From positions 1 to 59,144 of IMG/VR virus record IMGVR_UViG_3300030617_000012: a DNA stretch of 59,144 nt. One strand, written 5' to 3'. Within the stretch, counting starts at the first letter, position 1, and the number at the start of each line of letters is the position of its first letter. Source of the stretch: a virus. The notes below the pieces were generated by a model. It did no database searches. It was not told where the DNA came from and saw only the letters and a program-made list of their open reading frames with translations. The translations under genes and the position numbers were made by a program. Positions 1-59,144 of this stretch are shown piece after piece.

Positions 1-81
1 GCCGGCGCGCGTTTCGGTCTTTCGAAGACCGTCGCTGCTGACTACGTCAAGCGGTTTTTGGACGATCTTAAACGCGGTTAA
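1..81 (+). CDS. C-terminal end of a head gene (partial)
   Basis: Only the last 26 codons lie inside the window. The frame is open from base 1 and stops at TAA 79-81, 14 bases before the next start codon. The visible tail ends in a charged helix (YVKRFLDDLKRG). The position just upstream of a scaffold-like protein and the major capsid protein suggests a head or head-maturation protein; the sequence is too short to name it. Confidence 0.6.
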   Translation, partial: AGARFGLSKTVAADYVKRFLDDLKRG

Positions 82-95
82 ACGGAGCTTAAACG

Positions 96-812
96 ATGAA
101 TTTTGAAGAACTGCAAGCGGCGATCGCTCAACAGGCAACCCTCGCCAAGTCCCTTTCTGCCGCTCAGGTGGACGAGAAGGGTAACGCAACCGTCACGGCT
201 GACGCTGCAAGTGGTGCTGCAGCCGGTGGAAAGAAGCTCGACGCCGACGGCAACGAGATCGATGACGGCACTGGCAACGGCGACCTCACCGACGGCTCGC
301 CGATGATCAAGTCGTTCAAGCTCGTGCTCGAAGACGGCACCGAAATGGAAGCGCAAGACGCAACCGAAATGGTCAAGTGCTTGATGACCGAACTGAACAG
401 CGTCAAGGGCGCGCAAGTCACGCAAGCCGAAGAAATGGCGAAGTCGTTCGAAGGTGTCGTCGGCCTCGTCGGCTCGCTGACGGAAGGCTTGAAGCAGACC
501 CGCGAAGACGTGCTCGCCCTGGCGAAGCGCGGCGACGAACTGAAGACCGCGAACTCGCTGCTGACGAAGGCGCTCGGTTCTGTTGGTAACCAAGGTCGCG
601 GCGTTCGCAGCGTCACCCTCGGCGCACGCCCGAACCTGAACGGCACGGAAACCCCGGCCGGTAAGGGTCCGAGCATGTCGGAAATCCTGTCGAAGGCAGA
701 AGGTGCACTTACGGCAGGCCGCATTACGGGCACGGAAGCTGTGCGGGTACAGAGCGCTGTCAATTTGGGCGTTCTCCCCGAGCAGGCCATTCTGGACCGC
801 ATCTTCAACTAA
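96..812 (+). CDS. Scaffold-like or capsid-associated protein
   Basis: 238 aa, starting at ATG 96 with GGAG at 84-87. The N-terminus is helical, followed by an acidic and Gly-rich stretch (about residues 30-66), a helical middle rich in Lys/Glu (about 70-155) and a basic C-terminus. There are no Cys-based or catalytic motifs. A soluble, charged, helical protein directly before the major capsid gene fits an internal scaffold or a capsid-associated protein. That role is inferred from position and composition only. It is co-oriented with the capsid gene, which follows after 33 bases. Confidence 0.6.
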   Translation: MNFEELQAAIAQQATLAKSLSAAQVDEKGNATVTADAASGAAAGGKKLDADGNEIDDGTGNGDLTDGSPMIKSFKLVLEDGTEMEAQDATEMVKCLMTELNSVKGAQVTQAEEMAKSFEGVVGLVGSLTEGLKQTREDVLALAKRGDELKTANSLLTKALGSVGNQGRGVRSVTLGARPNLNGTETPAGKGPSMSEILSKAEGALTAGRITGTEAVRVQSAVNLGVLPEQAILDRIFN

Positions 813-845
813 GCAATAACGGCAACTTTCGGAGTCCGTAAAACT

Positions 846-2315
846 ATGAATTTTCTGAATTTCAACCCCACTGGCGCGACGAACGCTGGCGCAATGGGTC
901 AGGACGAATTCACCGCCCTGCAGAAGGCGCTCGAAGTTCCGCTCGAAGCCGGTTACGGCTCGGACGTATCGACGCTGACTGGCGGTTCCGCGCTGCGCAT
1001 CCAGTCTCTGGATCTCGCGCTGCAGGCAACCGTGCAGGAAAACCGTCACTTCGCCCTGTTCAACAAGCTGCCGAAGCCCCGCGCATCGGCCGTGCTTGAC
1101 GAGTGGACGGAACAGCACAGCATCGGCGGTTTCTTCGGCTCGACGTTCAACACCCAGGACGGCGCGGCGATGCAAACTGCTGGTCAATACCAGCGCATGG
1201 TCGGTCAGGTCAAATACCTGACGACTTACCGCTCGATCCCGGTTGTGCTGCAACAGCAAAACAACATCGTGGACGCGGTGACCATCGAAACGACCAACGG
1301 CACGAAGCAGTTGCTGACGGACATCGAAGTCGGCTTGTTCGAGGGCGATAGTTCGGTTCTGCCGTTGTCGTTCGACGGTATCGCCAAGCAGATCACCAGC
1401 TTGGGCAGCAGCGATCACGTGATCGACATGCGCGGTGCAGCACTGTCCAGCATCGACCCGATCGCCACCGCCGCTGAAGTCATCTTCGGTTTCGGCAACT
1501 TCGGCCGCGCGACCGATATCTTCTTGCCGGCGAGCGTGCAGACCGACCTGAACACGGACCTCGATCCGGCGTTCCGCGTGATTCAAGACGGCCAAGCCAG
1601 CACCACGGTTCGCGGTACGGCTGTGACCGGCATTCAGACCTCGTACGGTCAAATCAAGACCAACACGGACGTGTTCATCCGTGACGAGCGCCTGAAGTCC
1701 CCGTTCGAAGTGCGCGCGCCGTGGTTCTTGGCAATCGCTGTCGCGAACAACGGTTATCGTCCGCAAACCGTAGTCGGCACGCCGATCGCTGCACAGGTCG
1801 GTTCGCTGTTCGCGGCCAACCAGGCTGGCGATTACTACTACGGCGTGACCGGCTTGAACCAAGGCGGCGAATCTCAGACCGTCGTGTCGGCTCAGGTGGC
1901 AGTCGTGAGCGGTGGCGCAGTATCGCTGGCAATCGGCGCATCGGCAGGCCGCACGGAGTCGGGTTATGTCATCTACCGTGGTCGCTTGAACGGTACGAAC
2001 GCGTTGACCGACCTGCGTGAAATGGTCCGCACCCCGGCATCGGGCGGCGCAACCACGACGTACGTTGACTACAACCAGGACATCCCGGGTTCGACCAACG
2101 GCTACATTCTGAATCTGTCGGAAACGGACCATGCGATCGCATGGCGCCAGTATCTGCCGATGATGAAGATCCCGATGGCGGCAGTGAACTCGCCGATCAT
2201 CCCGTGGCTGCAGATGATTTGCGGTTACCTGCGTATCTCGAAGCGCAATCAGCACGTGCTCGTGAAAAACATCGTGACCAACAGCCAGCAATGGCAGCCG
2301 TTCGGCAACGCGTAA
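846..2315 (+). CDS. Major capsid protein with inserted Ig/FN3-like domain
   Basis: 489 aa, the main shell protein. Residues 1-300 and about 420-489 read as one capsid protein (early helix EFTALQKALEVPLEAGYGSD, later helices typical of HK97-fold shells). Between about residues 312 and 420 lies a beta-rich block with YYYGVTGLNQGGES and GYVIYRGRL, the pattern of fibronectin-III/Ig-like sandwiches. Such surface domains occur in several tailed-phage capsids and may bind surface glycans. An intrinsic terminator follows at 2344, so transcription of the head genes may be attenuated here. The capsid call rests on length, position and overall character. Confidence 0.85.
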   Translation: MNFLNFNPTGATNAGAMGQDEFTALQKALEVPLEAGYGSDVSTLTGGSALRIQSLDLALQATVQENRHFALFNKLPKPRASAVLDEWTEQHSIGGFFGSTFNTQDGAAMQTAGQYQRMVGQVKYLTTYRSIPVVLQQQNNIVDAVTIETTNGTKQLLTDIEVGLFEGDSSVLPLSFDGIAKQITSLGSSDHVIDMRGAALSSIDPIATAAEVIFGFGNFGRATDIFLPASVQTDLNTDLDPAFRVIQDGQASTTVRGTAVTGIQTSYGQIKTNTDVFIRDERLKSPFEVRAPWFLAIAVANNGYRPQTVVGTPIAAQVGSLFAANQAGDYYYGVTGLNQGGESQTVVSAQVAVVSGGAVSLAIGASAGRTESGYVIYRGRLNGTNALTDLREMVRTPASGGATTTYVDYNQDIPGSTNGYILNLSETDHAIAWRQYLPMMKIPMAAVNSPIIPWLQMICGYLRISKRNQHVLVKNIVTNSQQWQPFGNA

Positions 2316-2343
2316 TTTAGCGCGCGCTGAAGTCTGCTTGTGA

Positions 2344-2374
2344 AGAAGAAGGGGCCTGCGGGCCTCTTCTTTAT
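2344..2374 (+). terminator. Intrinsic terminator after capsid gene
   Basis: GAAGAAGGGGCC pairs across a TGCG loop with GGCCTCTTCTT (one G.U pair), followed by TTTAT. It sits 29 bases after the capsid stop. Confidence 0.65.
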
Positions 2375-2397
2375 AGACAGGAAATCGTGGAGTCCAT

Positions 2398-2709
2398 ATG
2401 CCCCAAGTTCTGAATCGCAGCAAAAACGCAAGCACGCTCATCAACGGCGTTGCTTTCTCGAAAGTCGCAAAAGGCATGCTGAGCGAGGAAATCTCGCAAG
2501 AGCAGGCGGACTACTTTCTGAGCATCCCAAGCTACGTCGCTGTGAAAGCGGCTGCGCCAGTCCCGCCAGTCCCTCCCGTCGCGCCGAAGCAACCCGCCGA
2601 CCCGGTCCCTGACCCGGCAGTAGCCGCAGCCGCCGCTGCGACCGCCGAAGCTGAGCGCCAAGCCGCTGAGCAGGCTAACGCTGCCGCTCAAGCCAAGCAA
2701 CAAGCCTAA
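2398..2709 (+). CDS. Small structural protein, Pro/Ala-rich tail
   Basis: 103 aa, starting at ATG 2398 after GTGGAG. Residues 1-50 form a compact domain (NRSKNASTLINGVAFSKVAKG, EEISQEQADYFLSIPSY). Residues 52-103 are low complexity: Pro/Val then Ala/Gln/Glu, probably an extended arm followed by a helix. It lies between two terminators in the head module. Such small proteins next to capsid genes are often head fibres or decoration factors, but I do not recognise a family. Confidence 0.6.
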   Translation: MPQVLNRSKNASTLINGVAFSKVAKGMLSEEISQEQADYFLSIPSYVAVKAAAPVPPVPPVAPKQPADPVPDPAVAAAAAATAEAERQAAEQANAAAQAKQQA

Positions 2710-2730
2710 GCGCCTCTCGCGCCCACGAAA

Positions 2731-2754
2731 GCCCGGTTCTGCCGGGCTTTTTTT
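2731..2754 (+). terminator. Intrinsic terminator
   Basis: GCCCGG TTCTG CCGGGC followed by seven T. It closes the small gene ending at 2709. Confidence 0.85.
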
Positions 2755-2756
2755 GT

Positions 2757-2764
2757 TCGTGACT
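2757..2764 (+). promoter_or_regulatory. TCGTGAC-type late motif, copy 1
   Basis: TCGTGACT, 29 bases before the ATG at 2793. This is the weakest copy of a word that recurs ahead of late genes (see findings). Confidence 0.35.
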
Positions 2765-2792
2765 GCATTCTTTGGTCACCAAAGGAGGGCTC

Positions 2793-3623
2793 ATGGCCTC
2801 GCAACAAACAACCGCACTTTTCCCAGACCAAGCAGCCGCAGTGCTTGACTTGCGCGCACAGCTTGGACTTGGCCCCGCAAACTACATCAACATGGCCGCG
2901 CTGACTGACTCGATGGTGTGGGACAAACTCGTCGCCGCTGAAACCGAGTGCGAACGCCTGCTAAAAACGTTCTTCAGCACCGTGCAGGTCATCCCGGATT
3001 TGGCTACGGATGCTGAGATCGCCGCGCTCGAAGCCGCTGGCACGCGCTACATCACAATCGCTGGCTTCGACTATGACCCGGCACTGTTCCAGGGCGATCG
3101 CTGGGGCTTGATGCGCCTGCCATATCGCCCGGTCCAGCAGGTCAATTCGGTGACTATCGCGTTCCCGGCACCCTTCCTACAGAACTACACGGTTCCCGGC
3201 GAGTGGATTCGCATTGACCGGAAAAACGGCGACCTGAATCTGGTTCCGACAACCGCCGCAGCGACAACTCCCGTCGGCGCTTTCGCTCTCGTCGCGATGG
3301 CCGGATCGATTACGTATCCCCAGGCAATTCAAGTTCGCTACTCGTGCGGCCTCTCGAATTCGAGCGGCCAGGTGGTGACGAGCTTCGCGCAGCACTGGGA
3401 CGATCTTGTTGACGTGGTCAAGCGCATCGCCATCTCGAAGATCCTGAAGATGATGATGCTGCCGCAGTCCGCATCTATCTCGGCGGACGGCCTCTCTCAA
3501 TCGAATTCGTTCAATTACAAGGCGTGGCAGGACGACATCAACGAGACACTGTTCGGACCCAAGGGCTCGAACGGCGGCCTGTTCACGTCCATCCACGGCA
3601 TCAACGGCAGCGTACTGGGATAA
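2793..3623 (+). CDS. Head-tail connector / adaptor protein
   Basis: 276 aa. I place the start at ATG 2793, behind a strong AAAGGAGGG (2781-2789), rather than at an in-frame TTG 21 bases upstream. It is a mixed helix/strand protein with acidic DPALFQGDRWGLMRLPYRPV in the middle and a helical C-terminal part (DDLVDVVKRIAISKILKMMM). Its length and its place between capsid and neck genes match head-completion adaptors. The exact family was not identified. The next gene starts 3 bases after its stop, so they are co-translated. Confidence 0.6.
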   Translation: MASQQTTALFPDQAAAVLDLRAQLGLGPANYINMAALTDSMVWDKLVAAETECERLLKTFFSTVQVIPDLATDAEIAALEAAGTRYITIAGFDYDPALFQGDRWGLMRLPYRPVQQVNSVTIAFPAPFLQNYTVPGEWIRIDRKNGDLNLVPTTAAATTPVGAFALVAMAGSITYPQAIQVRYSCGLSNSSGQVVTSFAQHWDDLVDVVKRIAISKILKMMMLPQSASISADGLSQSNSFNYKAWQDDINETLFGPKGSNGGLFTSIHGINGSVLG

Positions 3624-3626
3624 GCC

Positions 3627-4280
3627 ATGGGAATGTCATTCAGTGTAGGCGCGTTCAACCAGTTCCTTGGTCAGAGCGGGCAGGTCGGGCAGCAATACGC
3701 TTGGTATCAATCGGCTGCATGCCCATGCGCGGACCCGTACTCAGGCCAAGCCGATCCCGCGTGCCCGATTTGCCTGGGTAAGGGAAAGATTTATCCGGCG
3801 ACGCCGGTCAACGGCGTGGCCGCGCTCGCCGGCCAGAACTCCCAAAAGGCTTGGATGGCTTCCGGCCAGTATGAGACTGGCGACCTCGTGCTCACGATTC
3901 CGCAGGCCACGCCGATCTATAGCATGGGGCAGTGGGACCGCGTGACCGCTCTGAACACACAGCAGGTATTCAGCCTCGTCCTTACCGCAGGGAGCCCCCT
4001 GGAGAAGCTGTGGACGAGCGTGATTGGCCTCACGAAAGTCTTCTGGATTAACGATGGCGCGCTGCTTATCGGCGACCTGCCGACGGTGAATCCGGACGGA
4101 ACGATCAACTGGAGCGCTTCCCCCGTGGCCCCGCCTGCTGGTACGCAGTACACGATTACGGGCACGAAAATGCTCGATTACTACTGCTGGGGCATGTACC
4201 CGACGAACCGGAATTTTCAACAGGGCTTGCAACTGCCGCGTAAGGTCGTTCTGCGCGACTGGGACCTCTTCAGCCGTTAG
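3627..4280 (+). CDS. Neck / head-closure protein with Cys cluster
   Basis: 217 aa. The N-terminus holds a four-cysteine cluster, CPC then CPIC about 15 residues later (about residues 32-52, ending LGKGKIY), which looks like a zinc knuckle. The rest is beta-rich and ends QLPRKVVLRDWDLFSR. A structural protein at this place fits the head-closure or neck set. Its stop (TAG 4278-4280) interlocks with the stop of the next gene, which is on the opposite strand, and there is no room for a terminator between them. Confidence 0.6.
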   Translation: MGMSFSVGAFNQFLGQSGQVGQQYAWYQSAACPCADPYSGQADPACPICLGKGKIYPATPVNGVAALAGQNSQKAWMASGQYETGDLVLTIPQATPIYSMGQWDRVTALNTQQVFSLVLTAGSPLEKLWTSVIGLTKVFWINDGALLIGDLPTVNPDGTINWSASPVAPPAGTQYTITGTKMLDYYCWGMYPTNRNFQQGLQLPRKVVLRDWDLFSR

Positions 4281-5134
4281 CCTTCCGACATCCGCTTCAT
4301 GGCCTCTCCGATCGCCGCGGTCGCGAGAGGCTGCATTTGCTGGGCGACCTTCTGCGCGATGTGCTTGCCAGGCACGGGCTTCGTAATCCATCCAGCCGAT
4401 CCTTCGGCCATCACGCGGAACGTCAAATACGAGCTTCCGCCCGACGATTCCTTCATGCGCACCATTCCCGAAAAGCGCCTCTGCTCTTGCGCCGATAGTC
4501 CGGCCGCCTTCAGGTCTGCGCGCGACAGTTTCCCGCCCCATTGGTAGTTCGCCTTGGCGACCATGAACGTCTTCTTTGATGCGATGTTCGAGAGGAACGG
4601 ATTCTGAACGGGATTGGAAGACATGCCGCTCGTCGGCGAGAGGATCACGTTCTCGCCCGACTGCCGCGCGCCAATGCCAGTGACCTCGGACGGAATCATC
4701 TCTTTGGCTAACTCGTAGACGCTCATGGGCATCGCGGGCGCGAGCGCGTCATTGCCGGGCGTGTTCTGGCGCATCGGGATCACAAGGAAGCGCCGACCTT
4801 TCTGCGATATGCGGACCTTCGTGCTCGTGTTGAGCATCAACTTCAGATCCTTCGGGGGGCGTCCCTCCTCAATTTCCTGCGCGAACTTGTAGTCGCTGTA
4901 GACCTCGGCGTTCAAGTCGTCAAGCATCCGGACCTTGATCGACTGGATGTACGGGGCCTTTTCTCCCTGCCATAGGCGAGCGCGCGCAACCGACTCTTTC
5001 CAGCGGAATGCGGTCTCGCTGGCGATGGCTCGGACGGCCTGCGCGGCGAGCGGGAATGTCGCGCCATTGATCACTTTGACTAGCTGGTCAACAGACGGCA
5101 ACTGAAGCGAGATTTGGAAAGAGGTATCGGCCAT
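4277..5134 (-). CDS. Inverted neck/tail structural protein
   Basis: 285 aa on the minus strand inside an otherwise rightward late block. The start MADTSFQISLQL lies at 5134. The N-terminal half resembles minor tail or neck proteins of the gp10/virion-morphogenesis kind (helix AVRAIASETAFRWKES, then SYDYK-like VYSDYKFAQEIEEGRPPKDL). The C-terminal half has YLTFRVMAEGSAGWITKPVPG and a closing amphipathic helix. Family assignment is tentative. A TCGTGACG-type motif stands upstream on the same minus strand, mirroring the one for the rightward gene at 5182, so it probably has its own transcription. Confidence 0.65.
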   Translation of the reverse strand: MADTSFQISLQLPSVDQLVKVINGATFPLAAQAVRAIASETAFRWKESVARARLWQGEKAPYIQSIKVRMLDDLNAEVYSDYKFAQEIEEGRPPKDLKLMLNTSTKVRISQKGRRFLVIPMRQNTPGNDALAPAMPMSVYELAKEMIPSEVTGIGARQSGENVILSPTSGMSSNPVQNPFLSNIASKKTFMVAKANYQWGGKLSRADLKAAGLSAQEQRRFSGMVRMKESSGGSSYLTFRVMAEGSAGWITKPVPGKHIAQKVAQQMQPLATAAIGEAMKRMSEG

Positions 5135-5147
5135 GCAATGAGCATGT

Positions 5148-5168
5148 CGTCACGTCCGGGTCGTGACG
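5148..5168. promoter_or_regulatory. Divergent pair of CGTGACG late motifs
   Basis: The minus-strand copy CGTGACG (5148-5154) and the plus-strand copy TCGTGACG (5161-5168) face outward. The inverted repeat extends with ATGCTC/GAGCAT outside the cores. Each lies 13-14 bases from the start codon of the divergent structural genes at 5134 and 5182. Confidence 0.55.
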
Positions 5169-5181
5169 CGAGCATTAAGCC

Positions 5182-6048
5182 ATGCTCGGAAATCAAGCGC
5201 TTCCACTGCCGGTAGGGAATGCTCTCAAGGTCATCATGGACCCTGAGAGCGGGTCCATTCAATGGCGTCTTATGCGCAATCAGACCGGCGTTTTCGCTGG
5301 CCCGACTGATCCGCTCTCGATGGTGATTTACACGGGCGATCAGGCGACGTACTGCGTAGACGTTTTCGCCTTGGTGAACGGTACGGAATATTCGTACTGC
5401 CTCTACTCGACGTTCGACGGCGAGAACTGGACCCCCAGCGCTGTATTCACGGCAACGCCGAACGCCATCTACGGCGATCAGTCTGTAGACGCCCTGACGA
5501 TTGTCCGTGACCGCATGGAAAAGGGCATGGCCGTGGAGGTATTACGCGGCACGCTCACTCCGCTTACGAAGCAAATCCCGGTGCTCAATGCGCCGCCTGC
5601 TTTCGAAGACACGCGCTGGCCGATGGTTAGCGTCCACGTGACGAGTGACGGCCCTGCTGAGCGCGCCATCGGCGAATCGATCGGCGATGACGACTGGGAC
5701 CCAGCGACCGGCATGTGGAAAGAGGGCGAAGGCTGGATTGCAAACACGGTTCTCGCCATTGTCGGTTGGTCCAAGAACGCCGACGAACGCATTGCGATCC
5801 GCAAGGCCATGCGCCGCTTGGTGATTGCGAACCTGCCGGTGTTTGGCGGTCTCGGCATGTCTCGCATTGATATCAACCAATCCGATCAGGACTACGTATC
5901 AGGCGAATACCCGGCTCCCGTCTTCTCGACGGTGTGCAGCTTTTCGTGTCTCGCGCCCGCATACATCACGGACGAAGTGCCCGTCGTTACCGAAATCACC
6001 GTGGACGGCGAAGCAGTTTTTTCAGCAACACAAAACTCGACGGCGTGA
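5182..6048 (+). CDS. Tail-terminator / neck-type protein
   Basis: 288 aa. The N-terminal beta domain (residues 1-95, with VFALVNGTEYSYCLYSTFDG) reads like an FN3-type module. It is followed by an alpha/beta domain (about 100-280) with TIVRDRMEKGMAVEVLRG and PMVSVHVTSDG, a pattern seen in tail-terminator proteins of myophages. The start ATG 5182 has no clear Shine-Dalgarno; it lies 13 bases after the TCGTGACG motif. The role is inferred from order: neck genes before, sheath and tube after. Confidence 0.55.
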   Translation: MLGNQALPLPVGNALKVIMDPESGSIQWRLMRNQTGVFAGPTDPLSMVIYTGDQATYCVDVFALVNGTEYSYCLYSTFDGENWTPSAVFTATPNAIYGDQSVDALTIVRDRMEKGMAVEVLRGTLTPLTKQIPVLNAPPAFEDTRWPMVSVHVTSDGPAERAIGESIGDDDWDPATGMWKEGEGWIANTVLAIVGWSKNADERIAIRKAMRRLVIANLPVFGGLGMSRIDINQSDQDYVSGEYPAPVFSTVCSFSCLAPAYITDEVPVVTEITVDGEAVFSATQNSTA

Positions 6049-6080
6049 AGCGCCAATCAATCAACTGAAAAGGAATCGAC

Positions 6081-6356
6081 ATGGCTATCGACACGCCGAC
6101 CAACGAAACAGCAGCAGAGCCCGCCGTTGCAGCAGCCACGGCAGCCGACACGACTTCGACCGCCGCTCACGCGAAACCGGGCGCTTTCAAGGTCTCTCTT
6201 GAGCACTTTGCAACCCGCCTCTCGGCTTCGGATAAGCGCGTTGCGCTGATTCACGGCTGGGTTCACTCGGAAAAGCGGGCGAAGAAATTCCGCGATCTGC
6301 CGGCCAATTACCAGGCTCGCTTCGCGGCTTTCGCAAGCAAGCCCATCACGCAGTAA
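6081..6356 (+). CDS. Small structural-module protein, Ala-rich N-terminus
   Basis: 91 aa with AAAAGGA upstream. Residues 1-35 are Ala/Thr-rich and disordered. Residues 36-91 (FKVSLEHFATRLSASDKRVAL, KFRDLPANYQARFAAF) are helical. It lies 18 bases before the sheath gene. No known family recognised. Confidence 0.6.
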   Translation: MAIDTPTNETAAEPAVAAATAADTTSTAAHAKPGAFKVSLEHFATRLSASDKRVALIHGWVHSEKRAKKFRDLPANYQARFAAFASKPITQ

Positions 6357-6374
6357 TCCGCTTAAAGGAGCGTC

Positions 6375-8126
6375 ATGTCCTACTTTTTCAACGGTCGCGA
6401 GTGGATTACTCCGGCCACTATGTCGGCTGTAAACGACAGCGCACTGGCTCCGACCAATGCGAACGTCGGCAACACCACTTGCTATCTCGGTCAATCGACC
6501 GGTGGCGAGCCCGGCGTTGTGCTGTCCTTCGGAAGCCCGGACGAAGCAGAAGCCGTGCTGGTATCCGGCGAGCTTCTGACGGCCGCAATGAAGGCTTTCA
6601 GTGCGAGCAACGAGACGGGCGGCCCGGCGACTGTTGACGTTATCCGCGTCAACCCGGCCACTCAATCGACCCTCCAACTGGTTGACACGAACAGCGCTGC
6701 GTTGATCAATGTTGCGTCGGCTGACTGGGGCCTGCGCACGGCACAAATCAAGCTCACGGTTGATCCGGGTTCGGTTAAAGGTCTCGGTGCGACCGTTGCG
6801 CTTGGTGCGGCTTCGTACTCGACCGATAACTTGTACGCAAACCCGTTCTCGGTCGCGTACACGGGTGGCGCTGCGTCGGCTGAAATGACGATCACGCCGA
6901 CGACGGTTGTTCTTCAGGCCCCGGCCGGAACCGTGGTTGCAACGATCCCGCTCGCGACCTACCCGACTGTCGGCCAGCTTGTCGATTACATCAACACGAT
7001 CGCGGGCTTCGACGCCGTCGTAAATGGTGGATCGATCAATGCCCCGTCTCTCAACGGTCTCGATTCCATCACGGCGGCAAGCGTACTGGTCACGGGCCCG
7101 AACCCGAACGGCGTCGAAGTTACGGCGAACCTCAACCAGCTTATGAACTGGATGAATTCGCTCAATGGCTTCTCGCAGCCGCTTATCACGGCTACGTATG
7201 CCCCGGGGTATTCCGGCCTTCTCCCGACTTCGATTCCCTTCACGTACCTGAAGGGCGGCTCGGATGGCATTACCACTGCTGCGGATTACGACTCGGCTTT
7301 GAACGTGCTGCAAGCCAGCGACGTGCAGTGGCTCACGCCGATTACGGCTGACCCGGACGTGTGGGCGATGGTGGATGCGCACGTGCAGTTCATGAGCACG
7401 GTAGGCGGCATGGAGCGTCGCGCAATCGTTGGATCGGCTCTGAACACAACGGATGCCGAAGCGATCGCGTTCGCATTCAACCTGAATTCGGACCGCACTT
7501 CACTGGTCCACTTGGGCTACTACGATTACGACCTGACCGGCACTCTGACTGGCCTTCAGTTGTACTCGCCGTACCTGACGGCCGCTGCGATTGCTGGCGC
7601 GTTCTCTGGCGTTTCGCCGGGCACTGCCATGACCAACAAGGCCATGGCTTTCTCTGGCCTGGAGCGCTATCTGAACGTCCCGACGGATACCGATCCGCTG
7701 CTTCAGGCTGGCGTGATTCCGTTGGTGAAGGCGAAGACCGGCTACATGGTCGTGCAGTCCATCTCGACGTGGCTTGTCAATGACAACTACGACAAGGTCG
7801 AACAGTCGGTGGGCTGGGCGCTGGACTACACGTGCCGCACGTCGCGCGAAATTCTGGACCCGCTCCGCGGCGCGAAGATCACGCCGATTGCATTGGGCCG
7901 CGCTGCGACGCTGGTTGAAACGAACCTCAAGGCGCTCGCCGTTCCCGATCCGCAAGGACCGGGCGTGCTCGCTGGTGACGCCGACAACCCTCCCTACAAG
8001 AACATCGTCGCGTCCGCTGCTGGGACCGCGATCGCTGTGTCTTTCCAGTGCTCGCCTGTTCTGCCGGCGAACTACATTTCAGTCACCGTCTTCGCCGTGC
8101 CGTTCACTGGCACCGCGTCGGCATAA
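6375..8126 (+). CDS. Contractile tail sheath protein (DUF3383-like)
   Basis: 583 aa, starting behind TAAAGGAGCG. A large, Thr/Ala/Gly-rich protein in the expected size range for sheaths. The N-terminal part is beta-rich. The C-terminal third has VEQSVGWALDYTCRTSREIL and PVLPANYISVTVFAVPFTGT, the conserved end that locks into neighbouring sheath subunits and resembles DUF3383 sheaths. The tube gene follows after 13 bases, the normal sheath-tube order. This makes the virion a myovirus. Confidence 0.8.
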   Translation: MSYFFNGREWITPATMSAVNDSALAPTNANVGNTTCYLGQSTGGEPGVVLSFGSPDEAEAVLVSGELLTAAMKAFSASNETGGPATVDVIRVNPATQSTLQLVDTNSAALINVASADWGLRTAQIKLTVDPGSVKGLGATVALGAASYSTDNLYANPFSVAYTGGAASAEMTITPTTVVLQAPAGTVVATIPLATYPTVGQLVDYINTIAGFDAVVNGGSINAPSLNGLDSITAASVLVTGPNPNGVEVTANLNQLMNWMNSLNGFSQPLITATYAPGYSGLLPTSIPFTYLKGGSDGITTAADYDSALNVLQASDVQWLTPITADPDVWAMVDAHVQFMSTVGGMERRAIVGSALNTTDAEAIAFAFNLNSDRTSLVHLGYYDYDLTGTLTGLQLYSPYLTAAAIAGAFSGVSPGTAMTNKAMAFSGLERYLNVPTDTDPLLQAGVIPLVKAKTGYMVVQSISTWLVNDNYDKVEQSVGWALDYTCRTSREILDPLRGAKITPIALGRAATLVETNLKALAVPDPQGPGVLAGDADNPPYKNIVASAAGTAIAVSFQCSPVLPANYISVTVFAVPFTGTASA

Positions 8127-8139
8127 GGGATAGCCGAAC

Positions 8140-8586
8140 ATGGCAAACAACGCAGTTGTGAACGGGCAGACCAACCTGCAGGTTCGGTCTGGTAACCGGA
8201 TCATCATCACCTTCGGCGGCGTCCAAGTCGGGATGCTGCAGTCGGTATCGGCCAATGATGACTATGCGCCGGAACCGGCGAGCGGCATCGGTGACATCCA
8301 CGTACAGGAGAACGTGCCGACCATCGCACGTCACTCGCTGAGTGTGTCCGTCATGGTCATGAACAAGGGCGCGATGGTCAAAGCAGGTATCGCCCCTGAG
8401 AACGGTGATGCAGTGCTGCTCGGCATTGTGTTCAACATCGAAATCTACTCGAAGGACGACGGCTCTTTGCTCGCCAACTACATCGGGTGTTCGTACGCTT
8501 CCGGCTCGCTGGAAGTAACGAAGCACGCGATCGTTATGCAGCACGGTCAACTGCTCGCCCTCGACCGTACCGGCACCGTCGCCTAA
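8140..8586 (+). CDS. Tail tube protein
   Basis: 148 aa, beta-rich, with the length and order of the inner tail tube of DUF3383-type myophages. Visible segments are IIITFGGVQVGMLQSVSAND and YIGCSYASGSLEVTKHAIVM. AAGGGATAG lies before the start. A terminator follows at 8596. Confidence 0.75.
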   Translation: MANNAVVNGQTNLQVRSGNRIIITFGGVQVGMLQSVSANDDYAPEPASGIGDIHVQENVPTIARHSLSVSVMVMNKGAMVKAGIAPENGDAVLLGIVFNIEIYSKDDGSLLANYIGCSYASGSLEVTKHAIVMQHGQLLALDRTGTVA

Positions 8587-8595
8587 TCGAAGTCC

Positions 8596-8620
8596 CCGGC
8601 CGCCTTTAGGCGGTCGGTTT
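8596..8620 (+). terminator. Intrinsic terminator after tube gene
   Basis: CCGGCCGCC TTTA GGCGGTCGG followed by TTTTATTT. It probably sets the high expression of sheath and tube apart from the chaperones. Confidence 0.8.
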
Positions 8621-8636
8621 TATTTGAGGCATGAGA

Positions 8637-8999
8637 ATGCGCACCGCGAAGACAGACGATTTTAATGTGGACGTAGAGGGCTTCGGCCGCTTCGTCTTTG
8701 GCCGCCGCACGAAAGAGGACGTGTACAAGATCCGCTCGCGTTACAACGTGCTGACGGAAGGCAACTACTTGGCAGACGGCAGGGTAGGCGACCTCGGAGG
8801 GCTGGGGCTCGTTACGCTCCAGACGCTGCTGGTTAGCGCTCCTGAGACGTTCAACCTGGAAGCGATGGACCCGCTGATGGACGATGACTTCGAAGAGAAG
8901 ATCATGAAAGTTTTCGGCGCTCTCCGTGCAAAGGAGCAGTCTTTTCGTTCCGAACCAGCGAAGGGAAGCGAAGGCGCGGGGGCGGGAGTTAGCGAATAG
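8637..8999 (+). CDS. Tail assembly chaperone, upstream part (G-like)
   Basis: 120 aa from ATG 8637, chosen because GAGG (8626-8629) lies 7 bases upstream; the ATG at 8631 would leave one base. A small acidic protein (EGFGRFVFGRRTKEDVYKI, DPLMDDDFEEKIMKVFGALR) between tube and tape measure. It is the first half of the conserved G/GT pair whose product binds the tape measure during tail assembly. Its end overlaps the second frame by about 70 bases. Confidence 0.75.
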   Translation: MRTAKTDDFNVDVEGFGRFVFGRRTKEDVYKIRSRYNVLTEGNYLADGRVGDLGGLGLVTLQTLLVSAPETFNLEAMDPLMDDDFEEKIMKVFGALRAKEQSFRSEPAKGSEGAGAGVSE

Positions 9000-9273
9000 T
9001 TACGAACTCTGGTTTCGCGCGAAATATAACCTCGCGCCAACCGACCCGCGCTTCCTCGCCATGACTGACGGTGAGATTGAAGCCGAATGGTGGGCATACC
9101 ACTACCAGGAGGGGAAGACGGGCGAAGAGTTCGATGACGACGATGAAAACGCCGCAAGCGACTACCTCGCGCAAATTGAGCGCGAAGCAGAGGCGGAAGA
9201 GGCAGCGGCGGCGGCTGCAGCAGGCGGTACCCAGCCCACGGAAGACCCCGGCGACTGGGGTCCGGAAGAGTAA
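8926..9273 (+). CDS. Tail assembly chaperone, frameshifted part (T-like)
   Basis: The frame is open across the end of the upstream chaperone. It carries the conserved core SYELWFRAKYNLAPTDPRF and MTDGEIEAEWWAYHYQ, then an acidic and Ala-rich tail. It is most likely made only as a fusion by ribosomal frameshifting. The frame relation is +1 (equivalent to -2), not the common -1. The GTG at 8926 is only the first possible start in this frame and may not be used. Confidence 0.75.
   Translation: MQRSSLFVPNQRREAKARGRELANSYELWFRAKYNLAPTDPRFLAMTDGEIEAEWWAYHYQEGKTGEEFDDDDENAASDYLAQIEREAEAEEAAAAAAAGGTQPTEDPGDWGPEE
8978..8985 (+). other. Candidate programmed frameshift site
   Basis: GGGGGCGG in the overlap of the two chaperone frames. 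In the upstream frame the codons read GGG GCG GGA; a +1 slip of GGG lands on GGG again. The related sequence in phage Mu supports a -2 shift. A second candidate is TCT TTT CGT at 8940-8948 (+1 slip from TTT to TTC). Confidence 0.45.
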
Positions 9274-9276
9274 AGA

Positions 9277-9301
9277 AGCCCCGGTATCCCCGGGGCTTTT
9301 T
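9277..9301 (+). terminator. Intrinsic terminator before tape measure gene
   Basis: AGCCCCGG TATCC CCGGGGCT then a T run. It ends the chaperone transcript. Confidence 0.85.
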
Positions 9302-9305
9302 GCTT

Positions 9306-9313
9306 TCGTGACG
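9306..9313 (+). promoter_or_regulatory. TCGTGACG late motif before tape measure
   Basis: TCGTGACG followed by TGAGCATTAG, just after a terminator and 28 bases before the tape measure ATG. This placement is what a promoter would need. Confidence 0.5.
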
Positions 9314-9341
9314 TGAGCATTAGGGCATCAAAGGAGCGAGC

Positions 9342-12300
9342 ATGCCTGAAGTAAAAATTGGTGTAGGAGCAAATGCGGGTGGAGTTGACCAGGCGATTCA
9401 AAAGATCACTGCGTCTATGAACAAACTTGGCTCTGCCGTGGCCGCGAACCAGAAGCTCAAATTCGAGCCGACGGACGTGAAGAACATGGCGCGCGACCTT
9501 GACCTCATCAACAAGCAGTTCAAGCAGACTCTGGCGCTCTCCGCTCAGGTGCGCAACGCCCTGAAAAACTCGGGGCAGAGTGATCTCCATATCTCGCAAA
9601 TCGATTGGTCGAAGACTTCAACCGACCCGCGAGCGGCGCAGCGCATGCGCGATCGCGCCTTCATGCATACGGTGCGTGGCACGTCGCTCGACCCGACCCT
9701 ATCGAATGATGTAGATGGCGACGGCAACATCGTGCCGCCCGCGCCCCCGGCCAAGCCGCCAGCCAGCGGCGGCAGCGGTGGTTCTGGCGGCGGTAGCGGT
9801 GGTCGCCGGCCGCCCGCTGGTGAAGACGAGGGCAGTCGCGGCGGCGGATTCGGTCGCGGTGCGCGCCGGTACGGTCGCGGGATGGCCGGACGCACGGCGG
9901 GCGCATTCAGCGGCGGTGTCGGCGGCCCGGTTGGTGGCATGCTTCAAGAGGGCATCCAAGGCGCAGGCACTGGCATGGAGGTTGGCGGCCTGCTGGGTGG
10001 CCTCGGAGGCGCTGCCGCTGGGTTAGTCGGCGGTGGCCTTATCGCGGCCGCTGCGATGGCTGGGAAGGCCGTCTCTGAGGGCATCGACCAGGCGAAGGAC
10101 CGCAACCTCGATCTGGACTTGCTGAAGCGCTCTTTGGGCGACCTCGGCGTGTCGTTCAAGGGTTTGAGTGACGCGTCTTGGGTAGCCGCGCGGGACCTCG
10201 GAATGGCGAATGGCGAATTCGTCAAGATGGAGCAGCTTGCGAACTCCGCGAGCGGGGGTGCATACCGCACGCCCGACGAGTTGGCTGGCGCAACGCGTTC
10301 CGGTGTTGATATCGCTCGCGCATACGGCCTGCAGCCGGGGCAGGGCGTCGCCTTCACGGCGGGCATGCAGCGCATGGACGCGCACCAGAACAATAAAGAA
10401 CTGGCGGCCACGCTCGCCGAAGCAATCGTCAATACGCAGGGAAAGGCGACCCCGTCTGAAGTTATGCAGGCGATGCAGGGATTCGCGGCGCAACAGAACC
10501 GGTTCAATTCCGGGGTGGTTGACCTCAATCGCTTCGGGAACGCCTACTCGTCAATGCTTGGCGTAGATGGCATGACGGCAGACCATGCCTCTTCAATCCT
10601 CGGTCAGGCGAACGCGTCCATGCAGCAAATGGGCGGTTCTGAGGCATCGCGCAACTTCACGATGCAGGCGTTCGGCTCGCTCGATCCGATTCGCGCGGCG
10701 ATGCGTGCAGAGGGTGGACTCTTTAGCAACGGGCTCGATAACCGGGATATCAACGGCTACATGTCGCAACACGGGTCCAAGGACTGGGAGACTCAGAACA
10801 AGGGCCCGGAGGGGACCAACTTCTCGGTAATTCGTGGCGCGTTCGACAATGCTTACGCCGGTCGTGGCCGGTACGGCGCCGAGATGGAGCTTGATGCCGA
10901 GAAGAACTATTTCGGCCTGAAGTCGTATGCCGACACGGCCTCGTTCATGAACATGAGCGACTCGGACCATAGCGGCATTTCGATGCTGTTGAAGAACGCG
11001 GGGATTGATCTTAAAGACGTTCGCGAGGGCGGAATTCAAGCGCTTGCGGGCATCTCGAAGACGACGGACTTCCAGGGCGTCGATGACCTCTACAGGAAGG
11101 GCCCGGACGCCATCCGCAACCGCAAAGACATGAGTGAGTCGGACCTGTCTTCGCTCGATCGCGCAGAGAAGAGTGGTGACTTCGAGAAGTTCCGCAGCGA
11201 ACTGGTGCGCGTCATGGCTGGAAAGGGCCAAGAGGATGACGCCGGTTCGACCCAGCGCACGATCGACGCGAACATTTCCGACATGAAGACGATGGTCGGC
11301 GAGAAGCTGATCCCGTACACCCAGGCGATGATGGAAGGCATCCTCGCCATGGCGAACAAGATCCCTGGCGTCAACATTGCCGATCCGTCTTTGATTGGTC
11401 CGCCGAAGTCCGCCATGGGCGAGTCACTTCCTGCGGGATCAACCGTAGTGAGGGACATGGGTAGCGCCGGGAAGATTACGCGCGGTGGCGACGGCTTGCA
11501 TACGGCGACCGGTGGCACTTGGTGGGACAAGGCCGTTGACGCGACGGCGGGCGGTCTCAATTGGCTGAAGGGTCAGGGGCAAGACGGCTCAGGCGACCCG
11601 CTTGGCATTCGCAGCAATAACCCTCTGAACATGCTTCACAAAGGCCAAGAGGACGTTTATTCGGACCCGACGGTCGGCATCGCTAAGGCGACGTCCAATC
11701 TGGAGAGCGGCTATCGCGGCCTGACGCTCGCGCAGATCCAGGACAAGTGGACGGGCGGCGCACGTACCGGCAACACGCCGGAAATGATCGCCAATTACAC
11801 CAAGCTTATGACGGGAGCGACGGGCCTGAAGGCTGGCGACGTTCCGAATCTTGACGATCCAAAAGTCGTGGCTGCGCTTATGAAGGGGATGATCCGGGCC
11901 GAGAACGGAAAGATGCCTTACTCGGACGACCAGGTCAACGCGGGCGTTGGCGCTGGAATGGGGCGGCTCTCTACGAAGGGATTTCATCCCGATATGTCGA
12001 TTGCTGAAGAACCTACCTCGAAGCAACCGAAGCCCGCTCCCGACGATATGACGATCGTTTCTGAGCCCGCCGAAAAGCAACCGAAGCCGGCTCCCGACGA
12101 CATGACGATTGTCGCAGAGACCGCCGAAAAGAAACCGAAGCCTGCTCCTGATGACATGACGATTGTTGCAGAGCCGGCGGCAAAGATTCCCGCAAAGGAC
12201 CGGTCCACGTCTGCCGCAGATGCCTCCGCAGCGGCTTCCGCATCGAAGGTTGGCTCTGCCGCTGGGAGCGGTGCTCCGTACGGATTTGGCGGTGGTGACA

Positions 12301-12431
12301 TCAACATCACTCTGCAGCAGAGCGTCACCACGCCGGGAGGCGCAACGAAGACAAAGACGCTCAGCACAAAGGTTTCGAAGCCGTCCGCCTCTGGCACGCA
12401 GACCCCGACAATCATTCAAATTCCGGCCTAA
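9342..12431 (+). CDS. Tape measure protein with peptidoglycan-hydrolase-like region
   Basis: 1029 aa, starting behind AAAGGAGCG. Sets tail length and is ejected with the DNA. Order: coiled N-terminus (1-110); Gly/Arg-rich linker (about 140-195); a hydrophobic Gly/Ala segment (about 210-245, GGLGGAAAGLVGGGLIAAAA) that could insert in the inner membrane; long helical middle; a region starting GIRSNNPLNM (about 755-870) that resembles phage virion peptidoglycan-active domains; four 18-residue repeats PDDMTIVxEPxxKQPKPA (about 884-948); and a beta tail. The role is clear from length and position between chaperones and baseplate. Confidence 0.85.
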   Translation: MPEVKIGVGANAGGVDQAIQKITASMNKLGSAVAANQKLKFEPTDVKNMARDLDLINKQFKQTLALSAQVRNALKNSGQSDLHISQIDWSKTSTDPRAAQRMRDRAFMHTVRGTSLDPTLSNDVDGDGNIVPPAPPAKPPASGGSGGSGGGSGGRRPPAGEDEGSRGGGFGRGARRYGRGMAGRTAGAFSGGVGGPVGGMLQEGIQGAGTGMEVGGLLGGLGGAAAGLVGGGLIAAAAMAGKAVSEGIDQAKDRNLDLDLLKRSLGDLGVSFKGLSDASWVAARDLGMANGEFVKMEQLANSASGGAYRTPDELAGATRSGVDIARAYGLQPGQGVAFTAGMQRMDAHQNNKELAATLAEAIVNTQGKATPSEVMQAMQGFAAQQNRFNSGVVDLNRFGNAYSSMLGVDGMTADHASSILGQANASMQQMGGSEASRNFTMQAFGSLDPIRAAMRAEGGLFSNGLDNRDINGYMSQHGSKDWETQNKGPEGTNFSVIRGAFDNAYAGRGRYGAEMELDAEKNYFGLKSYADTASFMNMSDSDHSGISMLLKNAGIDLKDVREGGIQALAGISKTTDFQGVDDLYRKGPDAIRNRKDMSESDLSSLDRAEKSGDFEKFRSELVRVMAGKGQEDDAGSTQRTIDANISDMKTMVGEKLIPYTQAMMEGILAMANKIPGVNIADPSLIGPPKSAMGESLPAGSTVVRDMGSAGKITRGGDGLHTATGGTWWDKAVDATAGGLNWLKGQGQDGSGDPLGIRSNNPLNMLHKGQEDVYSDPTVGIAKATSNLESGYRGLTLAQIQDKWTGGARTGNTPEMIANYTKLMTGATGLKAGDVPNLDDPKVVAALMKGMIRAENGKMPYSDDQVNAGVGAGMGRLSTKGFHPDMSIAEEPTSKQPKPAPDDMTIVSEPAEKQPKPAPDDMTIVAETAEKKPKPAPDDMTIVAEPAAKIPAKDRSTSAADASAAASASKVGSAAGSGAPYGFGGGDINITLQQSVTTPGGATKTKTLSTKVSKPSASGTQTPTIIQIPA
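11991..12187 (+). repeat. Four 54-bp coding repeats in tape measure gene
   Basis: Each unit encodes about 18 residues built on PDDMTIVxEPAEKQPKPA; the first copy is diverged (PDMSIAEEPTSKQPK). DNA identity between the second and third copies is high, so the unit number may change by slippage. Confidence 0.85.
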
Positions 12432-12433
12432 GC

Positions 12434-14026
12434 ATGAAAGTAAAAATTCGCAAGCCGAACATTCAGGTTCTGCTGCATAAGGTGGTGACGCGCACGAGCG
12501 CGACCGGAAGCGCTCAAGTCAATGCGACGCAGAGCCAGTCATCGCTGGCTGGGCCGCCGAGTCAATCTGATTCGGCAAAGAACATTTACGACCTCACGAC
12601 ATGGCTCGGCGAAGGCTCCGTCGTGCGCGTGCAGAAGTCCGTGCGCGCTTCTGCTGGCGCGTTCTCTATTTCGTTTGTCGATCAGGTCATGAATGGGCTG
12701 AAGGACACGCTCTACGCGCTTATTGAGCCGATGGACATGATTGAGATTCGCTTTGCTGGCGACTCCTACAAATATTCGGGAGCGACCGGGCAGAAGCTGC
12801 CAGTCATGATGCGCGGTTTCGTGGCTGACATTCAGCGCGACCAGAGCATGGGGGCTGATGGAAAGCCGCGCCGCACGATTCACGTGACCGGCCACGACTA
12901 CCATAAGATTCTGCAGATTATCCAGATTTTCAACATGCCCGCGACGCCCGACGTGGCGAACCTTATTTCGAGTTTCCCGCTGTTTTCGAAGTATGGGCCC
13001 GAACTTAATGTGCAGACTACGACGGCCTTCGTTCAAGCCGTCTTCGACTTGATCGTCAACCCGTATATCGCTGGCATGCAGCAGGCGGGCGCGACTTCCG
13101 GCACCGCGCTGGCAGAGGTTGCGACCGACATTCAAGTCCCCGATGCGCTCGTCTCGGTGCAGCTTGGAGCATTCAATAACGGGACGGTGCAGCAGCTTCT
13201 CGAACAGTATCTCGACCTCGGGCCCTTCAACGAGTTCTTTATTGAGGATCGCGATGCAGGCGTATGGGGACCTGCTGGTCCGTATGCCGTCTATCGTCCT
13301 ACCCCGTTCTTGGATGCGGCACAGCGGCTTACGCTTCAACCCATTCAGTCGTCGGTAACGAGCGGCATAGATCCGTCTAGCGACTTTGCCCCGACGGCGA
13401 ATTGTGTATCTATTGGCGTCAACTCGATCATATCCATTAGCGCGCGCCGTTCGGACGCAGGGGTAGCAAACTACTTTTGGGTAGATGCGCCGCGGTTCAC
13501 CATGAATTATGACGATCTGACAAAAATGTTCGCAACGTACGCATCGCAGCAGGGCGCGACGCCGTACTACATCCAGAACTATCAAAACGTCAACCCGCTG
13601 CTATACGGCCTTCGCAAGATGGAAGTGTCCACGCAGCAGGGCGGTGCGACCGAGACCAATGCTGGCAACGGGACGCCGGCTGGCGATGCGCGCTGGGCGA
13701 ATCAAAATGCCTTCCTCACGTGGATCGACAATCGCCGCAATCTCCTGACGACCCTCAATCAGGACAACGTCGTTCTGGAGAGCGGCGCGATGCATCTTGA
13801 GGGCCATGAAAAGATTCGCGCCGGGACGTACGTGCAGATCAACTATGGCGACCAGATCCAGTCGCTGCATTACGCCCATTCGGTGGTGCACACGTACGAG
13901 CCGTTCGGAAACTACTTCACAGAAGTTGACTACGAGCGAGGCACTAACTTCATCGACCGCATAACGGCTGCGCAAAGCAGCGGGTCGCCGTACTTTTCCG
14001 AAATGCTGACGCCAGGGAGCCAGTAA
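12434..14026 (+). CDS. Baseplate hub protein
   Basis: 530 aa. It begins two bases after the tape measure stop and ends overlapping the spike gene (TAATG). The N-terminal beta domains (VRVQKSVRASAGAFSISFVD, MIEIRFAGDSY, GKPRRTIHVTGHDYHKILQ) are typical of gpD/gp27-type hubs that form the trimeric ring joining tube and spike. Order and partner genes support the role. Confidence 0.75.
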   Translation: MKVKIRKPNIQVLLHKVVTRTSATGSAQVNATQSQSSLAGPPSQSDSAKNIYDLTTWLGEGSVVRVQKSVRASAGAFSISFVDQVMNGLKDTLYALIEPMDMIEIRFAGDSYKYSGATGQKLPVMMRGFVADIQRDQSMGADGKPRRTIHVTGHDYHKILQIIQIFNMPATPDVANLISSFPLFSKYGPELNVQTTTAFVQAVFDLIVNPYIAGMQQAGATSGTALAEVATDIQVPDALVSVQLGAFNNGTVQQLLEQYLDLGPFNEFFIEDRDAGVWGPAGPYAVYRPTPFLDAAQRLTLQPIQSSVTSGIDPSSDFAPTANCVSIGVNSIISISARRSDAGVANYFWVDAPRFTMNYDDLTKMFATYASQQGATPYYIQNYQNVNPLLYGLRKMEVSTQQGGATETNAGNGTPAGDARWANQNAFLTWIDNRRNLLTTLNQDNVVLESGAMHLEGHEKIRAGTYVQINYGDQIQSLHYAHSVVHTYEPFGNYFTEVDYERGTNFIDRITAAQSSGSPYFSEMLTPGSQ

Positions 14027-14931
14027 TGCAGGGGCAAGCGCTTGGCATCGTAGTTGCCGTCTACCCGGAAGGGAACAGTATCGACGTGCTTATGCCGAAG
14101 ACGGGCGACCGGCTGACAAACGTGCAGTGCGCCGCTCACACGGGCAGTTCAGACACGGGCATCGTGGATCTGCCAGAGATTGGCCTGCCGGTGGACGACA
14201 CGCGCTGGACGCTGCCAATCATTCAGCAGGCAGCGCGGTATATTCGCGCTATCGTCTGGAATGTGGACGGCATGCCTATCTGCATGGGCTTCCTGCTGCC
14301 GCAGCTTACTCAGTTGACATTTAAGCGGGACAATTTCCGCATCAATCGCCATGCCTCGGACGTGTACAGCACGACTAGCGGGAATGGCGACCATGAATGG
14401 TCTCACCCCAGCGGCACCTACTTTCGCGTGGGTGCATCGCCTGCTCACGAGGACCTGACGAATCAGGACGTAGATCAGTCGTGGGCCATCAAGCAGAACA
14501 AGGCTGCCGCTCCATGGGTCAACCTGACGGTGGCGAATGCCGGCGCGGTGGTTGCGAATATCCAGGTCGATCCTAGCGGGAACATCAACATCGAGCACAA
14601 CGGGAACCTGACTGTCAACACGAAGGGCAACGCCAACGTGACGGTGGACGGAACAACTGAGGTTACGTCTGAAGGCGCGGTAACGGTCAACGCGAGCGCA
14701 GGAACGACTCACAACGGGCCGCTCACGGTCAATGGCCTGCTTACCTTCACGGAGGGAATGGAGGGGTCTGGAGGCTCAGGAAACACAATGAGCCTGACCG
14801 GCGACATTGGCGTTACCGGGACGATTACCTCAACCGGGGACCAAGTCGCAGGCAACGTTTCGCAGATCAACCACGAGCACACGTCAGAATCGCCCGGCTC
14901 GCCGACAAGTCCGCCTATCGCGGGGACGTAA
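14026..14931 (+). CDS. Baseplate central spike (gpV/gp5-like)
   Basis: 301 aa. An OB-like N-terminal domain (1-100, with VVAVYPEGNSIDVLMPKTGD) is followed by a shaft of short beta repeats rich in Gly/Asn/Thr (about 160-270). The tip carries INHEHTSESPGSPTSPP, the HxH motif that binds an iron ion at the apex of membrane-piercing spikes. The start shares its A with the stop of the hub gene. Confidence 0.85.
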   Translation: MQGQALGIVVAVYPEGNSIDVLMPKTGDRLTNVQCAAHTGSSDTGIVDLPEIGLPVDDTRWTLPIIQQAARYIRAIVWNVDGMPICMGFLLPQLTQLTFKRDNFRINRHASDVYSTTSGNGDHEWSHPSGTYFRVGASPAHEDLTNQDVDQSWAIKQNKAAAPWVNLTVANAGAVVANIQVDPSGNINIEHNGNLTVNTKGNANVTVDGTTEVTSEGAVTVNASAGTTHNGPLTVNGLLTFTEGMEGSGGSGNTMSLTGDIGVTGTITSTGDQVAGNVSQINHEHTSESPGSPTSPPIAGT

Positions 14932-14936
14932 TGAAA

Positions 14937-14965
14937 AAGGCCCCGCGTGCGAAGGGGCCTTTTAT
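14937..14965. terminator. Bidirectional terminator
   Basis: AAGGCCCC and GGGGCCTT pair across nine bases. TTTTAT follows on the plus strand and TTTTTC on the minus strand. It ends both the spike operon and the leftward gene at 14981. Confidence 0.85.
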
Positions 14966-14980
14966 ATGTTCGACAGACGT

Positions 14981-15574
14981 TTAGCTACCCGCTTCTGCGC
15001 CGATCTTCTTGGCAAGATATTTGTTTAAATTCGCTACCATCGTGTCGATATTAGCCGCGCGCTTTGACTTATCCAAAAGGTCGCCGCAATACCCGTTGTA
15101 GGCCGTGTCTCCACCAAAGACGACACACAGGTTATCCATGGCAGTTTGGCGAGAGTAGTCGGTGTAATCGTTGGACCCTTGATATGAAATCTCAATATCA
15201 ATCGGCTCGCTCATTCCTGACGGCTGCGCTCGCGCATAAACGCACCCTGATGCCCTACACATGTGATTCAGGTACACCAGCTTGCCGCCGTACGCAGACT
15301 TTGTTACGGGCGCATCCCCCGAAAACTTAACGACGCTGAACTTGATTCCAGCCGCCTGCGCCTTTTGGAACCAAGTGGCAAACGCCTCCTGAATCAACAG
15401 CGACGCTTGCGTGTGAATGAAGTCGGATACGGCTGGTGCGTTCTCGGCCTTCGCGCTTCCTGACTGGACATTCGAAACGGCCTTGGTTTGCGCCGCAACC
15501 GCCCGGGCGAGTTCGTCCGCGTGAGCGGCGAAAGATGCGACGACCAAGATGGCCGCAACGATGAGCTTTTTCAC
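14981..15574 (-). CDS. Secreted periplasmic moron protein
   Basis: 197 aa, starting at GTG 15574 behind GGGGAAATA. A clear signal peptide MKKLIVAAILVVASFAAHA precedes DELARAV (AxA cleavage), so the mature protein of about 178 aa is periplasmic or outer-surface. Four cysteines (CRASGC, then two single Cys) could form disulfides. It stands alone and antisense in the late block, with its own sigma70-like promoter and a bidirectional terminator: the classic layout of a moron expressed in the lysogen. Superinfection exclusion or a host-fitness trait is likely but not shown; family unknown. Confidence 0.75.
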   Translation of the reverse strand: MKKLIVAAILVVASFAAHADELARAVAAQTKAVSNVQSGSAKAENAPAVSDFIHTQASLLIQEAFATWFQKAQAAGIKFSVVKFSGDAPVTKSAYGGKLVYLNHMCRASGCVYARAQPSGMSEPIDIEISYQGSNDYTDYSRQTAMDNLCVVFGGDTAYNGYCGDLLDKSKRAANIDTMVANLNKYLAKKIGAEAGS

Positions 15575-15613
15575 TATTTCCCCGATTCTGTAGTTGGTTG
15601 AAGCGCGATCGCA

Positions 15614-15641
15614 ATAATATGCGCACCAAGCAGAAAGTCAA
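15614..15641 (-). promoter_or_regulatory. Sigma70-like promoter of the moron
   Basis: On the minus strand: TTGACT, 16-base spacer, TATTAT. The -10 box lies 40 bases upstream of the GTG start. Confidence 0.75.
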
Positions 15642-15658
15642 GAGGTATTTTTAGATCG

Positions 15659-15666
15659 TCGTGACG
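15659..15666 (+). promoter_or_regulatory. TCGTGACG late motif
   Basis: TCGTGACG then CCATGCTCGTTGC and ATG 15680. It overlaps the upstream region of the moron promoter. Its downstream bases match those of the minus-strand copy at 5148 better than the other copies do. Confidence 0.5.
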
Positions 15667-15679
15667 CCATGCTCGTTGC

Positions 15680-16885
15680 ATGAGCACGCCATTCGTCCCT
15701 CTCTCGTTTGCAATGCCGTCCATCCCGGCCGCGTTGCAGGCGCTGAATCCGCCCCCCTCGCAGAAGCCGGGCGATTGCCCTATCAGCTTCACGCTTGACG
15801 ACCTATCGACTGGCGCGTCCCCGGTAGTGCTTCCTCTGAACATCCGCCCGGAAGAACTGACTCGCACGGAAATGTCTCGCGTGTCGGTGCAGCAGACCCT
15901 CGGCGGGGCGTTCGCGGACGAGTTCGGGGCGGGCCTGACGCAGATCAATATAAGCGGGAATACCGGTTGGCGCGGGTTCAATGGCGTTGACGGCATGGCG
16001 TTCTTTCAGCAGCTTCGCGCGGCCTCATTCACGAACTGGCACTCGCTTCGCAACCAGGCGATGCAGAAGGGTCTCGACCCGAACCTCGTGCAACTGATTT
16101 TCACGGACGCGCTCAACTCGACCATCGACGTTGTTATTCCGATGAACTTCACGCTGCGCCGCTCGCGCTCGCGGCCGCTGCTGTGCATGTACCAAATTTC
16201 GATGATCGGACTCGGCGACAATCCGGCTCCAGGTCAGGGCTCAGGTGGCTGGCTGTCGGGCCTCATTCAATCGCTGGGCCTGCAGAGCGTGGTTGCCGCC
16301 GTCAAACAGATCGCCGGGGCCATCTCCTCGGCTGTCAACTTTATTCAGGCTGACATCCTTGCGCCGATCACGGCTTTCATGCAGACGGCCTGCTCAGTCT
16401 TCAATATGGCAGTCGCGATTGTAGAGACCCCGGCCGCGCTGGTGAGTCTCGTTACTGGCGTGGCTCAGTCGATCGCGCAAGTCGGTTTCAACATGTTCGC
16501 GACGCTGGCCTCAGTAACGTCCAATGCAGCGAACGTGACCGGAAGCCTTATGCAGGTGCAGGCGGCTTTTTCGGACGTGTCCTGCGTCTTCGCCAACGCT
16601 ATCGCGCAAGGGCAGACCTATCCCGTCTACACGGGCCTCTACGGTGCGAGCAACTGCTCGTCTACGGTCCCGGGATCGTCCCCGCAGAGCCAATACACGT
16701 TGAACGACACGAACCCGTTCTACGACGTTATGGGCACGAATACCCCGCCTCCGATTCAGGTGAGTCCGGCTGCACAGCAGGCCATCCAAACCATCCTCTA
16801 CACCGACCCGGTTCTCTCGGCCTTGACTCCGCAGCAACTCGCAACGCTGGCGGCCTCGATCACTAACGGTATTTCGGTGACCTGA
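15680..16885 (+). CDS. Baseplate/tail protein
   Basis: 401 aa. A folded N-terminal half with ISFTLDDLSTGASPVVLPLN and ISGNTGWRGFNGVDGM (about 30-170) is followed by hydrophobic, Ala/Val-rich helices (about 190-310) and a Pro/Thr-rich end. It lies between the spike and the gp25-like wedge gene, and the next gene overlaps its stop by one base (TGATG). A baseplate component is the best reading; the exact counterpart was not identified. Confidence 0.65.
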   Translation: MSTPFVPLSFAMPSIPAALQALNPPPSQKPGDCPISFTLDDLSTGASPVVLPLNIRPEELTRTEMSRVSVQQTLGGAFADEFGAGLTQINISGNTGWRGFNGVDGMAFFQQLRAASFTNWHSLRNQAMQKGLDPNLVQLIFTDALNSTIDVVIPMNFTLRRSRSRPLLCMYQISMIGLGDNPAPGQGSGGWLSGLIQSLGLQSVVAAVKQIAGAISSAVNFIQADILAPITAFMQTACSVFNMAVAIVETPAALVSLVTGVAQSIAQVGFNMFATLASVTSNAANVTGSLMQVQAAFSDVSCVFANAIAQGQTYPVYTGLYGASNCSSTVPGSSPQSQYTLNDTNPFYDVMGTNTPPPIQVSPAAQQAIQTILYTDPVLSALTPQQLATLAASITNGISVT

Positions 16886-17505
16886 TGCCATCTATTTTCG
16901 ATACGCCGCTTACCGGATACCGATTCGTCCAGACGCAGAACGGCGACTCGCTTCAGACCTTTGCCGCCCGCGTCATGGGGGATGCGTCGAATTGGGCTGT
17001 CCTTATCGGGATGAACGGCTTGATTCCGCCGTACCTGACGGACGATCCGGACTCGGTTGTAACTGGCGTCGTCCTGAATGGCTCATTCCTGAAAATCCCT
17101 GCGGCGACGGCGCCCCCGTCAACCGACCAGGACGACGTATTCAAGACGGACGCGCTACTGAACCCGGACGGCACTTTCGCGATTACAGAAAACGGTGACT
17201 TTGCGCTCGTATCTGGCGTTGCCAACCTCACGCAAGCCCTCGAAAACGCGCTCAACACCGACCAAGGTGAGCTGATCTATCACGGCGGCTACGGCTACCT
17301 CGGTCGCCGCTTGCTGGGCGCAAAGAACGGCCCCACTGCCGGGCTTCTCGCTGCCCGCTATGCGAAGCAGACCGTGTCGTCCGACTCGCGCATTTCGAGC
17401 GTGACCGACTCGACAGCGACTGTTTCCGGGACCGTGATTGCGACGGTTGTCCAAGCAGAAACGGTTGCTGGCACAACGGTGCCGGTATCAACCACGACAT
17501 CGTAA
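16885..17505 (+). CDS. Baseplate wedge protein (LysM-like + gp25/W-like)
   Basis: 206 aa. Residues 1-75 read like a LysM module (VQTQNGDSLQTFAARVMGD, WAVLIGMNGL). Residues about 95-170 match the gp25/W wedge family (VSGVANLTQALENALNTDQG, YHGGYGYLGRRLLG). This two-part wedge protein links the spike complex to the baseplate arms. It is followed after 9 bases by the J-like gene, the usual order. Confidence 0.8.
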   Translation: MPSIFDTPLTGYRFVQTQNGDSLQTFAARVMGDASNWAVLIGMNGLIPPYLTDDPDSVVTGVVLNGSFLKIPAATAPPSTDQDDVFKTDALLNPDGTFAITENGDFALVSGVANLTQALENALNTDQGELIYHGGYGYLGRRLLGAKNGPTAGLLAARYAKQTVSSDSRISSVTDSTATVSGTVIATVVQAETVAGTTVPVSTTTS

Positions 17506-17514
17506 GGAATTCGA

Positions 17515-18669
17515 ATGTTTCAGTTGAAAAATTTTGCGTCCATCGTCAATTCGATGGTGAACCGGATGAAGGCGACGCAGAGCAAGGTTACTGACTACAA
17601 CGTCGGCGCCGTCGCGCGCACGCTCGTGGAAGCGCCGGCCGCAGAGATTGACGAGCTTTACCAGCAAATGTTCAACGGGCTGCAGGAAGCCATCCCGGTT
17701 GCGGTGTTCAACTCGTTTAACTTCCCAGCACTCCAGGCACAGTCAGCGTCCGGTCTTGTGCAGGTGACGATCGCCTCGCAGCCGACGGCTGTCTTGGTTT
17801 CGGCAGGCACGGCCTTCACGCCGACCGGGACGAGCAGCAACGTCTATCAGTCCGCGGCGGACGTGGTTATCCCGGCTGGAAGCACGACGGTCAATATTCA
17901 GGTTGCATGCACGGTCACGGGTTCGACTGGCAATTTGCCGCAGAATCAGACCTTCGCTCTGTCGCCACAACCTACCGGTTTCGTCGGCGCAGTAAATGCG
18001 AACTCGTTTGTCAATGGGCAGAACGCGGAAACGCCTGCCGAGCAGCTTATCCGTTTCAATAATTACATCTCGACTCTCGCTCGCGGGACCGTCGCGGCTC
18101 TGTCTTATGGTCTCTCCACCGTCAATCTGACGGATGCGATGGGGAACATCACGGAAAAGGTCGCGCTATCGCTGATTGACGAGCCATACACGTACGACGC
18201 TACAAAGCCGATAGCGCTTGTCAACTGCTACATCCACAACGGCGTGGGCGGCACGTCGGGAGCGCTGCTCGCGCAGGCGGTCAACGTCATCGCGGGCTAC
18301 GTGAATGCACTGGGAACGAAGATCCCGGGGTATAAGGCCGCTGGCGTAAAGACGAACGTCTTTATCGCGACTGAGGTCCCGCTCCCGGTGACGGCCACGG
18401 TGACAATCGCGCCGGGATACGTGTGGAGCAACATCCAGCCGCTTGTTTCTGCCGCGATCTTCTCGTATCTGCAAGGACTGACCATCGGCAATAGCGGGAG
18501 CACTGTCGCCGGAACCGACCCCGTCGGAACGGCGGTGGCCGCTCAGATCAGCAAACTCGCCATGAACATCCCTGGAGTGACGAACTACGTTTCGGCATTC
18601 ACCGACACGCTCGCGGAGACCGGCAATAAGAACATGCCGGGCACGATCACGCTGACTCAGGGGACCTAA
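17515..18669 (+). CDS. Baseplate J-like protein
   Basis: 384 aa behind TAAGGAATTCG. Has the J family pattern: an N-terminal helical region with DYNVGAVARTLVEAPAAEID (about 27-46), a central beta domain (SASGLVQVTIASQPTAVLVSAGTAFT) and a C-terminal part GTAVAAQISKLAMNIPGV. It builds the baseplate ring with the gp25-like and gpI-like proteins on either side. The next gene begins right after the stop. Confidence 0.85.
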   Translation: MFQLKNFASIVNSMVNRMKATQSKVTDYNVGAVARTLVEAPAAEIDELYQQMFNGLQEAIPVAVFNSFNFPALQAQSASGLVQVTIASQPTAVLVSAGTAFTPTGTSSNVYQSAADVVIPAGSTTVNIQVACTVTGSTGNLPQNQTFALSPQPTGFVGAVNANSFVNGQNAETPAEQLIRFNNYISTLARGTVAALSYGLSTVNLTDAMGNITEKVALSLIDEPYTYDATKPIALVNCYIHNGVGGTSGALLAQAVNVIAGYVNALGTKIPGYKAAGVKTNVFIATEVPLPVTATVTIAPGYVWSNIQPLVSAAIFSYLQGLTIGNSGSTVAGTDPVGTAVAAQISKLAMNIPGVTNYVSAFTDTLAETGNKNMPGTITLTQGT

Positions 18670-19785
18670 ATGCAGCTTACACAAACCCTGCTTGGCTACC
18701 TGAATCGCGTCTTTAACAAAGACCCGGCACGCGTGCTCGCCATGTCGTTCAACCACGTCTATCCGATGTCGTGGCAGGTGCAGGATGGCGTCCTGACGAC
18801 GCAGGTTCTCGACGGCGGCTACGGCGCGAACCTGACTATTGACCTGACTCAGTACACGTTTGCTCAACTCGTCAACTATATCGCTGCACAGCCGGGCTAC
18901 GTCACGCCATACCTCGCGCCGTCAATGGCTGGCATCTCTGCGGCTGCGCTTTTGGACGCATCCGGGAGCGTCACTCCGAGCGACCTGCCGCAGCCCATGT
19001 ATGCCTACACGAGCGTGTTGTGGGCGTACCTCGAATGCAATGCTGCAGAACTCGAACTCGCTGCCGCGCAGATCGCGAACCTGCCGGCGGAAATGAGCAC
19101 AACTACGGCCGATACGATTTGGCTCGATGTGCTGGGGACCTATTACAAAGTCCCGCGTAACCCGGGCGAAGAGGATTCGGCATACGGTCCCCGCATCATT
19201 GCAAGTGTGCTTCGCCCGATGAGCAATAACGTCGCAATGGAACTCGCCATTACGACGTTCACGGGCCAAGACACAACCGTTACGGACGTGGTGCTGCCAG
19301 GCGTGACGGGGAATGTCTATAACGCCGACTTCATCCATAACGGGGCTATCCTTTATGACGCGGTTTCGACGCCCGTCTACGGGCTGTTTGACGTTGAGTA
19401 TGGCTACGACATTATCAACGGCCAAGACCCGACTACGTTCGCGCAAACCATCACAGCGCTCATCAACACGCTGCGCGCTGCCGGGGCACACCTGCGCGAC
19501 CTATCGCTGATCGGATCGAACCTGAGCGATAGCCTGACGCCACCGACGGACTTGTTCTCGATGATCGAAGTAGTCGCTCCGTTCGCTGACTCGCTGACGC
19601 AGCCGACGGATTCGATGTCGGTTATTAGTGTCAAGTCGGTGCCGTTTGCGGACGCGCTCGTGCCGCCAGACGACACGGATGGAATGGTACTGAGCATTCA
19701 ATACAACTACGCGTATAACGGCGTCCGGACGCATAACGGAATCGCTACCTATGACAGTGGAACGACGGAAGTAGACACGCTCTAA
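18670..19785 (+). CDS. Baseplate gpI-like protein with C-terminal repeats
   Basis: 371 aa, starting directly after the J stop with AGGGGACC upstream. Residues 1-275 fit tail protein I (SFNHVYPMSWQVQDGV, TADTIWLDVLGTYYKVPRNP). The C-terminus holds three short repeats around (S/A)DSLTPPTD (about 285-340), probably a flexible connector to fibres. The last 25 residues are Tyr/Asn-rich. Confidence 0.7.
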   Translation: MQLTQTLLGYLNRVFNKDPARVLAMSFNHVYPMSWQVQDGVLTTQVLDGGYGANLTIDLTQYTFAQLVNYIAAQPGYVTPYLAPSMAGISAAALLDASGSVTPSDLPQPMYAYTSVLWAYLECNAAELELAAAQIANLPAEMSTTTADTIWLDVLGTYYKVPRNPGEEDSAYGPRIIASVLRPMSNNVAMELAITTFTGQDTTVTDVVLPGVTGNVYNADFIHNGAILYDAVSTPVYGLFDVEYGYDIINGQDPTTFAQTITALINTLRAAGAHLRDLSLIGSNLSDSLTPPTDLFSMIEVVAPFADSLTQPTDSMSVISVKSVPFADALVPPDDTDGMVLSIQYNYAYNGVRTHNGIATYDSGTTEVDTL

Positions 19786-19793
19786 TCGATGTG

Positions 19794-19801
19794 TCGTGAC
19801 G
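19794..19801 (+). promoter_or_regulatory. TCGTGACG late motif
   Basis: TCGTGACG followed by CGAGACTGG, 40 bases before the ATG at 19842, in the gap that opens the tail fibre module. Confidence 0.5.
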
Positions 19802-19841
19802 CGAGACTGGTCCTCATCTACTAGAGAGGGTCAGTCTGACC

Positions 19842-20330
19842 ATGCAACTTAATGAGCGTATCAAGCGCGCCCTTGCGGGCTTCGCGCTTCACGACACCCT
19901 GAAGCCGCCGACCGGCAGGCTGGTCTATGACGTTCGCCGCGGCGGCAAGCTCATTGAGCATGTTGACGACAACAACCTGATCGTTATCGGCTCGCAGCCC
20001 ACGCACGCCGCGCTGCTCGGCGGAAACGTAGCGAACAACTCCGTCACCAAGTTCGGCGTCGGCACGAACGCGACCGCGCCAGTCTTCGGCAATACGGGCC
20101 TGACAGGTCAATACGCGAACGCGCTTACGGGCGTGAGCTATCCGGCCAGCAACCAGGTCCAGTTCTCTTTCGCGATGGGCTCGGCAGACGTTTCCGCATT
20201 CGGCATGGCGATTTCCGAATTCGGCCTTCTGACTCAATCTGGCGTCCTGTACGCGCGCAAGACGCGCACGCAGCCCCTCAACTTTGCAAGCGATATCGCA
20301 TTCAGCGGTACGTGGACCATTTCCTTCTAA
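19842..20330 (+). CDS. Tail fibre-associated protein
   Basis: 162 aa with GAGAGGGTCAG upstream. A charged N-terminus (LNERIKRALAGFALHDTLKP) precedes a beta-rich body (VTKFGVGTNATAPVFGNTGL, SAFGMAISEFGLLTQSG) and an end typical of fibre-linked proteins (FASDIAFSGTWTISF). It may attach the fibre to the baseplate; the family is not certain. Confidence 0.6.
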   Translation: MQLNERIKRALAGFALHDTLKPPTGRLVYDVRRGGKLIEHVDDNNLIVIGSQPTHAALLGGNVANNSVTKFGVGTNATAPVFGNTGLTGQYANALTGVSYPASNQVQFSFAMGSADVSAFGMAISEFGLLTQSGVLYARKTRTQPLNFASDIAFSGTWTISF

Positions 20331-20340
20331 GGGGTGAAGC

Positions 20341-22299
20341 GTGACCGCTGCCGTACTTCCGGAAATTAATAATTACGACCTTACGGTCTACCAGATTCAG
20401 CTTTCCGATCCGGTGCAGGGATACAACCCCGCCAATCCGAACACCGCGGCGAATCAGGGGCTGTCAAACCAAGCCGCGCTGAATCTCGCGAACCGCACGA
20501 ACTGGCTTTACAACACCATCAATAGCATCCTCGATGGGGGTGTCGTTCCGACCGGTCTCGCGCCGCTGCTTAGCCCGGAATTTGAGGGAACCCCGACTGC
20601 GCCTACCGCGCCGCTCGGTGACAACTCGCTGAAGCTGTCCACGACTGCGTTTGTGCAGGGCACTCTTGCTGGCGTGCTCGCGCTGAGCGTCGCGGGTGGC
20701 ACGAACGTGGCCCTGAGCGCCGTGCAGGCTGGTAACGGCATCCTGAATTTCACTGGCGGTCTGACGGCGAACATTGCAGTCATCCTGCCGAGCACGTCGG
20801 GCAAGTGGATCGTTGCAAACAACACGACTGGCGCGTTCTCGCTGACGGTGAAGACCGCGGCGGGGACTGGTGTGGCCGTGACGCAGGGCAAGTTCGTTGA
20901 GATCTTCGGCGACGGCACGAACGTCTATCTCGCGACGAACGACTTCTCGAATATCCAGCTTACGGGCGTATCTACTTCGACCACGCCTCCTGTCGGCGAT
21001 CAGACGACGAAGATTGCGACGACGGCATTCGCATACCAACTGAAGAACGGCGTTATCCCTGTCCCGGTCGGCGGCGGTGCAAACGTCGCCCTGACGCCCG
21101 CGCAGTACGGCAACGGGATTCTGCTATTGCAGGGCGCTCTGACGGCGGCCATCGAGGTCATCATCCCGGCGCAGGGCGGCCAGTACGTGGTTGCAAATGA
21201 AACCACTGGCGCGTTCGGTTTGACGATGGGCTGCGGTGGCGCTGGCACGACGGCGACCATCCCGCAAGGGCAGTCGGTTATTGTCTACTGCGACGGCACG
21301 AACACCGTTCTGGCGGGCGCTGCATCGTCTAGCTCGTTCGCTATCCACACCTTCACGGCGACGGCGGCACAGACCACGTTTGCCTGCTCGTACACGCCCG
21401 GCAACATCCTCGTCATCCAGAACGGATCGACGCTCGGCGCGACGGACTTCACGGCGACCGACGGTGCGAACGTAGTTCTGGCGACTGGCGCTAAAGTTGG
21501 CGACGGAGTCCAGGTAATCGCCTTCGCATCCTTCACGGTCGCCAACGCCGTGACGACCTCCGGCGCGACGATGATCGGCCCGATGAACCTAGTCGGCGGC
21601 GATACCGGCGTGACCGCAGCCCAGTTCGATGCAACTACGAAGTTGTCAACGAACGCTTTCGTGCAGCGTGCGCTTGGGAACTTTTCGAATCAGCCGCAAT
21701 ACAACACGAGCCAAGTCCTTAGTCCGGCGCAAGCAGGGAATCTGATCGTTGCGTACGGAACCGCCACGATGGGATTTACTCTTCCCCTCACTTCGACGGT
21801 CCCTCTCGGGGCTGCATATTACTTTTGGTCGAATAACACCAACGCCAGCGGTGTCACGATCGCCTGTTCTGGTTCCGACGTTTTCCAGGTGAATAGCGGC
21901 ACTTCGACTGCTATAGCAATCAGGTCTGGCGATTCGTTCTTCATCGCGAAGGGCGGAAATGGGCAATGGATTGCATTTGGCGGGACCTTGCAGCTTGGTT
22001 CTTCTAGTCCGTTCGCTGCATCCGTCACTGCCAACGGCTATCAGAAGCTCCCTAGCGGGCTAATTCTCCAGTGGGGAGTTTCCAGCAGCATGGTGGCTGG
22101 TGGCTTTGTCTCAGTAACGTTTCCTTTGGCCTTCCCAACCACTGTTTTAACGGGCGGGGCTTTCACTCCAATGTCGAGCGGAACCACTTCGACTCCCACG
22201 GCCGTAGGGGTGAATTACACCGGAAAAACAGGATTTACGCTTATTGCCCAAGGCCCCGGTGCTGTCGGTGCAACGCCATGGTTCGCATTGGGCTATTAA
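20341..22299 (+). CDS. Tail fibre / receptor-binding protein A
   Basis: 652 aa, starting at GTG 20341 with AAGGGGTGAAG. The N-terminal 90 residues are the attachment domain (QAALNLANRTNWLYNTINS). There follow repeats ending in PLGDNSLKLSTTAFVQ, PVGDQTTKIATTAFA and a third in VTAAQFDATTKLSTNAFVQ, the usual trimeric fibre repeats. The C-terminus (about 560-652, NGYQKLPSGLILQWG and ending PWFALGY) matches gp53-like receptor-binding tips. A chaperone gene follows after 9 bases. Confidence 0.85.
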   Translation: MTAAVLPEINNYDLTVYQIQLSDPVQGYNPANPNTAANQGLSNQAALNLANRTNWLYNTINSILDGGVVPTGLAPLLSPEFEGTPTAPTAPLGDNSLKLSTTAFVQGTLAGVLALSVAGGTNVALSAVQAGNGILNFTGGLTANIAVILPSTSGKWIVANNTTGAFSLTVKTAAGTGVAVTQGKFVEIFGDGTNVYLATNDFSNIQLTGVSTSTTPPVGDQTTKIATTAFAYQLKNGVIPVPVGGGANVALTPAQYGNGILLLQGALTAAIEVIIPAQGGQYVVANETTGAFGLTMGCGGAGTTATIPQGQSVIVYCDGTNTVLAGAASSSSFAIHTFTATAAQTTFACSYTPGNILVIQNGSTLGATDFTATDGANVVLATGAKVGDGVQVIAFASFTVANAVTTSGATMIGPMNLVGGDTGVTAAQFDATTKLSTNAFVQRALGNFSNQPQYNTSQVLSPAQAGNLIVAYGTATMGFTLPLTSTVPLGAAYYFWSNNTNASGVTIACSGSDVFQVNSGTSTAIAIRSGDSFFIAKGGNGQWIAFGGTLQLGSSSPFAASVTANGYQKLPSGLILQWGVSSSMVAGGFVSVTFPLAFPTTVLTGGAFTPMSSGTTSTPTAVGVNYTGKTGFTLIAQGPGAVGATPWFALGY

Positions 22300-22308
22300 G
22301 GAAATATC

Positions 22309-22749
22309 ATGAGCCAAAAATACGCACACCTTAACGCCGATCGCTTTGTCATCGGCTTCTATAGCGACGAGTGGCACGGTGATTCAATTCCCGCTGGCGC
22401 AGTCGCTATCGATGACGAACACCACGTCGAATTGCTTGAGGGGCAGTCCGCTGGCAAGCGCATGAAGCTGGATGACAAGGGCATGCCGCTTCTCGTTGAT
22501 CCTGCGCCGCAGACTGTCGATGAACTCGCCGCGTCGATGCGCGTGCAACGCAATGCGGCTCTCGCAGAGAGCGATTGGCTTGTATCGCGTCACCAGGACG
22601 AATCGCTTTTCGCCGCGTCAACCACGTTGACGAAAGCGCAGGCCGCATCGCTCGGAGCGTACCGGAAGGCATTGCGCGATCTCCCGGCCTCGGAGGGCTT
22701 CCCTAGCGTCGCGCTGCCGGCTGCACCTGACTTCATTGGAGCCAAATAA
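22309..22749 (+). CDS. Tail fibre assembly chaperone A
   Basis: 146 aa. The N-terminal domain (SQKYAHLNADRFVIGFYSDE) is followed by the family C-terminus RVQRNAALAESDWLVSRHQD and AYRKALRDLPA, typical of fibre assembly proteins that help the fibre tip trimerise. The last base of its stop overlaps the next start (TAATG). Confidence 0.8.
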   Translation: MSQKYAHLNADRFVIGFYSDEWHGDSIPAGAVAIDDEHHVELLEGQSAGKRMKLDDKGMPLLVDPAPQTVDELAASMRVQRNAALAESDWLVSRHQDESLFAASTTLTKAQAASLGAYRKALRDLPASEGFPSVALPAAPDFIGAK

Positions 22750-23498
22750 TGGGTACTCGCTCAGCAGTTCTCGCGGCACTCGCTGCGCTTCTCTCAGGTG
22801 ACGGGGCGGGCAATGTACTGCTCGACCAGTCCCCGCCCCAGTTTGATAACTCGCTGAAGCTGGCGACCACTGCCGCAATGGTTCGGCAGGGTCTGCAAGC
22901 CTCGGGGATCTTCTCGTTCAATGTCAATACGGCATTGACAGCGGCTCATATGGGAGGCGTTGCTTATTCATATGGTGCAAGCGCATTAGCATTCAATCTT
23001 CCTCCCGCTGGGTCGTCTGCTTTCCCGTTGGGCTCCAAGATCAGCGTTTTGAATGCAGGGGCGCAGTCGCTGACGGTTACTCCTGTCGGCAGTGACAAAA
23101 TTAATATCGGCGGCCTTACCCCTGCTAACGTCATTGTTCAACCCCAAGACACAGTTGATTTCACCTGGAACGGCGGGTCATGGTTCGTTACGGGTGGCAG
23201 CGCAATGTTGGCTAACTCGGGGCTGTTCGCTGCATCTTTAGGTACCACCGGATATCAAAAACTGCCTGGCGGTTTAATTATTCAGTGGGGTACGTCGACT
23301 GTCGCCTCAACCGGAACCGCCGTCACATTCCCGATTGCCTTCACGAATGCAACCCTCAACGCGGGGATCACTCTTTTTGGGTCTACTTCGGCGACGGTTG
23401 CCTATGCATCACTCAGTTCTATTTCTTCCAAAACCGGTATGACGCTTTACTGCAATACCGCCTCCCAGTCGGCACTTTGGTTTGCAATCGGATACTAA
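22749..23498 (+). CDS. Second, short tail fibre tip protein B
   Basis: 249 aa. It lacks the long N-terminal repeats of fibre A but has one DNSLKLATTAAMVRQ repeat and the same gp53-like C-terminus (GYQKLPGGLIIQWGTS, ending ALWFAIGY). It looks like a second receptor-binding tip gene. It shares the chaperone cassette layout of fibre A, and its DNA is clearly diverged from it. It could be a separate short fibre or an alternative tip. Confidence 0.75.
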   Translation: MGTRSAVLAALAALLSGDGAGNVLLDQSPPQFDNSLKLATTAAMVRQGLQASGIFSFNVNTALTAAHMGGVAYSYGASALAFNLPPAGSSAFPLGSKISVLNAGAQSLTVTPVGSDKINIGGLTPANVIVQPQDTVDFTWNGGSWFVTGGSAMLANSGLFAASLGTTGYQKLPGGLIIQWGTSTVASTGTAVTFPIAFTNATLNAGITLFGSTSATVAYASLSSISSKTGMTLYCNTASQSALWFAIGY

Positions 23499-23500
23499 TC

Positions 23501-24232
23501 ATGGGTCAAAAATCCGCAGCATATAACGCGCAAGGCGCGATCACGGCATACTACGACTCGGTTGATAGTCCCGTTCCGGCTGGCGTCAATGCGATCGACA
23601 TCACTGAAGCGCAATGGCAGACGTGTATTTCGACGCAAGGCTATACGGTGGAGAACGGCGTGCTTGTCGCGCCTGTTCCGCCGAACGAAGCAGAGTTGCT
23701 CGCTGCTGCGCAGGCGGCTCAATCCGCTGTTTTGTCGGCTGCCTGCGCAGCGGCCATCGTCGCTGGGTTCCAATCATCGGCGCTCGGAACTCCGTACACC
23801 TATCCGGCTAAGACGACGGACCAACAGAACCTCTCTGCTTCGATCATCGCGGCGCTACTCGCCAACGGTTCGGCCATGCCGTGGATGGCCGATACGGTGT
23901 TGGAGGCGGGGCAGATCGTTGCTACTGGCGGCCAGCTTTATACGTGCGTGGTTTCGGGTCCGACGGGTTCGGCAGCCCCGGCGTGGCCTACGGCGGCCGG
24001 TCGGATCGTCAATGACGGCGGGGCGCAGTGGGAACTCTGGACTACGCCGTTCTGGTGCGAAGACGCGGCTGGAAATTGGGCGTTTGTGAACCACACGTCG
24101 CCGCAGATTCAGAAGGTCGGCGTCGATGCGAAGCAGGCCATTCTCGCCAGCATGGCAACCAACGTTTATCTCGCAACGCAGGTCGCCGAAGCGACGACGG
24201 TTGCTGCTGTGCAAGCTATCGTTTGGCCGTAA
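23501..24232 (+). CDS. Tail fibre assembly chaperone B (DUF4376-like)
   Basis: 243 aa from ATG 23501, two bases after the fibre B stop; no Shine-Dalgarno, so probably translationally coupled. The N-terminal domain (QKSAAYNAQGAITAYYDSV) is like chaperone A, but the middle and C-terminus differ: a DUF4376-like helical part (SACAAAIVAGFQSSALGTPY, KTTDQQNLSASIIAAL) and a Trp-rich module (QLYTCVVSGPTGSAAPAWP) resembling carbohydrate-binding folds. Confidence 0.7.
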   Translation: MGQKSAAYNAQGAITAYYDSVDSPVPAGVNAIDITEAQWQTCISTQGYTVENGVLVAPVPPNEAELLAAAQAAQSAVLSAACAAAIVAGFQSSALGTPYTYPAKTTDQQNLSASIIAALLANGSAMPWMADTVLEAGQIVATGGQLYTCVVSGPTGSAAPAWPTAAGRIVNDGGAQWELWTTPFWCEDAAGNWAFVNHTSPQIQKVGVDAKQAILASMATNVYLATQVAEATTVAAVQAIVWP

Positions 24233-24240
24233 TCGTGACG
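24233..24240 (+). promoter_or_regulatory. TCGTGACG late motif
   Basis: TCGTGACG directly after the chaperone B stop codon and 3 bases before a perfect 13-bp hairpin. Confidence 0.5.
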
Positions 24241-24243
24241 TGA

Positions 24244-24274
24244 GGATGCACCTATGGCTCTCATAGGTGCATCC
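24244..24274 (+). promoter_or_regulatory. Perfect 13-bp hairpin before lysis-side gene
   Basis: GGATGCACCTATG and CATAGGTGCATCC pair without a mismatch across GCTCT. No U run follows, so it is not a standard terminator. The ATG at 24275 comes immediately after the hairpin. It may be an RNase III site or a translation control element, or a DNA recognition site. Confidence 0.7.
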
Positions 24275-24541
24275 ATGTCTCGATATCTCTGGAACCTCCT
24301 CCTGCTTCTGGATCAGTCCGTCAACACGGTCACTGGCCCGCTCTTGAACCTCATCCTGCGCCCTGTTGCTACGGCTCGCTTCGGCGCTCCCGGCGAAACG
24401 CTGTCGTCCGTATTCGGTAAGAACGTGGATGCGGACGCGTGCTCTGGCTGCAAATTAATTTGCAAGATCCTCAATCTGATTCAGTCCGGCCATTGCCAAA
24501 AAAGCATTGAACCGTATGAGGGTTCGGACGCTGATTCGTGA
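24275..24541 (+). CDS. Small Cys-containing protein of the lysis region
   Basis: 88 aa from ATG 24275 (MSRYLWNLLLLLDQSVNTVTG); an in-frame ATG at 24254 lies inside the hairpin. A hydrophobic N-terminal helix (residues 4-20), then GETLSSVFGKN and three closely spaced Cys (ACSGCKLIC) plus one later Cys. Similar small proteins sit just before lysis genes in other proteobacterial phages, with unknown function. The stop overlaps another TCGTGA-type motif. Confidence 0.65.
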   Translation: MSRYLWNLLLLLDQSVNTVTGPLLNLILRPVATARFGAPGETLSSVFGKNVDADACSGCKLICKILNLIQSGHCQKSIEPYEGSDADS

Positions 24542-24543
24542 TG
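24536..24543 (+). promoter_or_regulatory. TCGTGATG late motif (variant)
   Basis: TCGTGATG then TCAGCATG, overlapping the stop of the gene ending at 24541 and 73 bases before the next start. Confidence 0.4.
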
Positions 24544-24616
24544 TCAGCATGTAATTCAAGCCGCAGGGCGCCGATCAATCGCGCCCTGCCTTGACGACTT
24601 GCTTCCGGAACTTGAA

Positions 24617-25036
24617 ATGGATTGGATCGCCTCATCGCCGTACGTTTGCCTCGCCCTGACTGCGGTTATGGGCGTGGGGGCTTATTTTTTTACCCGCCTC
24701 CAAAAGGAAGTGGACCGGCAACAAACGAAGGCTGAGACGCTGGACAAGAACTTCGAGAACGCCATGCTTGCGCTTCGGACGGACTTCTCGAATCAGATCA
24801 ACACCGTGCGGAACGACTCCACAAATCAACTCAGCGCTCTCCGTGACAATCTCGCCTCTCACCGTCTCCACGTCGCTGAAACCTACGTGACAAATGACGG
24901 GCTCACGAAGGCCGTCTCGAACCTGAACACCACGATTGAACGGCTTATTGAAGTCGTAAATTCCAGCGCGCAGGAGACCCGCACAGTGGTCTCCGAAATG
25001 CATCGCCGCATCGATAGCAAGGCCGATAAATCATGA
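24617..25036 (+). CDS. Single-TM coiled-coil protein
   Basis: 139 aa from ATG 24617 (MDWIASSPYVCLALTAVMGV). One transmembrane helix (about residues 6-27) is followed by a long coiled coil (about 30-139, e.g. RLQKEVDRQQTKAETLDKNF). It stands directly before the endolysin and overlaps it (ATGA). A membrane-bound lysis accessory or holin partner is possible; no family was identified. Confidence 0.6.
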   Translation: MDWIASSPYVCLALTAVMGVGAYFFTRLQKEVDRQQTKAETLDKNFENAMLALRTDFSNQINTVRNDSTNQLSALRDNLASHRLHVAETYVTNDGLTKAVSNLNTTIERLIEVVNSSAQETRTVVSEMHRRIDSKADKS

Positions 25037-25683
25037 TCCTGTCTATTGCAAATCTCCAAGCGGGATGCGGAGCCAATTCAGCCAACGCTGCCAAGTGGCT
25101 TTCTTTCATCCAGGCCGCGTGCGACGCGTACCAGATCAATACCCCGCTGCGCCTCGCTGCTTTCCTCGCGACTATCGGCGTCGAATCGGAATACCTGACG
25201 ACGGCTCAGGAGAATCTCAATTACAGCGCTCAGGGTCTCGCCGACACGTGGCCGCACCTGTTTGCCATTAACGGAGCGCCGAACGTCCTGGCGAACCAAT
25301 ACGCGCACCAGCCTGTGAAGATCGCGAACACGGCCTATGCCAACGAAAACGGCAATGGGCCGGTGGCGAGTGGTGACGGATACAACTTCCGGGGGCAGGG
25401 CCTCATTCAACTGACGGGCCGCTCGAACTACTCGCTCGCGATGATGGGCTTGAGCCTTGATCTTCTGGAGCATCCGGAACTGCTGCAGATCCCAGCGAAC
25501 GCAGCGCTCGTGTCCGGGTGGTTCTGGTCGAACGGGAATTTGAACGCGCTGGCCGATTCCAGGCAGTTCACGGCGATCTGCAAATACGTGAACTGCGGAA
25601 ACCCGAATTCGCCCACCACGCCGAACAACATGCCTGAGCGCCTCGCGCTCTACGCCGCGGCATGCACGTCACTGGGGTGCTGA
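25033..25683 (+). CDS. Endolysin, glycoside hydrolase family 19 (chitinase-like)
   Basis: 216 aa. Cleaves the glycan backbone of peptidoglycan. Shows the GH19 fold signatures: the catalytic Glu in FLATIGVESEYLTTAQENLN (about 50-70), FRGQGLIQLTGRSNY (about 118-132) and the closing SGWFWSNGNLNALAD. There is no signal peptide or SAR helix, so it depends on a holin for export. It overlaps the preceding TM gene by four bases; the holin-like gene follows after one base. Confidence 0.85.
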   Translation: MILSIANLQAGCGANSANAAKWLSFIQAACDAYQINTPLRLAAFLATIGVESEYLTTAQENLNYSAQGLADTWPHLFAINGAPNVLANQYAHQPVKIANTAYANENGNGPVASGDGYNFRGQGLIQLTGRSNYSLAMMGLSLDLLEHPELLQIPANAALVSGWFWSNGNLNALADSRQFTAICKYVNCGNPNSPTTPNNMPERLALYAAACTSLGC

Positions 25684-25684
25684 T

Positions 25685-26041
25685 ATGTGGGGATTCGTCA
25701 ACCAGTTAATTCCGCGCTTCCCGCGTCTGGCGATGGTTATGCGGCATATCACCACGGAATCCGATGGTGAGTCGTATGACTTGGTCCGTGTTCTGGCGTT
25801 TGCCTTCGGTCTGAGTTTCGCCATTGGCGGCATGGGCGGCATTGGTTTGATCGTAGCGTGGGGCCTCTACCAGTTCATGCACCACACGCTCGATGTGGGG
25901 GTCTTCTCAACGGCCCTCGCGACATTTTTCGGGGCGTTCGCCGCAGGCTGCGCAACGCTTATCCCCGCCATCGGGTTCGCGCTCGCGAAGCGCGCGCAAG
26001 GTGAGGGGCCTAGTAAGCCTGATGACAGGGGTAATCAATGA
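25685..26041 (+). CDS. Holin-like membrane protein
   Basis: 118 aa with two hydrophobic helices (about 33-62 and 72-101), a basic C-terminus (KRAQGEGPSKPDDRGNQ) and an N-terminal region rich in Arg/Phe. Its place between endolysin and spanins supports a holin that permeabilises the inner membrane. Its stop overlaps the i-spanin start (ATGA). Confidence 0.65.
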   Translation: MWGFVNQLIPRFPRLAMVMRHITTESDGESYDLVRVLAFAFGLSFAIGGMGGIGLIVAWGLYQFMHHTLDVGVFSTALATFFGAFAAGCATLIPAIGFALAKRAQGEGPSKPDDRGNQ

Positions 26042-26529
26042 GCATCATTTGGGGATTTATCGTTTCTCACTGGCTTCATGCGCTGATCGGCGGTGGCGTT
26101 ACGACGCTGCTCGGAATCGGTCTGCGCGCGCTTGGCTGGCCGGCGATCGTGAAGTATTGGAAGGACATTGTTGTGTTCGTGCTCCTAGTTTTGACGCTTG
26201 TGTTCGTGCTGATGCTGTACATCAAGCTCAAGGACACGGAAGCAGACGAGGCGAAGTACAAGGCCAACTTCGAGACCATTCAAGGCCAAGCCGAGACGGT
26301 CAACGCCGACAACCTGAATCTCGTCAAGCAGTTGAACGCTCAGAGTGACTCGATCACTCAAGCCGCGCAGGACGCGCTCGCGGTGCAGGCGACTGCGAAG
26401 CTGGCTCTGGCCGCCGCGCAGGCGAAGCAGGCGGCGGACGCCGGGACGATTGCCAAGCTGCAGGCTCGTGCAGCAACGAACGAAGGGAGTTGCGACGATG
26501 AAATCACTATTTTGCGTTCTGGTTTGTAG
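26038..26529 (+). CDS. i-spanin (Rz-like)
   Basis: 163 aa. Inner-membrane part: hydrophobic helices near residues 5-30 and 42-62, then a long Ala/Gln/Lys-rich periplasmic coiled coil (about 65-150). It overlaps the o-spanin gene in another frame, the classic Rz/Rz1 arrangement that disrupts the outer membrane at the end of lysis. Confidence 0.7.
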   Translation: MSIIWGFIVSHWLHALIGGGVTTLLGIGLRALGWPAIVKYWKDIVVFVLLVLTLVFVLMLYIKLKDTEADEAKYKANFETIQGQAETVNADNLNLVKQLNAQSDSITQAAQDALAVQATAKLALAAAQAKQAADAGTIAKLQARAATNEGSCDDEITILRSGL

Positions 26530-26809
26530 CCTGCTGCTGGGGGCGTGCGGCGCTGCGCCGACGGCTCCCCCGCTGATGGACGTTAAAACCGTGCCCGTGA
26601 CGAAGGAAGTTCCGGTCCCGTGCGTGCCCATGATCCCGCAACCGTCTCAGGCACTCCTGAATGACAACGACCTGCTCGCCGGGTCGGGGTCGCAGGTCGC
26701 GGATAAGTTGTGGATCGATCACAAGGTTCGTTCGGACTGGGATGCCGAACTGCTCGTCTTGGTGACGGGCTGCTCAAAACTACCGCCGCAGCCTGCCGCG
26801 CTCCAGTAG
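26498..26809 (+). CDS. o-spanin lipoprotein (Rz1-like)
   Basis: 103 aa from ATG 26498 (AAGGGAG upstream). The lipoprotein signal MKSLFCVLVCSLLLGAC has the lipobox LGAC (Cys17), then a short Pro-rich mature part (APTAPPLMDV, VPVPCVPMIPQPS). It starts inside the last 32 bases of the i-spanin gene, in a different frame. Together they would span the periplasm. Confidence 0.75.
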   Translation: MKSLFCVLVCSLLLGACGAAPTAPPLMDVKTVPVTKEVPVPCVPMIPQPSQALLNDNDLLAGSGSQVADKLWIDHKVRSDWDAELLVLVTGCSKLPPQPAALQ

Positions 26810-27043
26810 CGTCTGGCACTCGACGCACAAATGCCGCCCCATGGCACGACGCAGGGGCGGCAAACCCTCACCGCAGTCATCCTCCAGCGCAATGCCCTTC
26901 ACGGGCTTAGCAGCGCGCCCGGTGCAAGTCGCCGGTCCATACTCCCAATCACCTTCTGCGAACGTCTGCGCGGCCTCGCGCGGCCTGTTATTGAGCGCCC
27001 AATCCATAGCCTCATGGTTCTGCGCAATGTCTTCCTGACTCAT
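26780..27043 (-). CDS. DksA/TraR-type zinc finger protein
   Basis: 87 aa. The C-terminal half has the four-Cys zinc finger layout of DksA/TraR proteins (C-x n-C, DDCGEGLPPLRRAMGRHLCVECQ, about 50-80). These bind the secondary channel of host RNA polymerase. The N-terminus is short, as in TraR, with acidic residues near the tip region. It is convergent with the o-spanin gene and overlaps it by 30 bases. Confidence 0.75.
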   Translation of the reverse strand: MSQEDIAQNHEAMDWALNNRPREAAQTFAEGDWEYGPATCTGRAAKPVKGIALEDDCGEGLPPLRRAMGRHLCVECQTLLERGRLRR

Positions 27044-27101
27044 TCTCTTTCTGCCGTGTTGTGAGGCCCCGTGGCCTCTATCGTTATTCTGTGGTCCCGA
27101 A

Positions 27102-27263
27102 TTATTCGGGTCTCAGGTATGCGTGTTTTAGCTCAGGGATCGATCGGGCTGTCTTGTATGCGGCACTAAGAGAAGTTGCCGGGACCGTGACGCGGGCCTC
27201 AATTTCAAGCGTGACCGCCCCGCGCGCCTCGCGCTTGGTGGCAATGATTACGAACGTCTTCAT
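27102..27263 (-). CDS. Small hypothetical protein (53 aa)
   Basis: Begins MKTFVIIATKREARGAVTLE and ends HAYLRPE. Start at 27263; the ATG overlaps the TGA of the gene upstream (ATGA), which supports translational coupling. GAGGG stands about 10 bases before the start. Basic, mixed strand/helix; no family recognised. Confidence 0.6.
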   Translation of the reverse strand: MKTFVIIATKREARGAVTLEIEARVTVPATSLSAAYKTARSIPELKHAYLRPE

Positions 27264-27526
27264 CCTTCAAATGCCCTCTTAATTTCCTTGGCATTCAGAC
27301 CAGCCACAACGCATCCGGCTTCGGTCGCGTGGTAATACATCATGCCGCTCGGCGAGGTCTTGCCCTTTACTGCCAGCCCCGCGAACTCAAGGCGCTGCAT
27401 GGCCTCATGGGCGGGGCCGCCGCTGGTCGCGTAATAGTTCCGGTATCCACGGTCGCGCTTCTTTACGTCTTCCGTTGCGCCGAGCATGTGCTTCAGCTTT
27501 TTCAAATCGTCTGGCTGTATCTTCAT
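27260..27526 (-). CDS. Hypothetical protein, possible winged-helix
   Basis: 88 aa from ATG 27526 (MKIQPDDLKKLKHMLGATED). The pattern of two helices followed by RLEFAGLAVKGKTSPSGMMYYHAT looks like a small winged-helix (helix, then a short beta wing). It is coupled to the 53-aa gene downstream. DNA binding is a guess from shape only. Confidence 0.6.
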   Translation of the reverse strand: MKIQPDDLKKLKHMLGATEDVKKRDRGYRNYYATSGGPAHEAMQRLEFAGLAVKGKTSPSGMMYYHATEAGCVVAGLNAKEIKRAFEG

Positions 27527-27528
27527 GG

Positions 27529-27732
27529 TTACTTGGCCTCGCGGTTGATTTGCGCGCGGATTCGGTCGATAAGCGGGGAGTTCGTGCGATTGCACAGCTT
27601 GACGAGGCAAGAGCGGCGCTTGTCATGGCGGTAGAACTGCACCGTGCCATCGGCCCATGCGCGACGTGTGTACGTTCCAGCGCCAACCTGGATATCGATT
27701 TGCTCAGTCATTACGGGGGTTTTTCTCTTCAC
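27529..27732 (-). CDS. Small basic hypothetical protein
   Basis: 67 aa. I choose GTG 27732 because GAGGAG stands 7 bases before it; the next ATG (27711) has no ribosome site. Sequence core: IDIQVGAGTYTRRAWADGTV, then RSCLVKLCNRTN. Its end lies two bases from the next gene's start. Function unknown. Confidence 0.6.
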   Translation of the reverse strand: MKRKTPVMTEQIDIQVGAGTYTRRAWADGTVQFYRHDKRRSCLVKLCNRTNSPLIDRIRAQINREAK

Positions 27733-27805
27733 GGCACGGCTCCTCGTTTCTGCGTGAAAAGAATAATACCCCATAAATCTGCGTCTAGGGAAGAATGCTG
27801 TACAA

Positions 27806-27847
27806 AAAAATGCACGCCGGGCGCGGGGCCTGCGGCGTGCATTTTCC
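27806..27847. terminator. Bidirectional terminator
   Basis: AATGCACGCCG and CGGCGTGCATT pair across 13 bases, flanked by A and T runs on both sides. On the minus strand it separates the 27858-29111 genes from the three small genes downstream. Confidence 0.8.
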
Positions 27848-27857
27848 TTCGCCCTTT

Positions 27858-28076
27858 TTACTGTCCCGCGAAGCTGGGTGGGTCGGCGGTATCCATCCAT
27901 ATTTGCCGCGCCAGCGCCTCAAGCAGGTCAGGCAGCCGCAGTTGCGTTTCGAGGTCGGCTTGCACCGAAAAGCCAGATCCTTTCTCACCGTCGATCACCA
28001 GGACGAGTGCGCCGGCCGCGCCAGCTTCCTCGCGCACGATCGTGCAGAGGCGGTCGTATTTCCCGTGGTCTATCAT
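27858..28076 (-). CDS. Hypothetical protein (72 aa)
   Basis: Acidic, with REEAGAAGALVLVIDGEKGS and a helical C-terminal half (LPDLLEALARQIWMD). Its start overlaps the upstream gene's stop (ATGA). No family recognised. Confidence 0.55.
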   Translation of the reverse strand: MIDHGKYDRLCTIVREEAGAAGALVLVIDGEKGSGFSVQADLETQLRLPDLLEALARQIWMDTADPPSFAGQ

Positions 28077-28300
28077 TTGAGGAAATGCTGCATGACGCCG
28101 GTCGCCAGAATGAGCGTGAAGCCGACCGCGTACAGCTTGTTGCTCAGGCGAGCCTCGGCAGCGTCGATATCAGCCTTGGTCGCGACGTGATCGCCGAGCG
28201 CATCGTTGAGCGCTTCGGCTATGGCATCGGCCTGTTTTGGGTCCATGGTCTCGCGCAGGCGCTTCGCGAGTTTGAGCGTGTCGATGATGGCTGCTGTCAT
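28073..28300 (-). CDS. Coiled-coil protein with C-terminal TM helix
   Basis: 75 aa. A coiled-coil stretch (KQADAIAEALNDALGDHVAT, about 22-50) is followed by a hydrophobic helix (LYAVGFTLILATGVM, about 56-72) and a lysine end: the layout of small tail-anchored proteins of the DUF1640/CCDC90 kind. The region upstream (28301-28353) is AT-rich. Confidence 0.6.
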   Translation of the reverse strand: MTAAIIDTLKLAKRLRETMDPKQADAIAEALNDALGDHVATKADIDAAEARLSNKLYAVGFTLILATGVMQHFLK

Positions 28301-28353
28301 GATGTTTTATTCAAATTTGACATAATTTAAGTTATCAACAAATTAGGGCACAA

Positions 28354-28575
28354 TCATTCGAGCGGTCTAATTAGCGCCTTTATTCTCAATCGGTCTTCGC
28401 TCGTCGCCTCGGATTCCACCAGCGACAGCCACATGAAATACGCGCCGAACGCCCAATCGCGCTTCATGATCTTACTGCTCTGACTGATTTCCTTATCGAC
28501 TTCAGCCATCGACTTGGTGATCTGCCGCTCAACCTCGGCCGTCAGTTCTTCATAGCTCCACGTTCTCAGGCCCAT
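28354..28575 (-). CDS. Hypothetical protein (73 aa)
   Basis: Helical, charged N-terminus (YEELTAEVERQITKSMAEVD) and an aromatic middle (RDWAFGAYFMWLSLVES). It stands 9 bases from the next upstream gene in a leftward cluster. Unknown function. Confidence 0.5.
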   Translation of the reverse strand: MGLRTWSYEELTAEVERQITKSMAEVDKEISQSSKIMKRDWAFGAYFMWLSLVESEATSEDRLRIKALIRPLE

Positions 28576-28584
28576 CGCCGCCTC

Positions 28585-28887
28585 TCAGTTGCTGGGTGAA
28601 CGACACCACCAGGATTGCATGTAGGCGATGCCAGAGACTATCTCGAACCCCGTGAGCACGAACCCGTTCGGCCCCATCCACGATAACGCCACATCATGCA
28701 ACTCTGGAAACGGCTGGCGCACGTTCATTTCTGGAATTTGAAACCGCGCAATGCTCGTGGATCGGTTGAGGTACTCGGACACCTCACTCACCACGACCAT
28801 GTCGCCAGTGGCTGACTGAGCCGTTTGGACTTCCTGATGCGACAGTGCTCTGCCAAGCCGGAACCGCGGGGTCACCTTGTAAATCAT
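28585..28887 (-). CDS. Hypothetical protein (100 aa)
   Basis: Starts at ATG 28887 (MIYKVTPRFRLGRALSHQEV). Mixed fold with FPELHDVALSWMGPNGFVLT and a Trp/Cys C-terminus. The ribosome site is weak. It lies 8 bases from the gene at 28896. No family recognised. Confidence 0.5.
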   Translation of the reverse strand: MIYKVTPRFRLGRALSHQEVQTAQSATGDMVVVSEVSEYLNRSTSIARFQIPEMNVRQPFPELHDVALSWMGPNGFVLTGFEIVSGIAYMQSWWCRSPSN

Positions 28888-28895
28888 CGCGCGTC

Positions 28896-29111
28896 TCAGT
28901 AGTTTGAGTCCAGCCACGCTTTGGCCCAATCGACCCCTCGCGTTCTGGCGGCAACCTCAGTGTCGTAATACCCGATATCCGTAAAGTTGAATATCTGCCC
29001 TGAATCCTCGTCTTCCCATGGGCCGCGCTCAACCTCTACCCACGCATGCCAAAGATGCCCTTTCCGTTCTGGCACAGAATCTATTGTCCACTCTCTATGA
29101 CTTAGCTTCAT
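28896..29111 (-). CDS. Hypothetical protein (71 aa)
   Basis: Trp-rich (HLWHAWVEVERGPWEDEDSG) and acidic, with DIGYYDTEVAARTRGVDWAK near the end, a pattern common in small phage proteins of unknown role. It is the first gene of a leftward cluster that starts next to the rep iterons. Confidence 0.5.
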   Translation of the reverse strand: MKLSHREWTIDSVPERKGHLWHAWVEVERGPWEDEDSGQIFNFTDIGYYDTEVAARTRGVDWAKAWLDSNY

Positions 29112-29147
29112 GTTGCCGCTCGCTCGCGCCCAATTTCTGCGGTCTGG

Positions 29148-29217
29148 TATTGGGACAAATTCCGATCACCGCTATTGGGACAATTTCCGATCATTCTTAT
29201 TGGGACATTTCCCGATC
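29148..29217 (+). repeat. Three iterons, 3' side of rep
   Basis: Direct 20-bp repeats at 29148-29167, 29173-29192 and 29198-29217, exact 25-bp period, consensus TATTGGGACAAATTCCGATC with 2-3 differences. The last overlaps the rep stop codon. The 25-bp spacing puts sites about two helical turns apart, as in Rep-binding iterons. Confidence 0.85.
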
Positions 29218-30007
29218 AAAACAGGTGCTGCTGAGCGCTGTTTCCGAACCGGAACTCAAGCCCGATAACCTTCCGGCCCGCTTTTCGGGTATCCCACTCG
29301 ATTTTATAGCCGTCCTTTTCTGTCAGTTCCTTCACAGCGGGCTCAATAATCCGGCGTCGCATGTCCTTGAAGTTCTTCCGGCAGCTTTCGCTCGCGTCCA
29401 TGGCGTGCGCGAACTCATCGATATCGATCCTGAGAAGCCCGGTGGACTTGAACTGAGCGATTAGCTCCAGCAGCCGCCAGGAAAACACTGAACGCAGCGC
29501 GGCGGCCTGAGACAGCTTGTATGACGTGAATTGCTCGCGCAAAAGCACCAAGTGCGGCACAACCTCATGCCAGAAAGCGATCTCGATATAGCCCTCTCCG
29601 TTCGAATACGTCGCACGGCCGACCCAGCGCATTTTTTCCTGCTTTGGGCCTTTCGGGCCGGGCTTCTCGTAGCGAATCCATCGCTCTGAAAGCGTGCTCT
29701 CTGCCGCCTTCAGTTCCTCGTAGGCAGTCGTCGGGTCAATCTGGAACGTCTCGGCGAATTCCAGCGCGGAAATTCGCGCTACGAGAGGCTTATTCATGTC
29801 CGGAACGCGCTTGCTATCAATCTTCGAAATGCAGCAGGCCACAACGCGCTTCTCTGCCAGCGACAGACCTTGTGCGGCACGAGTAAGGACGTTGCTCATA
29901 TTGACATGGCGCTCTGACGCCGTAGCAGGTAATGCATCGGGAAGGGTTTCCGCGAGCGCAGAGACAATCACTTCTGGCTCAGGGACAATGACTTCTGACA
30001 GGGTCAT
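29216..30007 (-). CDS. Plasmid replication initiator, Rep_3 (RepE/pi/RepB) family
   Basis: 263 aa from ATG 30007 (MTLSEVIVPEPEV); the frame stays open to a TTG at 30097 and neither start has a good ribosome site. Two winged-helix halves are visible: residues about 40-150 (NVLTRAAQGLSLAEKRVVAC, FAETFQIDPTTAYEELKAAE) and about 160-260 (SYKLSQAAALRSVFSWRLLE, IDIDEFAHAMD, FKDMRRRIIEPAVKELTEKD). This is the classic order of Rep_3 initiators that bind iterons. Iterons flank the gene on both sides. It is the main evidence for plasmid replication of the prophage. Confidence 0.85.
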   Translation of the reverse strand: MTLSEVIVPEPEVIVSALAETLPDALPATASERHVNMSNVLTRAAQGLSLAEKRVVACCISKIDSKRVPDMNKPLVARISALEFAETFQIDPTTAYEELKAAESTLSERWIRYEKPGPKGPKQEKMRWVGRATYSNGEGYIEIAFWHEVVPHLVLLREQFTSYKLSQAAALRSVFSWRLLELIAQFKSTGLLRIDIDEFAHAMDASESCRKNFKDMRRRIIEPAVKELTEKDGYKIEWDTRKAGRKVIGLEFRFGNSAQQHLF

Positions 30008-30014
30008 GGGCAAT

Positions 30015-30045
30015 GAAATGGGACAAGTTAGGTACGATGTCCCAT
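30015..30045. promoter_or_regulatory. Probable rep operator/promoter region
   Basis: GGGACAAGTT and the inverted half-site GATGTCCCATTTG sit just upstream of the rep start. They reuse the iteron core GGGACA in opposite directions, as Rep_3 autorepression sites do. Confidence 0.5.
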
Positions 30046-30104
30046 TTGTACCTTGGAGTCTGAAAAACGTCAACGTTTTCCACGGCTTACGGCTCAATTT
30101 TGGC

Positions 30105-30300
30105 TGTGGATAACGACCGGAAATTGTCCCAATAGAAAATTTGCGAGCCCGGAATTTGTCCCCCTATGACCGGGTTTTGTACACCAATGACCGGAACTTG
30201 TCCCAATAGCACCCCGCAAAGCCTTACCCAGTAAGGCTTCCAGCCTTTTAAAAACGGTTTAAAAACGTCTTAAAAAACGCACGCGGAGAGCTGTGGACAA
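30105..30300. other. Putative plasmid origin of replication (oriV)
   Basis: Contains a perfect DnaA box TGTGGATAA (30105-30113), a second near-match TGTGGACAA (30292-30300), four iterons in reverse orientation (30115-30208) and an AT-rich tract with about three copies of TTTAAAAACG (30246-30279), the usual make-up of a DNA unwinding element. Together with the Rep_3 gene this is a complete iteron origin. Confidence 0.75.
30115..30208 (-). repeat. Four iterons, 5' side of rep
   Basis: Reverse-orientation copies at 30115-30134, 30147-30166, 30168-30187 and 30189-30208 (plus strand GACCGGAAATTGTCCCAATA and variants). The last three have a 21-bp period. The third is the most diverged. Confidence 0.8.
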
Positions 30301-30387
30301 CCGTCGGTTAGCACGGTCTCCCGCGCGTGGGCGTCGAGACTCATCCTGTCATCAACCGTTTTGAAAGGCGGCTTGCAAGGGGGGCGG

Positions 30388-30705
30388 TCATTCGTGGCCG
30401 TGCTTCTTTTTCAGCCTTGCCAGTTCGGCACGCGCCCCGGCTTGGACGATTTCGGTTATCGGGATGCCGGAAAGCTTCGAAAAATCGCTTATTTCCCAAA
30501 ACAGAGCTTCGTCCATTCGGAGGTTGACTGGGCGAGTCGCCGGTTTTCGGGGGAATTTGGGAAATCCGGGGCTCACAGCAGCCTCGCGGCCCTCCCCTGC
30601 ACCGCTGGCCTCAACTGGCTCGTTCGAGGCCGCTGGGGGCGATTCTGCGGCGAGCACAAAGTCCATTGGGTTCCGGAAACCGCCCTTCTTGTCTGCGGCG
30701 CTCAT
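30388..30705 (-). CDS. Partition DNA-binding partner (ribbon-helix-helix, ParG-like)
   Basis: 105 aa. A Pro/Ala-rich disordered N-terminus (about 1-55) and a C-terminal ribbon-helix-helix (RPVNLRMDEALFWEISDFSK, about 58-100). This matches the short partners of small ParA proteins, which bind the centromere and stimulate the ATPase. The start overlaps the ParA stop (ATGA), as in type Ib partition operons. Confidence 0.75.
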   Translation of the reverse strand: MSAADKKGGFRNPMDFVLAAESPPAASNEPVEASGAGEGREAAVSPGFPKFPRKPATRPVNLRMDEALFWEISDFSKLSGIPITEIVQAGARAELARLKKKHGHE

Positions 30706-31382
30706 TCTGCGACCTCCTCTTCCTCGTCGGCTAATACCGGGTTTTCAATGATGCGGCTAAGCGCGACCATTTCATCAATAGCCTTGGGGTCTGGCGAACT
30801 GAATTCGGTCACCGCGCGCCCTTCGCTCGCGACCATGCGAAAAGCCTTCCGCTCACTGAGAAACGTCTTCAAAAGGCGGTATTGCTTGAGCCCTGAGAGG
30901 GACTCGCGCATATCGGCGGCCTCGCTCGAATGCGCGTTTGTCGGCACGCGATTCATGATCGCGACGGCCTTGAGATCGTGGTTGAATCCGCGCGCCTGCT
31001 CCACGAGCCTGTCCATTTTTGCGAATGTGTAAATATCAAACTGGCTCGTCTGCGCCGGCGTGACGATAATCCCGGCCACCAGCATCGCGCTCCGAACCTC
31101 TGGTGAGTCGGCTCCGCGCGTGTCGATGATGATGTCATCGTACTTCGGGATAAGCGCCCTCACCTGCGAGTCAAGCCTCTCGCCAAAGATGGAGACGCAC
31201 GTGATGGCGGGCTTAACCTCCTCTGCGGCACGGATGTTCACCCATAACGTCGCGGACGCTTGCGTGTCCGCGTCTACCAGCAGCACGTCGCGCCCCTTGC
31301 CGGCCAGCATTGCAGCGTAGCTGACCGCCAAGGTGCTTTTCCCACTGCCGCCCTTCTCCCCGCCAAACAGGACAACACTCAT
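30702..31382 (-). CDS. parA: ParA partition ATPase
   Basis: 226 aa behind AGAGGAGAAAAAC. A deviant Walker A motif GGEKGGSGKST (residues 7-17), DADTQASAT (about 38-46) and IIIDTRGADS (about 83-92) identify a ParA/MinD-type ATPase. Its small size fits type Ib partition. It moves plasmid copies by forming nucleoid-bound gradients. Palindromes upstream are the likely centromere/operator. Confidence 0.9.
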   Translation of the reverse strand: MSVVLFGGEKGGSGKSTLAVSYAAMLAGKGRDVLLVDADTQASATLWVNIRAAEEVKPAITCVSIFGERLDSQVRALIPKYDDIIIDTRGADSPEVRSAMLVAGIIVTPAQTSQFDIYTFAKMDRLVEQARGFNHDLKAVAIMNRVPTNAHSSEAADMRESLSGLKQYRLLKTFLSERKAFRMVASEGRAVTEFSSPDPKAIDEMVALSRIIENPVLADEEEEVAE

Positions 31383-31422
31383 GTTTTTCTCCTCTGTTTA
31401 GGAGTTTGCATGCTAGTGTATT

Positions 31423-31469
31423 TTTGCTTGGCAAGCAAATATGACTCGGCAGCGTCCGTAAAGCTTTAC
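31423..31469. promoter_or_regulatory. Putative parS/par operator
   Basis: TTTGCTTG-G-CAAGCAAA (31423-31439) is a perfect inverted repeat. GTAAAGCTTTAC (31458-31469) is a perfect 12-bp palindrome, followed by further CTTTAC half-sites to 31481. They lie 40-100 bases upstream of parA. Confidence 0.6.
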
Positions 31470-31477
31470 AGCTTTCT

Positions 31478-31957
31478 TTACAGACAGGCAGTAGGAACAG
31501 GGGCTATAAGGCCCTTCAGCATCAGACGCCCGCGTGATTCATGCATGCCTGCGGTGAACCGGTCTTCGACGTAATCAAGCGTCATGCCTGCGGGGCGAGG
31601 GTGCTGACGATCGTACACGCAATGACACCAGAAACACGCGTATGCGCCCCATTCGTCATCCGCCTTCATGCCGCCGCCCTTGCCGTGCTCGCCGCGGTTC
31701 GAGTGCGCCCACACGACGTTCCCGTCTTCTACCTTGCACACGCCCGCCAGGCGCAGCGTGCAGGTCTCGTGCCGCGCGCTCTGGCGGATCGGCGTGGCCT
31801 TCGGGCGGCTCGTCTTCAGCGTGGAGCGGGGCTTCGGCTTTACCTTGGGCTCGCCGGCGGCCTTGGTGACCGCCGTCTTAGACATGGGACTCTTACGCTT
31901 GAAGCTGCTGCGCGCAAGTCCCTTGCCGGGGCGCTTGAAAGTGCTGTTAAACGGCAC
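31478..31957 (-). CDS. DUF1364-family nuclease-like protein (Nin region type)
   Basis: 159 aa from GTG 31957, which follows GGGGGGCGCC and overlaps the upstream gene by 11 bases. Conserved core: RQSARHETCTLRLAGVCKVE, WAHSN, KADDEWGAYACFWCHCVYD (about 65-140), with Cys/His pairs that recall an HNH-like zinc fold. The family is common in lambdoid nin-like regions; it is thought to be a nuclease or recombination helper, without a firm function. Confidence 0.75.
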   Translation of the reverse strand: MPFNSTFKRPGKGLARSSFKRKSPMSKTAVTKAAGEPKVKPKPRSTLKTSRPKATPIRQSARHETCTLRLAGVCKVEDGNVVWAHSNRGEHGKGGGMKADDEWGAYACFWCHCVYDRQHPRPAGMTLDYVEDRFTAGMHESRGRLMLKGLIAPVPTACL

Positions 31958-32171
31958 GGCGCCCCCCGATCCAATTCCACATGCGGCGCACGCAGTAGCC
32001 GCGTCCGATGGAAATAAGCGTATAGATGACCGTGATTTCGACGTTCTGAGCGCCGCTGACATGAAAGCCGAAGCGCGGGAACACGATGGCGTTCGCGACT
32101 GCGGATACAGCCAGCCCAATTACCGTATTGGTGAGCGTTTCCAGGAGCGACCCGCGCTTCGACTGGCTCAT
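31947..32171 (-). CDS. DUF7220-like small membrane protein
   Basis: 74 aa from ATG 32171 (MSQSKRGSLLETLTNTVIGL). Two transmembrane helices (about 14-32 and 44-60) and a basic end (RRMWNWIGGRRAV). The spacing LLETLTN...IVFPRFG is typical of this phage/MGE family of unknown role. It overlaps both neighbours by a few bases. Confidence 0.65.
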   Translation of the reverse strand: MSQSKRGSLLETLTNTVIGLAVSAVANAIVFPRFGFHVSGAQNVEITVIYTLISIGRGYCVRRMWNWIGGRRAV

Positions 32172-33031
32172 TCTGCGACGCCTGTCAGGTCTGAGTCGGT
32201 GAGTTCCGGTGCCAGCTTGGCGTCGCGCAGTTCGCTGGCAATCTGAACTTCGACGGCCTCTTGCGTGAACTGGCGCGGCGTGATCGTCAGGGTGCAATAC
32301 TTCATCCATTCGACCGTCTTCAGCGCGGCGTCCACGTCATGCTTATGGATCGGCTCGCCGCGCTCCAGCAGGTTCGCGACGTGCGTGAGCCCAGCGTTAC
32401 GGTTCGCCCAGCCGTGGACGTGGCCGAGCTTCGCGTACGTCTCGATGACGCTGCGCAGGCACGCGACGGCGGGGTAGTAGTGGCCGTCTTCCTCGTTGAT
32501 CCACATGAGCGGCGTGCCGTCCTCTGTACTGGCGACCTCGCCATCTACGAAGCTGTGTAGCGCCTTCACGACGGGTTCGAACACCTTCACGATCTTGCCG
32601 ACATGGCGCGGGTCGGCGAATGGCACGTCCTGCAGGGCTTCAGCTTCCTCGCGCGCCTTGCGCTGTGCGTCGATGTTCGCCTGCATTTGCTTGCGGACGC
32701 TCTCCAGGCGCTTCGCTTCGGCCTTCTGGTACACCTTCGAACGGCGATGTTTCTCATTCGCACGGCGTTGCTTGCGGTTGAGCGGAATCAGGCCCTTCGC
32801 TTGGTTCTTCGGCGCGATGCCGACTTCGAGGACCTGCGGCTTAGGCGTCGGTTCGCGCTCCGGGATCTCGATCAGTCCGCACAGTTCGGGAGGGGCCTCG
32901 CCGAGTTCCGGGATGTCCTTTGCGATGCCTGCGACCATGGCGCGCACGTCGCTGACTGCCAGCGTGTGTTTCTCGCCCGTTTCAGGGTCCGTGATAGTCA
33001 GGGTGCTGTTGCCGATATTTACGTGGTTCAT
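32168..33031 (-). CDS. Hypothetical protein of the recombination operon
   Basis: 287 aa. N-terminal beta part (NIGNSTLTITDPETGEKHTL), a long basic coiled region (NRKQRRANEKHRRSKVYQKA, about 84-125) and a folded C-terminal half with FVDGEVASTEDGTPLMWINE and NAGLTHVANLLERGEPI. Unknown family. Co-transcribed with SSB, which ends 40 bases upstream. Confidence 0.6.
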   Translation of the reverse strand: MNHVNIGNSTLTITDPETGEKHTLAVSDVRAMVAGIAKDIPELGEAPPELCGLIEIPEREPTPKPQVLEVGIAPKNQAKGLIPLNRKQRRANEKHRRSKVYQKAEAKRLESVRKQMQANIDAQRKAREEAEALQDVPFADPRHVGKIVKVFEPVVKALHSFVDGEVASTEDGTPLMWINEEDGHYYPAVACLRSVIETYAKLGHVHGWANRNAGLTHVANLLERGEPIHKHDVDAALKTVEWMKYCTLTITPRQFTQEAVEVQIASELRDAKLAPELTDSDLTGVAE

Positions 33032-33071
33032 ATTACCTTTCGAGTAGCTTTAGAAGCAGATTTTAGGGCGA

Positions 33072-33617
33072 TTAAAAGCCGAGTGCGGCCATCCATTGCA
33101 TTCCCCGGTATGGGAGATCGAACGGGATGTCATCGTCCATCTCATCGAATCCACCACCGGCCGGCGCGCGTCCTGCAGTGCCCGACTTCGGTCCAGAGCG
33201 CTCCTGCGGTTGGCGCTGGCTGCCGCTATTGCCGCCGCCGTTGTTGCTGCGACGCTCGCTGCTGCCGCTGCCGTCGCCTGCCGGACGCCCATCCAGCATC
33301 ATCATTTCTTCAACCTTGATTTCGGTCGCGTAGAGCGTCTGCCCGTCCTTCTCGTACGAGCGCGTCTTGAACTTTCCCTCGATGTAGACGCGAGCGCCTT
33401 TCTTCAGGTACTCGCCGCAGACTTCAGCCAGGCGCCCGAACACGGAGCAGCGAATCCATTCGGTCACTTCCTTCATTTCGCCGCTTGCCTTGTCCTTCCA
33501 GGTCTCGGTGCATGCGATGCTGAAATTGCACAGAGCGTCGCCGCTCGGCAAGTAACGCGTTTCCGGATCGCGTCCGAGATTGCCGATGAAAATGCACAGG
33601 TTCTTACTTTTTGCCAC
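33072..33617 (-). CDS. ssb: Single-stranded DNA-binding protein
   Basis: 181 aa from GTG 33617 (GGAG 8 bases upstream). An OB-fold with [60 protein letters not shown] and [20 protein letters not shown] (about 5-100), then a Gly/Ser/Arg-rich linker. The acidic DDDIPF tip that normally ends SSB is followed here by 14 extra residues. Protects ssDNA for RecT annealing and replication. Confidence 0.9.
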
Positions 33618-33660
33618 AGTGAAACTCCAGTGATCGGCCGCGCTTGGCGGCCGGGATGAC

Positions 33661-35460
33661 TTACGCCGCGAGGCGTTCGGTTTGGTTGGCGACTTCGCCG
33701 TTTTCAAGCCAGACGCCATGGATGGTCGGGGGGAGGCCCTTCGGCAGGTCCTTCAGGGTCGCGAAGAGGAGGGCGCTGGTGAGCGAGCCTTCCTTCGCGC
33801 GGCCATCGAGCCACAAGAGCAGTTCAACGCGAGCCGGGATCTCCAGCACGTCCACACGGTCGAGCATGAGCACGCCGATACCTGAAATGCTGCTGATGGC
33901 TTCGGCGATCATCGCGTCAACACGCCACTTCTCTGACTCGCAAAGCAGGTCATAGATGCGGCCCTCTGCCGTAATGCTCATGTCTGCATTGATAGACGCC
34001 TGACGCCATCCGGTAACCAGCGAGGACTTACGCAATTCGGTATTGATCGGCTTCAGTGCCTTCGCCAGGATTTGCGCGGGGATGCCGTCGGGTCCGAGCG
34101 CCTTGGCGATCTTCGTCCACTCGGCGACATCAATATGCGCAACCTTTGCTTTGCTCGTGCGCTCGTCCGCGCTGCTCGCTTGGTCGGCTACGGCCTTCAC
34201 CTTGTTGAACTCAGCCACGGCCTCATCAACGTACCCCTGCACCTTGGTAACGATGCCTTCGCCCTCTGCGATCATGTCCTCGCTTACAGCCTCTCCAGAG
34301 GTCAGTTCGGCAAGCTGAGCCTTCGCCGTCTCGCACTCTTTCAACGCGCTGGCGTTGGTGCGCACCGCGTTTTTCTTAGCGGTGAGCTTGGCGCGTGCTT
34401 CTGGAAGCTTTTCGCGTGCTGCGTCATCGCCGGAATTGCTCGGAAGGCCGAACTTCGCCACATAGACGGTGAACGGTGCGCTGAGCTTTGCGACGCTGCT
34501 TTTGATGCTGGCGCGCTCATCGTCTCCAAGGCAATCGAGCGCGAACTCAACGGCGCGAGCGAAGTCGTGTTCGAGACCTACCTTCGGCGCGTCGCCGGCG
34601 AGCGCTTCGAGATCCGAAACCATCGCTTCCAGGTCAAGCAGTGCTGCCGTTTCCTTTTCCACGATCGCGGCGAGTTCGAGGACGCGATCCGCGCGGTTCT
34701 GGAGAACCTCACGGCGGCTTGCCTCGTTGACTTGCTGGGTACGCTGCGCCTTCAGTGCGCCGAGCGCCTGCGTGGCCGCATTGAGGTCCTCACGGCGGTG
34801 ATTTACCTCCTCCTGCCAGTAGTCGAGTGCGTCCGCGTCAAATTCCGGCTTCTCGGCTTCCCATGACTCGCCCTTCACTGAGCCGTGCTTCTCGCCCGTG
34901 ATGTTTTGCCATGCGCCCTTAGCCTCGGTTGCCTTCCCGGCCGCGAACTTTTCCGCCGCGGGGAAGCCGATGATCGACTTCAGCATGGGCAGCGTCTGAG
35001 CGACGCGCGCGTCGTCGCACTCCGCGTCCTTCAACATGCGGCGCAGGGCTTCCTCGGTTACTTGGCTGTTCGTGAGACCAAACAGGAAGGTGCGGCGATC
35101 GTCTTCCTTCATGCTGGCGAACTGCTGCGCATTCAGCACGTAGGGGAGGGCGTCCGGCAAGCCCTTTTCGAGGCCATCGCCGAGTGCATGCAGGCTCTTG
35201 GGCAGCGCAAGCGATGCGAAGCCTTCGTCGGTAGTGACACGCACGCCACCGGTCTTCGCGCCTTCCGACACGATCATCGGATAGTCTTTCTTCAGCTTGA
35301 CGCGAGTCGTCACGCCATCGAACGCCATCCGGACGCTCTCTTGAATCGAGGACTTCGACGCGCCATTGCGGCCAGCGAACAAAGTGATTGGAGTATCGAG
35401 CGCCAGGTCAATGTGGCGGGCGCCGAAAATGTTGCTGATCTTTAAATGGTTGAACTTCAT
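33661..35460 (-). CDS. SMC/RecF-type ATPase with coiled coil
   Basis: 599 aa. N-terminal [20 protein letters not shown] and a modified Walker [14 protein letters not shown] (about 29-41). The long middle is helical coiled coil (about 200-450). The C-terminus has the ABC-type signature-like [16 protein letters not shown] and Walker [12 protein letters not shown]. Proteins like this sit beside RecT and an exonuclease in many phages and probably process DNA ends. Confidence 0.75.
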
Positions 35461-35464
35461 TTTC

Positions 35465-36724
35465 TTATTCCATGCTGAAAGAAGCTTGTTGAGCGGGTGC
35501 GCCGCTATTCGACAGTTCCTGCACGCGAGCGCGGTATGCCTTACTCAGGCGCGGTTGATCCTTGGCTGGAAGGCTGCGGATTTGATCGGCCAGCAGGTCG
35601 AGTTCGTCGGGGTTCGTCTCTACCTTGATCTGCTTTTCCAGTTCGTCGGCGATGTTCAAGCCCGGGTCGCCCTTCGTGGTCGGCTGCACGTCTTCGGCTG
35701 CCGTCTTTGCCGCTGCGCGCTGCTGCGCATTGAAGTGACCAACGTCCACCTTCTCGCGCTGCTGCACGTTGCCGAAGTCGAGCGTTTCGCCGCCTTGCTC
35801 GTTCGTCAGTGCTGCCGGTGCCGTCTCGTCGGCTGGCGGCACGTCACCGTCTTCCATTACCGCACGCATCGCGTCCGGGTCCGCGAGATCGGCCATGTCA
35901 ATCGTCTTTCCGTCTTCGCGGTCCGCATCGAGCGAAACGGCCGCCGCCATCGGATCGCCCGGATTCATTGGCAGTTGCTTGGAATGCTTTTTAATAGCCG
36001 ACTTCGCGCTCATGTCGTCTTCCCACATGACCCACGGCGTACCGGCAAGCTTCTCTTCGGCCTTCTTACGCTTCCACTCTTCGCCGCCAGCCTCTGCGCC
36101 GCGCAACAGCGATTGATACGTTTCCGACCGGCCGCGAATCTTATGGATTTCGTCCAGAGGAAGGATGGTCGCGGCTTCGCCGCCGCCGTCCAGCTTGGAG
36201 AAAGCGAAAGAACCAATCAGTTCGCCGCGATCCTTCAGTGACTTGCGGTATTCCAGGAAGCTGCGCGATCCCTTCAGGTGGTCGAAGTGGTCGCCTTCGT
36301 GGATTGCCTCGGCTTCGAGCGTGACGATGTGCGGGGAGCGGTGCGCCAGCGTGATGAAGCCGCGATAGCCGATCTGGAACTGGCAGTCGTAATGCGTGAT
36401 GCCCCATGAGCCATCCCCCAGCTTGCCGCGCACGCCGTAGGGAATCAGGTACGCCTGCTGCAGCACCGTGTTCGGTTCGAGGCCAAGCGCCGCGCTTGCC
36501 ATGAACGATCCAAGCACACTATGCGGCTCGCACTCCATGAGCTTCGGCGTCTTTTTGATGCAGTTGACCGCGAGGCGAAGGAAGCGTTCCGGCGTCATGT
36601 ACTGCCCCGCAACGGATGCAATCGCCCGCTTTGCCTTGTCCTCGGTGAGAAGATCGAAAATCGTCTTCGGCTTTTTGGCGACGGATTGGCCGTCACCCTT
36701 CAATGCTGAGATAGCGGTTGCCAC
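35465..36724 (-). CDS. recT: RecT single-strand annealing protein
   Basis: 419 aa. The RecT core covers about residues 35-260: ASVAGQYMTPERFLRLAVNC, SVLGSFMASAALGLEPNTVL, QQAYLIPYG, DCQFQIGYRGFITLAHRS, AKSAIKKHSKQLP. A long acidic, probably flexible C-terminus follows. It works with the nuclease at 37168 and SSB to recombine or circularise DNA. Confidence 0.9.
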   Translation of the reverse strand: MATAISALKGDGQSVAKKPKTIFDLLTEDKAKRAIASVAGQYMTPERFLRLAVNCIKKTPKLMECEPHSVLGSFMASAALGLEPNTVLQQAYLIPYGVRGKLGDGSWGITHYDCQFQIGYRGFITLAHRSPHIVTLEAEAIHEGDHFDHLKGSRSFLEYRKSLKDRGELIGSFAFSKLDGGGEAATILPLDEIHKIRGRSETYQSLLRGAEAGGEEWKRKKAEEKLAGTPWVMWEDDMSAKSAIKKHSKQLPMNPGDPMAAAVSLDADREDGKTIDMADLADPDAMRAVMEDGDVPPADETAPAALTNEQGGETLDFGNVQQREKVDVGHFNAQQRAAAKTAAEDVQPTTKGDPGLNIADELEKQIKVETNPDELDLLADQIRSLPAKDQPRLSKAYRARVQELSNSGAPAQQASFSME

Positions 36725-36739
36725 TTCAGGAGTCCTCTT

Positions 36740-37168
36740 TTAGTTGAATTGAGACCAATACGGATGTTTTTTCATTCGTGCATGCAACTCTTTGTGATAC
36801 GAGTCAGTACAGACAAGCAAATTCGTGTTCGCGTTATTCTTTTTGTCGGTGTCGATGTGGTGGACAACGACGCCCTTCGGCAGCGACTTACCCATGGCCT
36901 TTTCTGCTTTTTCGCGGTGCTCTAACTTAGGGTTGCGAGTTCCGAGAACCCTCACATAACCCGCTGCATGCTTACCGAAGCCGCCTCTGTACTGGTGATT
37001 CTTTTCGCCGGGCTCGCCGCCCGCTGGCCTGCGCGCTATTCCCTGCGAGATAAGAGAGCGCCTGATTTTCTCGTTATAGGTGAGCATTTCATCGGCGATC
37101 TTGTTTAATGACAAACCGGACTCGTAGAGCGCCTTAACGCGAGCGTGATCGAATCGCTTACGTTTCAT
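36740..37168 (-). CDS. HNH homing endonuclease
   Basis: 142 aa from ATG 37168. N-terminal helix-turn-helix-like region (RVKALYESGLSLNKIADEML), then HNH core GVVVHHIDTDKKNNANTNLL and SYHKELHARMKKHP (about 104-138). It sits between recT and its nuclease partner and its start overlaps the nuclease stop: a selfish insertion that kept the operon intact. Confidence 0.8.
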   Translation of the reverse strand: MKRKRFDHARVKALYESGLSLNKIADEMLTYNEKIRRSLISQGIARRPAGGEPGEKNHQYRGGFGKHAAGYVRVLGTRNPKLEHREKAEKAMGKSLPKGVVVHHIDTDKKNNANTNLLVCTDSYHKELHARMKKHPYWSQFN

Positions 37169-37998
37169 TAGCGATCCCGGAATATGCAAGAATTCCAGCG
37201 GGCGCAGAACTTATCCGAGCACAATGCGCTCTGCGGGTTTGGCAAAAAATCCCCGCTCTTAAACATGCCAGCGGCATACTCAATCAAGCCTTTTTGCGTA
37301 GGCGTGCCGGTCATCGGCTGCTTTACGTTGAAAATCGGGCTCACGCCAACGCGCGCCTGCGATGCGGTTTCAAGCGCGATAATCTGGCCGCCAACGGTAT
37401 GGCGACCGGTCTGGTTCTCGTACATGAGCGAGTACGCGCCAAGCTGCGCAGAGCGCGCTTTAAGGATCACGTTGCTCTCTGAATCGAACAGGCGAGCACC
37501 CGTCTTCACGTCAGGAATCACGTCGCCCGCGCCGTCTTGATCGGCTGCGATGCGCGAGCGGTCCATCGTGCCCTTCAGGCGGATAATCAGGCCGTCGCCA
37601 CAGTCGATATCCATGGGCTCCATCTTCATTTCGATGGCGCTGAATTCGAATTTTGGGCTGATTTCGTGGCAATACTTCGTCAACAGCGTGAGGCCGATTT
37701 GCTCGGCTTGGCGCATGTTTAGGGACCTGTCTTGCTTGTAGTCAACGTCATCGGTCGGCTTGTGGAGAGCGTCGATAAATGCGTCAGCGGCTTCCATGGC
37801 CGTGATCGGCTTGCGGTCCATCTTTGCTTGGTCGAATGCGGCAGTGCCTGCGTGAACCGCAGTGCCGAGCAGCGCGCGAATCCCTGACGGGCGGCGCATG
37901 CGGAGAAGGTGTTCGCCTTCCCATTTGTAGCTGCAATCGAACAATGCGCCCCATGACGATGCGCGAACTTCGATCACACGTTTGAATGCTTCAGACAT
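37168..37998 (-). CDS. RecB/Cas4-like PD-(D/E)XK exonuclease
   Basis: 276 aa from ATG 37998 (MSEAFKRVIEVRASSWGALF). Nuclease motifs: GTAVHAGTAAFD (His motif I), LKGTMDRSR (motif II Asp), DVIPDVKTG (motif III, D-x-K), QLGAYSLMYEN (motif QxxxY). The C-terminus has CSDKFCARWNSC, which with an upstream Cys could bind an Fe-S cluster as in Cas4/AddB-type nucleases. The RecT partner for double-strand ends. Confidence 0.8.
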   Translation of the reverse strand: MSEAFKRVIEVRASSWGALFDCSYKWEGEHLLRMRRPSGIRALLGTAVHAGTAAFDQAKMDRKPITAMEAADAFIDALHKPTDDVDYKQDRSLNMRQAEQIGLTLLTKYCHEISPKFEFSAIEMKMEPMDIDCGDGLIIRLKGTMDRSRIAADQDGAGDVIPDVKTGARLFDSESNVILKARSAQLGAYSLMYENQTGRHTVGGQIIALETASQARVGVSPIFNVKQPMTGTPTQKGLIEYAAGMFKSGDFLPNPQSALCSDKFCARWNSCIFRDR

Positions 37999-38115
37999 CC
38001 CGATAGCCTTTGTTCGTATCGGGAGCCGGCCCCCAATAATCAGAATCTGCATATTACGCAGATCGCAGATCATCGGCAAGTTTTTTCTGCTGCTGGCAAA
38101 GACTGTGATGTGTGG

Positions 38116-38136
38116 AAAAGCCCGCGCGCGGCGGGC
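38116..38136 (-). terminator. Minus-strand terminator
   Basis: GCCCGC and GCGGGC pair across CGCGC; on the minus strand TTTTCC follows. It ends the transcript of the 38143-38382 gene. Confidence 0.65.
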
Positions 38137-38142
38137 ATGTCT

Positions 38143-38382
38143 TTACTGGATTTCTTCGGCGCGGCGAACGATATCGTTCTCGCACTGGATTCCGAAGTAG
38201 ATGCGGCCGCTCTTGTGCCAGTGCTCGCGGGTGCCCTCGGGGTAAGTACCAATGCACCCATGATCGTGCTTTGTTGATGCCGCCGTGATGGTCACAATCT
38301 CGCCGCGACGCGTGACGTAGTTGCCCGGCTGGGTGATTACGTCGGGTCTCGTTACCAGGCTTGCGTAGTCTGCTTTGCTCAT
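38143..38382 (-). CDS. Hypothetical protein (79 aa)
   Basis: Compact beta-type protein (NYVTRRGEIVTITAAST, GCIGTYPEGTREHWHKSGRI). Typical of small early phage proteins of the pattern 'xxGDYxTRxGxxVxI'. It has its own promoter upstream and a terminator downstream. Function unknown. Confidence 0.6.
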   Translation of the reverse strand: MSKADYASLVTRPDVITQPGNYVTRRGEIVTITAASTKHDHGCIGTYPEGTREHWHKSGRIYFGIQCENDIVRRAEEIQ

Positions 38383-38413
38383 TTCCGTCTTCCTTCGGTC
38401 TGTTGATGGAGAG

Positions 38414-38442
38414 ACTATATTATGCCTTTAAAGCAGATACAA
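38414..38442 (-). promoter_or_regulatory. Sigma70-like promoter for 38143-38382
   Basis: On the minus strand TTGTAT, 17 bases, TATAGT. ATCTGC/GCAGAT words overlap it at 38433 and 38448. Confidence 0.7.
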
Positions 38443-38462
38443 GGATAATCTGCGCTAGACGT

Positions 38463-38487
38463 AAAAAAGCCCGGGCTGGCCGGGCTT
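38463..38487. terminator. Terminator after the repressor gene
   Basis: AAGCCCGG and CCGGGCTT pair; on the minus strand a run of six T follows. It closes the repressor transcript 24 bases after its stop. Confidence 0.8.
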
Positions 38488-38511
38488 GTTTCTACTACAG
38501 CAATAGGGTTT

Positions 38512-39240
38512 TTAGAGACCCTGCATGCTGCGTACCGTCTTGAGTCGTCCAACAATGTGGACTGCAAGCGCTTGCCGTTGGTCAAGGACTGCCTCCGGAT
38601 ATTTAGGGTTGTCGCAGATGATGCGAAGACCACGTCCGGGGTAGGGCATGAGACGACGGAAAGCAATTGTTTCGTCATCCATAACAACACAAAATACGCC
38701 GCCAGTAGCAGGGACCTGCGTATCCGACAAGTCCATGAGAACCGTGTCACCCTTATACAGCCTCGGTTCCATCAAATCATCCTCAATGACGTATGCCGCG
38801 ACACTCGCGGGATTCGCCTCAACACCCTTCAGTTCGCCACCTGCGAACAAATGCGAAACTTGCTCATCCACTGCGACTTTGATGCCGCCCCGTACTGCAT
38901 CTACAACCGCTGAAACCGTCCCGATCGCCACGTTTTCGCCCTCTGAAATTTGGTCAAATGTCTCTAGCTCGCTGGCGAATCGCACCGCCTGCGTCTTCAC
39001 CGCGGCGCTATTGTGACGCAAATTTACCGTTTGTTCTTTATGCGCAGAAAAAAGTTCGGACAGCGAGATTCCCAAGGCGGTAGAAATTGCCTTCATTGAA
39101 TCATTTGTAAGGGATTGTTGCCCGCGTTCGATCTTCGAAAGATTGCCGTTATTGATGCCTGTTCTACTCTGCAACTCAGTAAGGGTAAGGCCCAAGCGCT
39201 TGCGATGGAACTTGATGGTGCTGCCGATATCTGTGTTCAT
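38512..39240 (-). CDS. CI-like repressor with S24-type C-terminal domain lacking the catalytic pair
   Basis: 242 aa from ATG 39240. An N-terminal XRE helix-turn-helix (LTLTELQSRTGINNGNLSKI, about 18-38), a linker, and a C-terminal LexA/CI-like domain (AYVIEDDLMEPRLYKGDTVL, about 148-167; VFCVVMDDETIAFRRLMPYP). In self-cleaving members the Ser of SMEP and a Lys before RL are catalytic; here Leu and Arg occupy those places. Oligomerisation may remain, but RecA-driven cleavage is unlikely. It is divergent from the Cro-like gene. Confidence 0.85.
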   Translation of the reverse strand: MNTDIGSTIKFHRKRLGLTLTELQSRTGINNGNLSKIERGQQSLTNDSMKAISTALGISLSELFSAHKEQTVNLRHNSAAVKTQAVRFASELETFDQISEGENVAIGTVSAVVDAVRGGIKVAVDEQVSHLFAGGELKGVEANPASVAAYVIEDDLMEPRLYKGDTVLMDLSDTQVPATGGVFCVVMDDETIAFRRLMPYPGRGLRIICDNPKYPEAVLDQRQALAVHIVGRLKTVRSMQGL

Positions 39241-39262
39241 CCTTACAACTCCCAAGTAATAG

Positions 39263-39320
39263 TTTGTTACAAATTTAGCTGGCTCAGAAACGTTTGGTTG
39301 CACAACTGCAACAATTTGTT
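39263..39320. promoter_or_regulatory. Putative CI/Cro operators
   Basis: Three short palindromes lie between the divergent regulators: TTTGT-T-ACAAA (39263-39273), GTTGCA-CAAC-TGCAAC (39297-39312) and AACAA-T-TTGTT (39310-39320). The first and third share a half-site (ACAAA/AACAA). Confidence 0.55.
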
Positions 39321-39343
39321 TCATAGGGTCTGATTAGCCCGCC

Positions 39344-39372
39344 TTGCATTGAATCTGCCTCTCCCACATAAT
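39344..39372 (+). promoter_or_regulatory. Rightward sigma70-like promoter of the Cro-like gene
   Basis: TTGCAT, 17 bases, CATAAT. The spacer contains ATCTGC (39353-39358). Transcription would start after the in-frame ATG at 39371, which supports the start at 39404. Confidence 0.75.
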
Positions 39373-39403
39373 GCTGGCTCGCAAACCCATTTTTGAGACT
39401 TTT

Positions 39404-39724
39404 ATGTCCCGTAAAGCAGAAAATCCACTTTCGACGCCTTTGAGCCGTCTGCGCGATGCAGTTGGCGTTACCACGACGGAAGTCTCAAAAGCTATTGGAC
39501 TTAACACTGGAAACATTTCCCGCCTCGAAAACGGGCATAACCGTCCGTCTCCAGAAACCGCCGAAAAACTCGTTCGGTACTTCAACGGCGCTCTCACGGA
39601 ACTGCACCTGATTTATCCGGAGCGCTACCCGAACTGGATTCCGAACCCCAGGGACGTGGCGAAGCTCTCCTCACTTAAAAGTTCTGCTCACAGCCCCGAT
39701 TCTACCGCCGTTTCTGCACAGTAA
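39404..39724 (+). CDS. Cro-like XRE regulator
   Basis: 106 aa from ATG 39404 (MSRKAENPLSTPLSRLRDAV). The helix-turn-helix is clear: VTTTEVSKAIGLNTGNISRL (about 22-41), then ENGHNRPSPETAEKLVRYFN. The C-terminal 30 residues are Pro/Ser-rich. It is the first rightward early gene, divergent from the repressor. Confidence 0.8.
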   Translation: MSRKAENPLSTPLSRLRDAVGVTTTEVSKAIGLNTGNISRLENGHNRPSPETAEKLVRYFNGALTELHLIYPERYPNWIPNPRDVAKLSSLKSSAHSPDSTAVSAQ

Positions 39725-39822
39725 GCAAAAATACCTGCGCTTGCAACACAAAATTAGGCGGACTCCCCTCAAAAGTGTCGCTTTTGTGCGGTACATCACA
39801 TAAGACCTGCAGGAAAAGAAGA

Positions 39823-40809
39823 ATGGCGGCTACAGATTGGATAAAGATGCGAGTGAATCTTTGGCATGACCCAAGGGTTTCTGCGGTCTGCGATAAGACG
39901 GATGAAAGCGAGGCGGCGGTCATCGGCGGCCTGTATTGGCTATGGGCCACTGCCGACGCGCACAGTTCAACCGGCTTCATGCCGAACCTCACGACAAAGA
40001 CAATTGACCGCAACACGGGCGTCAAAGGATTAGGTGCGGCGCTCGCTGATATTGGCTGGATTGCAATTAAGGATAACGGCATCCAAATCGAAAAGTTTGA
40101 TGACCATAACGGTGCATCCTCGAAGAAACGTGCAGAGGACGCTAAGCGCAAAGCCATAGCGCGCGCGGCTAACGGTGAGACTGGCGACATGTTTCCGCCT
40201 GAGCCGCCCCCGGGTATTTGTCCGCAAAATTCTGGACAAAAAGCGCCGAATGAAGGACAGGAAGCGACAAGTGTCCAAAGTAGTGCAGACGATTCGCGCC
40301 GAAGTGCGGAGCTAGATAAGAATGAGAATAAGAAGAAGAGTAAACCCAAACCTTCTTCGCCTTCGGCTCAGAAGGTTAGCGCTCAGCAAAAAGAACTCGA
40401 AGGCATGGGCGTCGAGCCGCAACACGCTGCCGATTGGCTGAAGGCTCGCAAGGCAAAGAACCTCGTTGCCACGACAACGGCTTTTGAGCAGGCCGCATCC
40501 GAGGCCGCAAAACTTGGCTGGACATTCCCGGAAGCAATCGCCTACGCAGCCGGTAAGGGCTGGGGTGGCTTCATGGCGAAGTGGGTCGAGAACGATGGCG
40601 ATACGGGTCACTACGGCGCGCGCAACAGCGCAGTGCAAAGCCAGCCTACTCAGTCGATTCGCAAGAACAAGGCGCAAGCGCGCCACGACGGGCTTGATGC
40701 TGCCGCCGCAGAGTTCGCTGCAAACATGGCGGCGAAGTACGGAACTGAGCCCCCTGCGGACGCCGGATATGTGCCGCCCAGCGATGGACAAACTATCGAC
40801 ATGGAATAA
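39823..40809 (+). CDS. Phage replication protein O-like (N-terminal winged helix)
   Basis: 328 aa from ATG 39823 (GCAGGAAAAGAAG upstream). N-terminal domain ATDWIKMRVNLWHDPRVSAV and AAVIGGLYWLWATADAHSST (about 1-60) is typical of phage replication initiators. A basic, low-complexity linker follows (about 120-190), then a helical C-terminal part with LGWTFPEAIAYAAGKGWGGF. It probably initiates lytic theta replication and recruits the loader encoded next. Confidence 0.7.
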   Translation: MAATDWIKMRVNLWHDPRVSAVCDKTDESEAAVIGGLYWLWATADAHSSTGFMPNLTTKTIDRNTGVKGLGAALADIGWIAIKDNGIQIEKFDDHNGASSKKRAEDAKRKAIARAANGETGDMFPPEPPPGICPQNSGQKAPNEGQEATSVQSSADDSRRSAELDKNENKKKSKPKPSSPSAQKVSAQQKELEGMGVEPQHAADWLKARKAKNLVATTTAFEQAASEAAKLGWTFPEAIAYAAGKGWGGFMAKWVENDGDTGHYGARNSAVQSQPTQSIRKNKAQARHDGLDAAAAEFAANMAAKYGTEPPADAGYVPPSDGQTIDME

Positions 40810-40814
40810 CGGGG

Positions 40815-41477
40815 ATGACACCTAACGACGCACTGAAGTTCGGGCAGATTCTAAGCCGCACGTTGAAGCTTTACCCGTTCGGTGAGGCCACGCCGGAAAC
40901 GATTGAAACGTGGTTCGAGATTCTGAAGCAATACCCGCTTGAAGACATCGCACTGGCGTTGAACCGCCACGTGGCAGACCCGGATAAAGGCAATCGTCAG
41001 CCACTGCCGTCCGACGTGACGGCGCACCTTGCAGGCGGCGCAGCGACGCGCGGCATGCGCGCATGGACACTGGTCGAGAAAGCGGTTCGTTCGGTGGGCC
41101 ATTACCGCTCAGTGTGCTTTGACGACGCGGTTACGAACAAGCTGGTCGATGAAATGGGCGGCTGGGTGAAGCTGGCGGGAACGAAGACCGAGGAGGATCT
41201 GAAGTTTCGCGGAATTGAGTTCGCCAAGCGCTACCAGGGCCTGATGCAAACGGGCGGGGTAGGTACGGACTACCCGCCGTACCTGATCGGCGCGGCTGAA
41301 GCGCACAACGCGCTTGAGGGCGTCGCGGTGGATCCCCCGGCGCTTATCGGCGACCCGGTGAAGGCAAAGGCAGTGCTGGAGCGCGCGCAGGGTTCTTCCA
41401 CATTACGCGTGACGCAGGCGAACGACATGAAGGCGCTCGCGGCCGGCGCGATGAAACTTATCAAGGGCGGTAAATGA
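40815..41477 (+). CDS. Replication protein P-like helicase-loading partner
   Basis: 220 aa. The N-terminus (NDALKFGQILSRTLKLYPFG, TPETIETWFEILKQYPLEDI) matches a widespread phage family placed directly after O-like genes (DUF6475-like). Helical throughout, no ATPase motif seen. It overlaps the next gene by four bases (ATGA). Confidence 0.6.
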   Translation: MTPNDALKFGQILSRTLKLYPFGEATPETIETWFEILKQYPLEDIALALNRHVADPDKGNRQPLPSDVTAHLAGGAATRGMRAWTLVEKAVRSVGHYRSVCFDDAVTNKLVDEMGGWVKLAGTKTEEDLKFRGIEFAKRYQGLMQTGGVGTDYPPYLIGAAEAHNALEGVAVDPPALIGDPVKAKAVLERAQGSSTLRVTQANDMKALAAGAMKLIKGGK

Positions 41478-41977
41478 GCGTGCTTCGTATGACGCCCGAG
41501 CAGTATCAAGCGCACCTTGACCGCATGAAAGTCTCGAAGCCTGACGCCAGTGACGTGCCAGTGTTCGAGAAGAAAACCGGCTTGGCTATCGTCCTCGCTG
41601 ACGAGCCCGTGGCCGCGCCACAAACGCCGCTGCAGCGCATGCAGGCTTTGGGCCGCCTGAAGCAGGGCGAAATGAACGGGACCGAGGCTGCATACGACAA
41701 GGTTCTGGCCGAACGCAAGCGCATCGGGGAGATCGTCTGGTACGCGTTCGAGGCGATCACGTTTGTTCTGCCAGGTGGCGTCCGCTACACGCCTGATTTC
41801 ATCGTTCAACTGGCGACCGGTGAGCTGGAGGCGCATGAGGTCAAGGGATTCTGGCAAGACGATGCGCGAGTGAAGATCCGGCTCGCGCAGGGAATTTTCC
41901 CGTTCCGCTTCATCGCGATCATGGGCAAGAAAAAGAAGGGCGTCTACACGTGGACCTTTGAGGACTTTTGGAAATGA
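41474..41977 (+). CDS. DUF1064 nuclease (Holliday-junction-resolvase-like)
   Basis: 167 aa. C-terminal domain with YTPDFIVQLATGELEAHEVK, WQDDARVKIRLAQGIFPFRF: the PD-(D/E)XK layout of DUF1064/endonuclease-I-like enzymes (Asp in PDF, Glu and Lys in EAHEVK). Probably resolves junctions or nicks DNA in replication. ATGA overlaps at both ends. Confidence 0.75.
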   Translation: MSVLRMTPEQYQAHLDRMKVSKPDASDVPVFEKKTGLAIVLADEPVAAPQTPLQRMQALGRLKQGEMNGTEAAYDKVLAERKRIGEIVWYAFEAITFVLPGGVRYTPDFIVQLATGELEAHEVKGFWQDDARVKIRLAQGIFPFRFIAIMGKKKKGVYTWTFEDFWK

Positions 41978-42183
41978 GCGCATTCAGGGATGACGTTGAT
42001 TGGCGCTGGATTCGCGCGTGGTGCGCGGTAGACGCTTTCATCAAAAATGGCGGCCATATCCCATTCGCCTACTACTCCGAGATTTTCGATCTTGACGAGG
42101 ATGAGACGAAAGAGTTGTTCCACAACGTAGCGGTAAAAATGAACGTACGCATCACGGTCCTCCCCGACCCGACCTATCACTGA
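41974..42183 (+). CDS. Hypothetical protein (69 aa)
   Basis: Starts MSAFRDDVDWRWIRAWCAVD at 41974, overlapping the previous stop. Aromatic, acidic, helical (SEIFDLDEDETKELFHNVAV). Unknown function within the replication operon. Confidence 0.55.
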   Translation: MSAFRDDVDWRWIRAWCAVDAFIKNGGHIPFAYYSEIFDLDEDETKELFHNVAVKMNVRITVLPDPTYH

Positions 42184-42192
42184 TCGAGAAAA

Positions 42193-42771
42193 ATGACCGT
42201 GCCGAAAAACGAAGACAAGAGCCTGACGTACGTGACGCTTGATGGCATCCCGGGGAAGTATTTCACATGCCCAAGCTACGGGCTGATGAGCGTTGGATCG
42301 TGCGCGCGCAACTTCACCGATGCGCCGGGCGCCGTGCGCAGTGGCCGCCTGCAGAAGTGCATCGGCTGCGAGCACGGCCGTGCCCATGCGGGCGTTCCAA
42401 AGATTGAGGAAGCGCCGAAGGCTCTGCAATCTCTGCAGTATCGCCCGGTCTGCTGCCGCTGCCGGCGCGATGGCACGACGCAGGGAACGCGCCTGATCGG
42501 AAAGCTTCGCCTGGTGCGCGCTCACTCTATTTGCGTATCGTGCTTTAACCGCGAGAAGGAAGTGATCGCCGGTCGTAACTCGAAGGGCGCGAAGCCGAAA
42601 AAGTGGGGCGGTCTCTTCTACACGCGTGCCGCGTACGTCGCCGACGGGAAGGCTATCGTGGTTGACATGACCGATCCGGTTATCGACCGCATCGAGGTTG
42701 CTCTGACGATGATTCGCCGCGGCCATAAGTCGGTCGTGTGGGCACGTCCTTCCGTTTCGCGCGGGGAATGA
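42193..42771 (+). CDS. Cys-rich putative zinc protein
   Basis: 192 aa with two Cys clusters: CPSYGLMSVGSCARN with KCIGCEHGR (about 26-62), and CCRCRRDG with CVSCFNREKEV (about 88-128). These look like two zinc knuckles. A basic end with VDRIEV-type helix follows. Similar genes accompany phage replication modules; function unknown. Confidence 0.6.
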   Translation: MTVPKNEDKSLTYVTLDGIPGKYFTCPSYGLMSVGSCARNFTDAPGAVRSGRLQKCIGCEHGRAHAGVPKIEEAPKALQSLQYRPVCCRCRRDGTTQGTRLIGKLRLVRAHSICVSCFNREKEVIAGRNSKGAKPKKWGGLFYTRAAYVADGKAIVVDMTDPVIDRIEVALTMIRRGHKSVVWARPSVSRGE

Positions 42772-42772
42772 C

Positions 42773-43150
42773 ATGAACCAAATGGACCTGTTCGGCGAAG
42801 AGTCTGGCGTGCCGCTCAATGAGGCAATTAAGCGCCGTCGCAGCGCGCCCGGCTGGCAGCTTGCGCCGCACGCCTGCCGTCATTGCTTCGGTCGCGTGCT
42901 GTCGCGCTCGGTAAGCGGTGTAGTGATCGAGGTTCGCTGCGCAGAGTGCGGTGAGCACTCCCAAGGGCCTGCCGACGAGATTTGCGCGTGCGGTGCGGAC
43001 TGCGGCGATATCGGCTTCGTCCTGAAGTGCGTTCGCAATCCTAATGTGACGAAGGAGAACCCGCACGAGGTCCTGATTCGCGAAGTGCCGCGCCCGGTCG
43101 ATGAGCGCGAGCGCGCGGTGCAGAAGATGGTCCGGCTTGGCGACTTTTAG
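42773..43150 (+). CDS. Zinc-ribbon protein
   Basis: 125 aa. CRHCFGRVLSR and VRCAECGEHSQG form one Cys4 ribbon (about 35-65); CACGADCG adds further Cys. It begins one base after the previous stop. Possibly a nucleic acid-binding accessory protein; family unknown. Confidence 0.55.
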   Translation: MNQMDLFGEESGVPLNEAIKRRRSAPGWQLAPHACRHCFGRVLSRSVSGVVIEVRCAECGEHSQGPADEICACGADCGDIGFVLKCVRNPNVTKENPHEVLIREVPRPVDERERAVQKMVRLGDF

Positions 43151-43167
43151 TTCGGCCATAAATCTGC

Positions 43168-43196
43168 TTTACAAGAAGACATACGCGCAGTAGATT
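43168..43196 (+). promoter_or_regulatory. Sigma70-like promoter for the antirepressor gene
   Basis: TTTACA, 17 bases, TAGATT. ATCTGC (43162-43167) abuts the -35 box. The gene start follows 33 bases downstream of the -10. Confidence 0.75.
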
Positions 43197-43229
43197 CTGC
43201 GCAAGAACAACTTTTCAACGAGGAAAAGC

Positions 43230-43967
43230 ATGAGCGAAATTGTTCCGTTTAGTTTCGATGGCGCAGAAGTGCGCTCGGTAGTGGTAGACGGCGAGCCGCA
43301 CTTTTTTGCGCGCGACGTTGCACTGACGCTTGGCTATGCGAATCCGCTGGAGGCTGTGAGGACGCACTGCAGGGGAGTGAGGGAATTCCTCACCCCTACG
43401 GCTGGCGGCAATCAGAACGTCCGCGTCATCCCCGAGCGCGACGTGTACCGCTTGGTAATGCGCTCGAAGCTCCCGGCTGCCGAGCGTTTTGAAGAGTGGG
43501 TTGTCGGCACGGTGCTGCCGTCGATTCGCAAGACGGGCTCATATAGCGTCGCGGCTCCCGCGATTCCGAGAACTTACGCCGAGGCGCTCCGTCTCGCTGC
43601 CGACCAAGCCGAGGAGATCATCCAGAAGGCCGCGCAACTCGAAGCGCAGAAGCCTGCCGTCGAGTTCGTTGAGCGCTACGTCTCCGCCGAGGGTAACAAG
43701 GGTGTGCGTCAGGTCGCGCAGTTGCTCAACGTGCCGAACGAGCGCGAGTTCATTCAATGGCTCATCGACTCAGGCTTCATGTACCGGCTCGAAGGCGTGC
43801 TTACGCCGATGGCAAGCCAACGCCACACGGGCCGCTTCGTCATCAAGGCTGGAGTGAGCCGTACGAGCGAGCACGCATACAACACGGCCAAGTTCACGCC
43901 GAAGGGCGTCGAGTGGATCGCCGGGGAGTGGGCGAAGCACCAGGTCCGCCATCCGGAGTTTGCATAA
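43230..43967 (+). CDS. BRO-N/KilA-C antirepressor-like protein
   Basis: 245 aa. Residues 5-110 are a BRO-N (Ant) domain (VRSVVVDGEPHFFARDVALT, PERDVYRLVMRSKLPAAERF, WVVGTVLPSIRKTGSY). Residues 125-245 are a KilA-C domain (VRQVAQLLNVPNEREFIQWL, HAYNTAKFTPKGVEWIAGEW). It probably antagonises a repressor. It has its own promoter, and AGGAAAA precedes the start. Confidence 0.85.
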   Translation: MSEIVPFSFDGAEVRSVVVDGEPHFFARDVALTLGYANPLEAVRTHCRGVREFLTPTAGGNQNVRVIPERDVYRLVMRSKLPAAERFEEWVVGTVLPSIRKTGSYSVAAPAIPRTYAEALRLAADQAEEIIQKAAQLEAQKPAVEFVERYVSAEGNKGVRQVAQLLNVPNEREFIQWLIDSGFMYRLEGVLTPMASQRHTGRFVIKAGVSRTSEHAYNTAKFTPKGVEWIAGEWAKHQVRHPEFA

Positions 43968-43996
43968 TCCCGCCACTTTCCCTTTTCGAGTCGTGA

Positions 43997-44022
43997 TTTC
44001 AACCTGAAGCCTACGGTTGAAA
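43997..44022 (+). promoter_or_regulatory. Hairpin in leader of the HU-like gene
   Basis: TTTCAACC and GGTTGAAA pair across ten bases. No U run follows. It stands 25 bases before the HU-like start. Confidence 0.5.
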
Positions 44023-44047
44023 CACGATAGGAAAGGGAGAGAGCGCC

Positions 44048-44338
44048 ATGCGCGCAACTGAGTTTGTAGATGAAGTGGCCCGCAATACGCGGTTGACGAC
44101 TCCCCAAGTCGAAGAGTGCTTGAGAGCCGTCCGCGATCTGTGCGAGCGCGAGGTCCGCGCCCACGGCAAGGTCCGCATCCCCAAGCTTGTCGATATCAAA
44201 ATCACGCAGGTCTCCGAGCGCATCGTGCGCAATCCGAAGACTGGCGCTGAGTGGCTCGAAGGTCCGAGCACGCGCCTCTATGCAAAGCCATCCCCGATCT
44301 TTACTCGCCGCGTCAAAGGTGAGAAGCAAAGCATCTAA
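44048..44338 (+). CDS. HU/IHF-like DNA-bending protein
   Basis: 96 aa. The fold is recognisable: helical N-terminus (ATEFVDEVARNTRLTTPQVE), beta saddle (VRIPKLVDIKITQVSERIVR), arm with RNPKTG (about 56-61) and the closing KPSPIFTRRV. The Pro at the arm tip may be absent, so bending may be weaker than in HU. It has GGGAGAGAG before the start. It may organise viral DNA or help replication and recombination. Confidence 0.85.
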   Translation: MRATEFVDEVARNTRLTTPQVEECLRAVRDLCEREVRAHGKVRIPKLVDIKITQVSERIVRNPKTGAEWLEGPSTRLYAKPSPIFTRRVKGEKQSI

Positions 44339-44547
44339 GGCGGACGTTGCTTGGCGCGCTTGGGGATGTGTTCGCGCCGCTCCAGAATAAACCTCCCCAG
44401 CTAATGGTGTTCGTGTCGCGGGTTGGTCATTGGCTCCCGGCATTCCTCCATGCAGTGCATCGCATGAGAACAGGCTTTGGCGGACGGCGGGTAAATAGCC
44501 GCACCTAACTTTTCCTTTGCGTACCAGTCTTTTTCTTTAAAAAGTGC

Positions 44548-44577
44548 TTGCGCAGCAGATTACGCGTTTGATATAGT
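44548..44577 (+). promoter_or_regulatory. Candidate promoter of the structured RNA region
   Basis: TTGCGC, 18 bases, TATAGT. GCAGAT (44555-44560) lies in the spacer. The first tRNA-like gene begins about 210 bases downstream. Confidence 0.6.
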
Positions 44578-44788
44578 TCTCCCAACGCAGAACGCAGCAG
44601 AATTTTTCTTCCGGTCCTTGCGTGTGGATGTGCCTCTCCGGGTTGCTACCACATGCGGGATGAATGCCAGGAGTATCCGGATAGGACTGGCCTCCAAAGG
44701 GCGACGGTGAATTAGCGTTGAACGACGTACAACGAGCACGCCCCATAGCTCCGTCCGCGTTGACCGGCGATACGGTCACAAGTTTCTA

Positions 44789-44880
44789 TGCGGGGTCTTC
44801 TAGTGGCTCAGGAAACGGCTAGGCAGCCCGGATTTATCCGGTCCCCGGCTGAGACGCAGGTTCGAATCCTGTCCCCGCAC
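44789..44880 (+). tRNA. tRNA-like gene with abnormal anticodon region
   Basis: A 7-bp acceptor TGCGGGG/CCCCGCA, a D stem TTCT/AGGA with loop AGTGGCTC, and a T arm GCAGG-TTCGAAT-CCTGT are all intact. Between D and T arms there are about 42 bases instead of 22. The obvious hairpin there is CCGGA-TTTA-TCCGG, whose loop cannot present a 7-base anticodon loop. No CCA is encoded. It is either degenerate or a non-decoding tRNA mimic. Confidence 0.5.
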
Positions 44881-45064
44881 AAAGTTCCGTCGATGGGCTG
44901 ACAACCTACTGTCTTAAAAACGGCGTTGCTGCTCTGAGCCATCTAGGAGCAGTCGGGGGCCTAACCCGTAAAGATGGGCTTAACGTCAGAGCCGAGGATT
45001 TAGGCTAAACGGTAGCGCGGTCCAAGAGGGTTGTAGCTTGGAAGACTGCACTTCTCGTTGGGCG

Positions 45065-45089
45065 TGACTTGCTGGTAGAGAGAATCAGC
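45065..45089 (+). ncRNA. Repeated hairpin II, copy 1
   Basis: TGACTT, then GCTGGT-AGAGAGA-ATCAGC (6-bp stem with one G.U). The same 12-base 5' part (TGACTTGCTGGT) and stem recur at 46459. Confidence 0.55.
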
Positions 45090-45266
45090 CTTCTGTGAAA
45101 CATTGCCGATCGTGTTCGCGGACAGTAATTGATAGGCGGTTGTCGGAGCAACCTATTGAATCCCGACTGGGGGCCGTAAGCTCCCAAAGAATTGCACGGA
45201 AGTGCTCAGGATGGTCTGGGGAGTCCGACGAGGGCCGCGTCTCGGTAAAAACGCGGGAACGATTAT

Positions 45267-45342
45267 TCCCGGGCTGATTTGGGCAGGGTGGCGGGGGTGC
45301 AAACCTCGTCGCGCAGGGTTCGATGTCCCTGACTGGGAGCCA
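45267..45342 (+). tRNA. tRNA-Cys (GCA)
   Basis: 76 bases. Acceptor TCCCGGG/ACTGGGA (6 of 7 pairs, one G.U), D arm of 3 bp, anticodon stem CGGGG/CCTCG with loop GTGCAAA (anticodon GCA, U33 and A37 present), variable TCGCG, T stem CAGGG/CCCTG. The T loop TTCGATGT has eight bases instead of seven. CCA is encoded (45340-45342) and followed by GAAT. Confidence 0.65.
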
Positions 45343-45589
45343 GAATGCGTAAGCCGCTGGTATGAGAAGGCGAGGTAGGACGACGGGTGGCCTTGAAAAC
45401 CACTGGCGAGTCTGAGAAGCCGAAGCACAGAGAGGGTGGAGCATTGTCATCCGAGACTATAAGCGGCGTCCGACCCACGACACGGGTCAACAAATTGCAG
45501 CAGTAAAGAGGTCGCTTGATGATGACTAAGCCCCACTCGACCGGGAACACGTACATCCGTCTTGCCCGACGTTAAAGGGCCTCGAATTT

Positions 45590-45674
45590 GTGCAGGTGGG
45601 TGAGTGGTTAAAACCAGTGGATTGTAAATCCGCCGTCTCTGACTTCGTAGGTTCGAATCCTACCTTGCGCACCA
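45590..45674 (+). tRNA. tRNA-Tyr (GTA)
   Basis: 85 bases, type II. Acceptor GTGCAGG/CTTGCGC (all seven positions pair, two G.U), anticodon stem GTGGA/TCCGC with loop TTGTAAA (anticodon GTA), a long variable arm and T arm GTAGG-TTCGAAT-CCTAC. CCA encoded at 45672-45674. Confidence 0.88.
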
Positions 45675-45819
45675 AGAATAATGCTTCCCGCTCAGATTGT
45701 ACCGAGTGCATGCCTTCCGGTCGGGACACAGGAAAGGCCCCCAAGCGCCGGGGTATTAAAGCAGCGTGGTAGCTGCTAGTAGCGCCTTGAAAAGCCGCGA
45801 GTGGCTCGCGAATGAGCCG

Positions 45820-45902
45820 CCCGCAAAGCGCATTCTCTGAGTGCTCTTTGCGGGTCTGGATGACTACCCTTCAAGACTGACCTTATAAATGTCCATGAAG
45901 GG
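45820..45902 (+). ncRNA. Unknown structured RNA element, copy A
   Basis: Hairpin 1: CCCGCAAAG (45820-45828) pairs with CTTTGCGGG (45846-45854); above a C/U mismatch, GCATT pairs with AGTGC around loop CTCTG. A spacer with GGATG (45858-45862) follows. Hairpin 2: CCCTTCA (45867-45873) pairs with TGAAGGG (45896-45902) around a 22-base loop containing TATAAAT. Copy B repeats this design with compensatory changes. Confidence 0.7.
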
Positions 45903-45954
45903 CGCATTTGATCCCGCGTTATTACGGATTCGCGTGGCCTGCGTTATCGGGCCG

Positions 45955-46041
45955 CCCACGAAGCGCATTTTATGAGTGTTCTTCGTGGGCAATATGCCGG
46001 ATGTCCGTAACCACGAAGCCCATAAATCGGAGCCTTACGGA
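45955..46041 (+). ncRNA. Unknown structured RNA element, copy B
   Basis: Hairpin 1: CCCACGAAG (45955-45963) pairs with CTTCGTGGG (45981-45989), GCATT with AGTGT around TTATG. GGATG at 45999-46003. Hairpin 2: TCCGTAA (46004-46010) pairs with TTACGGA (46035-46041) around 24 bases containing CATAAAT. Stem positions 4 and 6 differ from copy A on both strands so that pairing is kept; hairpin 2 stems are wholly different but equally long. Confidence 0.7.
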
Positions 46042-46124
46042 ACCCGTAGCAGGCGGGGAGACCAGTGAGAGTCTGGAGCAACGAAAAACGCAGCGTGGTC
46101 CCGGCTATACGGTTCACAAGTTTT

Positions 46125-46200
46125 CGCCGGGTAGCTCAGGTGGTAGAGCGGCAGCTTGAAAAGCTGTGCGTCGGAGGTTCGAATCCTTCCCTTGCGGCCA
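46125..46200 (+). tRNA. tRNA-Phe (GAA)
   Basis: 76 bases. D stem GCTC/GAGC, anticodon stem GCAGC/GCTGT with loop TTGAAAA (anticodon GAA), T arm GGAGG-TTCGAAT-CCTTC. The acceptor CGCCGGG/CCTTGCG has one mismatch and one G.U. CCA is encoded at 46198-46200, followed by GAAT. C at position 1 and G73 are unusual for tRNA-Phe. Confidence 0.75.
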
Positions 46201-46355
46201 GAATTCCGGGGCACGCTGATAGACCGGTGGGGGAATCAAAGCCCAGCATGTCTATTCGTTCTTGTGAGTTATGACGAGACATAAACTCTACGGCGTTCGT
46301 GCCGTATCTCGCGAACCGGCTGGCTTCGTCAAACGCCCTGCGGCGCAACGCAGTT

Positions 46356-46394
46356 GGAATGATTGGGTGGTGCGAAGTCCTGGTCCTTCCGCCA
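46356..46394 (+). ncRNA. CCA-ended tRNA-minihelix-like sequence
   Basis: GGAATGA pairs with TCCTTCC (6 of 7) across 21 bases, followed by G and CCA (46392-46394), then GAAT exactly as after tRNA-Cys and tRNA-Phe. The insert GGTGCGAAGTCC looks like a worn T arm. There is no room for D or anticodon arms. Confidence 0.35.
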
Positions 46395-46458
46395 GAATTT
46401 AGAACCCGTAGTGTAAGGCGACTTCGCAGCCGCCAGTGGTAACGCCGTGAGGCGCACC

Positions 46459-46484
46459 TGACTTGCTGGTGGAAAGTAACCAGC
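46459..46484 (+). ncRNA. Repeated hairpin II, copy 2
   Basis: TGACTT then GCTGGT-GGAAAGTA-ACCAGC. The stem of copy 1 is kept and its G.U pair becomes G-C here. It lies 23 bases before an isolated T arm. Confidence 0.55.
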
Positions 46485-46506
46485 ACCTTCAAGCGTGCCC
46501 AGTTGT

Positions 46507-46530
46507 GTCGGTTCGACTCCGGCAGGCCAC
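46507..46530 (+). other. Isolated tRNA 3' end (T arm and acceptor strand)
   Basis: T arm GTCGG-TTCGACT-CCGGC followed by AGGCCAC as a 3' acceptor strand. No matching 5' strand was found within 100 bases; GTGGCCT occurs only 1.1 kb upstream at 45387. Likely a decayed tRNA gene. Confidence 0.45.
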
Positions 46531-46648
46531 GACCTAAAAGCCAAGCAAGGGATCAGCGGGCACACTTGAGGGGATCTAGCCTTTGCGTTACCCCATACGC
46601 CTTTGGATGCTAGATGCCAAAGAGACGCCATAGTATTAGGCCGCTCTC

Positions 46649-46667
46649 GCATGCTGCGTACGCATGC
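46649..46667 (+). other. Hairpin before the 46702 gene
   Basis: GCATGC-TGCGTAC-GCATGC, 6-bp perfect stem. Together with TCTAGC/GCTAGA (46575-46613) it closes the structured region. No U run. Confidence 0.4.
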
Positions 46668-46701
46668 AAACCTTTCTAATGACTCTCTAGGATTCCTAAG
46701 C

Positions 46702-47037
46702 ATGGATACGATTCAACAAGCCGCTGGCGCGGTCGAAGGCGATGTCGCTGCAGTTCAAACTGCTGACGCAACGAGCGGCGCTGTAGCGGCCGCAGTGGTC
46801 GGCGCGACGGAAGTTGGTGGTGTTGCCGCCCAAGTGATCGACGCAGCCGCTCAAGGCGCTACGGAAGCCGCTGACGCTGCACCGGGCATCGAGGCTGAAG
46901 CTAAAAACATGACCGACAGTGTTTATTCGAGGGCGGATACGCTGTTCAGCAAGGTCAAAGAAGAGATCGAAGGTCTTGTTGGACTCGCGGGCAGCGACTG
47001 GCATCTGCTGAAGGAAGCCATCGTCAAACACCTGTAA
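46702..47037 (+). CDS. Ala-rich hypothetical protein
   Basis: 111 aa from ATG 46702 (AGGATTCC upstream; earlier in-frame ATGs lie inside the structured RNA). Residues 1-65 are Ala/Val/Thr-rich with repeating AVxAADA-like steps; residues 66-111 form charged helices (SVYSRADTLFSKVKEEIEGL). Probably an amphipathic helical protein that could contact membranes. Unknown family. Confidence 0.6.
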   Translation: MDTIQQAAGAVEGDVAAVQTADATSGAVAAAVVGATEVGGVAAQVIDAAAQGATEAADAAPGIEAEAKNMTDSVYSRADTLFSKVKEEIEGLVGLAGSDWHLLKEAIVKHL

Positions 47038-47117
47038 GTCGATGTAGGACCGCTGTATCGCACCAAGCAGTAAGGCGCCCGGAGATCCCGGGCGTCTCCA
47101 TTTCTACGCGAGGAAAC

Positions 47118-47558
47118 ATGGAACTGAAGATCAAAAAGCTGGACCCGCGCGCGGTCGTTCCGGAATATGCCACGGCCGGCGCAGCGTGTTTCGATCTGGT
47201 GGCGCTTCCCGGTGAGCCGTTTGAGTTGCATCCCGGGGATAAGCATGCATGCATTTTTCGCACAGGGCTCGCGTTCGAAGTGCCGCCCGGCTGGGTGATG
47301 TCGATCTACAGCCGCAGCGGCCACGGATTCGCGAAAGCGATACGTCTCTCGAACTGCGTAGGGCAGATTGATTCGGACTACCGTGGTGAGGTCAAGGTTG
47401 CGCTGCGTTGCGATGGCGACGTGCGCGGGCATATCAATGGCGGTGATCGGATCGCGCAGGCTCGGCTTGAGCGTGCCGACCAGGTGCAGTTCGTGGTTGT
47501 AGAGGAGTTGACGGACACAGCGCGCGGCTCTGGTGGTTTCGGGAGCACTGGATCGTAG
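47118..47558 (+). CDS. dut: dUTPase
   Basis: 146 aa. Hydrolyses dUTP to dUMP, keeping uracil out of viral DNA. All five motifs are visible: AGAACFDL (1), SRSGHG (2), GQIDSDYRGEV (3, with catalytic Asp), GDRIAQARLE (4) and RGSGGFGSTG (5, P-loop-like tail). GCGAGGAAAC precedes the ATG. A strong bidirectional terminator follows. Confidence 0.92.
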   Translation: MELKIKKLDPRAVVPEYATAGAACFDLVALPGEPFELHPGDKHACIFRTGLAFEVPPGWVMSIYSRSGHGFAKAIRLSNCVGQIDSDYRGEVKVALRCDGDVRGHINGGDRIAQARLERADQVQFVVVEELTDTARGSGGFGSTGS

Positions 47559-47569
47559 CCTGCAGAAAC

Positions 47570-47597
47570 AACAAAGCCCGGTTTCCCGGGCTTTGTT
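47570..47597. terminator. Bidirectional terminator
   Basis: AACAAAGCCCGG and CCGGGCTTTGTT form a perfect 12-bp stem around TTTC. It separates the rightward dUTPase transcript from the leftward accessory operon. Confidence 0.85.
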
Positions 47598-47797
47598 CAT
47601 GGCTTCGGTCGCCGGCGGTGCTTTGCGTGACGAACCTCGATGCCTGCCGCGCGCCGCTCGGCGCATATCTCTGCGTAGAGCGGTGAGACGTAGATTGCAA
47701 CATGCGTGAGCTTGCAGAATTTCGCCGCGGCGGGGACCTTCTCCCCGGCCCGAATCATTGCGATCGCCGACAGCATGCGTTCGCTGGTTTTGTTCAT
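47597..47797 (-). CDS. Small HTH-like hypothetical protein
   Basis: 66 aa. AIAMIRAGEKVPAAAKFCKL followed by a second helix (HVAIYVSPLYAEI) resembles a simple helix-turn-helix of the kind used by phage regulators; the C-terminus is Arg/Lys-rich. It is the last gene of the leftward operon and overlaps its neighbour by four bases. Confidence 0.5.
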   Translation of the reverse strand: MNKTSERMLSAIAMIRAGEKVPAAAKFCKLTHVAIYVSPLYAEICAERRAAGIEVRHAKHRRRPKP

Positions 47798-48246
47798 GCG
47801 CGCTTGGCTTCGATCATGGCCACGAGCGCCACGTCATAGCAGAGATAGTCGCCCCAGTGAAAGTTGGCGCTGATGGCGTGCAATTCGGGACTGTCGTCCC
47901 ACTCTTGAATCACGGCGTGCAGAACCGGGAAACTGTCCGGGTCCGAGTGGCGTGCCTTCACTTCACGCCAGTACGCATTGAATTCATCGCGCACCTTCAC
48001 GGCTTCGAGGAACGAGGGCGCGGCCACGATATCGTCGGGCCCTTCGATGTTGAGCATCCACAGCTTCGTGAGTTGCGCTTCACGCGAGTAGCGAACGCCA
48101 GGCACCGAATCGAAGTTGCCCATGGAGAGCGGTTTGCGGGCCTGATGGCCGATCGTGAGGATGATGCCGTCCTCTTGTGCGCAGCGGATAAGCTGCAGCA
48201 GCTTGACGTGGTATGCGTATTCCTTGCCGATGAAAACTTTGCTCAC
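47794..48246 (-). CDS. Hypothetical protein (150 aa)
   Basis: Start at GTG 48246 (GGAG 8 bases upstream; overlaps previous stop). Reads SKVFIGKEYAYHVKLLQLIR, then ILTIGHQARKPLSMG and FNAYWREVKARHSDPDSFPV. Mixed alpha/beta; no family recognised. Confidence 0.55.
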   Translation of the reverse strand: MSKVFIGKEYAYHVKLLQLIRCAQEDGIILTIGHQARKPLSMGNFDSVPGVRYSREAQLTKLWMLNIEGPDDIVAAPSFLEAVKVRDEFNAYWREVKARHSDPDSFPVLHAVIQEWDDSPELHAISANFHWGDYLCYDVALVAMIEAKRA

Positions 48247-48515
48247 AACGCGACTCCGTATTGAGTTTCTTCTATGTCGCCTACCGATACGGTGACGACG
48301 GGGTGAATGCGGCCAGCGATCCACAGCTTGAGCGTGGCGCCGTTCTTCAGTGCTTCCAGTTCCTCTTCCGTCGGCTCCCACGCGGAGACCATGAACGGGC
48401 CGTTTTGGGTCATTACGTCGCGGATTGGCAGGGCGTTGCATTCGCCATAGCTGCCATCCCAGCCCACTGGAGCGCCGAGCGCCCGCGTCTCGCCTTCAAT
48501 TCGTTTGATTTGCAT
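48243..48515 (-). CDS. Hypothetical protein (90 aa)
   Basis: Starts MQIKRIEGETRALGAPVGWD behind AGAGGAGCGGGAG. Has WEPTEEELEALKNGATLKLW near the middle, a pattern of small phage proteins of unknown role. Overlaps both neighbours. Confidence 0.55.
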   Translation of the reverse strand: MQIKRIEGETRALGAPVGWDGSYGECNALPIRDVMTQNGPFMVSAWEPTEEELEALKNGATLKLWIAGRIHPVVTVSVGDIEETQYGVAL

Positions 48516-48732
48516 ACTTCTCCCGCTCCTCTTTGGTCCAGTGGTGGTCCGCGAAGTGCCGTGCGGCCTCGCTGATCGGAACCCACTCGTAGCATTGCCG
48601 CCCGTTACTGAAGACAAAGCAGCCTTGCGAGCGCTGAAACACGCGGATCTGCTCGCCGTGTTTCTTCGTCACCCTGCGGTCGCCTTGCTTCGGCTGCTTC
48701 CGCGCCGGGCCATACGAAATATGGATGCGCAT
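48496..48732 (-). CDS. Hypothetical protein (78 aa)
   Basis: Basic (YGPARKQPKQGDRRVTKKHG) with a C-terminal helix (EAARHFADHHWTKEEREKYA). It overlaps the next gene by 20 bases. Unknown. Confidence 0.5.
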   Translation of the reverse strand: MRIHISYGPARKQPKQGDRRVTKKHGEQIRVFQRSQGCFVFSNGRQCYEWVPISEAARHFADHHWTKEEREKYANQTN

Positions 48733-49148
48733 TACAGGTCCTGGTTGTAGCGCACGTAGCCCTGCGCCGCGACCTTGTCGTAGAACGGGCGGATCGGATT
48801 GTTGTTCTCGGTCACCCAGTAGACGCGGCCCCAGCCGTGTGCCTTGCCGAGACTCGTCAGGTAGCCGAGCAACATGCCGGCGATGCCGCGACCGCGAAAT
48901 TCAGGGCGCACATAGAGCGAATCCATGTAGCAGATCGGCTTTGTCGCGAAGGGAAAATCGTGGAACGTGTACTGCATGAATGCGACCGGCTGGCCGTCTT
49001 CAATCGCCACTACGCAAAAGTCACGCGGGTTCGGGGCATTGAAGCGAGCCCATGCGCGCGGGCATACGTTCGCGAGCGCGGGTATGTAGTCGGCAACCAT
49101 TTGCTGCCAGCCGTCGTAATCGGCTTGTGTTGCGTAGCGAATCTGCAT
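48732..49148 (-). CDS. GNAT acetyltransferase
   Basis: 138 aa. The acetyl-CoA binding motif A is clear: DSLYVRPEFRGRGIAGMLL (about 73-91), preceded by FCVVAIEDGQPVAFMQYTFH and followed by TENNNPIRPFYDKVAAQGYV (motif B). Phage-borne GNAT enzymes may modify host proteins, tRNA-linked toxins or antibiotics; the substrate cannot be told. Confidence 0.85.
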   Translation of the reverse strand: MQIRYATQADYDGWQQMVADYIPALANVCPRAWARFNAPNPRDFCVVAIEDGQPVAFMQYTFHDFPFATKPICYMDSLYVRPEFRGRGIAGMLLGYLTSLGKAHGWGRVYWVTENNNPIRPFYDKVAAQGYVRYNQDL

Positions 49149-49427
49149 TTAGTGGCCCAATCCATTTCCGTTGAGAAGGATGTCGTCAACTGAGCCGCGC
49201 GATTGAAGTCCGAGGGTCTCGCTATGGCCTACGCACTTGCCATTAACGACGAAGCCCGCGGCGATCGCGTGAGCATCCCAATTGCGTTTCCAGTTCTGAG
49301 GCGTGCCGCGACGCACGGACTGAATTCCTTCCATCATTCCGTCATGGTTAAGTGAACGAGGGAAGACGAAAATCGCTTCCTGTTCTTCGCCCTTTTCGTC
49401 GGGCATCGTGACCACGATGTATTTCAT
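49149..49427 (-). CDS. Hypothetical protein (92 aa)
   Basis: Acidic, MKYIVVTMPDEKGEEQEAIF and a middle with HDGMMEGIQSVRRGTPQNWK and a Gly-rich end. Families with this layout occur in beta-proteobacterial phages without known function. It starts four bases into the previous gene. Confidence 0.5.
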   Translation of the reverse strand: MKYIVVTMPDEKGEEQEAIFVFPRSLNHDGMMEGIQSVRRGTPQNWKRNWDAHAIAAGFVVNGKCVGHSETLGLQSRGSVDDILLNGNGLGH

Positions 49428-49888
49428 TGTTCGGCTCCCACGTCGGCGAACGGGTAAGCGGAACCCGTGCGCATCTTGTGTGAGTCCACAAGCGCCCGGA
49501 TGCGCGGGTATGCTTCAGAGGTTATGTCGCAGCCCGCCGCCAGGTTCAGAAGCGATCCAATGCGTTGCAGGGCCATGTTCGCGCCGGATGCTGCATTGAC
49601 CATGCCGAGCAAGCGCTGCGGATGGATGATTACCGGGCACGTAAGGCTTTCAAGATAGTCCTCGCCATCGCCTTGATAGGTCCAGAAGTTACCGTCCATC
49701 GCCATTTGGCCCATGCGGCTCATGAACTCAGTGCGGTTCTTCTGCTGCGGCAGCTTGGGCGCTTGGCCGAGCGGGGGACGCCATAGTTCTGCGCCCTCCA
49801 GGTACGTATAGCCCTTCGCCTCCAGCGTGCGGATCGCGGCGATCGCGGCCGGGATGCTGTTCGGTTTCTTTTCGGCTGTGATGCTCAT
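49424..49888 (-). CDS. Hypothetical protein (154 aa)
   Basis: ITAEKKPNSIPAAIAAIRTL at the start, then AELWRPPLGQAPKL, and a helical C-terminal half (GSLLNLAAGCDITSEAYPRI). No enzymatic motif seen. Confidence 0.5.
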   Translation of the reverse strand: MSITAEKKPNSIPAAIAAIRTLEAKGYTYLEGAELWRPPLGQAPKLPQQKNRTEFMSRMGQMAMDGNFWTYQGDGEDYLESLTCPVIIHPQRLLGMVNAASGANMALQRIGSLLNLAAGCDITSEAYPRIRALVDSHKMRTGSAYPFADVGAEQ

Positions 49889-50223
49889 TTGATTACCTCG
49901 TATCCATCGGGAATTTGTTTAAACTTCTGGCGCACTTCGATCACTTCGAACTCGGCGCTCGGCGTGTGATACCAAGCGCCAATGTGGTTACCCTCACGAG
50001 CCGCCTTGAACTGCTCAATCGCCTCTTCGCGCGTTGCAAAAACGATCACGCTGCTGGGTGGCGAATCGCGGGTAACCTTCGGCGTATAGAAGTCGGAAAA
50101 CGGCTGGCCCCACCAATAACCCTCGCTCTCGGTGAGCCACGCGGGCGTGCCCTTCTTCGTCATGACGCTCTTGTCATGGGCGATGGCCTCTTCGCACTTG
50201 TATAGGATCGCAAACTGAGTCAT
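49885..50223 (-). CDS. Hypothetical protein (112 aa)
   Basis: Mixed fold with TESEGYWWGQPFSDFYTPKV and VIVFATREEAIEQFKAAREG. It overlaps both neighbours by four bases. No family recognised. Confidence 0.5.
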   Translation of the reverse strand: MTQFAILYKCEEAIAHDKSVMTKKGTPAWLTESEGYWWGQPFSDFYTPKVTRDSPPSSVIVFATREEAIEQFKAAREGNHIGAWYHTPSAEFEVIEVRQKFKQIPDGYEVIK

Positions 50224-51116
50224 GCGGGCAACCTGTAGAGGTAGAGCGACGGGTCGCCTTCGAAGATCATGGCGCCGGAATCAAGCAGCGACTCAACGAC
50301 GCCGTCGATTTGGTTCTGATGATCACGGTCGATCTCGCCCGCCATGAACATCGCGTCGCGCACCGCGGCTTTGACGGCCGCCTGGTCAGCGCAATACGTC
50401 GGATGCGCCGCGCCATCGTCGTCCATCGCAATGAACAGGAACTGCGCTGGGGAATGCGATTCGATTGCGTTCAGTGCTGACGCGCGCAATTCGTCAAGCG
50501 TCGCAACAATGGCGTCAGGCTCGCCTTCAGGGCTGTTACGGTCGGGGATTTCGCAGACGTTCGTCAGGAACGTTTCGAACCATTGCGGTAGGCCAGCGGT
50601 CGGCTTCTGCGACACGTGAACGGGCAGCGGAGAATGCTTCGGCTTGGCCGCTTGCTTCGCGCGGATCTTCTCCACCATCGTCCAGACGCGGGCGAGTTCC
50701 GTTTCGCCGTCCACGTGCATATCCAGATCGTTCGCGAGACAGAGCGCGGCCAGCGTAACCATTACGCCGCCGACCTCCTGATGCTTCTCGCCGACCGGGC
50801 GGCCATAGACGTAATCGACAAGCTGATGCGCCTCGCTCGCGCTGCATCCGCACGCCTGAATGAGTTCGAGGGCTTCCTCAATGAAGCGGTGATTGCGCTC
50901 CTCGCGGTCGCCCGCGATCATTTCGCCGAAGCACGCCATCATCCACGGCTGGACGCGGTCCTGAAATGGCGATGGCAGACGCGCCAAGGACTCTGTGACC
51001 ACGGAGCGACCATAATTCAGCAGCTTGAAGCGCTGGTCGCCGTCCGGGTGATAGGAAGACAGGAAAGCGCCTTGCCAAAGCTTGTCGAGGACGATTTCAG
51101 GGATTTCGATGCTCAT
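50220..51116 (-). CDS. MazG-like nucleotide pyrophosphohydrolase, extended
   Basis: 298 aa from ATG 51116. Residues about 50-165 carry a MazG-type all-helical core (RNHRFIEEALELIQACGCSA, with EExxE, and KHQEVGGVMVTLAALCLAND with a second acidic pair). These enzymes hydrolyse non-canonical NTPs or (p)ppGpp. The C-terminal 120 residues (ETFLTNVCEIPDRNSPEGEP, PTYCADQAAVKAAVRDAMFM) form an extra domain of unknown role. Confidence 0.7.
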   Translation of the reverse strand: MSIEIPEIVLDKLWQGAFLSSYHPDGDQRFKLLNYGRSVVTESLARLPSPFQDRVQPWMMACFGEMIAGDREERNHRFIEEALELIQACGCSASEAHQLVDYVYGRPVGEKHQEVGGVMVTLAALCLANDLDMHVDGETELARVWTMVEKIRAKQAAKPKHSPLPVHVSQKPTAGLPQWFETFLTNVCEIPDRNSPEGEPDAIVATLDELRASALNAIESHSPAQFLFIAMDDDGAAHPTYCADQAAVKAAVRDAMFMAGEIDRDHQNQIDGVVESLLDSGAMIFEGDPSLYLYRLPA

Positions 51117-52234
51117 GACTTTGCTCCAATAACGGGCTGGCGGTCGAGCTTCTCGATTTCGGCGATCAGCAGCGCGGCGGCCTTCACAAGGTTGCGGCGC
51201 TTGTCCTTCGGCTTCCACCATGAGACGTTCCACGGCCACGTGATAGGCACGACAGAGAAAATCCAGTCTTTGCCTGCGGTGCGGGCATAGGAGATAGCGG
51301 CCATTGCGAGTTCTCCGGGTTCGAGCGCGTCATCGTTGTACGGAGTGAAGCCTTCGCGCGTGCACTGCTCGGAGCGTTCGCGCAACACGTCGGACTGGGC
51401 TTGCGTCATCGCCAGTTGGTGCGAGTCGTGCAGAGCGTCGATTACCTTGGCCGTCTTCGGGTCGCAGTCGCAAGCGGGCCAATCGCATTCGGCTGGCGCG
51501 TTCCCGCCTGCAGTGCCTTGCCTGCGTGCTGCGCATTCAGACTTCGGCGGGTCAGCGCGTAATGCGCATGCCTTGAAGCCTTCCCAGCGGGCGATGAATG
51601 TGTGCGCTTGCCACGCGCCATGCGCCGTTGCGGCATAGCCTTCGCCGACACGGATGCACTGATTCGGAATAGGGTAAATGGCTTCGAATGCGTCGCGGCG
51701 GTCGGCATCCGGCCCGGCGTGCAGTTGAGCGGCCATGTTGCACGCGACCTTAGCGGCGCGGCGGGTATCATCGTTCTGCGTGCCGTTGCCCCAAAACTCA
51801 TTCAGGCTCGTGACCCACCACGCATCCAGCGCTGCATGTTCCGGGTGGATCTTCAGGTCCTTGATAGCCTCCAGAATCGGTTCAGCGCCGCCCGCGTCGT
51901 CCGGGTCGATACCAAGTGCCTCATCGATCGCGGAAAGGCACTGGACGGCGTCGTGGAACATGCGCGTCATGGCGTCGAGCGCGGCGTCTTGCTGCTTCGC
52001 GTACTTGACTGCGTAAAGTTGCAGGTCGAGCCTTTGCCACATTTCGCCCAGCTTCGGATGCGAGAAGATGGAAGTCGGCACGGCGGGCATTGATGTGCCA
52101 TCGGCGACAAGGCCGGCCGCCAGGTCGCGTCCGAACGCCATGACGGCGTCAGCGTATGCCCACGGGTGATCGTATGCGTGAGTCACGGGGAGCCCGTGCT
52201 TGAGCGCAAGGGCTTGGATGTCAGGGTCTTTCAC
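51113..52234 (-). CDS. Hypothetical protein, two-part, phage-accessory type
   Basis: 373 aa from GTG 52234 (GAGGAAAAC upstream). The C-terminal part (about 285-373, RERSEQCTREGFTPYNDDAL, WWKPKDKRRNLVKAAALLIA) belongs to a phage family found in many proteobacterial phages, role unknown. The middle has Cys clusters (CAARRQ, CDWPACDCDP). It is the first gene behind the promoter at 52276. Confidence 0.6.
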   Translation of the reverse strand: MKDPDIQALALKHGLPVTHAYDHPWAYADAVMAFGRDLAAGLVADGTSMPAVPTSIFSHPKLGEMWQRLDLQLYAVKYAKQQDAALDAMTRMFHDAVQCLSAIDEALGIDPDDAGGAEPILEAIKDLKIHPEHAALDAWWVTSLNEFWGNGTQNDDTRRAAKVACNMAAQLHAGPDADRRDAFEAIYPIPNQCIRVGEGYAATAHGAWQAHTFIARWEGFKACALRADPPKSECAARRQGTAGGNAPAECDWPACDCDPKTAKVIDALHDSHQLAMTQAQSDVLRERSEQCTREGFTPYNDDALEPGELAMAAISYARTAGKDWIFSVVPITWPWNVSWWKPKDKRRNLVKAAALLIAEIEKLDRQPVIGAKS

Positions 52235-52275
52235 GTTTTCCTCGGTACATTAAGGGAATCTGCGGCAACGAAAGA

Positions 52276-52304
52276 ATAATATCTGCGCGGACCGCAGAAC
52301 GCAA
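52276..52304 (-). promoter_or_regulatory. Sigma70-like leftward promoter
   Basis: On the minus strand TTGCGT, 17 bases, TATTAT. ATCTGC words at 52258 and 52281 flank or overlap it. Drives the 47597-52234 operon. Confidence 0.75.
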
Positions 52305-52328
52305 TTGAAATTTACAGAATTCAAGACG

Positions 52329-52352
52329 CAAAAAACCCCGCCGAAGCGGGGT
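52329..52352 (-). terminator. Minus-strand terminator between two leftward operons
   Basis: ACCCCGC-TTCG-GCGGGGT followed by a run of T on the minus strand. Confidence 0.85.
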
Positions 52353-52367
52353 GGTCATGGGGAGAGG

Positions 52368-52607
52368 TTATGCGCGAGGTTGTTTGCAATCCGTGAAGCA
52401 TTCCCGGTGAGCCGGTCCGCCCCGCTCGCCGTAGTCCTGGTCCTCGCAACGGCGGCAGACATAGACCGTTTGCGAGCATCCGCACCGATCTTTCGGGCAC
52501 TGGCGGCCGCCTGCGGATTGCCAGTCATGCCCGACGATCGCGCAGCTAACCGACTCGTCGCCAGCCAGCACGCGCGCTTGTTCAGTGAGGCGAACGAGGC
52601 TGAGCAT
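52368..52607 (-). CDS. Cys-rich zinc-binding hypothetical protein
   Basis: 79 aa from ATG 52607. CPKDRCGC, VYVCRRCEDQDYGERGGPAH and CFTDC give at least two Cys pairs, a zinc ribbon layout common in small phage proteins. Its start overlaps the upstream stop. A terminator follows 16 bases downstream. Confidence 0.65.
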   Translation of the reverse strand: MLSLVRLTEQARVLAGDESVSCAIVGHDWQSAGGRQCPKDRCGCSQTVYVCRRCEDQDYGERGGPAHRECFTDCKQPRA

Positions 52608-53215
52608 TAGGCGTCGATGCTGTTGACTGGCGCGTTCTCGAGGATGGTTCCCCGCAATGCCCGGCGCGCTGCGCGGTCCCGCTCTTTCCGCTCTTTCTCG
52701 GCGGCGTACGCGCAACGGACGAAGAGAGAATAGCAATCGTCCTCGCCCATATAGATTTCGAGGAGGACCCAGCCGTTGCCTACGGGATAGATCGGGCTCC
52801 AATCAAGGCAGTGGTCGAGAGCTTCCTCGTGATAGCGCGTGGCGAATGCGTCGTTCTCGTTTTCCATCGAGCCGATATGGACTTCGAGACCGAAGGCTTG
52901 AAGGAACGACGCGATGTTCGTTCCTTCGTCGCAAACCGGGATCGCATCATGAGAGAGCCAGCCATTCTCGTCGCGCATGGCCGTGCGAGGGGCCAGCAGG
53001 CGTTCGCGCAGGCCCTCCAGGACGATAGGGCTGTCCTCGTCTGGTGGAATCCACTGCAGGGCCATGCGAGCCATGCGCGGCTCAAGCACGGACTCAGGGA
53101 ACTTCTGCGAAAGCTGGATGAATCCCATGAGGAGGGCCGTGCGGATCGCGCCCGCGTTCTCTGCGGTGGCCTCTGGCGCGTATCCGATGGCGATGTTAAG
53201 GGTTTCTTTTTCCAT
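52607..53215 (-). CDS. Hypothetical protein (202 aa)
   Basis: Mixed fold; IAIGYAPEATAENAGAIRTA, ALDHCLDWSPIYPVGNGWVL and GEDDCYSLFVRCAYAAEKER. No catalytic pattern recognised. Confidence 0.55.
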   Translation of the reverse strand: MEKETLNIAIGYAPEATAENAGAIRTALLMGFIQLSQKFPESVLEPRMARMALQWIPPDEDSPIVLEGLRERLLAPRTAMRDENGWLSHDAIPVCDEGTNIASFLQAFGLEVHIGSMENENDAFATRYHEEALDHCLDWSPIYPVGNGWVLLEIYMGEDDCYSLFVRCAYAAEKERKERDRAARRALRGTILENAPVNSIDA

Positions 53216-53241
53216 CGTTTTCTCTTGTTAAATAAGGCGAA

Positions 53242-53562
53242 TTACAGGCCGTTTGCTGCGTTGTATGCGCGAACACGGGAGGCGTTTTCTTCGATGATCT
53301 GGCCGCGAAGCGCCTTGACCGCGTCGTGCTCGCCGATGCCGCACTGCTGCGCCAGGTATTCAACTGCGATCGCCATGCCTTCCATCTGAATGAGTTCGAC
53401 GGCCGCCCGCTGCTCTGCCGGCGCTTCGGTCGAGAGACCCTGTCCGAGGATCGCCAGAAGCTGCTGGAGCGCGGTGGTCGTCACCGTCTCGTTGTGCCTC
53501 TTCTCTTCGATGACGGCGCGCGAGCCGGGCGTTGCTGCGGAAAGGTCGATAACGTTGCTCAT
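53242..53562 (-). CDS. Hypothetical helical protein (106 aa)
   Basis: Starts MSNVIDLSAATPGSRAVIEE at 53562. Helical with VTTTALQQLLAILGQGLSTE and VEYLAQQCGIGEHDAVKALR. Unknown. Confidence 0.55.
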   Translation of the reverse strand: MSNVIDLSAATPGSRAVIEEKRHNETVTTTALQQLLAILGQGLSTEAPAEQRAAVELIQMEGMAIAVEYLAQQCGIGEHDAVKALRGQIIEENASRVRAYNAANGL

Positions 53563-53588
53563 GAAAAATCCTTTATGGATAAGGGGTT

Positions 53589-53849
53589 CTACTGCTTGAT
53601 TGGATTGCGAAGCTTTTTGTTGTACTGCTCGTGAGTCAGAAAACAGACTGGCCTCAGTGTCTCGGACGTGAAGAGGAGCCGGTAATGCGGTCCAACGGGG
53701 ACCGATATCGCGCTGCCTTCCATGGATTTCATGATCTGGCCGCCGAGCTTCAGCGGGTGAGTGCCGGTCGCGACCGCGTCGATAATCGCTTTGGCCCTGT
53801 GACGTATTCCGGTGATTGGACACTTCGTAAGATCGAGGCGGTCGGCCAT
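53589..53849 (-). CDS. Hypothetical protein, faint RelE/ParE-like C-terminus
   Basis: 86 aa. The end ISVPVGPHYRLLFTSETLRP followed by a helix (HEQYNKKLRN) recalls the beta-sheet core of RelE/ParE toxins, where an Arg/His face cuts mRNA or blocks gyrase. The N-terminus lacks their usual two helices with LxxL spacing, so this is a weak suggestion. It lies in a row of early genes with no evident antitoxin. Confidence 0.4.
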   Translation of the reverse strand: MADRLDLTKCPITGIRHRAKAIIDAVATGTHPLKLGGQIMKSMEGSAISVPVGPHYRLLFTSETLRPVCFLTHEQYNKKLRNPIKQ

Positions 53850-53852
53850 GGC

Positions 53853-54560
53853 TTATTCGCCCTGTTCGTACGTGATCGCGGGAGGCACTTCTTTCGCAAG
53901 CGCTTGGAGCCCGGCATTGCGAATCAGGCCCGAACCGTAGGCGTTGATCTCCAGTTTCGCTTTAGATACCGTGGTTTCCATGTGCTCTTGGAACAGCTTC
54001 GCGACGAACGGCAGGCCAGAAGTCAGTGCAGCCTCAGACGAGCGCACCTTGCCGCGCAGCAGCGCTTTCTGCTTCTCGGAGATTTTCAGTTCGTTGATCG
54101 TCGCGGTGAGGTCAGCCAGCGCTTCCAGCGACTCGCGCATGTCGTCCGCTGCTTCCTTCGCGAACTGCTGCGAACGGCGAGCGGGCCGGGGCAGCCCGGG
54201 ACGAAACTCATGTTCAACATGGCGAATCGTGCATTGCGAGCCGAAGCCAATGTTCATCGCGCTCACGAATTCCGCCCATTGCGATTCAGACAAATCGACT
54301 TCGACCAGTTCCTTGCCGCCATGGGGCCAGTCGGTCGATAGGTTGCGACGCATGTCCGACTCGCGGATGGTGATTCGAACGAACGCGTTGTGCTGAAAGT
54401 CCGAGCCGTACAGGAAGGTTCCGCCGCTCACGCGTGACGCGCCGATCTGCCCGAAGCACGGATGCGTTACCCGCGATTCATCTTTGCTCGTCTGCGTTAC
54501 GACGGGTTCTTCGGTGCGCGCCCACGGTGCCGAGTTCGCTTGCTTCAGTTCATTTGTCAT
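53853..54560 (-). CDS. Hypothetical protein (235 aa) with coiled coil
   Basis: An N-terminal beta part with GGTFLYGSDFQHNAFVRITI, then a coiled coil (ALADLTATINELKISEKQKA, about 145-185). Similar genes occur in early operons of tailed phages of proteobacteria. Unknown. Confidence 0.55.
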   Translation of the reverse strand: MTNELKQANSAPWARTEEPVVTQTSKDESRVTHPCFGQIGASRVSGGTFLYGSDFQHNAFVRITIRESDMRRNLSTDWPHGGKELVEVDLSESQWAEFVSAMNIGFGSQCTIRHVEHEFRPGLPRPARRSQQFAKEAADDMRESLEALADLTATINELKISEKQKALLRGKVRSSEAALTSGLPFVAKLFQEHMETTVSKAKLEINAYGSGLIRNAGLQALAKEVPPAITYEQGE

Positions 54561-54612
54561 TGGAAAAAGCCTTGTTAAATATGGGGAAGTGCCCCGCGAA
54601 CGGGGCGGGCGA

Positions 54613-55242
54613 TCACGCTTCTGTGAGGAGTGCCTTGAGCTGATTGAAGCGAGCGAGACGCTTCTCGCTGTCTTCGATTTGCTGCTCGAACACCAACGCT
54701 GCGCTTTCGATTTCGTCGGCGAGCCGGATGAGCGATTGACCCTTCAGGCGAAGCGCTGTGGCAATCCCGCCAAAGGAGTCGGCGGGCGTGCTGGGTTCGA
54801 GTTCGAGCGCCGCGACAACCGCGTCACGATCGACGGGCACTGTTGCGTGAATGTCGCCGATCCCCGACGGCTTCTCTTCCACCAGGGCATCGGAGTTCAG
54901 CTTGGGCACGGCGAGCGGAACTGAAGCCCGCGGGACGATGCGCTGGAACAGGCCGCGCTCAACCTCTTTGACAAGCCCGGCTTCCTTCAGGCTGTTGAGG
55001 CAGCCTTCGAGCGCCTTCATATCCGGGCGCGTGCTGCTCGTGCGGGACATGGAGGTCAAAATCTTGCTCGCGGTCCACGCCTCTTGCTGCGGCACGAACT
55101 CGAAAATCTTCTTGCAGATCGTGCTCATGCCTTCGAGCGCGAGTTTATGTTTCGTGGGCGTCATTTCGCTGCTCATTCCTTCTTTAAGGCCGTCATAAAG
55201 CCCGCGCATGTAGACGCTGGCGTGTGATTTACTGCTTGGCAT
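54613..55242 (-). CDS. Hypothetical protein, possible winged-helix regulator
   Basis: 209 aa. WTASKILTSMSRTSSTRPDM and LEGCLNSLKEAGLVKEVERG (about 55-100) look like a winged helix with its wing; the C-terminus is a coiled coil (FEQQIEDSEKRLARFNQLKA). DNA binding is plausible, not proven. Confidence 0.55.
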   Translation of the reverse strand: MPSSKSHASVYMRGLYDGLKEGMSSEMTPTKHKLALEGMSTICKKIFEFVPQQEAWTASKILTSMSRTSSTRPDMKALEGCLNSLKEAGLVKEVERGLFQRIVPRASVPLAVPKLNSDALVEEKPSGIGDIHATVPVDRDAVVAALELEPSTPADSFGGIATALRLKGQSLIRLADEIESAALVFEQQIEDSEKRLARFNQLKALLTEA

Positions 55243-55432
55243 GGATGCAATCCGTACAGCCCGGGTCGGTAAAATTCTTTTCGTACCGACATTCGAGGGA
55301 GTTGACGAAAGGGATGAGGACCATGCGCGGCAGGCGGGTAGGCTGGCCCATGTAATTCATATGGAACCAGCCGTCCTGTACGAGCAACGGATCTCCTATG
55401 CGCGGCAAGTTGTGGCAACCGTTCAACTTCAC
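55229..55432 (-). CDS. Small Cys-containing hypothetical protein
   Basis: 67 aa. Begins MKLNGCHNLPRIGDPLLVQD and ends CTDCIHAKQ, with Cys at CHN, ECRYE and CTDC giving a possible zinc site. Overlaps the downstream gene by 14 bases and the upstream gene by four. Confidence 0.5.
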   Translation of the reverse strand: MKLNGCHNLPRIGDPLLVQDGWFHMNYMGQPTRLPRMVLIPFVNSLECRYEKNFTDPGCTDCIHAKQ

Positions 55433-55719
55433 GGTTCTATTCCTGCGGCTGTGAGGGCGGCCAGCGCATCAACGCGGACATCCAAACTGACCGTCGCGTC
55501 CTGCGCGACAGAGCGGAGAACGGCGATCATGTCGGGAATCGCCGCGTACGCTTTGGACTGCGCCTCTGCGTCGATGACTTTCGTGGTCGGGATGCGCGCA
55601 ACGACAACCGGGCCTTCCGGCCCTTCAGCCGTGATCGCGATATCGGCACGGAAACGTCCTGCGACCTTGTAGGGGCCGGGATACAAGCCGTGGAACTGCT
55701 CTCTTCTGCGTCCGTTCAT
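55429..55719 (-). CDS. Hypothetical protein (96 aa)
   Basis: Start at ATG 55719, because AAGGA lies 8 bases before it; the ATG at 55728 has no ribosome site. Beta-rich first half (FRADIAITAEGPEGPVVVAR), helical second half. Unknown. Confidence 0.55.
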   Translation of the reverse strand: MNGRRREQFHGLYPGPYKVAGRFRADIAITAEGPEGPVVVARIPTTKVIDAEAQSKAYAAIPDMIAVLRSVAQDATVSLDVRVDALAALTAAGIEP

Positions 55720-55721
55720 GG

Positions 55722-55967
55722 TTACCATCCTTTTTGTGTGTACGTGACGGGCTCAGAGCCTTCGTCAGTTTCAGCACACGGCTCACGCCACCAATCCGCG
55801 TCTTCGCCTTCCGGAACATCGGAAAAGCGCATGAAGCCGTGTTGGAAGGGCGGGTAGTCGTCATAGCCTTCGACGCGCGCCGCTGCTTCTGCTTGGGAGA
55901 GTTCGACGTGACCCTCAACGACGAGGGTCAGGACGTTCTCGCTGGAGAGAAGATCGACGCGCATCAC
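55722..55967 (-). CDS. Acidic hypothetical protein (81 aa)
   Basis: MMRVDLLSSENVLTLVVEGH, then a Trp-rich acidic end (SDVPEGEDADWWREPCAETD). A small, very acidic protein is a candidate DNA mimic, but nothing specific supports that. Overlaps its upstream neighbour. Confidence 0.5.
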   Translation of the reverse strand: MMRVDLLSSENVLTLVVEGHVELSQAEAAARVEGYDDYPPFQHGFMRFSDVPEGEDADWWREPCAETDEGSEPVTYTQKGW

Positions 55968-56275
55968 GCCAGCGCACTGAGCCTCTGGCCGCGCTTCGCG
56001 CGCTCGGGTGCCAACTCGCCCGTTGCGGTGTAGCTCGGGCTCGGGTGAGGCGCTTGAATGGACGTGCGCTCCGGGCGCGATTCAGCAGCAGCGCCTTTCA
56101 GTTCGGATTCCAGTCGGACAATGCGTGCTTTGAGCATCGCGACGTTCGCCGAGTAGTAGTCGAGATTGCATTCGGCTTCGAGCAGCGTCAGCTTTGCGTG
56201 CGTGAGGCGCTTTTTGCTTTCCCGCTCGGGGCAAGCGTCGCGGAACAGATCGAAAAACTTCGAAATTGCGGACAT
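55964..56275 (-). CDS. Coiled-coil hypothetical protein (103 aa)
   Basis: AKLTLLEAECNLDYYSANVA and MLKARIVRLESELKGAAAES form a coiled coil (about 25-70). N-terminal FFDLFRDACPERESKKRL. Basic C-terminus. Unknown. Confidence 0.5.
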   Translation of the reverse strand: MSAISKFFDLFRDACPERESKKRLTHAKLTLLEAECNLDYYSANVAMLKARIVRLESELKGAAAESRPERTSIQAPHPSPSYTATGELAPERAKRGQRLSALA

Positions 56276-56327
56276 TGTGCTTCTCCTACAGGGTTGGAAG
56301 GGAAAAATCTACTTCTGGCGCAGATTC

Positions 56328-56672
56328 TTAGGCGACAAAATACGCCGGGTGGTCGAGTTCGCGATTCAACTCATCGCAGCGCTCGCGAACTTGGACCGGA
56401 TCGCTCCAGTTTTCAGCGAAGCGCGGGTTAGTCGTGCAGCGAATCGTCAGGGTGGGCGACTCAATGCGAGCGTTTAGTTCGGCCCAGCCGCGAGCGTCCA
56501 CGGTGCAATGACGCATCGCAGCCTTCGCCGCCATCAGTGCTGCGGTCCGCGTGCAGCCAGTCGCAGCCTGCAATTCGTTCGCGAGACGCGCTTCGCTGTT
56601 GATGAACGCGTTCTCTGCCGATGCCATCGCCGTCTGGCGCTTTTTGTTGATCGCTGCGAAGTTGAGAGTCAT
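56328..56672 (-). CDS. Hypothetical protein (114 aa)
   Basis: Starts MTLNFAAINKKRQTAMASAE at 56672. Helical first half with TGCTRTAALMAAKAAMRHC, then VDARGWAELNARIESPTLTI. Unknown family. The intergenic gap that follows (56276-56327) contains an ATCTGC word. Confidence 0.5.
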   Translation of the reverse strand: MTLNFAAINKKRQTAMASAENAFINSEARLANELQAATGCTRTAALMAAKAAMRHCTVDARGWAELNARIESPTLTIRCTTNPRFAENWSDPVQVRERCDELNRELDHPAYFVA

Positions 56673-56680
56673 GCCGTGCC

Positions 56681-56788
56681 TCAATGCGTCAGGTGGGCCA
56701 CGCCAACGAACAGCGCGCCGTAGAGGAAGGAACCGAGCACCGAGCCCGTGAAGCCGATGTAAAACGCGTTCAGGAGGGCTTGTTTCAT
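56681..56788 (-). CDS. 35-aa membrane peptide
   Basis: MKQALLNAFYIGFTGSVLGS and on to VAHLTH. One Gly-rich transmembrane helix (about 9-31). Its start overlaps the stop of the upstream gene (ATGA), which supports translation. Too short for most gene callers. Confidence 0.55.
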   Translation of the reverse strand: MKQALLNAFYIGFTGSVLGSFLYGALFVGVAHLTH

Positions 56789-57129
56789 GCCGAGACTCCC
56801 GCTTTCGGTGTCCAGTAGCAGACGGTCAAGCCGAAAATCTTTCCGAGCGTCGCGTTCACGTGCTTGTCGGCGTTCGGTGCCGCGCTCCAGTGGCCGGGCG
56901 CAACGGTGAAATGCACTTGATTCGTTTCCACGCGCTGCAGTGTCTCGGTAATCATCGAATCAACGAGATTGGAGAGAGCCACGCGATAGATGGCGTACTT
57001 CGCTGCAGGACGGCCAGCACGTTCAAGCGCCTTCTCTGGCGAGCACTTGAAATGTCTGCCGAGCTTGATAGCGGCCTGACGGTGAATGCTGGAGGACACG
57101 GCTGCTACGGTTGCGACGGGCTTATTCAT
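56785..57129 (-). CDS. First gene of the leftward early operon (114 aa)
   Basis: Starts MNKPVATVAAVSSSIHRQAA at 57129 behind ACGGAGA. Helical first half (GRHFKCSPEKALERAGRPAA), then VETNQVHFTVAPGHWSAAPN and a beta end. It is served by the promoter at 57167. Unknown family. Confidence 0.6.
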   Translation of the reverse strand: MNKPVATVAAVSSSIHRQAAIKLGRHFKCSPEKALERAGRPAAKYAIYRVALSNLVDSMITETLQRVETNQVHFTVAPGHWSAAPNADKHVNATLGKIFGLTVCYWTPKAGVSA

Positions 57130-57166
57130 GGGGAGTCTCCGTTCAGTGGTGTGGTGCGATGTAGTG

Positions 57167-57195
57167 ATTCTGCCTAAGACGCATATGCTCGTCAA
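57167..57195 (-). promoter_or_regulatory. Leftward early promoter
   Basis: On the minus strand TTGACG, 17 bases, CAGAAT, 38 bases before the 57129 start. CTGC precedes the -35 box. Confidence 0.8.
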
Positions 57196-57212
57196 GCAGA
57201 AAGTTACATAAA

Positions 57213-57365
57213 TCAACGAACTCTGTTGCACACGCCCTGAGTGCCCCGCGTCACAAGGTAGAGCGCTGCGCCCACACATATGGCGGACAGGCCCAAGAAC
57301 GCTACAAATACGACGATTGCGGTGTGGTTCATTGCGATGACTGGGTAGCTGCTGTGAGGAGGCAT
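57213..57365 (-). CDS. Possible small membrane peptide
   Basis: Frame encodes 50 aa from ATG 57365, or 39 aa from ATG 57332 (MNHTAIVVFVAFLGLSAICV). One strong transmembrane helix then a basic end (CNRVR). Neither start has a clear ribosome site, and the frame lies upstream of the leftward promoter, so expression is uncertain. The rest of the gap 57130-57567 holds the two divergent promoters and GTTGTCG repeats. Confidence 0.3.
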   Translation of the reverse strand: MPPHSSYPVIAMNHTAIVVFVAFLGLSAICVGAALYLVTRGTQGVCNRVR

Positions 57366-57405
57366 TCTGCAGTTGAGGATAGGGCCAGTCAATCAGAATC
57401 TGCGC

Positions 57406-57434
57406 TTGACGAAGAAAACCGTTGTCGTTAGCAT
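57406..57434 (+). promoter_or_regulatory. Rightward promoter before terminase small subunit
   Basis: TTGACG, 17 bases, TAGCAT. ATCTGC (57398-57403) lies two bases before the -35 box. The first GTTGTCG repeat overlaps the -10 region. Confidence 0.75.
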
Positions 57435-57558
57435 TCACACACTTTCTGCCGCTCGATAAGGGAAAGTTGTCGGGCAGAGCCCGTTCTCGTTTACGTCTGT
57501 TGTCGCCCGTTGCCGTTGTCGTGACCCGAAACTGGTTACCGACAATGCAATTGACAAC
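57421..57558 (+). repeat. GTTGTCG repeat cluster upstream of terS
   Basis: Direct copies of GTTGTCG at 57421, 57466, 57499 and 57515 and inverted CGACAA/GACAAC at 57540 and 57553, all within 140 bases before the terminase small subunit start. Confidence 0.7.
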
Positions 57559-57567
57559 GGCGGAAGC

Positions 57568-58200
57568 ATGGCGGGAAACCCGGTAAATAAGGAACAGTGG
57601 GTATTGGTGCGCACTCTTTGGGAGAGTGACCCAGTCATCACGTTCGCTGAAATAGCCGAGCAGCTAGGCGTGACAAGGCAGTGCGTGCGTCAACGCTCCG
57701 TTAAGGACAAGTGGCAGAAGCGCTTGGACATGGGAGTGATTGAGGCTAAAGCCCATGCAGCAGCGGATTCAAAAGTTACAGAAATTCCCCGTGAGGGCGA
57801 GAGCCAGGCATTACCGGTTTACATGACCCCGGAAAAGCTCACCGAACGGCCGGCGCATGACAGGGAGTTGCCGATCATCCCGCCCGGATCGTCGCCTGAG
57901 CAGGCTGGGCAGATTGCAGAGGACGCGGCAGTCGCCAAACGGGCGAAGGTGATTGAGCGGCAGAGGATTGAGTGGGACCACGTCCGGAAGCTGGTGTATG
58001 ACGCCATCCGGGCAGCAGGAAAGAAGAACGCGGTGGAAACTGCGCGCTACGCAAAGACGGTCTCAGAGGCAATGAAGATCGTGCAGGAAGGCGAGCGGCG
58101 GGCGTGGGGGATGGAAACGGAAGGCGGCAACGGGGGCGGTAAGACTCCCCCGGCTGCCACGATCATTGTGCATCAGCAGCAAGGGGTAAAGATTGGCTGA
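57568..58200 (+). CDS. Terminase small subunit-like protein
   Basis: 210 aa. N-terminal helix-turn-helix (ITFAEIAEQLGVTRQCVRQR, about 25-44) for packaging-site recognition, a helical middle, and a C-terminal GGNGGGKTPPAATIIVHQQQ tail often seen in phage small terminases. The position before the expected large terminase (outside the window) and head genes at the window start fit. Start is ATG 57568 with GCGGAAGC. Confidence 0.7.
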   Translation: MAGNPVNKEQWVLVRTLWESDPVITFAEIAEQLGVTRQCVRQRSVKDKWQKRLDMGVIEAKAHAAADSKVTEIPREGESQALPVYMTPEKLTERPAHDRELPIIPPGSSPEQAGQIAEDAAVAKRAKVIERQRIEWDHVRKLVYDAIRAAGKKNAVETARYAKTVSEAMKIVQEGERRAWGMETEGGNGGGKTPPAATIIVHQQQGVKIG

Positions 58201-58204
58201 TAAA

Positions 58205-58774
58205 TCAAACGAGAGCGCGCAAGACGGTCTGGCGCGTGGTGCCGAGGTCCCGGGCAATCTCGCTCACAGTGACGCCTTGGTCGCGGCGCTGGCGAGCGAT
58301 CCCTTTCTGTTCGTCGGTGAGGGCAGGCTTACGTCCGAGCGTCTTTCCCTCTGCCTTCGCGCGAGCGAGCCCTGCCTGAGTCCTTTCAATAATCAGGTCC
58401 CGTTCAAATTCAGCGACCGCCGTGATGACGCCCATGGTCATCTTTCCGGCTGGGCTAGTGAGGTCAATGCCGCCGAGGGCGAGGCAGTGGACCCTGACGC
58501 CCGTTTCAGCGAGCTTTTCAACGGTCTGTCGCACGTCCATGGCGTTACGGCCAAGCCGGTCGAGCTTCGTGACTATGAGAACGTCACCTTGCTCAAGACG
58601 GTCCAGAAGCTTCCTGAATCCAGCGCGCTCACTAGCGGGGACGCTGCCGCTGACGCACTCGCTGACGACGCGATGGCTCTCTACTTGGAAGCCAGCGCCG
58701 CTTACTTCCAGCACTTGGTTCTCGGTTGTCTGGTCGGCGGTACTGACGCGGGCATACACAAAAGTTCGGCTCAT
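58205..58774 (-). CDS. Small serine recombinase (resolvase/invertase family)
   Basis: 189 aa from ATG 58774 behind AGGAG. The catalytic domain is complete: YARVSTADQ (nucleophile Ser), [19 protein letters not shown] (Arg pair), [20 protein letters not shown]. The C-terminal helix-turn-helix ([20 protein letters not shown]) binds DNA. Probably resolves plasmid multimers of the prophage; an invertase role is also possible. It lies antisense between terS and the next gene, with its own promoter. Confidence 0.88.
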
Positions 58775-58790
58775 TTTTTTGCTCCTGGGG

Positions 58791-58854
58791 TGTCCGTTGA
58801 GGATGTCCGTATTCTGCCTCATGTACAGAATCTGTCAAGGCTAATTTTCGGACA
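58791..58854. promoter_or_regulatory. Resolvase promoter and putative recombination/control site
   Basis: Minus-strand promoter TTGACA, 16 bases, CAGAAT (58811-58838). TGTCCG occurs at 58791 and 58804 and inverted at 58849, so half-sites flank the promoter, as in autoregulated res sites. Confidence 0.55.
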
Positions 58855-58950
58855 CGCAGTATTGGCATGGACGAAATCGAGCGATTGCGTACGGCTGCTT
58901 TTTTGCGCCTAGCGATCTGCGCTTAAAGCAGAACGCAATGAGGTAACGGC

Positions 58951-59144
58951 ATGGACTTGTTTGGTAAGCCCGGCACTTCCCCGGAAGTGGCGGCAAGAGA
59001 AGCGAAGTGGGATTCGCACCGTGAGGAGTGCTTAGCGCGGTTTAACAAGGCTGTGGCGGCCAGTAAGGGCCGGGACCATCGCCTGAGCGAAGCAATCATC
59101 GAAAGCGTGCGCGCGAAGCATGGCGACAGGGCCGCAGAGATTGC
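58951..59144 (+). CDS. Start of a hypothetical gene (partial)
   Basis: First 64 codons (MDLFGKPGTSPEVAAREAKW, then FNKAVAASKGRDHRLSEAII), cut by the window end. GAGGTAACGGC precedes the ATG. Charged and helical. It probably belongs to the packaging region with terS; no family assigned. Confidence 0.55.
   Translation, partial: MDLFGKPGTSPEVAAREAKWDSHREECLARFNKAVAASKGRDHRLSEAIIESVRAKHGDRAAEI

Follow-up and report, generated by a model that had tools for sequence, protein, structure and literature searches.

A covariation-supported pseudoknot RNA family in tRNA arrays and untranslated leaders of phages

The window analyzed here, the whole 59,144-base phage record IMGVR_UViG_3300030617_000012, contains a non-coding island of approximately 2 kb that holds the element described below. 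The island is bordered on one side by a gene for an HU-like DNA-binding protein (PHROG 379, 44048-44338), with an anti-repressor gene lying further upstream, and on the other side by a small ORF, after which comes a dUTPase gene. The features of the locus, with the evidence for each, are as follows.

45590-45674, + strand: tRNA-Tyr(GTA), upstream of the element and on the same strand
45803-45818, + strand: HP0, a small hairpin upstream of copy 1, GGCTC-GCGAAT-GAGCC (sequence)
45820-45854, + strand: hairpin 1 of copy 1, CCCGCAAAG-C-GCATT-CTCTG-AGTGC-T-CTTTGCGGG (sequence, folding, covariation over 14 homologous hairpins)
45853-45856, + strand: 5' strand of helix A of the pseudoknot, GGUC, overlapping the base of hairpin 1 (covariation in 104 members)
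45857-45862, + strand: conserved UGGAUG, of which UGGA is able to pair with 45892-45895 as helix B (alignments)
45867-45873, + strand: 5' strand of helix C (hairpin 2 of copy 1), CCCTTCA (folding, covariation)
45879-45882, + strand: 3' strand of helix A of the pseudoknot, GACC, inside the loop of hairpin 2 (covariation)
45885-45895, + strand: conserved AUAAAUGUCCA, loop 3 plus the 3' strand of helix B (alignments)
45896-45902, + strand: 3' strand of helix C, TGAAGGG (folding, covariation)
45936-45953, + strand: HP0, a small hairpin upstream of copy 2, GGCC...GGCC (sequence)
45955-45989, + strand: hairpin 1 of copy 2, CCCACGAAG-C-GCATT-TTATG-AGTGT-T-CTTCGTGGG (repeat comparison, folding, covariation)
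45987-46041, + strand: diverged second core, copy 2 (sequence)
45987-45990 with 46018-46021, + strand: candidate helix A of copy 2, GGGC with GCCC (sequence)
45999-46003 and 46022-46027, + strand: GGATG and ATAAAT of copy 2 (sequence)
46004-46010 with 46035-46041, + strand: helix C of copy 2, TCCGTAA with TTACGGA (sequence)
46125-46200, + strand: tRNA-Phe(GAA), downstream of the element and on the same strand

HP0-like short hairpins also stand upstream of the element in Burkholderia phage Mica, in Caballeronia pedi, and at locus L182. Sequences resembling a T-arm (GGTTCGAATCC and similar) are present at 44850-44870, 45318-45340, and 46505-46530 of the window, where no tRNA is detectable, and a weak tRNA-Sec match (E 0.44) covers 44788-44880; the island may contain degenerate or unusual tRNA-like RNAs. 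A further non-coding stretch, GCTCGATGACGACTGAGTGC...GAGAAACAAGTACGTCCGA (window 45510-45563), is common to the window phage, the C. pedi prophage (L010 8165-8225), and Bordetella phage PHB04 (L003 2500-2589).

The earlier note on this DNA had described an element of two hairpins, present twice with compensatory stem changes, and the observations behind that description were reproduced. Hairpin 1 occurs twice at a spacing of 135 bases (45816-45854 vs 45951-45989, 82% identical), with two of the nine lower pairs altered on both strands (G-C to A-U and A-U to G-C) and one pair of the cap going from G-C to G-U. The stems of hairpin 2 are unrelated yet form seven perfect base pairs in each copy (CCCTTCA/TGAAGGG around a loop of 22, TCCGTAA/TTACGGA around a loop of 24), and ATAAAT is present in both loops. 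When the copy-2 sequence was shuffled, a 7-bp Watson-Crick stem of the same geometry arose in 1.3% of cases, and such a stem together with an ATAAAT loop in 0.004% (4/100,000). Single-strand folding gave z = -4.1 for the copy-1 stretch and z = -2.9 for the copy-2 stretch; nested folding alone was rejected as the full structure because it misses the pseudoknot described below.

The covariance model and homologue search that the earlier note had proposed yielded many phage homologues with strong covariation. A blastn search with the stretch 3' of hairpin 1 found Burkholderia phage Mica and Schitoviridae of Stenotrophomonas and Xanthomonas (Piffle, Paxi, PB119, RiverRider; also Pokken), mostly within tRNA arrays, while sequence patterns together with a covariance model brought in prophages of C. 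pedi and other Burkholderiaceae. A pattern scan of IMG/VR gave at least 120 matches, some of them by chance, and three further, overlapping scans gave 161; E. coli phage mEp390, a Klebsiella phage, and one E. coli genome also carry the element. Parsing left 104 distinct members among the matches listed, comprising IMG/VR phages, isolated phages, and prophages, many of them metagenome contigs whose hosts are not known. Class- and phylum-wide genome scans returned almost nothing beyond the prophages already known, probably because few candidates were scored per genome; the plasmids searched gave no match, and model matches at L031-L035 were judged to be chance.

Comparison of these members indicates that the core, of approximately 55 bases, is an H-type pseudoknot rather than two plain hairpins. 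Its order is 5'-[A]-UGGAUGR-linker-[C]-AAGACG-[A']-n-AUAAAUGUCYA-n-[C']-3', in which A is complementary to A' and C to C', such that the loop of hairpin 2 pairs back to the bases immediately upstream of UGGAUG to form helix A. Helix A has 4-6 bp and helix C approximately 7 bp, and these two crossing helices are both supported by covariation. At least 4 bp of helix A form in 103/104 members, with all four Watson-Crick pairs in use at its variable positions: variable pair 2 is formed in 104/104 (A-U, G-C, U-A, C-G), where shuffles reach at most 65, and variable pair 4 in 103/104, where they reach at most 69; like all the shuffle controls used here, these ignore relatedness among members. Helix C, with 41 different 5' strands, reaches at least 5 bp in 84/104 members vs 23-27% of cross-pairings. 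Among 34 aligned members, a set of one spacing class that leaves out members with a shifted C' strand and so flatters helix C, 96.5% of cells are paired, with 84 double changes vs 21.8 +/- 4.3 after shuffling; every slid version of the partner strands scores far lower in the same set. Since each common type of helix A is found with 8 to 16 different C strands, a single inherited event is unlikely to account for the paired changes. A longer helix A reaching into hairpin 1 was rejected, its observed pairing being equal to cross-pairing with no pair-specific covariation.

UGGAUG, AAGACG, and AUAAAUGUCYA are strongly conserved unpaired segments, the search patterns having fixed AAGACGG plus TAAATGTC or CTGGATGAC, which partly imposes the invariance of those letters and inflates the loop conservation; mEp390 and Kp4865-1, found by blastn, have UGGAAG and GAGACG. 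A third short helix, B (UGGA with UCYA), is paired in 98.5% of cells in the 34 aligned members and conserved there without compensatory changes; as its exchanges are G-C/G-U only, it is plausible but unproven. The base at position 13, the G or A that comes after GGAUG, correlates with position 49, G13 going with C49 and A13 mostly with G49, suggesting a tertiary contact.

Hairpin 1, which consists of a 9-bp stem under a GCATT-n5-AGTGC cap, lies 5' of the core in approximately 20 to 30 members and covaries strongly in its own right (20 double-change cells vs 5.8 shuffled, in 14 homologous hairpins). Schitoviridae and promoter-proximal members are without it. Because its 3' arm includes the 5' strand of helix A, the hairpin base and helix A are mutually exclusive, and by these comparisons hairpin 1 is an optional addition that competes with helix A. 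The two-hairpin description falls short as an architecture, the first hairpin being optional and the second part of the pseudoknot. The boxA-like TGCTCTTT in hairpin 1 was considered as a NusB site and rejected, as it is replaced in homologues (L011 TGCGCCCA, L027 TGTGTTTT). Separately, Aeromonas phage LAh_8 (L008 2000-2035) has a hairpin-1-like stem-loop, CCTCAAAGGGTATTCTATGAGTGCTCTTTGAGG, without a core and just 5' of a terminator, in a region that also carries three repeats of another short motif.

The claim that the element is present twice held for the two sets of hairpin 1 and hairpin 2, but copy 2 is divergent: it retains hairpin 1, GGATG, ATAAAT, and the A/C/A'/C' order (GGGC...GCCC, TCCGTAA...TTACGGA), and is not recognized by the family model, which was built on the core but lacks helix A. 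Homologues of copy 2 were not found outside the window phage and near-identical contigs, and outside the window phage the element is single-copy. On this comparison, we take copy 2 to be a diverged, one-off duplicate of copy 1.

At the gathering score, the window island matches Rfam 15 in its two tRNAs only, and at E up to 5 and 10 it gives only tRNA-type or chance matches. The minimal unit at L071 has chance-level matches to Rfam, and in a sequence-level check the self-cleaving ribozyme models of Rfam, at E up to 10, left the element unmatched. A tRNA or degenerate tRNA was rejected as its identity, since ARAGORN and RF00005 detect the flanking tRNAs and never the element. The motif is undescribed in the open-access literature searched on structured phage RNAs; Fremin and co-workers reportedly catalogued predicted structured phage RNAs in 2023, and the motif could be included there as an unnamed candidate. 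The family is new by its absence from Rfam 15 and that literature, not by known function. The earlier suggestion of a functional RNA outside recorded families is borne out by the lack of an Rfam 15 match together with strong covariation across many phages.

Several known systems invite comparison. Proteo-phage-1 RNA (RF03044) is likewise a phage-borne structured RNA, and both occur in one C. pedi prophage island approximately 0.6 kb apart, but they differ in sequence and fold and do not match each other. GOLLD and ROOL are large non-coding phage RNAs, tRNA-adjacent in some cases, whereas the element is a 55-nt module; neither had an Rfam match in any island scanned. ToxI RNAs are processed out of an array of tandem repeats adjoining the toxN gene; the element, by contrast, is single-copy, and toxN was not noticed nearby. 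ToxI-type antitoxin RNAs are themselves small phage-relevant RNA pseudoknots (PMC5772629).

As to genomic setting, tRNA or tmRNA genes lie within 3 kb in 34/104 members, all 113 of these genes (113/113) on the element's own strand, and at five loci the 3' end of a tRNA falls approximately 8 nt or less before helix A begins. Several members (mEp390, E. coli 21AR0133, L131, L077, L213) are situated in the 5' leader of a coding operon, which in mEp390 and 21AR0133 is a long untranslated leader from the repressor gene to the next same-strand genes. Others follow an integrase or integrase-like ORF (Mica, where it is annotated, and L043, L060, L068, L133, L037, and L040, where it was judged from sequence). 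Promoters, terminators, and most gene calls were computed. Seven of the 11 best promoter matches fall at two adjacent offsets of 61 scanned: their -10 box stops 11-12 nt short of the final base of helix A's 5' strand, so that the predicted +1 coincides with or adjoins the position where helix A begins. Promoter-like sequences give this placement at no fewer than eight loci among L135, L157, L077, L155, L071, L133, L079, L131, and L258. Predicted intrinsic terminators lie within 600 nt in 15/104 members vs 5% of random stretches. L071 and L157 combine a predicted promoter, the pseudoknot, and a terminator in approximately 90-120 nt, the L071 terminator lying 56 nt on, after which ORFs occupy the opposite strand only; L060, L040, and Mica, with the element between the integrase and a convergent gene, are further candidates for autonomous units.

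The islands contain other RNAs and genes of interest. A permuted tmRNA lies in the tRNA array of Bordetella phage vB_BbrM_PHB04 (MF663786.1; L003 3021-3262; RF04321, 104 bits; tag ANDDYIRAAA), none of the RNA genes of that array being in the record's annotation, and a permuted tmRNA is also predicted at L155, 240 nt downstream of the element. An RT-15 RNA (RF03018, 178 bits) is found at L036 1506-1697, approximately 6 kb upstream of the element. At L158, an ORF starting MLVLSRQRNERILAGPVEITVVDIRGDKVRLGI, CsrA-like by eye, lies approximately 300 nt downstream of the element, and in phage Fyn8 a matching island includes a gene annotated as a carbon storage regulator. Non-coding modules recur between islands (L160 3780-4440, L161 4800-5600, L162 1815-1900, L011 5800-6200, L036-L040) and include hairpins of the form GACAGCCGGGAAAGACCGGCAC; the block GCAAACGGGAAAGG.CGTTAAA..ACGTTAGGCCGATGAGTTCAA is present in the mEp390 early leader and also between tRNAs of phages DIBBI and PSKM. 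From their sequences, these look like a set of exchangeable phage RNA modules.

Starting from the fold, the sense strand, the association with stable-RNA arrays, leaders of early operons, and integrases, and the occurrence at predicted starts, all established by sequence comparison, we propose that the element acts as a discrete phage RNA, expressed early and binding a conserved partner in the host, a reading to which we give an even chance. The RNA itself would be the product, made early in infection, whether from its own promoter or within a longer tRNA or non-coding transcript as one of its units, and would act in trans; its conserved loops would bind a conserved partner, protein or RNA, of Pseudomonadota. 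In carriers of hairpin 1, competition between the hairpin base and helix A may delay or gate folding. A discrete RNA is favored because some units leave no sense-strand gene to read into. We are tentative, falling just short of even confidence, about the fuller statement that this would be an undescribed class of small phage RNAs in lytic and temperate phages of several groups, with a conserved pseudoknot, placed behind its own promoter or in arrays and leaders, and directly binding a conserved host machine. A gene-specific riboswitch is disfavored by the variability of the downstream genes.

That same variability would suit a general cis-acting element, and the main rival is antitermination of the put type, which we regard as possible if rather unlikely: the pseudoknot, as nascent RNA, would bind its own RNA polymerase and give terminator passage or Rho resistance in leaders and tRNA arrays. 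HK022 put (~70 nt) has two stem-loops arranged as a V, together with a short triplex, targets the zinc-binding domain of the RNA polymerase beta' subunit, and as putL starts next to PL, just after the early promoter (PMC9378689). By position it is the nearest functional analogue, the element lying in the same type of leader in lambdoid phages; in mEp390 and the E. coli prophage, between the repressor gene and the next sense genes, it takes the place of nutL or putL. The element can start at +1, like putL beside PL (PMC9378689), tRNA arrays are untranslated, and for members in coding-operon leaders a cis role is just as natural as a discrete RNA. Unlike put, however, the element is an H-type pseudoknot that also occurs as short terminated units: placement downstream of an early promoter, seen in mEp390, E. 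coli 21AR0133, and promoter-proximal loci, is absent in the terminator-ended units after integrase genes, and L071, Mica, and L060 terminate at once with no sense gene beyond. Each record has a single copy, and in the mEp390 stretch the right-hand early genes have none nearby; the core model found nothing significant in HK022 24-34 kb, a record in which the put copies are unannotated. By analogy with N4 biology, the Schitoviridae array may moreover be read by phage single-subunit polymerases.

An element of processing or stability is improbable. Here the knot would cap the 5' end of an RNA or block trimming beside a tRNA 3' end, and array and leader transcripts would last longer or be cut correctly. 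The location in stable-RNA arrays fits, as does helix A beginning at +1 or immediately behind a tRNA 3' end, which would leave the resulting 5' end paired; but a plain hairpin would suffice for this, most members have no adjacent tRNA, and the conserved loops and the correlation of positions 13 and 49 indicate a specific binding surface. A structural DNA or mobile element, such as an attachment-site-like hairpin or a miniature transposon end, is very improbable, even though the element is palindromic, scattered among phages, and often adjacent to integrase genes, since its features are those of an RNA: the helices cross and contain G-U pairs, unpaired segments are conserved, the sense strand is strictly shared with tRNAs, and the element is aligned to a promoter +1. 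Association with transposases was not noted.

Over 100 distinct phage genomes, among them those of cultured phages of Burkholderia, Stenotrophomonas, Xanthomonas, and E. coli, carry this covariation-supported RNA family, which is missing from Rfam and lies mostly in stretches that are unannotated or labelled "hypothetical protein". It offers a handle on the further content of phage tRNA arrays and long untranslated leaders, and its function can be tested directly in the minimal units and in cultured carriers. If the reading as a discrete RNA class is true, these phages would commandeer a conserved host machine through direct RNA binding.
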